From the NCBI RefSeq assembly GCF_042453785.1, contig NC_091675.1, positions 3,236,501 to 3,300,500 of the forward strand: a stretch of DNA of 64,000 nt, in the 5' to 3' direction. Source of the stretch: Malus domestica (Eukaryota; Streptophyta; Magnoliopsida; Rosales; Rosaceae). Below, in pieces: positions 1 to 64,000 of this stretch (within the stretch, counting starts at the first letter, position 1; each line of letters opens with the position of its first letter). The notes under the pieces were generated by a model. The model had not been told where the DNA came from and made no database searches. It was given only the letters and a program-made list of their open reading frames with translations. Made by a program: the position numbers and the translations under genes.

Positions 1-132
1 ATTACCAAAGGTGAACCATTTGAAACCAACCTGAATGGGCCAACTTGGATGATTCAGCTTTGGCTTCAATGGTATTTTCCTGAGCCTTGGGCTGCCAACC
101 TTGAATTCCCCAAGAGTGTTGCTCCTGCCTGA
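1..132 (+). CDS. 3' end of a plant mobile domain (PMD) protein, partial
   Basis: Open frame from base 1 to a TGA at 130-132, 43 codons. It contains GPTWMIQLWLQWYFPEPW, which resembles the G-P-x-W-x-x-Q-L-W-L core of the aminotransferase-like plant mobile domain found in MAIN-like proteins and in Mutator- and retroelement-derived genes. The 5' part lies outside the window, so it cannot be told whether this is a host gene or a transposon remnant. In Rosaceae such frames are usually repetitive, so a transposon origin is the likelier reading (inference). Confidence 0.5.
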   Translation: MTKGEPFETNLNGPTWMIQLWLQWYFPEPWAANLEFPKSVAPA

Positions 133-441
133 ATTCTAGTCGAAACTTCTCCAACCAATCACTCTGCATTCGCTTGTATGATAAGATATTTAGAAGATTT
201 GATTTCCATGGGCTGCTCTATGTGAGCCAATGATTTATGAGATTTTTTTTTTTTTTTGAACAATATGAGATTTGTATAGAGCAATATAATAACAAAAGCT
301 TTATTTTATTATTTTATTGAACAAACAGCTAAACACAGCTTTACTATGAATAACGTGAATATGAAAAAGAAATGCTTAAACCAGCATATGGGAGGCTTAA
401 GAGCCGAAGTCCCCGAACGTACGAATAGCTACGTTAATTAC
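133..441. other. Short intergenic spacer
   Basis: AT-rich spacer between the PMD fragment and the FMO stop codon, containing a 17-base T run near 243. It probably includes the 3' UTR of the minus-strand FMO gene. Nothing else is recognisable. Confidence 0.5.
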
Positions 442-3365
442 TTAATAAAATTTAAAAGGGAGCTGATATTGACGCTTTAAAACAAACTTCGCCCACTTTG
501 TAGTGCAAATTGCATGTTTCGGTTCTTGGTAGTCTCGGCTGTTATAGGGGCTAAAAGCTTCTGAAAGCCAGTTACTTTTCCGCCAAGATTTCCATCCCAT
601 CTCTTCACAAATTTCGTCGCTGTGGTTGATATTGAAAGTTGAAATGCAGTGCCTCTTGTAAAATCGGGTCGTCTTCTTCATCACTTCAATCTCTCTGCCT
701 ATCTGTTCAAGCATTTTTTGGACAGTGGGAAGCTTGAATTTGTTGTCAACCAATCTTCCTAGCCATTTGCACCTCAACTCTGCTGTCTGCAGGTTAGAAA
801 CACTCTCTACGAATCCCACAAATGCCATATTGGGAATCAATGGATGAATCGTACCCCTGAAATAGCATGTACAATCATTATACAATTAGTTACATATTTT
901 ATATGTACACACTACCACTTGTGAGTAATCAGTTAAAAATATAAGGGTACCTACAACTTTGGTTTAATCTCAAAGCTGTTTTTGTTCATACTGCTTGACA
1001 TATTTGATGACATAACAATACAATCTCAATTTAAAATAAAATGGAGTGTGTCATGTTAGCAGAAAAAATATATAACATGTCAAATATTTGACAAGTAATT
1101 AGGGTTCACCTATACAGGGGCATAGTGCCAGAGGAGTCAACCATGAGGCTGCGGAAAGGCTCAGGCAATATGGATTGGAGCTTTTGCTTTCCCTCATAGC
1201 CAGTTGCAAGAAGCACAACATCAGCCTGCAATTTGGTATTGTCTTCAAATTCAATTCCTCCGCTCCAAAACCACAACTTCGATGACCTTTTGAACAATAT
1301 TTTGCCCTTGTCTGCCTCGGCGAAGAAATTTTGGGGTAAAATAGCCATCTGGCATGAAGCATAGTCCTCCAAAAATGGATGATCAGGCTTTAGTCCATAC
1401 TTCACAAGGGGAAGCTTCCACTCCAAGTACGACTCTATGAACTTGGAAACTATCATCCTCTGGTTAAAAAGCAAGTAGCAATATAGTTAGTAAACGAATA
1501 ACTAGCAATACATATATAATTAAGAGTAGTACTAGGGTGTTAAATTAGTGTGTTAAGAAACATGGAATTTACCATAGGCGATGAAAGAAGGCAAAACAAG
1601 GCTCGGACTAAGCTCTGGTTTGGCCTTTCGTGGAGGAATTGAGAAGACCTTGTCGAAAAAAAAAGGAAAAATGGAAGCCCCCAAATCCAGTAAGATGGAA
1701 CGGTCCAATGTGGAGTCCTTATCACCATTGTGCATGCCTCCCCATCGGGTCCTTATTCACCACAATAAAAAAGAAAGCAAACCAAAATGTCATGTTTCAA
1801 TGATTTAGAGCATTATATTGAATAAGCTCGCTTGATTGTATGAAACAAAAATTACTAATTAGCTCTAATTTTGTAATATTTCTCTTTTAAATGTCGATAG
1901 ATATCACAAATTTGTTTCATGCATCCAAATTAATATTGTTACAATGATTTTATTTCATCTGAAGTGGTCATGGTGTACTATAAATTGATGCTCGTTATGG
2001 GTAAGGGTAATTAAATAGGTGCTTAAGCTACGATCGGTAAAACGGATAACGTGTGGTCAACTTGAGTTTAGTACATAATCTATGTTGCTTATGTTACTTT
2101 TCACACTGACAGTTCCCACCAGGCTGACCATATCTGTCTCCTGAAGTGAAGAAATATGGGGTCCGGCATCATTGTTAATTAGGTTTTGTAATGTTTTTGG
2201 AATTTAATAATATGATTAGAGATTTCGGATCAGATTTTTCTATTTTATATATACCTTGGTTTGCCTCTGCGCACTCAACTGCCACGTCAATAGCTGACTT
2301 CTTGTAGCCAATAACTGCAACCTTCTTGCCTTTGAGGAGCTCACGAGCTGCTCGTTGGTCAAGCTTGGAGTAATCCATGGAGTGCAAGACTTTGCCTTGA
2401 AATACTTCTTGACCTTTGTTGCGCGGGAAACTCGGCATTCTTGGTATGTCTCCATATTTCCCAATGCAAACTACGATGAACTCGAATGCATACCACTGCT
2501 AGGTCCAAAATAAAGTACGAACAATTAGCTAAGAACTAACGAATATTACTAAGGCTTAATAACTAAAAGTTACACATGTTTATGTGTAACATTTACTAGC
2601 ATAAGGTGGATTATGTGTACATAAAATTTTCAATGAATACTACGTTAAACATGTGAGAGATGTAATCAACAATAATGTGATCAATGAATTGGATATGATT
2701 GTACAACACTGATCACCTATAATACTAATGCTTAACTACTTAATACATATATAGAAGTTCATATTGATAGCGGATATCATCATATTTAAGAGTCATGCTT
2801 TGTTTTCAGAGAATTAATCAAGGATTATGCGTGAACATTATGACTAAAACTTGAGTAAAATCAAATCTACAGAAAAAACAACCTGAATGATGTTTGGAAT
2901 GTTGGACATCTGAACAGCGACCTCCCAAACAGGATGGCCACTCAAAAGGCTACCATACTCCCCGGAGATTGAATTCATGGGAAGTTGGGTGATGGTTTGA
3001 TGGTCATCAATACCACCAACATAACGTATTTCCACCACTTTGGACTCAAACTTGACATATTTCAATAGGTCAAAGTGTGTGGCATAGCCATGCAAGTACT
3101 CCAAAACCTCTACATGAGAAGGGAAAGATGAATTGTCTCTCTCAGCCCAAGGGTAGTCAGAAAACTCGAAATTGCAACGAGGGCTTTGAAGTTTCGTAGA
3201 ATTGTAAGAACATTGTTTCCAAACACCCCCGATGGAATCAGTGGCCTCAAAGACCACCGGATTGTGTCCTAAAAGCTGTTTAGTGGCGACGATTCCGCTA
3301 ATACCAGCCCCTATAATCCCAATTTTTGATACTGAGTGAAGGTGGTGGGCGTTGGCAGCAGCCAT
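442..3365 (-). CDS. FMO1: FMO1-like flavin-containing monooxygenase
   Basis: Flavin- and NADPH-dependent N-oxygenase of the plant FMO1 clade. Arabidopsis FMO1 N-hydroxylates pipecolate in systemic immunity. Five exons join in frame with GT-AG introns: 3365-2883, 2495-2255, 1751-1573, 1459-1110, 856-442, giving 555 residues (AtFMO1 is about 530). The ATG at 3365 opens MAAANAHHLHSVSKIGIIGA. Visible motifs are the FAD-binding GIIGAGISG near residue 15, the FMO signature FQGKVLHSMDY, the second nucleotide-binding stretch VAVIGYKKSAIDVAVECAE, and LATGYEG. Exon 3 carries RTPHWTVPSYWIWGLPFF, typical of this clade. The C-terminus runs about 25 residues past the usual end. Woody plants have several FMO1 paralogues, so one-to-one orthology with AtFMO1 is not established. 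Confidence 0.88.
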
Positions 3366-4040
3366 TTCGTAAATTTGGTATAGCTGGCTAAGTAGGACAA
3401 CAATAAGGTGGCTAAAGGAAAAAAGTATGTCTGAATACTTTGTAATCGATAATATGCATGTGTTATGGACTTGAGAAACGAGGCCGATTTATAGAGATTA
3501 AGGCTGACCTTTTCTTCAACTAACCTTGAATACTACTATCGATATTGGTATTATATTATATTATAAAATGTTGTTGGTGTAGATTCATAACTTAGTCCAT
3601 TTCAATATCTGTATATTATTTTATATCTGTATCTTCAAACCCCAGTGGTTAAAATTTCATCTCTAACTTTGTCTTCAATTATGAACCAATGATTTTTGCT
3701 TTATTAAAAGACTACCCAGTAGTTGCATGTTTGAGTTAGATTACTTGTTAAGATAGTATAGCCGCTCTCTTGCATTTGAGTTCGAATTTTCTATTTATAA
3801 ATAAAAATAATTTAAAATATCTCTTTTTCAAAAAAATACTCAATACTTAAAAACGAATTTCTACTGTAATAATGTACAGCTAAAATAGTAATCTTGCAAA
3901 ATTAAATTTTGAAACAAATATCTTATTACTTTCCATTGCACTCAACTTATACCACTTGATTTTAATAATTATAAGCCCGGTTTCATTTCTCAATTTGTTT
4001 GTGTAAGCTGGAATAGTAATTATGCTATAAGAAATTTAGA
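3366..4040. other. FMO upstream region
   Basis: AT-rich non-coding DNA upstream of the minus-strand FMO start. It should include that gene's promoter and 5' leader, but I could not single out a TATA box with confidence. Confidence 0.4.
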
Positions 4041-4313
4041 TGGTGTTTGTTAAGAGGATTGACTTGGATATGATAATTCATTATCTTAAACATATTTTGA
4101 AGGAAAAATTGATGACAATGCCAATATTTTGTCTAAGTTGAAGATACTCAAGAAGAAAAAGTTATTCTTTAGTATAATTCTACTATTCTTGTGGGAAATA
4201 GTAGGAATACTTTTTTACCTTCAACTTAGACATATGGAAGTTGTTTCTTCTTTCGAAAATCCCTTTAATATAGTGAGTAATCATATCCAAGCTAATTCTC
4301 TCTAACAACCACT
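4041..4313. mobile_element. Fold-back MITE-like element, about 273 bp
   Basis: The left end TGGTGTTTGTTAAGAGGATT and the right end, read in reverse, TAGTGGTTGTTAGAGAGAAT form an imperfect terminal inverted repeat of about 34 bp, both arms continuing into CTTGGATATGAT. A second, internal inverted pair (GTCTAAGTTGAAG near 4132 and CTTCAACTTAGAC near 4219) would deepen the hairpin. There is no coding capacity. I could not define a clear target-site duplication, so the superfamily is left open. Confidence 0.55.
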
Positions 4314-5899
4314 ACCTTAGTGTTAGATCAAAAGGAAATGAAAATTTGATAAGTTATTTTGTAGTATCGTTCATTTATGTTATGAACAATATTAGGGAAT
4401 ATGACACATAACCACAAAATTAAGAATTAGAATACATACTCTTGAGTATATAAATACTACTCTTAACCACTTGACTTACGAGCCATTATTTGTCATTTCT
4501 ATTTTATTTTCGGGAAAAAAAAATCAATTAACTAATGGAGAAACGTAATTTTATATGGGATTAGTTAAGCATAACAGTGGTTTGACTTCCTTGTGTTCCC
4601 ATGGATACAAGTTGACCATGCATGTGTGGGCGTTTGTGATGAAATGACAATCAATTTAGGTCAATGCACGTATAGTTAAATCGAGATCTGATCAGTCCAC
4701 CAAATTAAATGAAATTATTTGAACTCTTCGTGTATCAGTGATTTTATGCTACAAGTGCATGCACTTATTGGCTAATAACAAATTAAGAGTTCATATTGAA
4801 TGATTAATTTTTTTTATTAGTACTCAGCATAAGGCCGCGTTCACTAATCATCAGGAGTCTTAGTAGCGAGTACGAATAATTTTGCCGCGGCTTAGACCAC
4901 ATGCCAATATTTGAGTATCGATATCTGCCATACGGGTAGAGCGTTGCCTTGGCCCCACAGATCAACACTCCACTGTTGTTAGGTAAAGTACATCTAAGAA
5001 TGGCATGGATCTTAGACTAATCAATGGTTAACAGTTACTCATGCATATGTAAAAAGTTGTTAGGAACATTGAACACTCGCTTCAAGTGCATTTGTTTCCA
5101 AATTCTTCTCAATATAAGATATTTGTTCTTTTAAGTTTCGACAAGCTCTCACTTCTACTCAATTTTTTTTAGCTTTATACTTTTTAAGGGTGTAGAATTA
5201 CTATTTAGAGCTTAGGTTTTAGAGATTAATCCTTCAAATTTTAAATTTCATGTCAAATTTTGGTGTACTTAATTAGAAGTAGAAGTTTAAGCTCTAAGAG
5301 TAAACTTTTATACCTTAACTAAATAATTCAAGGGAGCAGACTTGTCCTCAAACCAAATCTGATTACGGAAAAACCAAACGCTCAATACAAAAGTACAAAC
5401 CACAATGACCCAAAGTTTCTTAGTAGAATTTGAAAAGGCTACAAGAAAATTTTTGGAAAAAAATTATGACACCGAAAGACAGACGTTATAATAAGCTGTA
5501 AATGACCTACTTGAGAAAGCATGAGACCTTTTTAAGTCAAGAGTTAACATTTTAATTTATCAACAATATTGTCTTGAAACTTTTCAAATTTCACCATAGA
5601 GTGAAAAAAAACTTTGTATTTCTATTCCCAAAAGATAATGACGAATCCGAAATTTGTCTTTCAGAAAAATTCATGTAATCTACCTAAGAGCCTCACAGAC
5701 TTGTCAATGGGCTAATGATTCTTTTGCAAACCTTTCATCAAGAGACCGGGAGAAGCAATTTCCTCATGTACCACATCGAGAACACACAAAGAACTATTCA
5801 CAACAAAATTTACATTCCTAAATAATCAACTATGTTAACAAATAAAATTCAGGTTATGCAATAGTTTTATCTTATAAATACAAAAATAGGCTCAACCAA
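4314..5899. other. Intergenic region without recognisable genes
   Basis: AT-rich non-coding DNA. I see no protein similarity, no structured RNA and no clear terminal repeats. Confidence 0.4.
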
Positions 5900-6068
5900 A
5901 TTGGTCGCACTTGGTGCGATGGCAAGTGCCTTCGCCCATGAGCGGTAGGTCTCGGGTTCGAGACTTGGGAGCAGCCTCTCCATAAATGGGGGTAAGGCTA
6001 GCTGACATTCACCTCTCCTAGACCTTGCGTAAAGCGGGAGCCTTGTGCACTGGGTACGACCTTTTAAT
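5900..6068 (+). mobile_element. tRNA-derived SINE, Au-like
   Basis: About 165 bp with a tRNA-like head: an A-box-like GATGGCAAGTG stretch and a B box GGTTCGAGACT at 5955-5965. The body and tail are typical of plant Au SINEs: GGGGGTAAGGCTAGC, then GCGGGAGCCTTGTGCACTGG and GTACGACC ending in TTTT. A second, 5'-truncated copy lies inverted in the CID7 gene at 31581-31669, which shows the unit is dispersed. No convincing target-site duplication was found for this copy, so it may be old. It is not a functional tRNA gene. Confidence 0.82.
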
Positions 6069-7422
6069 GTGCTCTCTCATCTACACCTAAGTTAAATCCT
6101 TCTCTCCGTACTTAAGAGAAATTCAATGTAAAATATTATATTGTTTGTAAAAAAAATAAAAACTCTTATATTAAATATATATAAAAAAATCACCTAATTA
6201 CATGCCATAGATTATCAATCAAACAACATATAGATTTATGTCGAACATAAAACTAATCACATAACTTTTTCTTGTTCGTAAACTCAAGTCTAAACAAAAA
6301 TGGCCCCTAGCTATCATAAACCGTGGCATGGAATTTTTTTCACATAATATATAGAGTACTTTTCACTTCTTAAAGAGGGATCAACGAATAGTTTCGTCAC
6401 GACGGTCTATCTTTTCGGAAGCCAAAAATACTCGCAGAGACATTTCAACCTTCCTAGCAACCATTGAATGATTCACCAGAACCAAAAATCGAACTCAAGG
6501 TCTGCCGTGTGAGATAAAGGTCTGAAATTCGTCTCAAACTAAGCTCTATAAGTTATTATTTGGAATTACTTGACAAATCAATTGTGGTGTTCGGTGTTTC
6601 TCGTAGCTAAAAATCAACCAATCGCGTAAGAAATTGGCGATCTTCTAGGCTTCTAGTACTCTGTCTTAAATTTTATATGTTTTTTCTCACTTCCCCATTT
6701 ATTAAATTTCTAATATGAATTCATTTAGCCTGGATTCTCAACAACCATATATATGGTCCCGTCCAGTACGATGCGACTGTGTCAAGATTTAAGAACTTGA
6801 ATTTCTTTTTTTTTTCTTTTTTTTAAAATAAAATATAACCCACTAGTAAACAGGTACTTGACTTGCGAATATACGTAGAATTTGCATAAAAATATACGTA
6901 AAATTTGATAATTCTCACATAATATATTCTGGTTTGATGGCCCTTTGGGTTACCTGATTCAGTTGAGCATGCAAATATTGTAATTAATTAATACTAAAGT
7001 CAGAGAAACTTCAAAAAAAAAATAAAAAAATAAAAAACTACGTCAAAGAAACTAACGTGTTTTTATTTGTAATTTTGACCTTAAACCACTTGCTAATTAA
7101 ACTTCCAGGATCCCTTCCTCGGTTTAATTTTCAAAACAAGGAACCTTTGGTCTTTGTTAACAATTTCCAGATATTCAAGTCCAAGAATGTGCATGAAACA
7201 CGAGGACTAGGATCACCAGAGGATGTCTTGGGTCAGCTACTACAATGTTCAAAAGGTATTGTTTATCAGTTTGTTCCTTTTTCCAAGAAAATGAAGAAGC
7301 GAGAAATTGTTTTTTATTGGACAAACAATAGTGGGTCAAATAAATGTTGGAGAGAGGGGGCTGATTGAGATCGAACTTGCACCAGAATACGTGGACATTA
7401 TTGTTATGCATTCAATCTTGTA
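6069..7422. other. Intergenic region
   Basis: Non-coding DNA with A/T runs near 6800 and 7015. An open frame at 7105-7368 (including GSPEDVLGQLLQ) has no recognised family and lies directly upstream of the sterol dehydrogenase pseudogene. It could be decayed exon material or chance. Confidence 0.35.
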
Positions 7423-8712
7423 GCGTTACAAGGTGCGGAGGTTGTGTTCCGCATGGCGGCTCCGAATTTGTCCATCAACAATTACAAGCTCCACCACTCG
7501 GTCATTAATGTAGAAGGTATACAATCAGATTTGTGCTTTTTTTGCTTCTTGTTTTTGATAAGTTTAGTTTTTAGTTCAGTAAATAATTTCGTAGTTCGGG
7601 TTCAGTCAATGGATATGATTGATGCTTGATCCTTGAGTTTTTTTGGGGGTTTTTTTAAGTTTTATTTTTTTTCTTTTGAAACTTTGCTTTGATTTTGTTA
7701 AAAAACTCAGAATTTGATTGATGCTTGTACTGAGCTCAAAGTAAAGAGACTAATCTATACTAGCTCCCCGAGTGTTGTTTTCGATGGGATTCATGGGATT
7801 GTTGACGGGGATGAGTCTTTGCCATATCCACCGTACTAGTATTTCCTAATGTATTTACAGTGATGCAAGAATGTGTGTGCATGCAATTTTAATTACGAAA
7901 TTGTTACGCGTTGCAACTTATTTACAGTGATGCTAGTAAGTTATAGAGTTGCATCTCTCTTCCTTTGTTCTCTTCTTTTCTAACGTTTACTTTATATTTA
8001 CTGGTGATGTTGTAGGTTGTTCTCACCCTATTGGTTCTTAGCTTCCTTGGAGCGTTTTCACTTCATAACTTATATGTTATAGGTGTCTCTCCTCCATTTC
8101 ACTCACTCATAAAATTTGAGGCATCGGAAGTTCATTTGAACTTTGAATAATATTAAGGTCTGACATTCTAAAAGTCTATCCAATTTTATATAGAAAAACA
8201 TTAAAATTCATGCACAAAATAGAAGGAACTTTGGGAGTGAAAAATTGGTTTGGGTAATTAATGAACAAACCAATGTTTAGGACATTTAATTTATAATATT
8301 TAAATTTCTTCCAATTTCCTGTTTTTGGGAGAAACTGTTGGTACTAGTCTCAGGCTCTCAGCTTGATATGGTGTAAATTTTAAAGAACCCATCATTTGAT
8401 ATTCTTACACGCTATATTTCAGCCATGTACGGACTTGATTGGATCGGTCACGGGGTACTCTTATATTCCATTGGACCGGCATTACTCATTCTTTTAGTAG
8501 TTGCATCAAAAAGTTCGATTTGCTCCACCTTGACTCTTTATATTCTTTGTTCTCTTATTGTTCCACGAGTTCCCTCTGCCTTTATAGTTTTCTACGTATA
8601 CGAGAAGGAGGAGCAAAAAATTGATGACATGGTCCTAGAAGCTATCTCTCGTGGATGCAAATTGAAATCTGATGTTGTAAAAAAGTTCTATACATCCAAG
8701 GAGATTGAGTGA
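7423..8712 (+). pseudogene. Decayed sterol-4-alpha-carboxylate 3-dehydrogenase (3-beta-HSD/D) with reticulon tail
   Basis: Four colinear blocks match the plant 3-beta-hydroxysteroid dehydrogenase/C4-decarboxylase family, which acts in sterol C4-demethylation at the ER. Block 1 (7423-7516) reads ALQGAEVVFRMAAPN. Block 2 (7711-7840) reads ELKVKRLIYTSSPSVVFDGI and runs into a TAG straight after YPPY. Block 3 (8013-8075) reads VVLTLLVLSFLGAFSLHN, part of the C-terminal reticulon-like region. Block 4 (8575-8712) reads FYVYEKEEQKIDD and ends CKLKSDVVKKF...IE-stop, the family's own C-terminus. The Rossmann N-terminus and most of the catalytic domain, several hundred residues, are missing. The order is kept, so this is a shrunken gene copy, not a processed transcript. 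Confidence 0.78.
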
Positions 8713-10151
8713 CTGACTGCTGCTAACTACCTGCCACTGCTTGCCTGAGAATCGATATAGAATTGCGGTGTTTGATACGATTGTTATGCCCTGTATTTAC
8801 TTCTTTTTCTTCAACCCGAACATCCCTCGAAAAATATAAGAAATGAAGAAAGATCCCATTTGATTTATTTTTTGTAACTACATTGTATGATTTTGTGTAT
8901 TGATGTAGTTTCTCGCTATTTTTGACACATCTTGTAATTTTCAAACTTTTAACTTTACCTGACGTTGTATTTAGTTTCTCGTTTATTGTTATCTTATTGA
9001 TTATGTAATGTCACTTTCTGAGCTTAAATGCTAAGGTTAGTAGCGCACGAGCCCACAAAAGTTGATTTTGGCCATTATTTTTGCGGAACCCATAAGTTAG
9101 GATCAGTTTTCAAGCGTAAACGACTGATTCTAATACTCATTTTATTTTTGTTTTATAGGAACACAGTCATCCAAGACCATAAATAATTTATAGTCAAAAT
9201 TATAATGACGTGGCTAATTGTTTAGCTTAGAGGTTGCCATCACGGAGTCAAGTCAACCGTGAGATTATTTATTTGGCTGCATGTTACATCTCTAAAATTA
9301 ATTTCGTATTAGAGTTTAGTTAATAAAAAATGAACAAGACTTGGTTGTTGAATTTTCAGCAGTCACACCCAATTCCGGATGAACAATTGTTCAAATTTTG
9401 ATTTTTTTAATCAAACTTTGGACATGTTCAGACAAAATTAGGTATAAGTAGAAATAGCTGTTGAATTGTTCAGCAGCGAAGTTAATTCCATAAAAAATTA
9501 AGTGTCAACTTTTTGGTGACCCAAAGCCAAGGGTGTCATTTAATTCATGGAAAATGATTGACATCAGAAACGACAGCTATTAAGTTTTCAATAAAATGTC
9601 CACATTGTTTCTTTCAATTGTGGTACCATTTGGCAATTGTGATGCATTGTGCCTAAGTTTTTATATACAACTTTGTGGTATCCCCCACCAAGGTCCTAAT
9701 ATCGAAATTTAGGTAAGTGATTCAAACTCAGGTGCGAAGATACAAATATATTGTCAAAATGTCTAATGCCGAAAGTAAGTTATTTAGATAAAAGATTCGA
9801 ACTCAGGTGCAAAGAGACGGACATATTGTCTAGATTGAGTGACTTAACTTATATTTGCACATCAAGAAAGTTAAACACTAACAGGGTAAGAAAATTGTTA
9901 CTAACGCTTAACAATCATCCTGCCCTTTGCAACCATCTTGCCCTCTTTTCTAATAAAGAAAGGTAAAGAGATGGAGGAGTTTGTATGATAACTATTTTGA
10001 AGCGTTAATAATTAGAGGCTAATTTTGTATAGAGACACAACACTTGATGATCATATATCGTCTTAATTGGCTTGATCTCGTTGTCAACACGTGTTACTGG
10101 TCTCGTCACAATTAAGAGGGTCACTGTACCGTTGGACTACTTGCCTTGGTT
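8713..10151. other. Intergenic region
   Basis: AT-rich non-coding DNA. The short open frames have no family signature. No repeat ends were recognised. Confidence 0.4.
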
Positions 10152-10160
10152 ATTTGATTG

Positions 10161-10380
10161 GGACAAGGATTGTCTGCCCTCTAATTTTCCATACCCTTCC
10201 ATGCCCTCATGTTTTGTGTGGTCATGGTTAAGCCACGTTAATATTTTATATTATTTTTTTATAAAGATAATAAGACAAAAATGAATAGTAATATAAAATG
10301 TTGACGTGGCTTAACCGTGACCAAACAAACAGAAGGGCATGAAAGGGCATGAAAAAAGGAAGGGCAGACAATCATTGTCC
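10161..10380. mobile_element. Mutator-like MITE, 220 bp, with 9-bp target-site duplication
   Basis: Nearly the whole element is one long inverted repeat of about 90-100 bp per arm. The left end GGACAAGGATTGTCTGCCCT mirrors the right end AGGGCAGACAATCATTGTCC, and both arms contain GGTTAAGCCACGT or its complement. It is flanked by a perfect 9-bp direct repeat ATTTGATTG at 10152-10160 and 10381-10389, the length made by Mutator-like transposases. It has no coding capacity, so mobility would need a transposase supplied in trans. Confidence 0.85.
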
Positions 10381-10389
10381 ATTTGATTG

Positions 10390-11412
10390 AGACTACGGCA
10401 TTATTAGAGCCTAGTGCAAGTTAAAATGAGTATGGATCAATCGGGTGTCCCCATGAATAATGAACAACATTTGCATTTAAGTTGAGAAAAATAATTGGTG
10501 CATCTTGTTACAAGAGAATTTATCTTTTCTTTGATATTTCAAGTTTCAAATTGAAACTTCGACATAAATTTACTACGCATAGATGACAAAATAAAGACAT
10601 TTTAAGCAAATCAACTACACTGTTGTGGGGATTTTGTTTTCCGCAAGACTAACGTTTCTCGTACGTATTTGTGGCCTCAATGCACAAAATTATCAATCAA
10701 ACACTAAATTTTTCGTATTATACTGTTACCGTAACATTTCAGATACTGAAAATCCCAAAACCCATAAAACAAAATCACAGGCCCGATAGAGGAAACATAA
10801 AGCGTTTGACCAAAGCCTGTCTGGCACTTTGAATTCACTTGCATTGCAACTCCCGTTTCTCTTCACTCTTTTTGTTAAAAAAAAGGCAAATAAAGTAATT
10901 AAAATCTCAAAATCTCACACAAACAGCCCGTAATTCAAAATCTCTCTGCTTTCGCTCTCTCTGTCTCTAAAGAATCCATCTTTTTTCAGATTCATTCAGT
11001 CATTCCATTTGTTTCGTTTTCGAAAGCCTCTCTGAATCTGTCTCTCTTCCTCTCACTGCCTGCCACTTTGTTTGCTTTATCTTCTTCCCTTTCCAATAAG
11101 ATTCTTATTCCTCCATCTCTGCAAACTTTTCCTCTTGTCTTTCTTCGATTTCTGCTTCTGGGTCGCATCATTTCTTCCATTTCTCAATTGAGTTTGATCA
11201 ATCTTCACTTCATTAAGAAACCCTTTTCTTTTCCCGCGCGCCAATCAAATTCTTGTTCGTTGTCCTTTTCTTTAATTACCCTTTTGAGATTTTTCAGAGT
11301 TTTCTCTGATTTCATGGAACGCTGGTGTTACTTTCACCGTCTGTAATGTTTATTTTGTAATTGTTTTATCGGAAAGTCGAATGGAGACTTGGTGGGTAAT
11401 GGTGAATTTGTA
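10390..11412. other. Upstream region of the BRCT gene
   Basis: Non-coding. The proximal part (about 10850-11290) is pyrimidine-rich with many TCTCT/CTTC runs, typical of a plant core promoter and 5' leader on the plus strand. The transcription start cannot be fixed from the sequence. Confidence 0.4.
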
Positions 11413-14274
11413 ATGGGGGGTGGTGGTGGTGGCGGTGGGGGTGGGACAGTGGAAGTGGTGAAGAGCCACGGTTGCTCTCGGCTGTCTGTTGGGTTACCAT
11501 CTCAATCGCCTTCCTCTAAAGCTCTGCAACCATTTGAGCCTGCATCTCCGGCCGCATCCCCTATTGGATCGGAGGCGGTAGCTCGATCAGGCGGCGGACC
11601 CTTCGCCGGCCTTGTTATCTGCGTTACTGGTCTATCCAAGGGTAAAAGAAGACAAAGTTTTAACTTCTGCCCGCTAATTTTCTCTGTGATGAAAGTGCTT
11701 TTATATATAATATATATAATATATTTAATTTGTAGCTGTTCATATTTGTCATGTTGTTTTGGCAGAAGCAAGGAAACAAGTCAAGGAAGCGACTGAGAGA
11801 TTAGGCGGCCAGTACAGCTCTCAGTTGCATCCTCAATGTACTCATTTGGTGGTCCAAATATCCTTGATATTCGAAATTATAGTACTTTGTTTTGTTTTGT
11901 TTTTGGTATATTAGTATATTGGGGAGGAATTAATCAATGTTTTGATACATTTGGTGTTATTGTTTATGTAAATTGCAAGGCTTGAGTGCAATCTTTAACT
12001 AGTTTTACAGCTTCGGCGGACACAAGTTCGAGCATGCTCTGAAACATGGATCAAAAAATGGTCTGTCTATTGTTACCATTGGATGGTTTGTAGATAGTGT
12101 AAGGAAGAATGGTAAGAGAGACCATCTTATATACATGCTACCTTCATTTCTTAAGTTTTACATTGGTTTGGCTAGAAACGCTCCATTGGTATTGGTACAT
12201 ATTACTTGATTAATCTAAATCAAGTTGCTTTTGTCTGTTTCAGTGAGGCTGAGTGAATCACTTTACAGTATCAAGAGTTTTGGAGAGAATGGTATGCGTT
12301 TGGATGAGTTGAATAGGCTCGTTGGGTTTAGTGGCACCGAAAATTCTTGTCTGCCTATTGGTGTTCGTGGAGCCAAGCAATTGGACACGAATGACGAACC
12401 ACGTGTATCTTTTCGTGGAAGGGAGGCTATCAGAAGTACTGACTCTAGTCACTCTACTTTGTCTGGTCACTCCATTTATGTCGACTTAGACATTTCATCT
12501 GAACTGAGGAATAAGGTAAAGTTATTTCTAGGAAAAAGTTGCTTGTTTTTTTCAAAACACAAGTTTGTTATCCTTGTTTTACTTTTAAAAGAAAGATTTA
12601 CTAGTGACATGTATTTTCCAATGCCAGAAAAAATAGATAAGGGTAAACCTGTCTTTCAGTTTGTAACGTTTATCATTGTGTCTGTTTGGTAGGTTACCGA
12701 GGCTGCTCGTAGAGAGGGTGCCACATTTGTAGATCAATGGTTTGTTGGTTGCAAAGCCAGTCATGTAGTGTGTGAAGGGTCTTCAAGCCGTAAATATCTT
12801 GGCCACTCTAGCAATATTGTTACAGTGAGTCCTGCAAGGCATTCTCTGGTTTACTTGAATCAGCAAGCGCTTATACGACAATAACTTTTTGGCTGTCTTC
12901 ATATTGGTTGTCCTTGTATCGTAGACAGCTGATGAAATCACTTGCAATGTTTGAGATTAGGGAGTGCTCTGTGTATTTATTGTATGCCATGAAATTTATT
13001 TGGTGTTTGATGTATCGCAGCCACTGTGGGTTTTGAAAACAGCCAAAGAGAAGTATGTGCAACGGCTTGTGCACATGTCTGCAGATTTGGCCAGGCAAGT
13101 TGGTACGATGCTTGAAGAGTTGCAGAATGGCATTGCAGATGGGGTATCTTTCTACACGATGGATGAGTAGTCATATAATTTTGGTATCTATAAGTTCATA
13201 TTTTAACAGTATTTTTTATTTATCTAACAGGGAACTGATGAGGGAAAAGTCCCCAAAGATGTTCAAGCTTATAGAAATAAAGCAAGCCATGAAAAGAGAC
13301 TACAGATTGTGAATTCTGCTAAAACTGGGGTTAGAAATCGTCGTGGTCTTCGTATGCAGGTAATGATTAATTTTGTTTGATTCTCTGTGGTGTTTGATCA
13401 ATCTATGGTTCTTCTTTTGTGCCTCATAAGTGAATTCGTTACATTTGTTGCGAAAAGTTTTTCACAGTAAACCATCTTATTTATGTGCTTTGGTCTTGCA
13501 GACTTGCCAAACTCCAATGCGACCAATAACCCCCAGCAGCCTTTTGGATTCAATCTGCTGGTCAATTTCTGAACCAACATCAACGGCTTCAATCTACACC
13601 GAGAGTGTAAGTGCCGAAGATGGTAGTGAACATCATGCATCTGTATTCTTCGATGCAAAAGGTGATGGCAAGGATTCAGAAGCGTCGTTTGCAAACTTAA
13701 CTACGCCGCTCAAGGAAAGGTTATTGAACTCTCTTCCTTCCTATTCCCAAAAACGAAAAATGATTGCCAAATGTTATATCATCTCACACCTCTTTTATGT
13801 ATTTGTATGCAGTGAGAAATCTGAATTGATATTCAAAAACCATTTTCTTACCATCCTGTTCCCTGTCGATCGATTTGCTGAGATGGGGCCATCTTCTAGG
13901 ACATTTTTCAGCGACAACGGGTTTACATGCTTGCAAGTGTTGGATCATATCTATACATTTTATCAGGTACAAAATAAAGACATTCCCCTCTCAGAATCCT
14001 CTGTCATCGGCTTAATGAAGGGAGGGTCGTTTAGTCTCGTGTACTTATATTGCAGGAGAACATGTCAGCCCATGAAATTGAGGCTGCAATCCACACCGAC
14101 TCAAGGCATGCTGATCGGCTCCGATCAGTGTACTCCAGTAAAGAAACAGCAGAACGCGGGTATGCAATTTTCAGGCGGATTGAGTTTCTAGGCAGTCGTA
14201 AAAGTTTTGAAATGTTGAAGCGCGTCAACGGAGACAACAACAGCAATGTGTATGAGCTGTTAATTGGAGCCTAA
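11413..14274 (+). CDS. BRCT-domain protein (TopBP1-like DNA-damage response)
   Basis: Ten exons join in one frame of 556 residues: 11413-11641, 11766-11857, 12009-12111, 12244-12515, 12693-12824, 13021-13143, 13231-13359, 13502-13719, 13813-13966, 14056-14274. The ATG at 11413 is followed by a run of ten glycines. Two BRCT-like phosphopeptide-binding domains are visible: one from FAGLVICVTGLSKEA to VTIGWFVDSV (about residues 60-145), with CTHLVV as the usual central strand, and one from GHSIYVDLDIS to TPLWVLKTA (about 225-300). The C-terminal 250 residues are not recognised. BRCT pairs of this layout occur in TopBP1/Dpb11-like DNA repair and checkpoint proteins; the exact orthologue is not identified. 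Intron 2 is an AT-AC intron (see its own entry). Confidence 0.82.
11858..12008 (+). other. U12-type AT-AC intron of the BRCT gene
   Basis: The intron begins ATATCCTT, the exact minor-spliceosome 5' splice-site consensus, and ends in AC. A TCTTTAAC branch-site match (consensus TTCCTTAAC) sits about 10-12 bases before the end. Reading exon GTC-CAA directly into AGC-TTC-GGC gives CTHLVVQSFGGHKFEHAL, an uninterrupted BRCT strand. No GT-AG choice here keeps frame and motif. All other introns of this gene are GT-AG. Confidence 0.85.
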
Positions 14275-14753
14275 AGATCATCTTCTTCCCCTCGCTTGTT
14301 GCAAGTCGAGAGAGCATGTTTTGTGATATGGCAAACTCTTGAAGGAGCTCGAACTCGAGGGCTTAGAACTCCAAGGCCATGATTTCGAAACTTCTACCGT
14401 CTTGCTACAAATTTTCCACTCGTTTTTTTTAGTAGGATTTTAGGAGTTTATAGCTACTTCAAATGTATAAAATTTGTGTGCATAACGATTTTGGGTGAGT
14501 GAATTCCTCAACATTTTTAACTTTACCGAAGAAAACATATGAATTGATACATATTTATCCCAAAATACCAAGTTTCATTACCTTGATTGATTTTTCTTTT
14601 ATGAAAAGAGTCTGATACACTACGTATCGTTGCCACACTTACTATCATTTTGTATAGTCGAAAGATAACTGGGATGGTGGATTCGAAAATTACCTAACCC
14701 TTCGATTTCTATGATTATGAAACTAGCCAGCAGAAGATAGATATGTTGTCTCA
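14275..14753. other. Convergent 3' spacer between BRCT gene and DCL3
   Basis: The 479 bases between two tail-to-tail stop codons hold the 3' UTRs of both genes. Nothing else is recognisable. Confidence 0.5.
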
Positions 14754-17700
14754 TCACCCGCCAATTATAACTCTTCCCTGCCGTTGAAGCTCGTAAAACA
14801 AGATGATGGCTGCAGAATCTTCTGAACTCCCCTTATCGGGTCTAGCATCTCCTGAGCAGTCAATGATGCCGGAGTTGGGTATGTGCAAGGTTACTTGTGC
14901 GACAAAACTGTTGAAGTACTTGGTTGAGCTTTCACCAAATCTGATTGGAGTTCTACGGGAAGAAAGACGGTTGTGAGGCCAAAAGTTAACAATTCAAACA
15001 CAATTTTGTAGTGGCCAAGTTCTCTAGAATCTTGAATCAACAAAACACAATTTGTTAGTAGATTTGTAGGAGTTGGTTATGGACTAACCTTGACTGAGTT
15101 CCGGTTATTTGAAAATCCGGCTTTGGCCACTGCAGTTTCTTGCACAGCTGAAAAAGAGCAGATCGAGGTCCTCCTTTCTTTATGTTGATTGCTTCAATGA
15201 CTGCATAAAAGCACCCGCAGACGCAGCACGATTAAATGATAGTATTGCTTGATAATAACATAGTATAAGCCAAGGCTCCTATCCGAATCTCTACAGAAAT
15301 GAAGCCACTTAAAGCAATTTCCCGTGATCTTGTCAGCGAGCATGAAGCAGATTAAGAAAAACAAATGCTTTTTGCATTCCAGTGATTCATCAATGCACCA
15401 TTTCATTTGTGAAAAAACAGTTTTGAACATTAATTGGAACACATTTCACCCGTTTGAAAGGAAACAGGAAGAGGTTATCAAGCTTCTAGACTCTAGTCGT
15501 AGCCCATAGGGAGTACAAGCGAGGTTCGCAAGGAGAGTAAAAGTAGGTAGAGTGTATAAGCACTCAATCATGCAACTAGAGAAAATGAGAACGATAAAAT
15601 GGTGCAAACCTGGGGCGGCATTGTTGGGGCTAGAGGTTTTCCAGTCAATTACTGAAGGAGAAACTCCAGTTGTCTGTGCAGTTAGAGGCATTTCAGTTAT
15701 CTTTCGCCTTTTATAGACCACTACCCCTGAAGAATCTTTGACAGTTACTTGGTCGCCGACCTTATGGTTGATGTCACGGGAAGTTGAATCGCCTACTTGG
15801 TCAGCATCAAGTTTCCTCTTCTTGGAAAATGAAAAACCTTTCTCCTGTTCCATAACAAAACAGTAGAGCTTTAACAACATTTAGTGATGGGAACTTAACA
15901 ACCAGAGAGATGCAGCAGAATACTCGTTAACAACAATTTGGGACCTCAGATCTGAACCAAGGTACGTGATCAAAAATTCTGGACCCCAAACAGTAGCTCC
16001 GGGCCCCAGAATTCCAAACCTAGAACTCATGAACCCCTGGTTTTGACCCTAGAACCCAGAAATCCCAAAACCCGGAGCCTCAGCTTGAAATGTGAGCCCA
16101 AATTTCCAAAATTGAGATCAAGTTACAAAAAATATTAGAATCAATTTCATTTTTTTCTTAATCCCTTTTTCATTTTCAGGCCCACGACCAAATAATAATG
16201 GACAGACAGACATTTAGAGAACCAACAAACCTCAAGTTTCTTAAGTAAACGACGAGCTGCTTCTCCTTTTGCACCTTTTTTAGTCCGATTGCACCCCTCT
16301 CCAGTCAACAGAACATCTTTCAGCTGTACAGTAAGCTCGGCATGAAACATCTCACCCTTATTGGTACACTTCTCTTTTCTATGGTACCCAAGCGAGTCGC
16401 ATAGTTCAATCAGCTCCCGTAGTGGAGGCAGCTCAAGTTTGTCAGGAGTCACAATTGGAGATAATAATGGTTCAAATATTCTCCACACTTCATCAAGGTT
16501 AAGTTTGGTATCAATTAGAATTGCCCCTGCAATACTTTCCACCATGTCTCCGAGAGCCTGCAGAGATACTATTCAGATCACAAAAACAATATATAGTAAT
16601 AAACAATCATATGAACAAGGATAACAAAGTGATGATAATAATAGGAATTTTAGTCATGATATTTGGTAGATGGTGGAAGCTTCTCCTTATATAAAAGGTG
16701 GCCTGCCAATAGTAATGAAGTATCAAGCTAAGGGGAGAGAGCTTAACAGTCAAGGAACCTACAGAACTGCACATAGTTTAAACTCTAAAGCAATGATAGT
16801 TTTTAGTCACGGCAAACTATTTACTTGAAGAGGAATTATGGCTAAAATACGCGGGAAGTATACAAAAGCACCACGCTAGAACAGAAATTGTAAATTAGAA
16901 TGCTGAAAGAACCAAATAACGATAAAAGGATTGCAGCCAAAAACAAGCAGACAATCAGTCTTTTAGAAAAACCTGAAAACAAAAGCTCAAGCTAATCTTT
17001 CAACACTATTGAAGAGAAAAACAGTTAACATTGAGCAAGATCTTACCTTAGGACTCTTTGTGCCTTGAAGCGTGGTACCACTGTCAGGTTCTGAAAGAGA
17101 CTTCACATATTCTGTTATCTGACTTAGAAGTAACATAGAGGCATGCTGTAGATGCTGCTGAAGATCACGTCTAACAGCAACTTGTGCAAAACTTTCATTA
17201 TTAACAGAAGCTGAACGCAAGTCAGTTAACTCGCCTGGATCAATATCTGTGTGGCTATGATAGAGATGCCTTGTAATAAGCAGGTCCAACACAGAGTCAC
17301 CTAGAAATTCTAGTCGCTGTTGAAAATCAAGAAGTTAAGAAAAGTAAATATATGGAATTTTCACTGTTTGTTCTATACTTGGTAATTTATTACTTCTAGG
17401 TAAAATGAATAATCTATCAAACATTCATTTTCATAGTAGATTAATTGGTCAATTTCTGTTTCCAAGCTCACAACAATTTTCCTTCTTATTGTTGTTGGAA
17501 TAGAACTCTCAGCATACCTCATAACAGTAGCCACCTCCTGATTCTTGATCAGATGCATGTGTTATGGCCTCGAGTAAGATACCCTTGGTAGAAAATTCAT
17601 AGTGAAGCTTTGACTCCATGATTGCAATCTCATTAGCTTTCAGGGTGTACGAATGAAGAGACGCCATAGTAATTGCATCAGCAACCAAGGAAGGCTCAAG

Positions 17701-20700
17701 TTCTACATCAATATAAAGCCACTTCATCATATAAATTGCAGCAGGCAATCCACCAGCAACATAGTATGCTCCTATAAGGGCTTCAACACAATCAGAGATT
17801 GTTTTGGAACACATCCATCTATGGCCCTTATCACAGCTCTTCCCAACCACAACTTTAGGGTCTTCAGTTTGGAATTTTCCATCTACGGGTACTTCTAAAG
17901 TCTCCACTCCACAATTACAAGGAATGGGTCGTAGAGAAATCTGCCCTGGAGAAACCCAACGACATGGGTCAAACGCACAATCACGGATGTATCCCTATTA
18001 AAAAAATGCAAAGCCATTATTACAAGAGCTTGAAGCCTTGAACATCAGTACCTGAGTGAATACATATAAGCATAGATAGCATGTAGTACAAGGGAAATAC
18101 CTGTAACTTGCGATTTATGCCCAATCTATGTAGGTTTGAGTTACAGATAGTCAGGGTGCGGCAACTAGTTAATTGTCCTTCATGCTTTTTGGGATATTTG
18201 AGAAAGAGGTGGCAACTCACAGTATATTTTAAAACTGAATCACCGAGCAATTCCAAGCGCTCCATAGAAAATTCATCATTGCATCTTAGTGTTGTAAGTG
18301 CTTCTAGAATCTGATCACAAAAACACATTCAGATAAATCGTTTTTTTACTCTATTAGAAAGATAAATGGGCAAGTCACGGAGTCTAAAAGGATGACATAC
18401 CAATAAGCTTGATATCCGAAAGCTGCTAGAATGATAATTTATCTCTTCTCTAAGTTGACTGGCTAGCATCAAGGACTCCAAGCGATGAATCAACGATGGT
18501 AGTAAATAACATGACTTTAGAACGTCTCTTGGGATACCAATAGCAACTAGAAGCTCAGGTGGCATGTGAGCATACATAATCTGCTTTCCAATAACAACGC
18601 CAGATTGCAATGTCTTACCACCACCACCTGCCCAGTTGAGAGAAAATATTAGCAACCAAACATAAAAAATGAGATTGTATTGCCAACATAGCTTCAACAG
18701 CACGTAACTAACACTGCAACGAGTCAATTACTCACACCCACAACCTTTTGTCATCTCCATTTACTCTTCAACAACATGCATCAAATAGATTTATTAATAT
18801 AATTGTAGAAGGACCACATGCTCAATAAGTCAAACACCCAATCCCACTACCCGCACAACCACAACTTTCAAACAATACAATTCATAATAAATTAATAATA
18901 TCGAGTACCATTACTTGCAAGAAACCACGGAAGCAGCTGTCTGATTTGAAGTTTTAATAACTAGAGGGAGTTGAAGATGCAAAACTGAGATAGTATTTTC
19001 ACTTGAGTACATAATACATATATGCACTGTTAGGCCAATTTTCTCCTTCAATCAATGTTATAACATAGGGAGATACAATAGAAGGGTCATGAACAACAGT
19101 TTCATGAAAAAATTTGAAGATACAATAGAAAATTATAGAATGGGTGCTTAACAAAAAGGAATAAGCCATATTGCTAAAAGATCAAGCATGCAAATCAACA
19201 AACCTTCACCATTAAAGTTCACAAGAAGGTTGTGCGGATTATGACTTTGTTTCAGTTGCAACAGAGGCTGACCAGGATACCGGAGCACAATCCCGTATCT
19301 AAACAGAATTAGCATCATTAAGAAAACTGTACAGTAATATCACTGAAACATCACACAAGGCATAAAATAACTTACTTTTTGTTGAAGTACTCAGAAAATG
19401 AAGTATATTGTGATGATACATTGTCTTTCTTTACATCAAAAGGACTCTCAGCAGAAGTGTTACTCATAACCTCATCAACAGAGTAGATTCTTCCAGTATG
19501 GATAGCCACCACCACCGTATCTTTGAGATTTTTTACATCAACAGAGCAATTAGCAAAGTGAACTATCCCTGCACTGTTGCACTCAGTCTCAGATGATACA
19601 GTTCTTGGAACTGAGTTCCCTGTGTCAACGTTACACTGGTGACTGCTCAAAGACGAGTTTCTCTTTAAGAACTCTACCACAGAAACACAAGAATTGATCC
19701 CTGCCCAATTTATTCTCCAAGATTCATCTTTTGAATCATTCAATGTCTCAACTGGAAGAAGCAAATATAAGCATGATGGGGTCCACAGTTTTCTTGTTTC
19801 TTTCTCCAGTAAAAGTTCTCTACGTTTTCTAGCTGATTTGGTTCCATACAATTTCCCAAACAATCCATTAAAGAAAAATTCCTGAAAGCACTTTGCTTTT
19901 TCCATCTGTTAAGAAAATACTAGTTCCAGTAAGTACCACCCCAAAAAGATACTAGTTCCAGTGAGTACTACAAAGAAAAAACATAAATTTGCGTTCAAAT
20001 GCTTAAGATGTACCTGTTCCCCGTCTAAATGAACCTCCCCACAGAAAGAAACAGAAGCCTTAACTGTTTTCGAAATCAGGTAAAGGTCCAATTTGAGATT
20101 CCCCACATCATCAGCAAGCTTCGACTCAATGAGAAGAACAAATCCAGAATACAACTCACTGGCAATGTTACAGGAGAAGTCAAACTTATATGCCTGAAAA
20201 ATGGCAGCATCAAGTTTCTCCCCCCAAGTTCCAGATAGCATACGAATGCAAGTTGTACCATGTAGTTCCTTCCTTTTAGTAGTTCCTTTAAAGACCAAAT
20301 ACAATTATTTATATTACAAAGATGAAAACCAAAAAAGAAAAGCAGGAACAGAAACTGCATCAGCACATAGCCACATGGAATATGGGGTGCCAAAACAAAA
20401 ATCAAGATGTAGTAAGACAGAGATGATAAAGCTGGTTTAGAAAGTGAATTCAGATGTGATAACCAAAACGTTTTGGCAGCCCTGTTTATATCATTCAGCA
20501 GTTAAATTTCAAAGCAAATGACACCCAGCATTAGGCCAAGGAACAGTCGTTAACTTTGAGCCACAATCGAAAATAAATAGAAAGTGATTATTCATAAACA
20601 TATATCAAAGAATGACCGACTCATAAAAAGCAACTTAAGTTCATTGTGCATCAGCGAACACTCAGACACTGATTTTCTCAAATATTATGTACAGAACAAC

Positions 20701-22276
20701 GTACCTGCACCAGAAGCTTGCTCTTTTCTTTTCACATCAGGCACATCAACGACTGGGAGAAGATGGTCATTCAGGGCACCCTTTTGATGTAGCTGCTGAC
20801 ACGCTTCCAAGCAGACAAGCTGCTTTGCTAAAGAAGATTTCTTGCATACAGGGCCAACTAACGTTTGGAAAGCTGCATTTGGAGGCAATGTGATCTTACA
20901 CTCGTAACACTCTCCAAGATATGAGATATGAAAAGTTGGCTTTGGAGTGAAGTACCTAAACACGGTAATCAAATAAGGGTTCAATAAGAATTAAAAAAAA
21001 AGTAAATTCAAGAAACAGTAGTGAATAGTTTACAGATGCATACTTATCCCTTGGCAGCGTTTCACAATATTTATGTACAAGACTGACACTAGAATCTGCA
21101 GTGACTGAAGCTCCAGTGGAGTCCACAGTATATACATTTGTTTGCTCCAAAGGACATGCTTTCAAAATGCATGCTTCAGGATCTCTTTTCATAGCTGTAT
21201 CTGTCATCAAAAACTCACTCCTGACAATCTCATATAGTTGATCCCTTTGTTTCTTGTTTCCCCTGTACTTTATGAATATTCAGAAAATAAGTACACTTGA
21301 TAAACGCACAATAGGGACACCTATAGAGAAAATCTTCTACTCACTGAACAATCACACTATATATATCCACTTCCCATATGCTGATAAAGTGAAACAATAA
21401 AGACATGGCCTCACCTCTCCAGCATTGTGATGAACTGAGAGTTATCTTGCCGAGCCCGTCCCCTCGACTGGACGTAACTACGAACTGTCTTTGGCAGGTC
21501 AAAACGTACCACACAGGAGCAGCTCGGAACATGAATTCCCTCCTCAACTACATCGGTAGCAAATAATAAATTGACCTATCCAGAAGGGGTCAACTGAGTA
21601 TCAGGTTTCCAATGTCAAAACTTCTCATGAATCAGTTCCTTTCCTACAATATAAAAGATCATATACCTCCCCAGAGCAGAATAACTCCAATGTCTCCCTT
21701 TGTATTTTTGGCGCCAGAGAGTCAACTGATGTAGTGCTTCCAGTCAAATAGGAAACCGTAAAATGAGACAAAGAAGTAACCTTCTTCATGAATCTTTCAA
21801 TCACTTTAGCCGTGATGATTCTATCAACAAATATGAGGCACCGCACTTCCCTAGATCTTCTGCAATAAAAAATTATGGATGATAAGCAACTTTGCAATGA
21901 TATAAAAAATTTGACCAACAAAGTTATTGTCTTACCCAAAAGAACGAAAAATTTGAACAAGTTCATTTAATTTTGGAGATACGTAGCCCACATCTACTGC
22001 CTTCAAATGGTCAAACCCGAAATCCAAGAAATTTTCAGAACCTGACGAGAGAAGGAAATAATAGCTCATTTTACTAAAACAGAATTGAAAGTTATAGGCA
22101 TCATCAAAACTATATGGTGACAAAAAGTATGTTGGCAAAATAAGGCATTATTCATCTACTCTCAAGCATCTCAACGATAAAACACTATCAGAAATGAGCA
22201 AAGTGTTAAGTCCTTATTAATTTGAACAGATAACAAAGTGTCAGAAAAGATAAAGAGAGACGGAGAGAAAGACATG

Positions 22277-22335
<59 letters not shown>

Positions 22336-24979
22336 TTTCACTACATTATTAACAGCCGATTTTTAATACATAAAGTTAGACCTGAGTGGCATAGAAGTTG
22401 ATAAAAGAGTTATGATAGATAGCTACAGAATTGCATACCATGCAGAAACGATTCCCTAATTATACCAAACACTTCCTCAAGAAAACGTCTGCACTGCAAA
22501 GAGCCCTCTCTATAAAGTTCACACGCCTTCGCGCATTTCGGAGCATTCTCTAAACAGATCTTAACAGCCTACAAGAGAATAAGGTTATATATTCTCATAA
22601 TTAGAACCAGAAGGAAAGACCATAAAGAAACTAGAATTGGAGAAGACCAAAGTGACCTTTCTGCTGCATTACCATCTTAAGATATATCTGAGACTCTCAG
22701 TACATGGCTATATAAGAGTGCTTATAATCAGAGTCATAAAAAGCAAAAAGCCTCAATAATGTGTCACAGGCTAACAGCATGTGTATCAGAAGTAACTATT
22801 TGGCGTGACCTGAAGCTCATTAAGGTTCACCATCATGCAGTTAGACCTGCTTGAATTTGTATAAAAGTCTGAGGGTGACTATCAATCGGTTGTTTATTTC
22901 CTAGAAAAACCACCCTTCATCCATGCATTATACTTAGTCATACCTCGTAAGTACATATGAGACCAAGCTCGTCAAGGCAATACAAGATCTTTGTGTAGTC
23001 ATTAGACATTCGTTTCTGCAATGTCTTAATTTTATCATCCATGTCACTCAGATTACTTTCTACTGATACCTGCAACTTTGATAATGAAGCATCAACCTGT
23101 ACATGGAAGTTTTTTTTAGTATTCACACAAGTTTGACACATGAAAGTAAGGTAACAATGAACGATAAATTTGTTAACATACATGTACAGCAGAAATACCT
23201 TGGACCAAGAGGCTTCCATCTTTTCTTTCAAATCCGAACTCAGAAACCATGCTTGGCCATAAAATCGACAAGTTTCTTTTGCAGAAGGGACACATACTTC
23301 CATCTCTGTTATGTCCTCAATAGTATAAATCTGTGTAAGCAAATTTAATGATATTAAAGCATCACCATCAGTAACTGATATATGTATAGTAATCTAAATC
23401 ACCATCAGTAACTGATATATTTATAGTAATCTAACTGGAATATTTATGTATACCTGAGAATCTAAAATGCTTTCAAGTTCTGATAACTGGCCCTCACAAT
23501 CCTTGGTGGACGAGACACCTAACACACAATGTTGTATATAAATATGCACATATAAGATTTATAATAACAGTAGGTTTGGACTCAACAATGAACATGAAAA
23601 AAAAGCGATTCTCTAGACATACAAAAACCACAGCAACGGGTTGAAAGAAGAGAGAGCACAAATAATAAACAATAGCTATAGATTACCTTTTTTTATAACA
23701 GGTGATGCCGTCAAGCCAAAAATCTTTGGCTTATTACCAGACTTGTGATAAAACTCCTTCACCACAACAAACAATTTGTCAAGATGACCCTTGACTATAA
23801 AATATATAAAGAAGACGAAATGCATAACAAAAATGAATTGGAAAAAATTCCACCAAAGTGAAATTAACCTTCATTATCTTTGTATAAGGATGGTTTCCAG
23901 TAGCCCGATGGCACTCGTCAATAATCATCAAGCATACTGCTTCCAAACTCAAGAATGCCTTTCTTAAGGCATCCAAAAAAATCTGGGGGGTCATAACTAG
24001 CACCTAGAGGATAATATATAAAACAAATATGCATTAATTTAATAGCCTCTGCCAAAAATAAAAAATGAGAAAACTATTTTATTACAAGGAATCTAACATG
24101 ACTATCACAGGTTGAGCATGAATGCAAATCTTTCGAGAATTCTAGCTTACATAGTGTAAGTAAACAATGTAATAATGTCATGTTATTAGTTAGAAAGATA
24201 AGAAGGCTCAAATCCTTGGAAAGAAGAGTAAACTGATACAGATTGTGATAGTTTTCAATATTACTCAACAATCAACATGAACCAAAAAGTACACTTAGAA
24301 CATTACCCTTTTTTACATCTTGTTCTGTGTTATGGATTTATGTACTTAATTAGTTTTTTCTCATTGTCTTGTAATTGCCAATTGGTGGCTTTGTTTCATC
24401 CGGTTTTGTTCTCTTGAAACTCTTTAGCTCAATGTGTGATACATTGCAGTGAATCCATAAAAAAGACGAAAACTTTCGACCAAAAAAAAAAAATGAAAAC
24501 TTACATCATGCTCATTCATTTTCTTTTCCCAGCGCTCCATGGTCCACGAATCAACTCCCAACGCACCATAATACTCTCCTACGTTATAATTTGTGCTTTC
24601 TTTAATAACCTTAAATTGCTGCAATCACAAGAACACATAATCCCAATGGGTTACAAGACCACCAACGAGCCACATTGCATAAAAAGCACAAATTTACAGG
24701 AACAAAATTAGGAAATAGTACCTGGTGAACAAGATGAACAGTTGGAGCCAAAAAGATGATCAATTTTTTGGCACCACCACTTGAATTATTAGTTTGGCAG
24801 CCTTCATAGTCTCTGATGAGCATCACAGCTATCATCGTCTTCCCGGAACCGGTCTCCAGCACCGCTATCGTGTTCCTTCGCCTCGCAACCTCGTACACCT
24901 CCGACTGATACCTAAAAATTCAGGCCGGAGAAATTCACATCGTCGAAAACAAGCCTTTAAATTTAGAGAGAGAAAGGAT

Positions 24980-25019
<40 letters not shown>

Positions 25020-25116
25020 GAGACCGTCTGGGACTGAAGTTCTTGGAAGATTGCGGTGACTGATCATCATCAGCGGCATGATCGAGTGGGTTGGAATTGG
25101 ATTCTTCTACTTCCAT
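14754..25116 (-). CDS. DCL3: DICER-LIKE 3 (24-nt siRNA-producing endoribonuclease)
   Basis: DCL3 cuts RDR2-made dsRNA into 24-nt siRNAs for RNA-directed DNA methylation in the nucleus. I traced 25 GT-AG exons (first 25116-25025, last 14952-14754) summing to 1654 codons; Arabidopsis DCL3 has 1580. Domains in order: DExH helicase with ETGSGKT near residue 50 and DECH near 160; helicase C-terminal half with [13 protein letters not shown] and [18 protein letters not shown]; Dicer dimerisation region ([20 protein letters not shown]); PAZ region with [15 protein letters not shown] and YSVDEVMSN; RNase IIIa with [13 protein letters not shown] near 1061; RNase IIIb with [14 protein letters not shown] near 1274, split across exons 20 and 21; dsRNA-binding regions, the last with [20 protein letters not shown]. 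It ends [12 protein letters not shown]. The catalytic acidic residues of both RNase III signatures are present. The ATG at 25116 (MEVEESNSN) is the first in-frame ATG. Confidence 0.95.
22275..22334. repeat. (TA)n(GA)n microsatellite in DCL3 intron 9
   Basis: About 60 bases of alternating TA followed by GA repeats inside the intron between exons 9 and 10 of DCL3. It is probably length-polymorphic. Confidence 0.9.
24978..25016. repeat. GA/CT microsatellite at DCL3 intron 1
   Basis: A run of about 19 GA units immediately downstream of the DCL3 exon 1 donor site (GT at 25024-25023). It lies in the intron and does not alter the coding frame. Confidence 0.9.
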
Positions 25117-26085
25117 TCCGTGAAAAGCTCCGTCCTTTGATTCTGACTCGGATTCCAGCCGAGAATGCAATGCCAGACGAAGAGGGGGAGAAGGTGAAGA
25201 ACACGGAAATAGTGAGCCCAAGCAAAATGGTACTCTCTCTTAAGTGCTTCATCAGAGTAACGTACAGTGGAGAGCTGACACTCTCTGTACTCTCTGTCTC
25301 TCTCGCAGCTCTGTGCGGGTTTTGCTAAAATCCGCCAACGGTTACGTAGCGGGAGACGACCTCGTATTAGACGGTGTCGTCTTGTGAGTTAGTGGTGTCC
25401 CGTGCTTTAGTTGACAGGACAAGTCGCTCAGGAAATTGTTATGACGGTGACCGCTTTCCAGTGCGGGCCCTCCACAGGATTTGGTGGGAAAATCGGGGAC
25501 AGAAAACTTCAAAGGATTTTTATTTTATTTTATTTTCAAAGTTCAAAGGATTTTTATTTGTTGCGTCACAAGCATAATATTTTAATCACCTGATGAAGTA
25601 AATATTAGTTAAATTAAACGTTTGAGGTATATAATTGAGTTCAAAGAAATTGATGGACATTATGTTTATAAAATCATAAATTGATGGTCCAGTGATATTC
25701 TTATTTACTTGTAAGAGGTCTAGGTTCGATTTTCGCTAAAAGCAAATTTAAACAACATTATTGCTAACTCATTGTGAAGTTTAGCCCACTCTCCCATTGA
25801 TGGATATTATCGTTTATTCAAAAAATAATAATAATAAAACATAGAAATTTTATCGTGACAATAAAATATACAATTGGTTTTGAAATAAATTGATCTTTTG
25901 TAAAGATAATCTATAAATAAGAACTTAAAAAATAAACAATTCGAATGGTACGGGTTTCATACGAAATTTGCTTGAAGTGAAGGTGGTCGTACGGAATTTG
26001 CAAAACCCTAAAATGTAATGTTCGTAAAGTACTTAAAGAAAACTTGTAATTAATTGATAAACAAACGAATTTTGAATTTATAATG
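25117..26085. other. Spacer holding the DCL3 upstream region and the PPR 3' region
   Basis: DCL3 is transcribed away from this spacer and the PPR gene towards... both genes are on the minus strand, so the spacer holds the DCL3 promoter and leader (right of 25116) followed by the PPR 3' UTR (left of 26086). The first 210 bases are GC-richer and likely 5' UTR. The remainder is AT-rich with no recognised feature. Confidence 0.5.
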
Positions 26086-29000
26086 TCACCAGTAATCACC
26101 GCAAGAACAAGTTCCATCCTTGAACCGATGGAAGCGATTTGCATCTCTCAAAACAATCTCTCTCTGATAAACCTTTGATATGTATTTCACTGCATTATGG
26201 CAATCTCCACAAACTCTCAGGTTTTTTATCACCCGAATGGCGGCCGACGGAGGAGTGCTTATGAGTCCATACGCTATTGCTAGCTTCTCACTGTGGTAGT
26301 ACAGAGACCGCTCTTTCTCCTCTTCTTCCACATCCACCAGTGCAAACTCCGTATCCGGGACGTACCCTTCTTCCCCGATTCGCTTTATCATCTCCTCCAC
26401 CTTGTCGTGTATGACATCTGCTTGTGGATGGGATTTATCGTCTACCACAAACAAATGTACCTTGTTCTTCACGTCTATCCAGCTGAAACCGGGTTCTTTC
26501 TTTACATTCTGTTTCTGCATCATTGCTCTGGCATCATTTACGACATTCCATTGGTTGGCAGCCGCATAGATGTTGGATAAAAGCACGTAGGCGGAGGAGT
26601 CAGATGGCTCCATGGCCAGGAGCTGTGCTGCAACTCGTTTTCCAGTTTCGGTGTCCCCTTTAACTCTACAAGCACCTAGAAGGGCTCTATACATTGAGGC
26701 AGAAGCTTCAAAGGGCATTGATGCTATCAGCTTTTCTGCCTCTTGGACTCGACCTGCACGGCCAAGGGCATCAACTAGGCAAGAGTAGTGTTCAATCTCA
26801 GGTTCAACACCGTAATCTTTCTGCATTGTAGAAAAATACTCATAAGCTTCGGAAACTAAACCAGAATGGCTGCAAGCAGAAAGGACTCCAATGAAAGTAA
26901 CTCTATCAGGCTCGATGTTCTTCATTTTCATGACTCTGAAAAGGCTTAGTGCTTCTTCAGCATTTCCGTGCTGAGCTAAACCGACCAACATGGCATTCCA
27001 CAGGGCGACGTTCCTAACATCCATCCTCCTGAATAAACGATAAGCATCTTCTATGTTGCCACACTTGGCATACATGTCAACAAGTGATGTCGCGACAAAA
27101 GGGTCCGAGGAAAAATCCAACTTTATAGCATCAGCGTGTATCTGTTTTCCCTGTTCTAATGCTGTCAAACATGAGCTGGCTTTGACAAGGGTGGCAAAGG
27201 TATATTCATCAGGCTCCACTCGTGACTGCCTCATCTGATGGTATATAGAAAGAGAGAGCACTTCATCTCCATTTTCTACACATCCTGAGATCATAGTTGT
27301 CCATGCAACACCATCGGGTGCAGGGATGTAATTGAAAACTGTGTGTGCACTTCCCATGTCTCCACATTTGATATACATATCTAGAATTCCGCTGTTAACA
27401 CATAAATCCAAAACAAACCCTGTTTTTATGGCATGAGCATGAATTTGCTTTCCCGGTCCCAAAGCTACCAGGCTACTAGCAGCCTTACCCGCAGTTGTTA
27501 AAGATATCTCATCCGGCCTGTGTCCACCTTCGTGCATCATCCTCATAAGGTCCAATGCCTTGTGACAGTCATTACTCATTATGTATCCGAACATCATTGC
27601 ATTCCAAGACGCCAGATTGAATTTAAGTTTGTTTCCAAGGAGGACCTCTGCATCCTCCATGTTTCCACTTCTAGAATAAACATCAATAAGAGCCGTCGAA
27701 ACAAAACTGTCAGCAACAATGCCGGATTTTGTAGCATGAACATGAATCTGTTTGCTGGCTGACAACCCTTCTTCAAGCGAGGAGCAAGCCCTTAAAACAC
27801 TTGCAACAGTAAATTGATCAGGTCTCAAACCATCATGTAATAAGCCCATAAACAAGTTTACCGCTTCCTCTCCTAAACCACTTTGTGCACAACATGATAT
27901 CATCGAGTTCCAGGAAATTAGGTCCACTTCTTTCATGCGATTGAACACTTTTCTTGAAGAATAAACAGAACCAGCCTTTGAATACATGTTGATAAGGCTA
28001 TTTGCAACAGAAACAACAGAATCAAAATGTGATTTCAAAGCAATGCCATGAATCTGTTTCCCCAAGTCCAAGTCATTTACACCTGCAACCGCAGACAGAA
28101 TAACAACTAATGTTACACTGTCAAGCTCTACTTTTGATCTTACAATATCTATAAAACATTCTACAGCAGCCCAATTTTCACCAGCTTTAACATACTCGGA
28201 CAATGTCTTGTTCCACGAATATATGTCCAAAGATTCCGACTTAGTATCATACAAAAACAATTTCATTGCATATGCTTGAACCTGCTCCATGTGCCTCTTG
28301 CCTTCAAAATAATCAATTCTGTCAATCCCACTGAGAACAGAGCGCACACTAACATCATCAGGACGGAATCCACTTCGATGAAAAGCAGAGAAGAAAGAAA
28401 GTCCTTCCTCAAGACCCATTTCCACATATGCCTTAAGCATTGTATTCCACAACACCACATCCCTTTCCATCATCCCATCAAACAACACACGGGCAGCCTT
28501 AATTCGTCCGAGTTTAGAATATATATTCACAAGAGCACCAGAAACAAACTCATCCCACTCCAATCCAATCTTAACAGCATACCCATGAACCGCCTCCGAA
28601 GCCCAAACATGCCCTGAGAGCAAACACAGCTTCAAAACCGGCGCCAAAGTGAGCCGACTGGTAAAAACAACAGATTCACGAAGACGCCGGAAAAGGCCAA
28701 GACCCACTTGAACATTGTCAGCATCAGAGCCCGCAGCCTGCGCATAGGCCGCTAGAATGGAGTTCCATGAGACAAGGTCTCGGCCGGGCATTTTATCGAA
28801 CACGCGGCGTGCGGTTGACAGACACCGGCATTTGGAATACATGGTGATGAGGTTGTTGGTCAAGAAATGACCCGGGTCGTCGCCGGAGGTTATAATCAGC
28901 GCGTGAACGCGCTTCCCGAGCGGCAAGTCTGCGGCGGCAATGGCAGCGCGGAGGACGGAGAACCATTGAGAGGAGGAAGAAGAAGACGGGGAGATGGGAG

Positions 29001-29121
29001 AGGAGTGAGAGAGGGGAGTGGAAAGAGAAGAGAAGGCGAAGAGAGAGAAGAGAGATAGTGGGTGTGGAGAATTGGTGAGGAGGGAAATGGATTTGGGACG
29101 GAGGTGGGGTTGCAATTGCAT
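26086..29121 (-). CDS. PLS-class DYW pentatricopeptide repeat protein, At4g33170 orthologue
   Basis: A single intronless frame of 1011 codons plus stop. PPR proteins of this class bind organellar RNA base by base, and the DYW domain is the cytidine deaminase of C-to-U editing. The N-terminus is Ser/Pro/Leu-rich, as expected of a plastid or mitochondrial targeting peptide. About 20 PPR motifs follow (repeated D-x-x-SWN-x-M/I and LINMYSKCG patterns). The tail has the E/E+ stretch, [11 protein letters not shown] (deaminase-like HxE), [13 protein letters not shown] (CxxC zinc ligands) and the terminal DYW. Similarity to Arabidopsis At4g33170 (990 residues) runs along the whole length, for example [13 protein letters not shown] and [13 protein letters not shown] regions. 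The start is the ATG at 29121; the open frame continues upstream only through non-ATG codons. Confidence 0.93.
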
Positions 29122-29498
29122 TATCGTTACTTGGTTGCATTGTCTGGTTTTCCCTCCGAAACTCAAGATTCTGGTATTTGTACTTCGGAAGACATAACTC
29201 AGAGGTGTCTAAAGTATTTATTTCACGAACATATGCACAAATAAAAAGGGAAGGGAAAATAAGACAAACATATCCCATCACCTACTTAGAGATTTCGAAA
29301 TCAAGTGCAAGAGGAGCAAGCGCATATCTCATGACCAACCGGACTAACTCATTTGCATACAAGTTACAAACTCTGACTGTTAGATTCATTTTATTGTCTT
29401 AATTTAAATTTAAAGGGAATGGAAAATAAGACAAAAGAGTGAGAATAGCAGCACTCAAAATAAAACTCAAACACTCACCAACAATAAAGAAGCACTAA
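29122..29498. other. PPR gene upstream region
   Basis: Non-coding DNA between the PPR start codon and the Harbinger-like element. It should contain the minus-strand promoter. No distinct motif was identified. Confidence 0.4.
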
Positions 29499-30172
29499 GG
29501 TTATCTCCAACCGAAGGCTGCCTAGATGATTAGTTTTAGCCCTCTAACACTCTAAGAAATTAATATTTTAATTAACAGTATCGGGTCATATTTGTCTCCG
29601 TCTCCAACCAAGAGCCAAAGGGCCATAGAGCTCGTTTTAGCCCTGTCACAAAAAACCGTCTCCAACTGAGGGTCATAGGGCCAAACATAATTTATTATTT
29701 AAAAACTACAACTTAAATTCAAATTCAACGGCTAAGTGACGTCACATGGAGTATGCGTTTAAGTTTTATGTTGTATAATGTTGTTTCATGTTACTTAATT
29801 TAATTTAATGTTGTATAATGGCTTAGGAAGTTATAGGAAAAAAAATAGAATTTAAAAAATATATGAAACATAATTTAGAAAAAAAATATAAAACAAATTT
29901 TGTAAAATAGAAGTTATAGGAAAAAAATTGTGTAAAAAATAAAATAAAATAAAAAACTGTAAAAAAAAAATTCAAAAATAACGGTTAGCTGACAAGAATG
30001 CTAGAATTTCTGGCCTAGCCTAGGGCTGGCTGGATTGGGCCAATCGGTTGGCCCTTTGGCCCTTTCAGATTTCGTGGGGCCCACAAGCTATATGGCCTAA
30101 CCCTAGGTTGAAAACAGTTTTCGGACTATTTTCGACCTTTTGACCCTCTGAACCCTTCGGTTGGTGATGGCC
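29499..30172. mobile_element. PIF/Harbinger-like non-autonomous element, 674 bp
   Basis: The left end GGTTATCTCCAACCGAAGGC and the right end, in reverse complement, GGCCATCACCAACCGAAGGG form a terminal inverted repeat of about 20 bp. It is flanked by a TAA duplication (29496-29498 and 30173-30175), the 3-bp target of PIF/Harbinger transposases. Internal variants of CGTCTCCAAC...GGGCC near 29597 and 29658 repeat the terminal motif in subterminal positions. There is no transposase frame; the centre is AT-rich. Confidence 0.72.
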
Positions 30173-30968
30173 TAAACCATAATTTGCATACGACTTATTG
30201 TCGATTTACTTGCTAGCATCAGTTAATTTCATTGGAGGTATGGTTGTGTCACAACTTAAAACTTTAGAGCTTGGTTGTTTTGTTGTTTTTTTTTTTTTTG
30301 ATACATCAATATTTTCACACTAAAAAAAAAGAAATTTGGTTAAGCCACTCAATAGACAGCCTAATTTGGTGTCGATTTCGCCATCCACGAGATTCGAATA
30401 TAAGACATTTCACTTCCAAGTGAAAAGGAATAAAAAATGCCTTAGAAAGGATGTGAAGATTTCGCTTGTCAAGAGGTACATAGCTGACGAAGCCGGTCGA
30501 ACTCCGGTAAGCCGGGAAAGGAACCGGAAAAGGGAAATTAAAAAACCGCTCCAGATCGATGGGGAAACATGTAGTTTCATTCAGAATGGCACAGGGTATA
30601 ACTGGCAAGGTGAATTGTTCTATCATGTAATTCAATTCTATCAGTTACATCTGAGGATCAAAAAGGAATTTAACAAAGAAATAAAATTTTAAGATACAAA
30701 AAAGGCAAAAGATTTAGGATCATTTTGGCTACAGAAAACGTAATCCCTCGATCAACTACTCCAACTTTTTTTTTTTTCTTTTCGTTTTGTCGGAATTTTT
30801 CCCTCTAAATTTCCGATCCTTCTCTTTGTTGTTTTGTTTTTTTCGTTTTTCAGACTTGGACTAAACTTGTTTTCTTCCCATGTACAGATACAAGAATCGC
30901 TATGACGACTACGGCTTCACGGACTGTGCTGTGCTAAAAAACTATACCTCACACGTCATCTTCGTGGC
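30173..30968. other. Spacer downstream of CID7
   Basis: Non-coding DNA with T-rich runs (30283-30299, 30768-30780). The right part should be the CID7 3' UTR. The 30336-30692 open frame shows no family features and is treated as chance. Confidence 0.4.
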
Positions 30969-33900
30969 TCAGTATAACAGAATTCGGAGCAGCCCTGGCT
31001 GTGGTTCAGTGTAGTCAATGCCTTCTTCTTCGAGTAGGTATCGCTGTACAGCTATTGGGAGCCTTGCCGGTGTGCGAGAGCCCCTGGTGTGGTGGCCAGT
31101 TCCCACACATATATAAACCAGAATACCAGGCTCTCCTGCTCTGGCAGCGTTCCTCAACACGCTCAGCTCGTGCTTCAGGACATGAAGGGCTTCACTTACA
31201 TGCAGCCCGTGCAGGTCTATCATCCTCTCTTGTGACCTCCCATTGCCCTGCATCTCTGGAGAAACTGGGTTCCTGTGTTTTCAGAAAACGGTACGCAAGA
31301 AGAAAAAAAAAAAAAAAAAAAAAAGACAACCAATTAACTTACCAAAAAACAAGAAATAAACATGAAAACTAAGGTCGTTGACGTTGAATGAGGAAATTGG
31401 TCAACAGGGTTAACTCCGTTATCAACTCATGCTCAGTATGAGTAAGTAGCACTCTACTCGTCGAGACCCTTGTTCAAGTTGTCTCATACAAACACAGAAC
31501 ATCGATGCTAAGAACCATTCTCAGATCAAAATAACTCCAAATTCAGGAGGTGGTAAAATGTCAAACACGATATTCATATAAAAGGTCGTACCCAGTGCAC
31601 AAGGCTCCCGCTTTACGCAGGGTCTGGGAGAGGTGAATGTCGGCTAGCCTTACCCCCATTTATGGGAGAGGTAAAATGTCAAACACGATATTCATATATT
31701 CCCTAAAATTTCAATCTTATCCAAACGACAAAATTAATACTCAGGGCATCCTCTGCCCAGAGGAACCACAAACAGTGGGGGATAACAAACCTCTGACGAT
31801 ATATAGACTCTTGAGCTTTTTCATGAGCTTCCTTCATATGCATGTTGTGCAGCTGTCCTTTAACGCTCAGCTCCTTTGCTAGAGCCTTGTTTCCAACAAG
31901 GTATGCTTGCCGTGCCTGTTTATTAATAGGAACAATCAGGGTAAATTTGGTTTCACAGCAACTTTATGTGAAAAATTAGTAGCAGGGATTGGAGTGAACC
32001 CACAAATCTTATGTGGCTCAACATTCAACATGCATAGTAGAAAGGAAAAACATGAAACTGCAGTGCCATGCCGGCATGACAGTATCACGTAGGAAAAACA
32101 CTCCTACAAATACCTATCGGTTATATACACATTTGTTTCAAACCCATGGAAGGTGCACACCCCCCATGTGCTGCTGTGGTTTGTTTCTTGGCCACATATT
32201 TTGATTTTCAATGTTGACATCGAACTTAGCCAAACAGCATTGCTGGTCAACTCAAATCACAATAGAAAATTAAATCTACCAAGATGTCCATATGCCGCAC
32301 CAACACAATTTTTAACCAATTTAAGGCTTCACTGTTAACGTAAAGTAAGAAGGATGTGGCAGAAAGGGACTCGCGTTTACAGAAACAGACCATTTAAGAA
32401 CATCGAGTACAAACCTGCTCAAAGTATGCATTACGTAGGCGTGCATGGTCCCGAGCTTCATCCCGCAGATCAGAATACATATTTGCTGTCACCTCAACAA
32501 TGTTAAAAACATATAGATCGGGAGGGATGTCCATAACTAAATAGACATAAACAGAAGTAATTTGGTTGACCAAGGGACATTACCAACTGCATCTCCAGTT
32601 TCAAGCCAAACAGGCGCAGTCCGAGGTGAACCACGATTCTGTGACCTGTCGCTGTACATGCCTCTTCCATGTCCAGTACTGTAAGTGCTATTCAAAAGCT
32701 GGGAACGTCTGCTTGAGCCAATAGCAGCATCAGCAGAACCGTTTCTCTCATACTTCCATCCAGAATCCTGGGTCGCCAATTTCCTGACAGCTGAAGCAAA
32801 ATCTATTGCACCTCTAGTAGGAATTGATGAGCTAGACTTGAACAAAAGCATGTTGTCCTTGTCAGAAGATCGATAAGGATTGCCGCTTTGGAAATCATCA
32901 TCTCCGGCATATTTTGAATGACCATGCTGACCATCTGTTGGTGTAAGTGCAGGGAAGTCCATTGAGCTAAGATCGGGAACTGACAAGGTCTTTGAGTTCA
33001 GATTCTCATTAAAACCACCATCAACTTGAAGCTACAATTCAAAACAAAAATATCGCATCAAACACTTCAACTCACACACAATGAAAAGGATATATAGTAT
33101 ATACAGAATTAGCATGAACAGTTTCATAAACATGTTTTCTTAGACTGGATTTTTTGAAAAACACAATATTTAACTTTAAAGAGAACTATTAATTGACAAC
33201 AATCCAATGTAACAGAAGGCATGCAAGCTGCATTGATTCGAGGCCGAAAACTTATTCTTCAATTCGACTAACAGACACAAGCATACCTCCAACTGAGTTA
33301 ACATCTCAACAGTCAGGTTCAAGTCACAACCATTGGCAAAGTAAACTTCAGCAAGGCTCTGAGCAGAAAAGCCGGGGAACTGTGAAGCCAAAAACTCAGC
33401 AGGGTTAATATCCGCACCTTCCACGATTGCATGCTCACCCAACATATCATTCATGAACCCGTGTCTAGACATGCCATCATACGGATACTCCTCCTGACCA
33501 TTGCTGACAAACTGATTGCTGTTCAGAATCTGCTTATCCCAAGGCTTAGGTGACATATGAAGGAAACTGGCCGATGAAAGATCCTCCCCCCCAAAGGGAG
33601 GTGCAGAAGCTCTCAACTTTTCAGAAAAGCTATTGCCATTAATATGTGACTCGTTTAATAAGTATCCACTGCCCGTAGAGGCAGGAAACCGTGTTGCTTC
33701 AACATCTTCGTGTAAGGACAAACCCGCTAAAGAGAGGTTCCCAAGGCCTTGCGACTCATCTTCTCCCATGACCTTAAAGTCAGGGGTAATATCATCAGGG
33801 AGCTGGTGGCGCCAATATTGGTGCGCCTCATCATCGGAATTATTTGATGTGGAAGATTCTGTTCGATCTAGTACTGCTTTTCCAAATGTTCCAGAAGAAG

Positions 33901-34060
33901 AAAACTTTGTTGTGGCCTGAGCTGCGCTGGTGCTTCCAGATGACGGGGATCTGAGGGAAAAGGGAACAAACTCTGCTGCATTGGGATTCAATGCAGTTGC
34001 CTTGTTTGCAGTGCTTAGTTTGGTGTCGTTGGTAAAGGATCCTTTCTTGGACAAGCTCAT
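30969..34060 (-). CDS. CID7: Polyadenylate-binding protein-interacting protein 7 (PAM2-CUE-Smr)
   Basis: Five coding exons (34060-33287, 33031-32584, 32485-32415, 31915-31791, 31272-30969) give 573 residues; Arabidopsis CID7 has 567. Domains in order: PAM2 motif LNPNAAEFVPFSLRSP near residue 25, which binds the MLLE domain of poly(A)-binding protein; CUE-like ubiquitin-binding segment NPAEFLASQFPGFSAQSLAE near 220; DUF1771 helix region (DLRDEARDHARLRNAYFEQA to KELSVKGQLHNMHMKEAHEK); and a C-terminal Smr domain (MIDLHGLHVSEALHVLKHEL, then the TGHHTRG loop), a family with nucleic-acid-binding or nicking activity. It probably links mRNA poly(A) tails to turnover or ubiquitin control (inference from domains). 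A SINE lies in the last intron. A splice donor at about 34769 suggests a 5' UTR intron. Confidence 0.92.
31552..31580. repeat. 29-bp target-site duplication, left copy
   Basis: It begins GGTAAAATGTCAAACACGAT and is repeated without mismatch at 31670-31698 on the other side of the truncated SINE. Confidence 0.85.
31581..31669 (-). mobile_element. 5'-truncated Au-like SINE in the last intron of CID7
   Basis: In reverse complement it reads GGGGGTAAGGCTAGCC..., GCGGGAGCCTTGTGCACTGG and GTACGACCTTTT, matching the body and tail of the SINE at 5900-6068. The tRNA-like head is absent, so the copy is 5'-truncated, as expected from incomplete reverse transcription. A perfect 29-bp direct repeat brackets it exactly. 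The insertion is recent enough to keep that duplication intact, and it is clear of both splice sites. Confidence 0.85.
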
Positions 34061-35675
34061 TATTTACGGAAATGGAAATAACTAGAAGTCTACAACAGCT
34101 TTGAATAAAAAATCAACTTGATTTACATTAAGCTTCAACCAAACCCTGCAAAACCGTCCATCAAGTGTTATAATTAGTCCATTGACCCCAAACTTCCCCT
34201 TCCTGAAAACCAACTCGCAATTCAGCGAGTCCGTCACACTCTGCGAAAAGTTAAGCTATAAAGCAATCGAGAATAATATCAAAACAGGAAGAGAAAATCT
34301 ACTTCTTTTAAGAATTAAATCATACATATATCACCATTTTCAAATATACAACAAACCTAAATTATTGTTCAGAAAAACATGCTTAAACCCCTAAATTCAA
34401 TTTGATTAAAAAATCAAACAAAAAAGTTCAATTTTCAGAGCCACAGTATAACACAAAAAATAAAATCTCAGACATTAATTGTATCCAAAGCTCAATTAAT
34501 TAAGACCTGATTTGGACACTACTACCATTTTCCACTGCAAAATCTAGACAAAAATCAAGATTTAAAAATAAACAATAAATCATGACTACTTAATTACTCA
34601 AGCAACCAAATCCCTAATGACTCAAGCAACCAAATTCAATAGATCTCAACAAATTCAACGCCATTAAATATAAAAATAAAATAATAATTAGAGAAACGAA
34701 AACAATAAAGCTGCAAAATTGAACAGAAGAAGCTCAAGATCCGATTGAATGAAGTAGCAAGAGTATACCTTTTCGTACCAAATCGAAGGGATCCATCGGC
34801 TAAAGATTACACCAACTAAAAAAAAGAGGAGAGAGAAAGTTCGAGAGAGAGAGAGAGAGAGAATCGAAGATTTGGGGGTTTTGTACGGAGAGCTTGGAGA
34901 GCTGTGTCTCCTGTATTATCTTCAAGCTTTCAAGGCTACCTCTCTCTCTCTCTCTAGTTTCTCTCTCCTCTCTGTGTTTTTGTTTGAAACCCTCTGTGGG
35001 CTAGAAAGATAGAAGAGGAAAAGAAAAGGGCTAATTAGAAATATCACCACTTCCACCACCACAGAAACTTGGAAAGGACAACCCAAACCCTTCGCCACTC
35101 GATTTGACCTCTCTCTCTCCACTTCCTCTCTCTATCTCTGTCCAAATTGTACGCATTATTGCTTTTATTTTAATATTTATTTGACGTAATTGGGATTCGG
35201 AGGAGGGGATGAGCACAACTTTTTTAGCTCTGTATTTTAGTATTTTTTTTTTCTTTATTGTTAGTGTCAATTTTGAAAAATGGTTAGGACTTTTTTTTCA
35301 AGAGACTTGGCAATTCGCGTTTGGTTGTTGGGTTCGTGTTGACACGATACATGAGATTAACCCGACAAAATTATTTTTTTTATGAAAAATTGACTAGTTG
35401 GTGGTTTAGGAGTGCATTGTGAAATAAATATTGAAATTCGTTCCTAAACACTGAGTCACATTTTGATGATTAACCTGATTGATTATAAACTATGTTGTTT
35501 ATTTCAGATCCAACACTCCACGATTTTAACACGTTACATGATAAAGAAATGATGAAACTAAGTTCTATTTTAGCGTGTTATATTTGAGTTGACCCAAAAC
35601 TAGTTGATGCGATTATGATTTGAGCATAATTATAGTCAACTGAAACCCATTTATTTTTGTCATTTTCTAGTCGAG
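34061..35675. other. CID7 5' UTR, promoter and intergenic DNA
   Basis: A plausible 5' UTR intron runs from a donor at about 34769 down to just upstream of the ATG. A GA/CT-rich stretch at 34830-35130, including a GA run at 34843-34862 and CT runs at 34941-34956, is the likely leader and core promoter. Beyond 35200 the DNA is AT-rich and featureless. Confidence 0.5.
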
Positions 35676-35678
35676 TTA

Positions 35679-36761
35679 GGAGGCGTTTGTTTGCCCTCAC
35701 TAAGTATGACTGAACTAGACTGGACTAAAAGTTAGTGCAATATTGTGTTTGTTGATCACAAGGACTAATATTAGTGGGATTAGGTGGGACTCATCCCGGC
35801 TAGAGAGCTCGCTATAGAGTCTTAGCTAGACCCTCCAAAATGAAGTGGACTGCTAAGACCTTCACTTTTCGTGTCGTCTGCTTCATCTGCTCGCATCGTG
35901 TCCTCTTCTTGCTCCATGACCTTGCCGTCAAATCCTCACAATCCTTCCCCGCACGAATATTCCTCTCTCTCCCTTGCTCTATCTTTGCACTAACAACCCC
36001 ACCCACCACCTAAATTCCAAAATTCGATTACCACCCACCGATGGGTCTGCTCGATCCGAGGGTGAAATTGTTGTTGGCGCCACCCACTCCTCTTCTGAAG
36101 GTTATCTCCCGTTCTCTATCAAAGTCTCAACGATGGCTACCACCGCCGCATCACCGACTCGGCTGTCTCAAAAGGAGGCTAACATTCAGATGATGTTGGC
36201 CGTTGAGGCCATCTAGGCACCAAAAATTGATAAAAAGATGCAAGAATTGTATGCATCAGATCTCCTCCCTAATTTTTCTTAGATTTACTTATTTTTTTGG
36301 TAAATATAATATGAAATTTCATATTTTTGAAAATGTTTTGTTTAGTGTGATGGTGTTTAAAATGGTGGGTTCTTTCTAATTTAAGATGAAATGGTCAATT
36401 GCATCGTTCGATATACTGGGTTTGCATACACACACACACATATATATTTGGCTGAGTTTGTATAAATGTGTATATTTTTGCTTGATCTGGTATACAACTT
36501 TAGCATTATTTGTTCTTGTTGGTACATTTTATATCCTTATTCGCAAAATCCACTTTGATTATTTTTGTGTGAATTTAATTTATTTTGGGAAAATTTTTTA
36601 TGGTTGCTTTGTTGTGGATGGGTTTTCATAATCATGTTTTTTAGTCTAACACTACACCAAACGCTTCACTAAGCTAGTCCAGTTTAATCTAGTCTAAGTC
36701 AATCCAGCTTAATCCCTGCAGCTAGTCAAGTCCGAGACAGTCCGGTGTAACAAACACACCC
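35679..36761. mobile_element. PIF/Harbinger-like non-autonomous element, about 1.08 kb
   Basis: The left end GGAGGCGTTTGTTTGCC and the right end, in reverse, GGGTGTGTTTGTTACACC are imperfect inverted repeats. Subterminal regions on both sides carry scattered CTAGTCCAGT/GACTGGACT-type repeats. TTA flanks both ends (35676-35678 and 36762-36764). No transposase is recognisable. The small frame at 35974-36216 has no known family. Confidence 0.6.
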
Positions 36762-37116
36762 TTATAGTGTTGAGTACTAAATAGTCATCTCTAGAGTACA
36801 GCTTCTAACTTTTTATTATCAAAATATCAATTATTAATTCTCTAAGTACTTGAATTTAAATTCATGTTGGCAAATCTTATTTTATGCTTTAATATATAAT
36901 TTTATTTGTTGGAATGGTCTTTAAACTAAATAATCAAAGAACTAAATAAAAAGTAATTAATGTCAGCTGGTTAGTTTTTTATTTTATGATAATTGGTGTA
37001 TTTGGATTTTGACAAGTACATCAAGATACAAAATGTTACATCCCACATCTTCTAGTGGAGTGGATCTTGTAAGCCTCATATTTACATTCTCATCTCTACA
37101 TAGCACAAGGTCTTTT

Positions 37117-37191
37117 GGGAGCTCACTAGCTTCGGGTTCCATCAGAACTCCAAAGTTAAGCGAAATTGCGTGAGGGCAATCCTATGATGGG
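37117..37191 (+). repeat. 5S rRNA-like segment in the left Cassandra LTR
   Basis: It contains GGGTTCCATCAGAACTCCAA, AGTTAAGC and GATGGGTGA, close to plant 5S rRNA (GATCCCATCAGAACTCC, AGTTAAGC, GATGGGTGACC). It is truncated at its 3' end by the LTR deletion. It is a transposon component, not an rRNA gene. Confidence 0.85.
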
Positions 37192-37450
37192 TGATAACAA
37201 AACCATGAGGGCATGGACATGGCCCAAAACGGACAATATCGTGCTACGGTGGAGTTGAGCTCGGAATGTGGTGGGGGCTCGAGTTAGGATGTGACAATTT
37301 GATATCATAGCTAATCCCTGACCAAATGTGTGCCGACGAGGACTTCGGCTCCCTAAGGGGGTGGATTGTTACATCTCACATCATCCAGGGAAGTGGATGT
37401 TGTAAGCTTTATATGTATATTCTCATATCTACCTAGCACGAGGCATTTTG

Positions 37451-37557
37451 GGAGCTCACTAGCTTCGGGTTTCATCGGAATTCCGAAGTTAAGCAAGATC
37501 GCCTGAGAGCAATCACATGATATGTGACCCACTGGGAAGTTCTCATGTAAGTTCCCA
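37451..37557 (+). repeat. 5S rRNA-like segment in the right Cassandra LTR
   Basis: It contains ATCGGAATTCCGAAGTTAAG, GTGACCCACTGGGAAGTTCT and CATG in the order found in 5S rRNA (ATCAGAACTCC, AGTTAAGC, GTGACCTCCTGGGAAGTCCT). It keeps the 3' part missing from the left LTR but has more substitutions in the 5' half. Confidence 0.85.
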
Positions 37558-37663
37558 GAAACAAAACTGTGAGGACGTGGTCGGGGCCCAAAACAGATAA
37601 TATCGTGCTACGGTAGAGGGGAACTAGAGTGTGGTGGGGGTTGGAGCCGGATGTGACACAAAA

Positions 37664-38319
37664 CTAGCTAGTCAACAATTGAAATATGCTTTTTAATTAT
37701 AATGTTTCGACGATAAGAGTTGAGTTAAAAAATACTAGCGGATAGATACGTTTATATTTAGGGTTTTATTAGAAACGATCTTTGAAATTGACCTCCCAAA
37801 TTAAAATAGAATTTAAAATTGAAAATCGATGGACGAAATCCTTGAATACAGGTGCTGGAAGTTAATGTCATCCTTCCCAAGTATTTACCCCGAAACTAAG
37901 CAGTAACAAATTGACGAAACATATACGAAAGGCCCGAAACTGAACCCGAAATCCAAATCCACTGAGAAATTTAACGCGCCCCAAAACACGCAAAACTGAT
38001 TCGGGAATTGGGAATCCAAAAATCAGGAATCCAAACCCGAGAAGTGTTCGGTTTCGGAGTCCAAATCCGAAAAGTGTTCTGTTTCGGCTCCGAAACAGTT
38101 CACGATAAATGCAGAGCCAATCAAGCCACTCTGCAAATTCTCACATTAAAATTTTCAAGTCTCTGAGATAATCTCGCCGTAACGTAAAAAATCGCGTAGG
38201 AAAATTTTCAAACTTTCAAATTTCGCATTGATTAATTACATAATTAAAACTTTAAAATTGTTTGATTGCTGCTTGTTCAAATTCCCAATTTTTTTTTTCT
38301 ATCGAGAGCATTTGTTGTT
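37664..38319. other. Upstream region of the DUF1677 gene
   Basis: Non-coding. It includes repeated variants of CCGAAAAGTGTTC/TTTCGG near 38045-38095. It probably contains the promoter and 5' leader of the plus-strand gene. Confidence 0.4.
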
Positions 38320-38736
38320 ATGGAGTCGGCGGAGGCGAAACGGATTTCGGAGCCGGACGAGGAGGAGGTGGAGGTGAAGTGCTACTGCTGCGGTTTGACG
38401 GAGGAGTGCACGCCGGCATACGTAGCGACGGTGAAGGAGAGGCACCAGGACCGGTGGATTTGCGGGCTCTGCGCTGAGGCGATCAAGGACGAGAACTCGA
38501 GGTCGTCGAGGAAGATCAGCACGGAGGAGGCGATGAAGCGGCACGTCAGCTTCTGCGAGGAGTTCCGGATGTCGAGTCCTCCGGCGAAGCCGACGGAATA
38601 TCTTATATCCGCGATGAAGCAACTGTTGCGGCGGACTAAGGATTCGCAGAGGAGGGAGAGACTGGGTGGCTGCCGGCCGGGGATGGTGAGGTCAAAGAGC
38701 TGCTTTGCGACGGTGGGGAAGGCGCAGGGAGATTGA
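38320..38736 (+). CDS. DUF1677 family protein
   Basis: An intronless frame of 138 residues starting at the ATG at 38320 (MESAEAKRISEPDEEEVEVK). Cysteine-rich core: CYCCGLTEECTPAY, then WICGLCAEAIKDE and HVSFCEEF. This is the pattern of the plant-specific DUF1677 family, whose biochemical role is unknown. The paired cysteines suggest metal binding (inference). The C-terminal half is basic (LLRRTKDSQRRERLGG...RSKSCFATVG), including the family's conserved RS-x-SC-x-A ending. It is much GC-richer than its surroundings, as usual for small intronless plant genes. Confidence 0.85.
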   Translation: MESAEAKRISEPDEEEVEVKCYCCGLTEECTPAYVATVKERHQDRWICGLCAEAIKDENSRSSRKISTEEAMKRHVSFCEEFRMSSPPAKPTEYLISAMKQLLRRTKDSQRRERLGGCRPGMVRSKSCFATVGKAQGD

Positions 38737-40640
38737 TTGCCCGAGAAGCAAGATTAATGGAGTTTAGGAGTTGACTGAGAAACTAATAATGAGGATTAGT
38801 GATGAGATTAGTGGGATTGGTTCAACTGATACGGTAAGAATATTTTTTATTTTTTAGTTTTTGACTCGATTAATTAGATTTAAGTGGTTTTTGTTTTGAT
38901 TAATGTTGTGGATTAGTTCTGATAATTGACAGACATTGAGATTGAGTAGGGACGGAGAGAGCAAGTTTTCCATTCGTATTCATTAATATTATCAAATCTA
39001 CATGTACAACTTCTTTCTCCAAGTTCCTTTACATATATGTTATTTTCTTTTTTCACATTTTATAATTAGAGTATGTGCGTAAGTGCTTTTAAAATGATTG
39101 AAATAGTTTTTGATGTAAATGTTTGTGGAACAAAATTCTTAGTAAAAATACAAATGAACCCTAAAAAAGCACTTAAAATGTTTTTGGAAACAAAAAAAAC
39201 ATTTTATTTACAAACGTCTTTAATCATTTTAAAAACACTTTGTTTGTTTTTGGTAATTAAACTAGAATCACAAGATACAAGAGAGTGCATTGGAGTGTAA
39301 GTTCTGTGGCCAAGCAAAGTAAGTATTTTGGTCGGTTTTGTTACATGGTGATTTGAGGCTCTTGAGTCGATGGTTTGTATACAATTATGTACTTATTTCT
39401 CGTGTTTTCATTCAATTACTTTTTTATATCCAATGTTTGATTATAGGGATGAGTTATTCATATATATTTTTTTTACTTCTCATTCACCCTATTAATTTAT
39501 GATCGTTGAATCGAAAGAGGTAAAAAATGTTAAACGATATAAATTAACAATGAATGTATAAGAAATAAAAATAAATGTATCGATAACATGTCCCTTGATT
39601 ATAATAAGTCATGTGATGATAACGATATACGAACTGATGGTCATTGGGTACGAGTTAAGCATGGTCATCTGATGCCGGGTGGATTGGTGGTTGTACTCAT
39701 GTAGGCTTGGAGCATTATTTTCCATAATAATATACAATTTTAAGACTAAAATAAATCCTAATGACACTCTTAGCGGGCCCCCAACCTTGATTTGTTGGAA
39801 GAAATCATCATTGAAATGGAAGGATAAACGATGGAGTGCTGTCCTTGTCTACGGCTTTGCTTAAGGTATTGTTTTTCATGATGGAAGATTTGGATAGTGG
39901 ATATTCCTTGAAAATAATTGCATCGAACCAACCAAACTCGCATGTGCAAATCATAAAATCCTACCACACAATCGTATTGATTCTCCTCTAAAAAAACGAA
40001 TTTAAATGATATTATTATAGTTAGTTCATTATAAAATTTAACTCGCATAAGATGCATAAGTATAATTGTTTTCTCTTGTCTATTATGACACGTTTATGCA
40101 CCTGTAATCAGAATCAATTTACGGAATAGATTTTGATTACGGAATATATCTTTGTTTAAGTAATCTTAGAGAATCAAAATACATGTGGGATCCACACGCA
40201 TTAAGGAATCCAACTCCTAATTTTGGAGGAATTGGACTCCCTACATGAGGGAGGTATTTCAATTCCTTGACACTTGAGGAATTTGGAATGAATTTCTCCT
40301 ACCAATTATGTCCTCACTTGTTTCTGATTATCCCAACATTGCCCTTCATTTAACTCTCATTATGCCATCTTTTAATAAATAAATAAAACCTATTTACATA
40401 TTTTTATTATATAAATTTAATTAATTAGTATGAAAATAATTTATTTATGTAAGGGCAATACAGTAATCAACCTAGTTTTCATTCCTATAGAAGTGAATTA
40501 GTAAACAAATTATATGGACTCAACATCATTTCTACTTCGATTCCAGATAGTTTTAGTAAACAACTCAAATAAGAATCTGATTCTGATTCTACCTTATTTT
40601 AATTCCTGATCAATTTAATTTGATTACGGATTAGTAAACT
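38737..40640. other. Intergenic region
   Basis: AT-rich non-coding DNA. A small fold-back near 39072-39240 (AAGTGCTTTTAAAATGATT against AATCATTTTAAAAACACTTT in inverted form) could be a degenerate MITE. A region at 40100-40640 rich in GATTACGG/TAATCAGAATC variants may be another decayed element. Neither has ends clear enough to call. Confidence 0.4.
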
Positions 40641-40646
40641 GGCATT

Positions 40647-40649
<3 letters not shown>

Positions 40650-40691
<42 letters not shown>

Positions 40692-40830
40692 AAATGAAAC
40701 TACTTTGGGCCTTTGTTGGGGGTGTTCCGTAAAGTGTACTGTCTGCAGTACAGTCTTTAGCATCTTCGACCCTCGTACAGTCTTTTAGCATCTTCGACCC
40801 TCGTACTGCAATTTGGGTGTTTTTGCTTAG

Positions 40831-40877
<47 letters not shown>

Positions 40878-40990
40878 AAATGAAACTACTTTGGGCCCTT
40901 GTTTGGGGTGTTCCGTAAAGTGTACCGTCTGCAGTACAGTCTTTAAGCATCTTCGACCCTCGTACTGCAATTTGGGTTTTTTGCTTAGGA
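40650..40990. repeat. Tandem duplication led by GA microsatellites
   Basis: Two units, about 40650-40834 and 40835-40990. Each starts with a GA run of about 18-20 units, followed by GGATGAAATGAAACTACTTT and ending in TGCAATTTGGGT...TTGCTTAGG. The first unit contains an extra internal tandem copy of CATCTTCGACCCTCGTAC. The second lacks it. Slippage or unequal exchange between GA tracts would explain the pair. Confidence 0.88.
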
Positions 40991-41447
40991 CAAAATTGCC
41001 ATCAAGCCCAAATCCATATCATAATTAATTAACTAATTCCAACCAAAATATTGCAATAAATGAAAAATGAAAAAACAAACAACAACCGGTCAAAATCATT
41101 CTCGCTGGGGGTTCGTTTTTAACCCATGTTTAGCGGGGCCCCACTGTTACAATGTATCGAGACACTAATCATGCGCAAAATAAAATAACGGACTCCAGAT
41201 ACCCACAGAGATAAAACCGTAAATAATAACAACTCCGAGGGTACATCCAACGCACGTTGGTACCAAACAATATAGTTGTACTACGCACCAAACGGATCGA
41301 AATTTCCATCCAATAATTTTTGTTTTTGTAAATTTCTTACCCATACGCCTCTCGCAAGTTTTCTTCTCCAAAATCCCCTTAAAATTCTGCTGCTCCTACT
41401 TTCTCTCTCTTAACTCTCTCGCTTTCTCTCTCTAGAAATCGCAGAAG
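40991..41447. promoter_or_regulatory. COPT5 upstream region
   Basis: The 457 bases before the COPT5 start codon. The last 70 bases are a CT-rich leader (repeated CTCTCTCT at about 41400-41433). No single promoter element can be assigned with confidence. Confidence 0.4.
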
Positions 41448-41906
41448 ATGATGCACATGACCTTCTACTGGAGCCGGCAGGTCACGCTCCTCTTTGACTC
41501 GTGGAAAACCAACACGTGGACGAGCTACTCCCTCACGCTGCTCGCCTGCCTCATCGTCCCGGCCTTCTACCAGTACCTCGAGAATCTGCGGGTGCGGATC
41601 AAGCGCGCAGCCTCCTCGTCTTCCCCGAAATCGGAGTCCGACTCGCCGATCCGGACCCCGCTGCTCGCCGCCAAGCTCGGCGGTGCCGGAGGAAGGTTCT
41701 CGGCGTGGCGGCTGGCGGAGAGCGTGCTTTTCGGAGTCAACTCGGCGATCGGGTACATGATTATGCTGGCGATCATGTCGTTTAACGGCGGAGTGTTCGT
41801 GGCCATCGTTGTGGGGCTGGCGATTGGTTACTTGGCGTTTCGGAGTGGGGACGATGACGTGGTGGGTGCGGTGGTGGAGACTGATAATCCGTGTGCGTGT
41901 GCTTAG
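41448..41906 (+). CDS. COPT5: Copper transporter 5 (CTR/COPT family)
   Basis: An intronless frame of 152 residues; Arabidopsis COPT5 has 146. It starts [20 protein letters not shown]. The MxxM-type MMHM N-terminus binds Cu(I) and is characteristic of COPT5. Three membrane helices are visible: [20 protein letters not shown] (TM1), [20 protein letters not shown] (TM2, with the conserved M-x3-M copper-selectivity motif MIMLAIM) and [18 protein letters not shown] (TM3, with GxxxG-type packing). The CACA tail matches the family's Cys-rich end. COPT5 exports Cu from vacuole or prevacuole under copper deficiency (known for Arabidopsis). The 3' end of this gene is duplicated at about 59.05 and 60.01 kb. 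Confidence 0.93.
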
Positions 41907-42945
41907 AAAATTTTTGGGTGGATTTGGATTTTTTTAGATACGATTCGAAGGGATTAGCCATGTGTCTCTATCGACATGTAATTGTCTGATCTTGTATGAT
42001 TGTGGTTGTTTGTAATTTATGCGTTGCTTTGTATTTAATGGTAAGTCGGCAGATCTGCTTTCATTTTGTTCATCTTTTTCTTTTCAAATTTGAATTTTCA
42101 GATCGGCTGTGCTGATGATGTTGGTGGCGACGCCGTCGTTCGGCGGGGCTGTGGTTTTGGCGCCGGCGGGTTTTGATCAGTTTTTCCGGGTTTTAGCGGG
42201 GGATGAAGACGTCGCGCTTAATTGTTGTTTTCGGCCTTCTGTTGTCGTTTCTGTTGTCGTTTGGTAATAGTGGGCCTGAAGCCCAAACAGAAACTAAGTC
42301 GTTAATAACACACGCAACCGGGGTTTATAGTACGTTTTCCGGAGAGATTTTTCGAAGTACCCAGTATTCAAACAGACACTCCACGTGTCACAATACAAGC
42401 AAATACTCCATGTGTTATAATACAAGCCAAGAAAGGATATGCCTTTTCATGTCCGTCCATATGTCATAATACAAGCGAAGGCTCAAGGTCAATCTTGAGC
42501 CTTCCTTGGATCAAGACTTCTCTCTACATAAGCGATACTCCACGTGTCAATAAGCGAAACTCCATGTGTCACAATACATGCAAATACACAAGCCAAGAAA
42601 GTTTGGGAACAACATTATGAAATTCCTAATAAGCGATCAAATCAGGACTTCTCTCTACACATAAAATGTACAAACTTGACAAAGCCACCTTTGCATAATC
42701 ACAACTTCTACACCAAACCATCTCTAACCAACCCGTCTACCACAACAATTTCAATCAGTCTCAGTATGGAACAAGTAGAATTTGAAGATGTTAGTCACAT
42801 CGGAATTACCGTGGAGAGGAGGAGCGCAATCGACTCTCTGCACTGATGTACTTCGCTCTGTTCGTTCCTCTTCCGTTCATCCATCCTCGGTTAAGTTAAT
42901 GGGATAATGTCGAAAAAATGGGCGAGTCAAAATATGTCCAACTGG
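41907..42945. other. Convergent spacer between COPT5 and GCR1
   Basis: It contains both 3' UTRs. At 42375-42570 there are several degenerate repeats of ACTCCACGTGTCACAATACA, each with CACGTGTC or a variant. The part from about 42610 onward has a counterpart near 60400-60730 in the downstream duplicate. Confidence 0.55.
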
Positions 42946-45781
42946 CTAGTGCTCATCTTCATTTGTCAGCGCCACTAGTTCACTCTCTTGCTGTTGGTTC
43001 CTAAACTTTGAACTGTTGGGGAACCATCTTTTAAGCCTGTCTGGCCAGAACCTAATGGTTTACAAACACAACCATTCACTTAAGTAAGAATAATGCATCC
43101 TAAACCCGATATCTAAAGCTCAACAATAGTGATCGCAATAAAATCCGATCTTAAGTATTGAGAGATTGATATTGGAAAAAAACACAAAGCAACTGTGGCT
43201 TACAAATCCAATCTTTCATATATTGCCCGTCGCACTGAGGAGTTCAAGCCATAGGCTATGGAGTTGAACAGGCCCTGTAACAAGTATAAAAGTAATAAAT
43301 TTTCATCAGGATAATAAAAAAACTAATAAACTAGAACCCATTTAGATACGAACAATGTTCTTCGAAACATGAATTGACCATTGTACCAAAAAAAAAGAAA
43401 CTAACTTGCCGTAGAAAATTAGTAAGTTACCATGAGTGCAGCTGTCCCAACATCAAGAACTGAGAGCCAAAATATTTTATGACTTGGTTCAATAAAGTCA
43501 TGAATGCGGTTGATTGTGCTAAAAGCCCATGATCCTATCAGGATGAGCGGATAGTACCCCCACCGGTTCAAAGCCTGTTGAAAGCAATGGAATACAATTA
43601 AGATGAACAGTTGAAGGTACTCTTTTTTAAAGAGAAACTATTGAATGTACAGTTAAACAATCTAACGTACATGAAACATGAGACCGCTAAAACATCATAA
43701 ATATAAAACTTCCACATTTCTGTGCCTATATATACGAACTCAGTCTGAGTCTGACCCCAGGAAACCAGTTGCAGCACAAAATACCTTCATTTCTGCTCTA
43801 GAATCTGATTGGTAAGTCCGATCTGACATGCCAGCTGCCATCTATAATTTCCAAACCAGAATAATGATCTCAACAAGTGTAAAAGTGAGTGGAAATTATT
43901 TGTTCGAAAAAAATAAATGCAAGCGAGAATACATACACGTCTCGCATTCTTCAGCATGCTTATCACTTGAAAATATGTAAAACCATTGTAAAGAATTGCA
44001 CCCCAAAGTGGCATATAAAATGTTACAAGGTGAAGCGCCTGTAAAAATGGGTGGAAAAATTAGAGCACAGAGAAGAAAACTTAATTACATCACGAAGCTA
44101 TAGTCAGAACTCCAAATGAGCGGATTGTGTAATAATGACTTGAGGTAGTTCTAAATTCTAATACAAATGATGCTTAGATTTGTAAAGATAAAACTTGTTT
44201 AGAATCTACAACACATATATCAAGAATTAATGAAATACAGCTATCAAAATTTAGAACTATGACATATTAAAACATTGATAAATCTTCATGATCAACTTAG
44301 TCTCCGTGTAGAGATTGCTGTTCATGCAGTTACACCATGAGTAGGGCATAGATTTTACTCCATTAACAATTTTACATTTTTAATCTAAAGTTATGGTATC
44401 TTGCCAACAAATCGATAAATACAGCATCGATGACAGCAGCTTCCACATTCCAAATTTTCTCCTAGACATCATAAAAAAATCTTCAATTCCCCTCTATTTT
44501 TCATAAAGCACGGTGCACTACAAAATAAGCACACGACCAACTTTTTTACAAAAGAATTCTAGAAATTCCAATGGCCTAGGAAACTAAAACATTTCAACTA
44601 ATAGGTACTATGTCCTTACCTTTCCAGTACGCCCTGATTGTGACCAACACCATGTACCTAGGTGGCTATGGTTATTCCCAATAGAGCGCACAACTGTCAC
44701 AACTAATGAAGTCCCTGTGAAGAGGAGAAAAAGAAGCAAATGAATTCTAATGAGCCTCACAAATTATACATAACGAAAACCAAATTTATCATATAGAAAA
44801 TAACTCCTTTTTCTAAAACCATTATTCTATCTCTCATCGGAGGAACAGAAGAAGAAGCTAACTTTACATCACTAAAAGTAAAAAGAGAGATCTTTTGGCA
44901 ACAGGTAAAAAGGTCATACCCCAAACATACAAATGAAACATTGCCTCCATATCTTCAACATCAGTTTTGTGTCTAACAACTGTGCGGTGGAGTGTAAAAG
45001 CGATCGTGGTAGTCCATAAGAAAGACGCTACATAGAAGAAATGAGTACTGTAGCCGTGCAAGTAACAGAAAAATCCTCTGGATGGATCCCTGCGCACGAA
45101 AGCAACTTACTTTATAATCGCTTAGAACCCGAATCAGATAAAATTGTGGCATTATCCAAATGCACTTGTCTGGGAGGGAAAAGTGAGCTTACCCAACCAT
45201 GCTGAAGAAGCTACAAAGCATATCCTGCATTCCAAAATAACAATAGCAATAAAATTTCCAACCTTTTTTTTTACTCCCATTTTCTTCAAAATTTAAGTTA
45301 AACACTGAAGAACAACAAAGCCCTAAACCCTAATTTATCTTGAATCCTTCAAGCTCAAGTCATCAAGGTAAATCCACTATACAAAGCCAAGAGCTTCAAA
45401 ATTTTCTAGCGCTTTTCAACTAAAAATTAAATCCAAAATTTTGTAGATTTTTGTTCAATTTCCGAGTTTTTACAAGTTTGCAGAAATAGAACCCACCCCG
45501 CCACCGGAAATCGAGCAATTAGATCTAACGACGCAATCAATTCTTATCATTTTTCAGCAAAGTTAAGAGAGAGAGAGAGAGAGAGAGAGAGGACGCACGG
45601 AGAGCGCGAGGTAGAAGACGAGCTTGAAGGAGAACTTGCGGAGCTCTTTGAAGAGGACGTAGCAGAGGACGATGAACCCCGACCCGACGAACGATAGGCT
45701 CGCCGCTCCGGCGTTAACTGCCGTCAAGACTTCGCGATCGTACGCCGTCAGACCTCCGGCGACTTGCCCCGTCTCCCCCAT
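42946..45781 (-). CDS. GCR1: GCR1, seven-transmembrane G-protein-coupled-receptor-like protein
   Basis: Nine GT-AG exons (45781-45599, 45224-45193, 45089-44920, 44714-44620, 44038-43937, 43841-43785, 43574-43431, 43274-43204, 43051-42946) sum to 319 residues; Arabidopsis GCR1 has 326. The ATG at 45781 opens MGETGQVAGGLTAYDREVLT. Family landmarks: FVGSGFIVLCYVLFKELRKF, FLWTTTIAFTLHRTVVRHKT, GNNHSHLGTWCWSQSG, YMPLWGAILYNGFTYFQVI, RWGYYPLILIGSWAFSTINR and GTAALMGLFNSIAYGLNSSV. These cover the plant cAR-like 7TM core. GCR1 has been linked to G-protein, ABA and cell-cycle responses in Arabidopsis; its ligand is unsettled. A GA microsatellite (45567-45591) lies right after the exon 1 donor, which is GTGCGT. 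A pseudogene copy lies at 60.7-63.4 kb. Confidence 0.94.
45567..45591. repeat. GA microsatellite at the GCR1 exon 1 donor
   Basis: About 12 GA units a few bases into intron 1 of GCR1. The pseudogene copy has the same feature at 63149-63180 with more units, so the repeat predates the duplication and has since changed length. Confidence 0.9.
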
Positions 45782-46854
45782 TTGATCGCGCCAATAGAGT
45801 CTCAAATACTCGTCCTCAGAGAAACTTCAAAACGCTCCGTACTGTGTTTTGGTCGCTTCTTGGGTCTGCTGCATTAATTCCGCGTGACAGACGAAGGAAA
45901 TGACTTGTTTTTTACGTGTTTAATTACAAATTTAGACCCGTAATGATTTGTATCCAACATGATTCCCGTTGGCAAATCTGTCAATTTGAATTGTATTCTG
46001 TTCATGTTTGAGGCCCATTAAATTGTTTTTATAACGACTAAAAGTATTATATTAAAATAAAAATATTTTATAATATTGTTTGATAGAAAAAGTTATAGGC
46101 AGACAACATTTAACAAAAACGTGGTCCAATCCAACTAAAAAGCTCATGCATAATTATTTTTAATAATTTTGTTTGAATTGATTTTAGAAAGACTAAAACA
46201 CTTTCTAATTGCGTTTCCAAAAAACTAAAAGCACTTACAAATTATAGAATTGCTTCTGGAAAAATTACTTTTCCATGAAAAACATCTATTAGATGCTTGT
46301 TAGGGAATCACTTGAAAGTTTAATAAACATTTTAACGAGTTTTTTTTCTTAAATATTTATAGAAAAAATATTTATGAGCAGAAGTATTTCTTATAATAAA
46401 ATATATTCAAACGAACCCGAGATTTCACCATTTTAGACCTCTGAAAGGGAATATATACACTCAAACTTTGTTTGTCATCTCAACTGGTCGTTAACCAATT
46501 CTTCAATTTAGTTCTCAAAAGTATATTCCTGCCTTCTGAAGGAAACCCAAGATAATTTCTAACTAATGTTATAGTAAATACTAAAAAATATTGAAGTTAG
46601 GGTCCCACTTGGAGATGGACCGTTTTCAAGCAAGGAATTGTTTGGGGCAGTTGTTAAAATTCCTGATTAGGTTTCTGTCTATTCTCAATCAAGTGTTTTA
46701 TTTCCTTAATCCAACCAGATGGATCATTAATTTAATTATAGTTTGTGAAAAAAAAAAATAGCATTTTTTTTTATAGCAAACCACAAACTAAAGTTTGACA
46801 CATGTGCATAAATTTTTCAACGAGTTGACTTCATTGCGTATTTATGATAGTTTA
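45782..46854. other. GCR1 upstream region and intergenic DNA
   Basis: Promoter side of GCR1. The first 550 bases or so are recognisably similar to 63380-64000 beside the pseudogene (shared CAAAAATATTTTAT, AACTCCATGCATA/AGCTCATGCATA and AATCACTTGA/AGTCACTTGA stretches). After about 46330 the similarity cannot be followed because the window ends. Confidence 0.5.
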
Positions 46855-46965
46855 TTATTTGGAACGTGTCGTGTCAGTCGTGTTCGTGTCGTTTTCGTGT
46901 AACACCTGTTATCTTAACGGGTCGTGTCGTGTCACACCCGTTATGACCCGTTACGAAAAATTTTT
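46855..46965. repeat. GTGTCGTGTC-rich repeat, left member
   Basis: Dense CGTGTC/ACCCGTTA motifs, including ACACCTGTTATCTTAACGGG. Related sequence lies at 58630-58785 in opposite arrangement (ACCCGTTATCTTAACAGGTG). The pair brackets the 346-bp array and the retrotransposon and may be the subterminal regions of one large transposon, but exact ends and target duplication were not found. Confidence 0.5.
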
Positions 46966-47225
46966 TTTTTCTTAAATTTGCACATACCACACATTGTCAC
47001 ATCAATATTACTTCAAAACATTAAAACACATTTGTCGTTTAAGTACTACATCTACACTCGAAAATAAGAGCCTCATAAAAAATATATCTATACACTACTA
47101 ATCTATTACAAATATTATGTGCAAGGATATGCAAAATGAAAGCGTTTTTGTTTTCAATGTTGTGAAGCCTTTCTCAAAAGTTTAAACATTACCAATGGAA
47201 CTCAAAGCTTAATGAAAGTGACCCA

Positions 47226-47799
47226 CTAGTGTGTTTATTCGTACTTTCATTAAGTATAACATAAGATTTTGTGATATCCACTTGTGTAAATATTTTAAAT
47301 TGAAGATCGAATTCATTCATTGTATTCATATAGGGTCAAGGAGTGTAGTTGTAAAAAATCATCAAAATCGGAGTTAAAATAGCCGTTAAATTGTGATTTT
47401 TCGTTTATAACCGTCGAAAAGTTTTATCCCATTACTTAATCTTTAAATGTTTGTTTTTTGCAATTTTTGGCGTATGCGATCTCGAAGCATATACAAACAA
47501 GTATGACGGTTAGATCATTGAAAATAGTTTCGTAGAATGCGTATCTCATAAAAAAAATAGATCCACTAACACTAAAGAGTTTATTCTTACTTTCATTAAG
47601 TATAACATAAGATTTTGTGGTATCCACTAATGTAAATATTTTAAATTGAAGATCGAATTCATTCATTGTATTCATATAGGGTCAAGGAGTGTAGCTGTAA
47701 AAAATCATCAAAATCGGAGTTAAAATAACCGTTAAATCGTGATTTTTCGTTTATAACCGTCGAAAAGTTTTGTCTCATTACTTGATATTTGAATGTTTG
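47226..47799. repeat. 346-bp tandem array, left part
   Basis: Monomers carry TTTATTCGTACTTTCATTAA, GAAGATCGAATTCATTCATT and GATTTTTCGTTTATAACCGT. The marker GAAGATCGAA occurs at 47302 and 47648, 346 bases apart. The array is cut at 47799 by the LTR retrotransposon and resumes at 56859. Open frames here (for example 47436-47675 on minus) are repeat-coded and have no known family. Confidence 0.9.
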
Positions 47800-48845
47800 T
47801 GTGAACACGGAAAATTCCTGAAACGAAAGAGACAAGAAACGACGCGCACAAACAAATATTATGTATTTGAAGATTTTGGGTTACAATCTCTCTCTAATTT
47901 GATCCTCTGATTCGATCTCCGTAAGGTGTGTATTTGTGGATGTGTGATTGATCCAATGGGCCGTTGGGCTTGATCTAAGGATGAACGTTCTTCAAGGGCC
48001 GTGGACTTGATCTTGAAGGTGGATTTGAGCGGATCTTCAAATGGGCTTTTGGGCTTGATCTTTGAAGAACAGTGACGAACGGATCTCCAAGGGCTTTTGG
48101 GCTTGATCTTGAAGAACAGTGATGAACGGATCTTCAAGGGCTTTTGGGCTTGATCTTGAAGAACGGTTGGATGTGTGGATTTGTCGACGTTGTTGATCCA
48201 AAGGGCCGTTGGGGCTTGATCTTGGATGAGCGGATGATGAACGATGGTGCTTTCTTCAAGGGCCGTCGAGGCTTGATCTTGAATTGGTGGATGGTTGATC
48301 CAAGGGCCGTCGGGGCTTGATCTTGGAAGAACGATGAACGAAGAACGAATAACACTTTCTTCAAAGGCCGTCGGGGCTTGATCTTGAATTGGTGGATGAT
48401 TGTTGATCCAAAGGGCCGTTGGGGCTTGATCTTGGAAGAACGATGAACGAAGAACACTTTCTTCAAGGGTCGTCGGGGCTTGATCTTGGAAGAACGATGA
48501 ACGAAGAACGAAGAAGGCTTTCTTGATTCTTCCGGAACCTGGATGCTTGAGAGCTTCGGAGTTTTAGAGCTTCAGAGCTTCAAGGTGTCATATGAATTAG
48601 TTCCCCCTCAAATGAATGAAATAGGCTTGTATTTATAGAATTTTCCAAGGCCTAATTTTGAATATAATATTCCAGATGAAATAAGTCGTTTCTGCCAGGT
48701 GTTGACACGTGTCCTGTTTGATGACTTTTCCAACTATTTCGATTTTTGTTTAGACACACGCTACGTGTAAAATTTATGTAATACATGAGCGTTGAAACTT
48801 TGATTTATCGGTCAACATTTATTTACCGAAATTTCGATGTCTACA
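47800..48845 (-). repeat. 3' LTR of the retrotransposon
   Basis: 1,046 bp. It carries many copies of a core GGGCCGTNGGGGCTTGATCTTG spaced roughly 35-65 bases apart between 47958 and 48500. The repeated frame reads IKPKSP/IKPRRP on the minus strand but is not a plausible protein. Beyond the repeats, the stretch 48600-48845 is single-copy. A likely core promoter would lie here, but none was assigned. Confidence 0.92.
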
Positions 48846-48860
48846 AATGCCCCCACTTCA
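48846..48860 (-). other. Polypurine tract
   Basis: Read on the minus strand this is GAAGTGGGGGCATT directly before TGTAGACATC, the start of the 3' LTR. It would prime plus-strand DNA synthesis and fixes the element's polarity. Confidence 0.75.
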
Positions 48861-48929
48861 AGGCGCGTCGTATACATGTGCTTGTCACGTGTAAGAGATG
48901 CGTTTTGAAGTCCCTTACTGTAGATGTCG

Positions 48930-49400
48930 ATCCAAGGGCCGTCGAGGCTTGATCTTGAATTGGGCTGGAGATTTCTTCAAGGGCCGTTGAGGCTTGATCT
49001 TGAATTGGGCTTGAGATTTCTTCAAGGGCCGTTGAGGCTTGTTCTTGAACTTTTGTTTGAAATTTCTTCAAGGGCCATCGAGGCTTGATCTTGAAGGTTG
49101 AAATTGGACCACAAGGAGCTTCATGTGGTAGATGATCTTTGGCTTTGGTAGTGGGTGAATCGGCACATATTTTGTTGCGCTTGTTGACTTTCCACAGCTT
49201 TGATCTTGAATTGGGTTGGAGGATTTTCTGGATTCCTCCAATTGTTGATTTTCCACAGCTTATTCTTGAACTAGGTTTTGATTCAAGGGTGGTAGACACT
49301 TAATCTTGAATCGGACTCGTGATTTCCTCAAGGGCCGTCGAGGCTTGATCTTGAATTTGGCTGGAAATTTCTTCAAGGGCCGTTGAGGCTTGATTCTTGA
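48930..49400 (-). repeat. LTR-type GGCTTGATCTTGAA repeats inside the element
   Basis: About eight copies of TTCTTCAAGGGCCGT(C/T)GAGGCTTG followed by ATCTTGAA, the same motif family as in the LTRs but here in internal sequence. Open frames in this stretch are repeat-coded. Confidence 0.75.
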
Positions 49401-49844
49401 AGGTTGACTCGAACATATAGCAAGCAGGCACGAGGTGAAGGTGACGACCTATTTCTTTGTTCAATCTTTCTAATTCACACATGAGCAGTTTGGTCAACGG
49501 TATGATCTTCAAGATTGATGAACTCTTCGATATCTGGGATTGGCGCTTTAACAAATTGCCCGTGATTTCCGCAAAGCTGAATTTGCGTGTGACGGGTGCT
49601 AACGCGTCTGGAAAAGCAAGATGCTTCTCCGATTTCTGAGCGTGCCTCTTCGATTTTTGAATCGGCATTTTCGAACTCTGAGCTCACCTATTCGATCTCT
49701 GAAATCCCGTCGAGTGCTGATTTTTTTTATAGAGGCACGCAGTTCGTTTCAAAGCACACTTGAATTTTCGCTTGTAGAAACTCCCTTCTTGCACTTCTAA
49801 GGTCTTGATTTGTCCGACCTCTTCTTTCTTCAACACCTTTGAAA

Positions 49845-50474
49845 ATGTCTGGACCCTCCGATCGTCGTTTTGATTTGAACCTTGATGAAGAGGTAGTCCC
49901 GTCTTCTCCAGATAACATATGGCGCCCATCATTCATATCCCCTACTGGTCCTCTTACCGTTGGGGATTCGGTGATGAAGAATGATATGACCGCTGCGGTG
50001 ATGGCCCGGAACCTTGTCACCCCCAAAGATAACAGACTACTTTCCAGGCGGTCTGATGAGTTGGCTGTTAAGGAGTCTCTGGCTCTTAGTGTGCAGTGTG
50101 CGGGTTCTGTGTCCAACATGGCCCAACGGCTATATGCTCGAACCCGTCAAGTTGAATTGTTGGCGGCTGAAGTGATGAGTCTCAAACAGGAGATTAGGGG
50201 GCTCAAGCATGAGAATAAACAGTTGCACAAGCTCGCACACAACTATGCCACAAATATGAAGAGGAAAATTGACCAGATGTAGGAATCTGATGGTCAGATT
50301 TTACTTGATCATCGGAGGTTTGTGGGTTTGTTCCAACAACATTTGCCTTCGTCTTCTGGGGCTATACCGCGTAGTGAAGCTCCGAATGATCAACCTTTGG
50401 CTCCTCTTCTTCCTGGAGTTCCGCCGAGTGGTGAGGCTTCAAACAGTCAACCTCCAGCGCCTCTCATTTCTTGA
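49845..50474 (+). CDS. Coiled-coil ORF opposite to gag, interrupted by one in-frame TAG
   Basis: Starts with ATG at 49845 (MSGPSDRRFDLNLDEEVVPS), stops at TAG 50280-50282 after 145 codons, and continues in the same frame for 63 sense codons to TGA at 50472-50474. The segment ELLAAEVMSLKQEIRGLKHE has heptad-like hydrophobic spacing, suggesting a coiled coil. The downstream part is Pro-rich with repeated PSGEA/PRSEA motifs. The strand is opposite to gag, so it cannot be read from the genomic retroelement RNA. Antisense extra ORFs are known in some plant Ty3/gypsy Tat-lineage elements. I do not know its function. The TAG may come from CAG by a C-to-T change. Confidence 0.65.
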
Positions 50475-50544
50475 GCTCTGCCGAGTGGTGAGGTGGCACT
50501 TGATCGTCCTTGAAGATCCCTTCTTGTAAATTTGATTTGATTTT

Positions 50545-50638
50545 TTTTTTTTTTTTTGTATGTACAATGCAAATTTATGTAAAAATTTCCAGAAAGAAAA
50601 TAAATAAAAACGGACTTTATTTCTCTCGATGCATTTGG

Positions 50639-50670
<32 letters not shown>

Positions 50671-51050
50671 AAACATACATATATTATGCACACGTACATA
50701 CATATTAATTTTTCACGTGGACTGATCCACCATTCTTTTTTTTTTTTTTTTTTTTAATTTTTTCACATGGTGCCAGAGGCACCAAGACTCCGCCAAATTT
50801 TTTTTTATATTATTTCTCCTTCTTTCCGGTCTTGGCTTTAAAACAATCAAAACACAGTAAGTGGAGCACCCAAAACCTTTACAATATATATATATTTTTT
50901 TATTCTTTTATTTTTTTCTTTGCACATGGTGCCTAATGCACCCCCCCCTTTTTTTTTCACGTGGTGACAGCACCACTTTGCTTTGCTCCACCCTTTTTTT
51001 TTCACGTGGTGACAGCACCATTTGCTTTGCTCCACCACTTTTTTTTTTTT
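50545..51050. repeat. Poly-T tracts and CACGTGGTGACAGCACCA repeats
   Basis: Several T runs of 9-24 bases (for example 50640-50665, 50738-50755). Between 50955 and 51043 there are two near-identical units of TTTTTTTTCACGTGGTGACA followed by GCACCA(C)TTTGCTTTGCTCCACC, with a related diverged copy at about 50925. No gene is recognisable. Confidence 0.8.
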
Positions 51051-51433
51051 GTATAAATTAGGATGCTTGGCTGAGGGATTTTGTAGGGAAGGACGAACAC
51101 GGACGGAGAGCTGGAGTTTAAGGAAGAGCTTCTCGGCCGGCTAGTCGTTTGACAGCGGTCTTTGAAGTTGGTGGCAGCTGCGAGTCAAGAGACGGAGGAG
51201 GGTGCAAGAGAAGAGCGGTGCAGCCTTGATGTCGGAGACTTTGCCGTCGCCGTTGCTGCTTGGAACTGATGGCAGAAGGGGAGAGCTGCAGAGTCCTGCT
51301 CGCGACTACCGCAGCTGTTGTGACGATGGTTGCCGGTCGTGGCAGAGCTGGAGTTGTAGGCAGCGGCGCAGTGGTGAGGAGAACAGAGGAGGACGTCGCC
51401 GCCGCCAACGAAAACCACCAAGTGTTCATAGCC

Positions 51434-51761
51434 TTAACACTTGTTCCTTCGCTGCAACTTTAGGCTTCGCCGGAGCTGCTGCTTTCTTCTTCTCATCTCC
51501 TTTGAGAGTCTGACCAAAGCTAGAAGCAGCCGCGGAAGGTTTTGACGAAATGGAGCTCCTTTTGCGGCAGACAATGATGGGTGCAGTACACTTTTGCTTA
51601 GCAAGCAAGGACTCTGATCTTTCAAGCTGCTCAGGGCGTTTGGGTTGCTGACTTGTGGCGGGTGCAGGAACTACGGAGTCTGATGGCTCAGATGAAGGGT
51701 CGTGGTTGGGCCGAGTGATGAGATTCTTCCACTTCATTTCCATCGAAAAATTCTTTTTCAA
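51434..51761 (-). CDS. Unrecognised reading frame inside the retrotransposon
   Basis: An open frame of about 110 codons with no clear ATG at its start, containing RPNHDPSSEPSDSVVPAPAT and ERSESLLAKQKCTAPIIV and ending in a Lys/Ala-rich tail. Its codon-like composition and position directly after the BTB piece suggest another captured exon, but I do not recognise the source. Confidence 0.35.
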
Positions 51762-51846
51762 ACAAAGGAGATCTAGCTGCCAGTACTAACTTGTGGGCAT
51801 GAAACCTTTCCCCACATACATTGAAAGTAACATCTGAACCTTCCTC
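51739..51846 (-). pseudogene. Captured BTB/POZ domain fragment (BPM-like)
   Basis: Residues GSDVTFNVCGERFHAHKLVL followed by AARSPLFEKEFFDG are the N-terminal part of a BTB domain as found in BTB-MATH (BPM) adaptors of CUL3 ubiquitin ligases (typical form GSDVTFxVxGExFxAHKLVL). Similarity begins after an acidic Ser/Glu/Asp-rich stretch (51850-52070, unknown source) and stops abruptly after FFDG, so only about 36 residues of the domain are present. The strand is the same as gag. Confidence 0.8.
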
Positions 51847-52190
51847 ATTCTCCATGTCAATACTTTCAGAATTGGAATAATCCATTTCAGTGCTTGAAAG
51901 GTCTTCAGAGTCGCTCTCTTTCAAGCAGCTTCCAGTGGAATTGTCTTCTCGATCTGACAGTGCTCCGTAGTCTTCATCTGCATCTTCTTTTTGGTCTTCT
52001 TCAGGAAATTCTTCGAAGCTTTCTGCCTCAGATTCACTCTCCGAATGCGGTGATCTATCCGACGGGTTCTCCACAACTAGGTTGTTGGCATAATTTTATG
52101 TTTCTGCTTCATCACTTGCATCATTTGGAAACGCAGGACCCTCGTAAACTTCTTGTTCTCCTGCAAAATCAGCTCCTGCTTTCCTTCCAA

Positions 52191-52406
52191 TTGCCTCTTG
52201 TATCTGGTTTTGCATTGAGGGCAAGACTGATTCCCATCCTTCCTCTCATACTCATAGCATGGCCTGCAAACAGGAAAGGCACAGACATCGCAGGCAATGA
52301 ATGGTTCCCCATCTGCAGTCTTCCCAACATTATCCCCACAGATCTGGCAGACCTTACCCCCGATGCTCTTCATGGGCTTTGCCGCAGTTTCTCCTTCTGA
52401 CTCCAT
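52191..52406 (-). pseudogene. Captured cellulose synthase (CesA) N-terminal zinc-finger fragment
   Basis: Begins at ATG 52406 with [20 protein letters not shown] and runs 72 residues through [40 protein letters not shown] and [12 protein letters not shown]. All eight zinc-ligand cysteines of the CesA RING-type domain are present. The MESEGE start is typical of CesA3-type proteins. Similarity stops at KRQ, where normal CesA continues with a GSP-type sequence; unrelated sequence follows. The CesA catalytic domain and membrane helices are absent. The 400 bases upstream look like a CesA 5' leader. Confidence 0.92.
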
Positions 52407-52830
52407 TGCCACTTTCTCCTTTGCTCAGATGTGTACAATGGCTTAAAATTCTTGTTCAATCTCAACAAGATCTATGCATGTCTAAGATCGCAGTAACTTT
52501 TTTTCCACTCCAAAATCCCAAGATCTTAAGATCAAAAGAACCGATCTTTATTGCCAATTCTTCAAATCCGGGAAACCCAATTGAAAATAAACCCAAATCG
52601 ATCCAATTCTCCAGCAGATCTCAGAAATTAGACAAATTGGAAAAAAAAAAACAGATGAAAAGTTCACTGCTTGGATCCTAAAAATCAAAAGAGAGAGTGA
52701 TCAAATTAATACACTGAAGCAGACAACCACAACTCCAATCACAGCTCTCTCTCTCTCTCTAAAAAGCGTCTCAGTCTGTGTATAACTGTAAACATTTATA
52801 TAATGGGTAGGAGTGGGAGAGGAGAAAATG
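52407..52830 (-). promoter_or_regulatory. Probable captured CesA leader with TATA box
   Basis: Upstream of the captured CesA start codon (minus strand) lies CCCATTATATAAATG (TATA-like TATATAAA at 52794-52802). It is followed by a GA run and a T-rich leader ending just before the ATG. The arrangement resembles a plant core promoter plus 5' UTR, possibly with an intron. That it came from the CesA donor locus is inference. Confidence 0.45.
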
Positions 52831-52832
52831 GC

Positions 52833-52940
52833 TTAAGACTTGAGAGGTAGGTGCTGCATGCTTTGCAGGCCGGCGGAGGCAGTTTCTTGCACGGCAGTCC
52901 GATCGTCCATCTTGGAGAAGCCAACTAGATCTATAGCCAT
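52833..52940 (-). pseudogene. Captured WRKY (group IId) N-terminal fragment
   Basis: ATG at 52940, 35 codons, TAA at 52833. MAIDLVGFSKMDDRTAVQET and ASAGLQSMQHL match the N-terminus of WRKY11/17-type proteins (form MxVDxMxxxKMxDQTAIQEAAS xGLxSMEHLI). Similarity ends at QHL, then four unrelated residues and a stop. The DNA-binding WRKYGQK domain, plant zinc cluster and calmodulin-binding region are absent. The CT-rich sequence just upstream may be its 5' UTR. Confidence 0.8.
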
Positions 52941-53454
52941 CGGAGCTGGCTTTTGCTTTGAGAATACAGAGAGACTTGGGAGGGAGGATTGATGGAGTCA
53001 TGAATTGGGAGAGTTTTGAGAACCTTGACGAATTCGGGCGTTGAGGGTCATCAACACGATCCCATCGACGAAGAAGAAGCAGAATGGGCCTCTTGCGTGG
53101 CCTATGGCATCAGCCGGTCTCTGAGCTTCTGGGCCAGTAAATTGGAGAGAGGCCTGGGCTTTGACTTGCAGAGAGATTGGGCTCTGGGAGCCGCTTGTAG
53201 TATTTTGGTTAAAGGGGTTGCTTCTTGTGGCCACTTATATATATATATATATATATTATTTTTTTGTAAATACATAAAACATTTATCTTTTTTTTCTTTT
53301 TTTTTTTAACTTTTAATAAAATCTTTATTCCTTATTTTGGTGTGACTGAACTCAAATTTTGAATATTCGAGCTGCCTACGTACCCCTCCAAAGAAGAGAT
53401 CAAGTCGTAACGTAGTTCAAATACATACATATATTTTTTTTTCTTTTGGTGCCG

Positions 53455-53805
53455 TTTGCAGTTTCAACTCGTGCAGACAAGGAGCATTTGGTGCCGTGTT
53501 GTAGTTTCAGCTCGTGCAGGCAAGGAGCGTTGGTGTCGCATTTTATGCTCATGCGGATCAGGAGCGTTGTGCCATGCGGTTTAGGCTCGTGCAGGCGAGG
53601 AGCCTCGTGTCCTACAGTTTAGGCTCGTGCGGACAAGGAGCTTTGGTTCGTGCAGTTTAGGCTCGTGCGAACAAGGAGCTTTGGTTCGTGCAGTTTAGGC
53701 TCGTGCGAACAAGGAGTTTTGTGCCATGCAGTTTAGGCTCGTGCAGGCGAGGAGCCTTGGTTCGTGCAGTTTAGGCTCGTGCGAACAAGGAGCTTTGGTT
53801 CGTCA
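53455..53805. repeat. Minisatellite, about ten copies of a roughly 39-bp unit
   Basis: The consensus is close to GTGCAGTTTAGGCTCGTGCG followed by AACAAGGAGCTTTGGTTC. Copies at the left are more diverged than those at the right. It lies between gag and the captured host gene pieces, inside the retrotransposon. Confidence 0.88.
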
Positions 53806-53820
53806 AGCGATCTGAGAGAG

Positions 53821-55515
53821 TCATTCATCGCAATCTTCATAGCAAGGAGCCTTGACTGAGTAGTTGAAGAAGTCTTCAGGAAAGAAATCACGCATCGTGA
53901 TGGGGATGGACGATTTATGTGTCGAAATTTCCTCATTTTCAACACGTTCACGTTGCTTTGAAGGTTGACAAGAGCTGCTTTGCCCCCTTTCCGATTGGCG
54001 GACTTGTGGAGGAGACGTATGCTTCTTGTGCAATTTCTTAGGAGTGACTTGAGTCCATCCTTCAATTTTGCTTGTCTTGGACGATGCCCCTAGAGGTTGA
54101 GGTGAAAACTTTGAGTCGGAAGAGCCAGAAGTGAAGGTGGTATAGTTTGACTTCGCCACTTCGTCAAGATCTAGCTCGATGATTCCTTTCTGAGCCAGCT
54201 TCATGATGAGATCTTTCAGCACGAAACATTTTTCTGTCGGATGACTGATGAAGCGGTGGAATTTACAGTATCTTGGACTGTCGGTGCGATTCATCTCTTC
54301 TGGCCGTTTGCACTCAGGCAAACCAATCACCTTCTTTTCCAGCAAGTCTTCTAACATGGCAACCACATCAGGGTCGGGGAATGGATAAGTCTTCTCCTCA
54401 AGCTCCTTCAAAGTGCGTATACGCATCTCTTGATCACGAAAAGCTTCGGTTTGAATCGCCTTGCCTCGTGTGGATATTTTGACAGGAGATGTGTTGACCG
54501 TCATCGCTTCCTTGGTGGGTTTCCATGCAGCCTTTTCCACCTTTGTCCCAAGAACTTTGTCGTTCTTGTAGTCGACGATCGGTTCATTCTTCCCATGATG
54601 GGCGATGCTCAACTCCATGTCATGGGCGCGAGTGGCCAATTCCTCGAAAGTCCGTGGTTTAATGCCTTGAATGATGTATTGCAAACCCCATTGCATGCCT
54701 TGGATGCACATCTCGATTGAAGAGGTTTCCGAGAGCCTGTCTTTACAGTCGAGGCTTAGAGTGCGCCATCTGTTGATGTAGTCAATGACTGGCTCGTCCT
54801 TCCACTGCTTTGTGCTCGTTAGCTCTAGCATGCTCACAGTGCGGCGGGTGCTGTAGAAACGGTTGAGGAATTCCCGCTCTAATTGCTCCCAACTGTTGAT
54901 GGACTAAGGCTCCAGATCCGTGTACCACTCAAAGGCGTTTCCTTTCAGCGAGCGCACAAACTGCTTGGCGAGGTAATCCCATTCGGTTCCTGCGTTGTTG
55001 CAGGTTTCAACGAAGTGGGCAACATGCTGTTTCGGGTTTCCCTTTCCATCAAATTGCATGAACTTTGGTGGTTGATAACCCCTCGGCATCCTTAAGGCGT
55101 CGATCTTCTTTGAATACGGCTTTGAGTACAACCCGGAGGTATTTGAGCTCCCTTTGTACTGTGCCTTGATGGTGTTGGTGATCATCTCTTGCAGCTGCTG
55201 GATAGAAAGAGATCCCATGAGTGCCGCTGCTTGGTCTGGCTCGGGCTTCGCATCGTTTTTCTCCACCTGAGGCTCATCTTCTGGGTTAGGGTTCTCGTCG
55301 TCATGTGGCTCCAGTCGGCTGACGAGTGCAGCGATTTGCAAGTCTTTTTCTTCCACAGTTCGGGTTAGCCTTGCGATTGCTTCATTCATCTGAGCCAGTT
55401 GTTCTTCAACGGAGGTAACGCCGATAGTCATGACTTGTGCGACCAATAGACGTGACTTTCCTTTAGACATCCAGGATGCTGATGAAGAACGTCGTTGGCT
55501 GCTTTGAGATGTCAT
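53821..55515 (-). pseudogene. gag: Retrotransposon gag with one in-frame TAG
   Basis: A minus-strand frame from ATG 55515 to TAG at 54904-54906 that resumes in the same frame and ends at 53821, about 565 codons in all. Before the stop: an N-terminal coiled coil (EEQLAQMNEAIARLTRTVEE), then the retrotrans_gag region PPKFMQFDGKGNPKQHVAHF, FVRSLKGNAFEWYTDLEP. After it: SINSWEQLEREFLNRF, EPVIDYINRWRTLSLDCKDR and EELATRAHDMELSI. This is the Ty3/gypsy-type gag fold of plant elements. A later CKFHRFISHPTEKCFVLKDL stretch is the usual Cys/His region before protease, but no protease follows. The stop would truncate Gag inside its core domain. Confidence 0.85.
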
Positions 55516-55792
55516 CTTATGTGCCTCAGCATCATGCTTCGGTGCCCCCAGCGAGGTCAGGTTGATGACAGACTCACACCTTGGATGCTCCCCTTGCTCT
55601 TTTAGCGGCACCAATTTTGAAGTGGCATGTTGAAGAGCGGTTGTGGCGCCAATGGATTATCCGTTTGCGGCAGAAGTGCTTAGGATCCTTCCCTCAGTGG
55701 TTGCAAGAACGGCTTGTCCCTTGCTTGATGCCATTGACTTTGAGGTGTGCTTGGATTCCTTGAACGGAGAAAGAGATGAGAGGTAGAGATTG

Positions 55793-55812
55793 TCCCACTG
55801 GGCGTGCCAATT
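55793..55812 (-). other. Primer-binding site
   Basis: Directly after the 5' LTR on the minus strand comes AATTGGCACGCCCAGTGGGA. A TTGGCACGCC-type sequence at this position is where a tRNA 3' end would prime minus-strand DNA synthesis. I cannot name the tRNA with confidence. Confidence 0.6.
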
Positions 55813-56858
55813 TGTGAACACGGAAAATTCCTGAAACGAAAGAGACAAGAAACGACGCGTACAAACAAATATTATGTATTTGAAGATTTTGGGTTACAAT
55901 CTCTCTCTAATTTGATCATCTGATTCGATCTCCGTAAGGTGTGTATTTGTGGATGTGTGATTGATCCAATGGGCCGTTGGGCTTGATCTAAGGATGAACG
56001 TTCTTCAAGGGCCGTGGACTTGATCTTGAAGGTGAATTTGAGCGGATCTTCAAAGGGGCTTTTGGGCTTGATCTTTGAAGAACAGTGACGAACGGATCTC
56101 CAAGGGCTTTTGGGCTTGATCTTGAAGAACAGTGATGAACGGATCTTCAAGGGCTTTTGGGCTTGATCTTGAATAACGGTTTGATGTGTGGATTTGTCGA
56201 CGTTGTTGATCCAAATGGCCGTTGGGGCTTGATCTTGGATGAGCGGATGATGAACGATGGTGCTTTCTTCAAGGGTCGTCGAGGCTTGATCTTGAATTGG
56301 TGGATGGTTGATCCAAGGGCCGTCAGGGCTTGATCTTGGAAGAACGATGAACGAAGAACGAAGAACACTTTCTTCAAGGGCCGTCGAGGCTTGATCTTGA
56401 ATTGGTGGATGATTGTTGATCCAAAGGGCCGTTGGGGCTTGATCTTGGAAGAACGATGAACGAAGAACACTTTCTTCAAGGGTCGTCGGGGCTTGATCTT
56501 GGAAGAACGATGAACGAAGAACGAAGAAGGCTTTCTTGATTCTTCCGGAACCTGGATGCTTGAGAGCTTCGGAGTTTTAGAGCTTCAGAGCTTCAAGGTG
56601 TCATATGAATTGGTTCCCCCTCAAATGAATGAAATAGGCTTGTATTTATAGAATTTTCCAAGGCCTAATTTTGAATATAATATTCCAGATGAAATAAGTC
56701 GTTTCTGCCAGGTGTTGACACGTGTCCTGTTTGATGACTTTTCCAACTATTTCGATTTTTGTTTAGACACACGCTACGTGTAAAATTTATGTAATACATG
56801 AGCGTTGAAACTTTGATTTATCGGTCAACATTTATTTACCGAAATTTCGATGTCTACA
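55813..56858 (-). repeat. 5' LTR of the retrotransposon
   Basis: 1,046 bp, the same length as the partner LTR at 47800. Differences seen by eye include CGCGTAC for CGCGCAC, GATCATCTG for GATCCTCTG and GAATAACGG for GAAGAACGG. The same GGGCTTGATCTTG repeat block is present. Confidence 0.92.
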
Positions 56859-58340
56859 GTTTGTTTTTTGCAATTTTTGGCATATGCAATCTCGAAGTAT
56901 ATACAAACATGTTTGACGATTGGATCATTGAAACTAGTTTCGTAGAATGCGTATCCCATCAAAACAATAGATTCACTAACACTTAAAAGAGTTTATTTAT
57001 ACTTTCATTAAGTATAACATAACTAGTGTAAATATTTTAAATTGAAGATCGAATTCATTCATTGTATTCATATAGGGTCAAGGAGTGTAGCTGTACAAAA
57101 TTATCAAAATCGGAGTTAAAATAACCGTTAAATCGTGATTTTTCGTTTATAACCGTCGAAAAGTTTTGTCTTGTTACTTGATCTCTGAATGTTTGTTTTT
57201 TGCAATTTTTGGCGTATGCGATCTTGAAGTATATACAAACATGTTTGACGGTTGGATCGTTGAAACTAGTTTCGTAGAATGCGTATCCCATCAAAACAAT
57301 AGATTCACCAACACTTAAAAGTTTATTCATACTTTCATCAAATATAACATAAGATTTTGTGGTATCCACTAGTGTAAATATTTTAAATTGAAGATCGAAT
57401 TCATTCATTGTATTCATATAGGGTCAAGGAGTGTAGATGTAAAAAATCATCAAAATCGAAGTTAAAAGAACCGTTAAATCATGATTTTTTGTTTACAACC
57501 GTCGAAAATTTTGTCGCATTACTTGATCTCTGAATGTTTGTTTTTTGCAATTTTTGGCGTATGCGATCTCGAAGCATATACAAACAAGTTTGACGGTTGG
57601 ATCGTTGAAACTAGTTTCGCAAAATGTGTATATCATCAAAATAATAGATTCACTAATACTTAAAGAGTTTATTTATATTTTCATTGAGTATAACATAAGA
57701 TTTTGTGATATCCACTAATGTAAATATTTTAAATTGAAGATCGAAATCATTCATTGTATTCATATAGGGCCAAGGAGTGTAGTTGTAAAAAATTATCAAA
57801 ATTGGAGTTAAAATAACCGTTAAATCGTGATTTTTCGTTTATAACCGTCGAAAAGTTTTGTCTCGTTACTTGATCTTTGAATGTTTTTTTTTTGCAATTT
57901 TTGGCGTATGCGATCTTGAAGTATATACAAACATGTTTGATGGTTGGATCGTTGAAACTAGTTTCTTAGAATGTGTATCCCATCAAAATAATAGATTCAC
58001 TAACACTTAAGAGTTTATTCATACTTTCATCAAGTATAATATAAGATTTTGTGGTATCCCCTAGTGTAAATCTTTTAAATTGAAGATCGAATTCATTCAT
58101 TGTATTCATATAGGGTCAAGGAGTATAGATGTAAAAAATCATCAAAATCGGAGTTAAAATAACCGTTAAATCGTGATTTTTCGTTTATAACCGTCGAAAA
58201 GTTTTGTCTCGTTACTTTATCTGTGATTGTTTGTTTTTTTTAATTTTTTGTTGATGAGATCTGGAAGCATATACAAACAAGTTTGACGGTTGGATCGTTG
58301 AAATTAGTTTCGTATAATTCGTATCCCATGAAGTTCAATG
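56859..58340. repeat. 346-bp tandem array, right part
   Basis: The marker GAAGATCGAA or its variant occurs at 57044, 57390, 57736 and 58082, exactly 346 bases apart each time. Subtracting the 9,064-bp retrotransposon plus target duplication, the step across the insertion is 332, explained by a 14-bp loss near 57020. The array has about six monomers in all. From 58340 the sequence becomes TA-rich. Confidence 0.92.
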
Positions 58341-59049
58341 GTGTGTGTGTACATATATATATTTATTAAGTAGATTTAAATCTATTTATTTTGTATGTAT
58401 AATTATTATAGTTTTTAGGGGTATAAAATTTAATATATATATATAACTATTATAGTTAATATTTTGGGGGTATAATTATTATAATTATTATAGTTAATTT
58501 AATATATATATATATAATTATTATAGTTTTTAGGGTATAAAATTGTTAAATTAATATATATAATTATTATCGTATTTTTTTAGGGTTATAAAATTATTAA
58601 ATTAATATTATGCTTATCGTGTATCGTGTTACCCACGTGTATACCCGAACTAACCCGTTATCTTAACAGGTGCTTATCAGGTTACCCGATAACGACCCGT
58701 TTCCTTATCGTATCGACCCGAACACCTGTTAATTTCGTGTCGTGTCGTGTTGGGTTATCGGGTCGTGTCAGAAATTGTCAGGCCTTTGCAGTCATGAAGA
58801 ATGACGCTCATACATGAAAGAAGCCAAACAATATTTATTATGACAACAAGTGTTTAAACTTTTCGTTTTGTGTTTTTAACGAGTCATTTTTAGTATATGC
58901 CAATTAATAATTTGCAAGTCATAAAAATGACTCATTGCAGATAACAAAGCCAAACAATATTCATTAGTGTAGAAACTTTATATTTGTATTCTTATGGAGT
59001 CACACATATTTGTCAACTTGTATAATAATTGAACGCTTTGTCTTTCTTA
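58341..59049. other. TA-rich tract, GTGTCGTGTC repeat and spacer
   Basis: 58350-58610 is TA-rich with repeats of TATATAATTATTATAGTTTT. 58630-58785 holds ACCCGTTATCTTAACAGGTG and CGTGTCGTGTCGTGTTGGGT, related to 46855-46965. 58820-58990 contains two copies of AGCCAAACAATATT(T/C)ATTA about 110 bases apart. No gene is seen. Confidence 0.5.
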
Positions 59050-59052
59050 AAT

Positions 59053-60065
59053 GGTACATGATTATGCTCATGTCGTTTAACGGCATTGGTTACTTGGATA
59101 CTGATTAGGGATGGGCAATGGTTATGTGGGCGGGTAACCGCGGTTAATTTACCCATAACCGTTTAAGCTCATACCCGCATAACCGTTTACCCGCATAACC
59201 GTTTACCTGTTTGGTAATTGCCTAAACGGTTATACCCATACCCATAACCGTTTATAAACGGTTAACCATACCCATAACCGCATACCCATTTAACCGTAAC
59301 CGTTTAATACCCGTTTACCCATTTATCCTTTTTAACCCGTTTATTATTATTTTTTTTTACCATTACCCTTTTTTCACCCGTCTACATGTTTTTAACAACT
59401 TGAAAATTTTAAAAAAATTGTCATAATTTTTTTTTTTTGACAATTAAACACCGTTATAGGTACATTCATCATACATTTCTATATTTTAATTTTTTAAGTC
59501 CTTATACCATTTCAATAATTGAAATAATAGTTTACGTACGATATTTTTAACTATTACCAATGAAGGTAAATATAATATTGGCTAAGTATTATTGGGTTAC
59601 AAAAATTGTTTAGAAGACATTTCTGTCAAAGCATTTCTGTCAATTTCACGGTTACCCGCAAGGAATTTAAATTAATTTGGCCAATTCCTTGATGATGAGA
59701 ATCATCATTCCTGTAGTAGTGTTATTGAGAGAATGACCGATGAATTCCTTGCTAATTTATTGGGTGCTAAGTATTATTGGATCGAGAACATGGTTTGTGT
59801 TAATTTTACATATATAAAATAAATGGGTAAACGGTTACCCGTTTATAACCGTGGTTAATACCCATAACCGCCCATTTAAATTTCGCGGGTAAACGGTTAT
59901 ATCCATAACCGTTTATTTATCTAAACGGTTACCCATAACCGTAACCGTTTAATTTAAATGGACGGGTAACCGCGGTTGCCCATAACCAATGGGTATTTGC
60001 CCATCCCTAATACTGATAATCCGTGTGCGTGTGCTTAGAGATTTATTGGGTGGATTTAGTGATTC
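59053..60065 (+). pseudogene. COPT5 3' fragment split by a hAT element
   Basis: 59053-59097 matches COPT5 in pieces: GTACATGATTATGCT, CATGTCGTTTAACGGC and ATTGGTTACTTGG, with intervening COPT5 bases deleted. After the hAT insertion, 60010-60065 continues with ACTGATAATCCGTGTGCGTG, TGCTTAG and the 3' UTR start (TGGGTGGATTT). It corresponds to about 41750-41930 of the intact gene. It is non-functional. Confidence 0.88.
59106..60009. mobile_element. hAT-type non-autonomous element, 904 bp, 8-bp target duplication
   Basis: Terminal inverted repeat TAGGGATGGGCAA at both ends, perfect over 13 bases, similar to Ac/Ds-type ends. ATACTGAT flanks it at 59098-59105 and 60010-60017, the 8-bp duplication made by hAT transposases. 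Subterminal regions hold many CCCATAACCGTTTA / TAAACGGTTA repeats in both orientations, as expected for transposase-binding sites. There is no transposase frame. Confidence 0.9.
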
Positions 60066-60730
60066 GATTGATAGGATTCGATAGGCTGCAGCTTGCTTTT
60101 GCCAATTTGCATTTGCTTTTTATGAAAATCTTGTGTTATTGGTGTTAAAAGTGCAAAAATTCGCCATCTTCAAATTTGATGAATTTGTACCTACAAAACA
60201 ATTAAACATCTTTTATCAATGACCAAAGACACGCCCACAGAGTGTTGTTGAGTTTGGTCAATAGCTTTCGATACCTAAGTCAAGTTTATCCGAAAAGAAA
60301 GAGAGTTTAAGAATAATTGCATAGCAAAAGCTTACTAGAAATTGGTAAAAAATGAGATCAATTTTCACCCTTCTTGGATCGATTGATAATGACGCTTGTT
60401 CTTGGGAAAACATTGTGAAATTCCTAATCAAAGATCAATCAAGACTTTACTCTACAGGTAAAATTCCATCTTTGCATAATCACAGCTTCTGCACGAAATT
60501 CTACTCTAACCAAACCATCTAGATATAAATCTACCAGAACAATTTCAAACAGTCCTAATGTGGAACAAGTGGAATTTGAAGATGTTAGTGAGATCGGAAT
60601 TGCCATGGAGAGGAGGAGCGCAATCGACTCTGTACTGATGTACTTTGCTGTGCTCCTCTTCCGTTTCTTCATTCCATCCTCAGTTAAGTTAATGAGATAA
60701 TGTTGAAAAAATGGGCAACTCAACATACGT
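60066..60730. other. Duplicate of the COPT5-GCR1 spacer
   Basis: From about 60400 onward it resembles 42600-42945 (TTTGAAGATGTTAGT, GAGAGGAGGAGCGCAATCGA, TCAGTTAAGTTAAT). The CACGTGTC repeats of the original spacer are missing. Because the GCR1 stop is lost, an open frame now runs on to 60439. Confidence 0.6.
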
Positions 60731-63147
60731 CCAACTTGCTGCTGCGGATCTTCAATTTTCAGCGCCACTAGTTCACTCCTTAGCTGTTGGTTCCTAAACT
60801 TTGAACTCTTGGGGAACCATCTTTTAAGCCTGTCTGGCCAAAACCTAATGGTTTCCAAACACAACCATTCAGTTACGAACAACGCATGCTAAACCCGATA
60901 TCTAAAGGACTAAAACTCAACAACAATGATCACCATAAAATCCGATCTTAACTATCGAGAGATTGATATTGGAAAAAAAACACAAAACAACCGTGACTTA
61001 CAAATCCAATCTTTCATATATTGCCCGTCGCACTGAGGAGTTCAAGCCACAGGGAGTTGAACAGGTCCTATAACAAGTATAAAAGTAATAAGATTTCATC
61101 AGGATAATTAAAAAAAAACTAGTAAACTAGACCACAATTATGCATGAACAATGTTCTTTGGAACACAAAATGCCCATTATACCAGAAAGAGGTACTAACT
61201 TGCCATAGAAAATAGCAAGATACCGTGAGTCCAGCTGTCCCAACATCAAGAACTGGGAGCCAAAACATTTTATGACTTTGTTCAACAAAGTCATGAATGC
61301 GGTTGATTGTGCCAAAAGCCTATGATCCTATCAGGATGAGTGGATAGTACCCCCACCGGTTCAAAGCCTGTTGAATGAAAGCAATGGAAAACAATTGACA
61401 TGAACTGCTATTGAATGTACATTTAAATGGTCTATAACACAGTTTGAGTCTGACCCTAGGAAACCAGTTGCAGCACAATACACCTTCATTTCTGCTCTTG
61501 AATCTGATTGGTAAACCAAATCTGACATGCCACCCGCCATCTATAATTTCTGAACCAGAATAATGATCTCAACAAGTGTAAAAGTGAGTGGAATTATTTG
61601 TCCGAAAAAATAAATGATAGCACCACTACATACATGTCTTGCATTCTCCAGCATGCTTATCACTTGAAAATATGTAAAAACCATTGTAAAGAACTGCACC
61701 CCAAAGTGGCATGTGAAATGTTATGAGGTTAAGCGCCTGTAAAAATGGGTGGAAAATCAGAGCACAGTGAAGAAAACTTAATTACATCAGGCAGCTATAG
61801 CCAGAACTCCAAATGACCGAATTGTGCAATAATGACTTGAGGTAGTTCTAGTACAAATGATGCTTTGATTTGTACAGATAAAACTTGTTTAGAATATACA
61901 ACACAGTGTAGATATTGTTATTCATGCAGTTATACCATGAGTAGGACATAGATTTTACTCCATTATCATTGGTTATACATTTTTAATCTAAAGTTATGGT
62001 ATATTGCAAACAAATCGATAAATATAGTATCGATGACAGCAGCTTCCACATTCCCCCCTGTAAAAATCCTCCCACATATCATATAAAAAAATCCTCACTT
62101 CCCCTCTATTTTTTTTTATAAGCACGGTGCACTACAATAATAAGCACACGACAAACTCTTTTGCAAAAGAATTCTAGAAATTCCTATGGTCTAGGAAACT
62201 AAAACATCGCAACTAATAGGTACTGCATCCTTACCTTTCCAGTACGCCCTGATTGTGACCAACACCATGTACCTAGGTGGCTATGGTTATTCCCAATAGA
62301 GCACACAAGTGTCACAACTAATGAAGTCCCAGTGAAGAGGAGAAAAAGAAGCAAATGAACTCTAATGAGCTTCACAAATTATACATAATGAAAACAGAAT
62401 TTAGCATGTAGAAATAACTCCTTTCTCTAAAACCCTTATTCTATCTCTCACCGGAGGAACTGAAGAAGAAGCTACCTCTACATCACTGAAAGTAAAACGA
62501 GAGATCTTTTGCAACAGGTAAAAATGTCATACCCCAAACATACAAATGAAACATTGCCTCCATATCTTCAACATCAGTTTTGTGTCTAACAACTGTGCGG
62601 TGGAGTGTAAAAGCGATCGTGTTAGTCCATAAGAAAGACGCTACAAGGAAGAAATGAGTACTGTCTGGATGGATCCCTGAGCACGAAAGCAACTTACCTT
62701 ATAATCACTTAGAACCCCGAATCAGATAAAATTGTTACATTATCCAAATGCACTTGTCTGGGAGGGAAAAGTGAGCTTACCCAACCATGCTGAAGAAGCT
62801 ACAAAGCATATCCTGCATTCCAAAATAACAATAACAATAAAGTTTCCTTTTTTTTTTAACTTCCATTTTATTCAAAATTTAAGTTATACACTGAAGAACA
62901 ACAAAGCCCTAAACCCTAAAATTTATCTTGAATCTTTCAGGCTCAAGTCATCAAGGTAAATCCATTATATAAAGCTAAGAGCTTCCCATTTTTCTAGCGA
63001 TTTTAAAGAAATTAAATCCAAAGTTTTATAGACTTTGTTCAATTTCCGAGTTTTTACAAGTTTCCAGAAACAGAACCCACCATGTCACCGGCAATCGAGC
63101 AATCAGATCCAACAACGCAATCAACTCTTATCATTTTCAGCAAAGTT

Positions 63148-63185
<38 letters not shown>

Positions 63186-63372
63186 GTACGGAGAGCGCGA
63201 GATAGAAGACGAGCTTGAAGGAGAGCTTGCGGAGCTCTTTGAAGAGGACGTAGCAGAGGACGATGAACCCCGACCCGACAAACGAGAGGCTCGCCTCTCC
63301 GGCGTTAACTGCCGTCAAGACTTCGCGATCGTAGGCCGTCAGACCTCCGGCGACTTGCCCCGTCGCCGCCAT
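60731..63372 (-). pseudogene. GCR1 pseudogene, intron-containing duplicate
   Basis: All nine GCR1 exon regions are recognisable with their introns, so this is a DNA-level copy. Exon 1 (63372-63190) is intact. Lesions: a 26-bp loss in exon 3 near 62665 that removes GFFCYLHGY and shifts the frame; the exon 4 acceptor AG changed to TG (62330); one extra A in exon 5 near 61680 (frameshift); TGG to TAG in exon 7 near 61321; a net 5-base loss in exon 8 near 61050; and loss of the normal stop. It cannot give a full GCR1. Confidence 0.93.
63149..63180. repeat. GA microsatellite in the GCR1 pseudogene
   Basis: About 16 GA units at the same position as the 12-unit tract in intron 1 of intact GCR1. Confidence 0.9.
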
Positions 63373-64000
63373 TTTGTTCTTTCACTCTCTCTCGATCGCG
63401 CCAATTAAATTTCGAATACTCGCCCTCATTCTCTCGGAATACAGAAACTTCAAAACGCTCCGTTTTCGTATTTTGAGTCTTGACGGCAATGGTCGGTATA
63501 GGGGTCTGCTGCTTTAATTTCGTTTGACGGGCGAAGGATACGAGTTGTTTGTTACATGTTTAATTACAAATTTGGAGCGCTATTGATTTGTATCCAACAT
63601 GATTCATGATGGCTAATGTGTCAAATTCAATTTTCTTGAGATCATTTTTGGTGTTCTAATTTTCAACTAGTGTTTTTTATGATTATATCATGTTTATGTT
63701 TACGTCTTATTTAACACTGTTTTCAAAATAACTAAAAATTTTACCGTCAAACAAAAATATTTTATGATTCGTCATATAGAAAAATTATAGATGAAAAACA
63801 CTTTCAATGCTTTTAAAAGTGTCAATTTGCTTCTACCACAAACACTTGTAACAAAAACCTTGTGCGGATTAAAAAACTCCATGCATACCCGCTTCTAATG
63901 ACCTTGTGTGAGACTGTTTTCAGATAAATCGCCTAGTAGATGCTCTTCTCCATGAAAAAAGAAAAAACCTATTAGATATTTATCAAGGAGTCACTTGACT
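63373..64000. other. Duplicate of the GCR1 upstream region
   Basis: Similar in patches to 45782-46330 of the intact locus. The homology appears to continue to the window edge, so the right end of the duplication is not seen here. Confidence 0.55.

What the first reader, a model, noticed from the sequence alone, without database searches (positions are those of the whole stretch)
47800..56858. Gag-only LTR retrotransposon carrying pieces of at least three host genes
Between gag and the 3' LTR, where pol should be, the element has WRKY, CesA and BTB fragments in one strand orientation and no recognisable pol. LTR retrotransposons with several transduced host fragments are uncommon compared with Pack-MULEs or Helitrons. 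Paired 1,046-bp LTRs and a perfect 5-bp target duplication show that the whole composite moved as a unit.
Basis: partly seen in the sequence, partly recalled or inferred. Interest (0 to 1): 0.85.

Follow-up and report, generated by a model that had tools for sequence, protein, structure and literature searches.

The report
Retrotransposons with swappable host-gene cargo
This is one copy of an apple-lineage retrotransposon family that has a gag gene but no pol enzymes; each of 13 copies compared carries a different insert in the same slot, in at least ten of them with pieces of host genes, most likely picked up from spliced messenger RNAs when the copying enzyme jumped between templates, which would make the family a continuing gene-shuffling machine.

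Summary
The element (47800-56858, minus strand) has 1,046-bp LTRs, a perfect GTTTG duplication, a PBS, an interrupted gag and no pol. Its interior carries WRKY, CesA and BTB pieces plus a fourth host piece, all in sense.

The window's 651-Mb assembly (Malus by its gag relatives) could be searched. Twelve other full copies share LTRs and 3' block (12 of 12) and most of gag (11-12 of 12), yet 0 of 12 share the middle 1.9 kb. Each has a different 2-3 kb cargo there. Ten of 13 copies show host Pfam domains in it, none shows pol domains. Of 14 donor introns tested, 13 are missing from the cargo at GT-AG sites. Three of 8 junctions have exact overlaps of 6, 7 and 23 bp. Seven of 7 copies with both flanks have perfect 5-bp duplications. 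The window's cargo has one near-complete sister, on C16.

Best explanation: serial template switching onto packaged spliced mRNAs and other element RNAs, with enzymes supplied in trans; a pol-bearing relative exists, with LTR ends 72-76% alike. Maize Bs1 is the closest precedent. A family-wide variable cargo bay I did not find in nine searches of the held library.

The parts
47795..47799 (.). target-site duplication GTTTG, left copy
47800..48845 (-). 3' LTR (element is on the minus strand), TG...CA ends
48846..48859 (-). polypurine tract GAAGTGGGGGCATT next to the 3' LTR
   Evidence: read
48926..49414 (.). 45-bp tandem repeats related to repeats inside the LTRs
49520..49523 (.). point where the window copy lacks 0.5-1.3 kb present in 12 of 12 other copies
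49845..50282 (+). antisense ORF (coiled-coil-like, no significant Pfam hit), in the 3' block shared by 12 of 12 other copies
51259..53158 (-). variable cargo region: 0 of 12 other copies match here
51200..51854 (-). segment with the BTB piece (domain about 51715-51852), 96% shared with elements on C13 and C14; donor gene not found
51839..52197 (-). piece of an acidic-protein gene, donor at C7:2757414-2757772 (98%), sense
52192..52847 (-). CesA piece (5' leader, start codon, zf-UDP domain), donor on C7 in three exons; two introns absent at GT-AG sites
52849..53021 (-). WRKY piece (group IId N-terminus by recall), donor on C13 (98%)
53022..53221 (-). older cargo segment shared with elements on C7 and C15; source unknown
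53457..53803 (-). 38-bp tandem repeats at the upstream edge of the cargo slot
53821..55734 (-). gag (PF03732), interrupted by in-frame stops relative to other Malus copies
55792..55809 (-). primer-binding site TGGCACGCCCAGTGGGAC
   Evidence: same string in L009, L010, L011
55813..56858 (-). 5' LTR
56859..56863 (.). target-site duplication GTTTG, right copy

Best explanation
The element is a pol-less LTR retrotransposon of a family whose 2-3 kb central slot differs from copy to copy and holds pieces of spliced host transcripts, which were most likely inserted by repeated template switching of a reverse transcriptase between element RNA and packaged host mRNAs. Shown: the fixed frame (LTR, PBS, gag, 38-bp repeats, then antisense-ORF block, LTR), the variable slot, the missing introns, the sense bias, and target duplications around copies with different cargo. 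Inferred: element RNA and stray host mRNAs are enclosed together in Gag particles. A polymerase supplied by a pol-bearing relative starts on the element RNA, crosses to an mRNA at a short match, may cross again to further mRNAs or to RNA of another element, and returns to element RNA upstream. The chimera keeps LTRs, PBS and gag leader, so it can be packaged and copied again, and its pieces are handed on and reshuffled between elements.
For: Slot: depth across 12 other copies is 12 at LTRs and 3' block, 11-12 over most of gag, 0 over E3701-5600 (53158-51259); the same shape with L009, L016 and L027 as reference. Host content: 10 of 13 copies have a host domain above Pfam's cut-off on the sense strand; no pol domain at E 0.01 on either strand of any of the 13 cargo regions. 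mRNA origin: 14 donor introns tested in 4 elements; 12 are absent at GT-AG sites by script, one more by eye: CesA 2, MAM33 2, a U2AF35-like gene 4, PC-esterase gene 2, ankyrin gene 2, SHMT 1. REF in L010 lacks two further gaps of 530 and 108 bp (coordinates only). Switching: exact overlaps of 6, 7 and 23 bp at 3 of 8 junctions; chance of 6 or more is about 0.0013 per junction. Orientation: 14 sense against 2 antisense domain-bearing genes, one-sided P 0.002; 12 of 13 located donors sense. Mobility: perfect 5-bp duplications in 7 of 7 copies with both flanks in hand; L017 has LTRs without a mismatch over 942 bp and donors 98.5% and 99.5% alike. Recirculation: window pieces recur in other elements; L016, L017, L027 and L010 pieces likewise. 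Helper: P0127-type elements have open frames up to 2625 aa, RT, RNase H and integrase zinc-finger domains, PBS exact in one of two looked at, LTR ends 72-76%.
Against: Two domain-bearing pieces lie antisense (REF in L010, DUF1677 in L016), which needs a second route. Five of 8 junctions have no exact overlap of 6 bp: one has 5 bp, one has a single extra base, three are blurred or unresolved. The CAD gap in L027 is not a clean intron. L012, L013 and L014 show no host domain above cut-off. The donor of the BTB piece was not found. The pol-bearing relative is divergent (gag 61%), so it is a candidate helper only. The 12 copies were picked among the best LTR matches, not at random.
Confidence: 0.85

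Rival explanations
1. A Pack-MULE, Helitron or similar DNA transposon that had captured gene fragments was nested in the LTR element.
For: Such elements carry several gene fragments, often in one orientation (recalled; reviewed in PMC13317346, passages only).
Against: Captured genomic DNA would keep introns, and 13 of 14 tested are missing. Exact 12-base inverted matches in the interior are low-complexity runs plus one pair that does not flank the cargo. The slot is the same in 13 copies with different contents. Helitron ends were not searched for.
Confidence: 0.04
2. Processed pseudogenes made by LINE enzymes landed in an element and were then copied with it.
For: Accounts for missing introns.
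Against: Pieces are internal mRNA segments joined directly, several with 6-23 bp overlaps; several genes per copy in the same slot in 10 of 13 copies would need many independent insertions at one place. Poly(A) tails and insertion duplications at piece ends were not searched for.
Confidence: 0.05
3. Read-through transcription past the 3' LTR carried flanking genes into the element (classical 3' transduction).
For: The route the review PMC13317346 lists first for plant retrotransposons, with Bs1 as an example (passages).
Against: Donors of the window cargo lie on C13 and on C7 more than a megabase apart, so several separate events would be needed, and the cargo lies between gag and the 3' block, not beside an LTR.
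Confidence: 0.03
4. The diversity is old and inherited: one or a few ancestral cargos diverged and were shuffled by recombination, with no continuing capture.
For: Pieces do recur between elements, e.g. an 869-bp stretch in L011 and L014 and the modules of L016.
Against: Donor identities of 97.8-99.5% in several pieces and an element with mismatch-free LTRs point to recent capture; cargos name different genes.
Confidence: 0.06

Closest known systems
Bs1 of maize
   Same: LTR retrotransposon with segments of three host genes (plasma-membrane ATPase, xylan endohydrolase, beta-1,3-glucanase) (PMC13317346, passages).
   Different: Here the content differs between all 13 copies compared, in one fixed slot, with at least 13 located donor genes in 6 elements. 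I could not read the Bs1 papers (not held).
TR-GAG elements (terminal-repeat retrotransposons with GAG)
   Same: Non-autonomous LTR elements with gag only (name from the listing; definition recalled).
   Different: I know of no variable host cargo described for them; the window's gag is itself interrupted.
Retand lineage of plant Gypsy elements
   Same: Long 3' region with antisense ORF and tandem repeats (PMC11963269, abstract and first part of Results).
   Different: Lineage is set by RT, which this element lacks; its TRP28 domain was not tested for here.
LTR-mediated retrocopies by template switching
   Same: Host mRNA taken into an LTR element through short matches; described for animals and cited for Bs1 (PMC5408686, passages).
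   Different: There single retrocopies; here a whole family with serial, multi-gene, recirculating cargo.
LTR-captured genes of rice and sorghum
   Same: 672 and 1,343 genes lie inside LTR elements (PMC3726574, passages).
   Different: That survey counts genes located within elements; the passages I saw say nothing of spliced cargo or a common slot.

Membership tests
LTR retrotransposon | paired LTRs with TG...CA ends and target duplication | tested here: met
LTR retrotransposon | PBS and polypurine tract next to the LTRs | tested here: met
   read; PBS recurs in 3 of 4 other copies checked
TR-GAG | gag domain without pol | tested here: met
   PF03732 present; no pol domain in ORFs or cargo scanned
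TR-GAG | uninterrupted gag | tested here: not met
   in-frame stops in the window copy; many Malus relatives are open
Ty3/gypsy, Retand lineage | RT phylogeny | not testable with these tools
   the element has no RT; relative L056 has RVT_1 but no tree was built
Ty3/gypsy, Retand lineage | antisense ORF and tandem repeats towards the 3' LTR | tested here: met
Ty3/gypsy, Retand lineage | TRP28 domain in the antisense ORF | not tested
   no TRP28 profile was at hand; no significant Pfam hit
Bs1-type host-gene capture | several host genes between the LTRs, derived from RNA | tested here: met
Pack-MULE | terminal inverted repeats around captured DNA | tested here: not met
   no exact 12-base inverted pair flanks the cargo; imperfect repeats not searched
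Helitron | TC...CTRR ends with a 3' hairpin, genomic DNA with introns | tested here: inconclusive
   missing introns speak against it; ends not searched

The most novel reading that the evidence does not exclude
A retrotransposon lineage has given up pol for a permanent capture bay: helped in trans, it keeps taking spliced host transcripts into one slot, joins pieces of several genes, passes them between its members and reinserts the chimeras across the genome, so that it acts as a running exon-shuffling machine in the apple lineage.
Probability: 0.5. Interest if true: 0.9.

Novelty: new variant of a known kind. Interest (0 to 1): 0.78.

Why it matters
Capture of host genes by plant LTR retrotransposons is known mainly from Bs1, from surveys of genes inside elements, and from single retrocopies. 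A family in which the copies differ in their captured set, and in which donors can be located with introns and junctions, lets one measure how often reverse transcriptase switches to host mRNA, what match it needs, and which transcripts enter particles. It also bears on annotation, since such copies can be called as genes, on exon shuffling, and possibly on small-RNA silencing of donor genes (untested).

Tried and rejected
First idea that each piece is the 5' end of an mRNA (switch on running off the cap end): dropped, because the PPR, aminotransferase, GRAS and PC-esterase pieces start inside coding regions. Nested DNA transposon: see rivals. Relatives of gag in the viral contig collection: none. 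A Malus gag-pol protein with a near-identical gag: not among the 120 listed of 132 hits of 868-2760 aa; the nearest Malus gag-protease protein, P0127, has 61% gag identity. L036 was first taken for the WRKY donor and is another element. The donor search with the L016 cargo gave element modules and no clear multi-exon donor. The donor search with L011 did not complete. The overlap statistic was run for 3 of 7 junctions; one search then showed 8, so I quote only the per-junction chance.
Full report
What is there. The finding's structure is right. LTRs 47800-48845 and 55813-56858 are 1,046 bp each with 13 substitutions (7 transitions, 6 transversions), Kimura distance 0.0125, or 0.5-1.6 Myr under substitution rates of 1.3e-8 to 4e-9 that I recall. 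GTTTG flanks both sides. The element interrupts a 346-bp satellite array. It reads on the minus strand: 5' LTR, PBS, gag, 38-bp repeats, host pieces, antisense ORF, repeats, polypurine tract, 3' LTR.

Host and family. The gag has 912 relatives at E <= 0.001 among 2,271 candidates; the best of the 120 listed are Malus domestica proteins at up to 94% identity. Relatives read are open to a common C-terminal end; the window's gag is broken by in-frame stops. The window lies in a 651-Mb, 19-contig assembly, and a 301-base LTR piece gave 1,552 first-look candidates there, of which 40 were scored. Of 15 LTR loci from those 40 that I fetched, 12 held full copies within the stretch and 3 showed the LTR with no full copy. 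The choice follows LTR similarity and is not random. L015 lacks much of gag.

The cargo bay. Depth of matches along the window element, over the 12 other copies, is 12 at the LTRs and 3' block, 11-12 over most of gag (5 at E1201-1400), and 0 from E3701 to E5600, that is 53158-51259. With L009, L016 and L027 as reference the same slot is empty of matches. Slot lengths are 2.0-3.2 kb. The longest cargo match between two of the 13 is 869 bp at 93% (L011 and L014). Pfam scans of all six frames of the 13 cargo regions found host domains above the curated cut-off on the sense strand in 10 of 13: zf-UDP and BTB (window), MAM33, RRM_1 and zf-CCCH (L009), DUF1191 and WD40 (L010), HVA22 (L011), DIOX_N (L016), ADH_N, ADH_zinc_N and SHMT (L027), CLP1_N (L015), GRAS (L017), PC-Esterase (L028), zf-C3HC4 (L024). 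L012, L013 and L014 had none. Two antisense: REF in L010, DUF1677 in L016. No pol domain at E 0.01 in any cargo region. The extra 0.5-1.3 kb that the other copies have in the 3' block was not scanned.

Donors and splicing. A search with the window cargo (40 of 189 candidates scored) found the CesA donor on C7 as three separate exons, the acidic-protein donor on C7 and the WRKY donor on C13. Both CesA introns (302 and 659 bp) are gone at exact GT-AG sites. In L009 the MAM33 gene lost 2 introns (one placed with only 16 of 20 matching bases) and a U2AF35-like gene 4; in L028 the PC-esterase gene lost 2 (one by eye) and an ankyrin gene 2; in L027 SHMT lost 1, while the CAD gap is not a clean intron. 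That is 13 of 14. In L017, whose LTRs match over 942 bp without a mismatch, pieces of a PPR gene (98.5%), an Aminotran_5 gene (99.5%) and a GRAS gene (93.5%) follow each other in sense. The antisense REF piece of L010 also lacks two gaps of its donor. In all, 13 donor genes were located in 6 elements, 12 of them in sense. Names such as CAD, U2AF35, CesA and WRKY are partly recall on top of the Pfam hits.

Junctions. Eight junctions were laid beside both sources. Exact overlaps: 6 bp (CesA / acidic gene, window), 7 bp and 23 bp (L017). One more has 5 bp (acidic gene / BTB segment), one has a single extra base (WRKY / CesA), and three are blurred or unresolved. The chance of 6 bp or more at a random junction is 0.0013.

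Mobility and recirculation. Perfect 5-bp duplications bound 7 of 7 copies for which both flanks were in hand: window GTTTG, sister GCTAC, L014 GTGCT, L015 GTCTT, L017 TAAAT, L024 GTAAC, L028 ATATT. The sister on C16 carries the window's cargo at 94-98% depending on the aligner, with LTRs only 82-84% like the window's and the 3' block intact. L009's cargo has a full sister on C12 (97%). For the other five cargos searched (L010, L016, L017, L027, L028) only partial sharing appeared among the 40 scored. The WRKY segment sits, longer, in another element on C15. So pieces are captured and then reshuffled.

Helper. A protein search restricted to long proteins found gag-pol proteins in Fagus and others with 57-60% gag identity and, in Malus, P0127 (61%). 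P0127 has matches in the assembly with open frames of 1,430-2,625 aa (34 scored of 11,090 candidates). Two upstream stretches show the PBS (exact in L054, two bases different in L055) and LTR ends 72-76% like the window's; the stretch downstream of one carries RVT_1, RNase H and integrase zinc-finger domains. It is a candidate helper, not a matched partner.

Known and new. Bs1, template-switching retrocopies and LTR-captured genes are established (passages). Searches for a family with copy-specific spliced cargo listed none that I recognised as such; I read passages of six papers only, and subscription journals are largely missing from the library. I therefore call it a new variant of a known kind.

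Noticed in passing
window 47224-47799 and 56859-58332: 346-bp satellite array interrupted by the element.
   Followed up: partly
window 42603-46010 and 60402-63650: Two blocks in direct orientation, 83-89% alike, on either side of the satellite and element.
   Followed up: no
window 49845-50282: Antisense ORF kept in the 3' block of 12 of 12 other copies; no significant Pfam hit.
   Followed up: partly
L010 cargo (L010:3851-6466): An REF-domain piece lies antisense yet lacks two gaps of its donor on C13, so it looks like spliced cDNA in the unexpected orientation.
   Followed up: partly
C16 sister, L039/L030/L040/L043: Same cargo as the window but LTRs only 82-84% alike, as if cargo and LTRs had been exchanged between subfamilies.
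   Followed up: no
L053 (G000:C17:2839950-2840650): Shares a 23-bp exact stretch with the Aminotran_5 donor at the L017 junction; whether it is a gene or another element is unclear.
   Followed up: no
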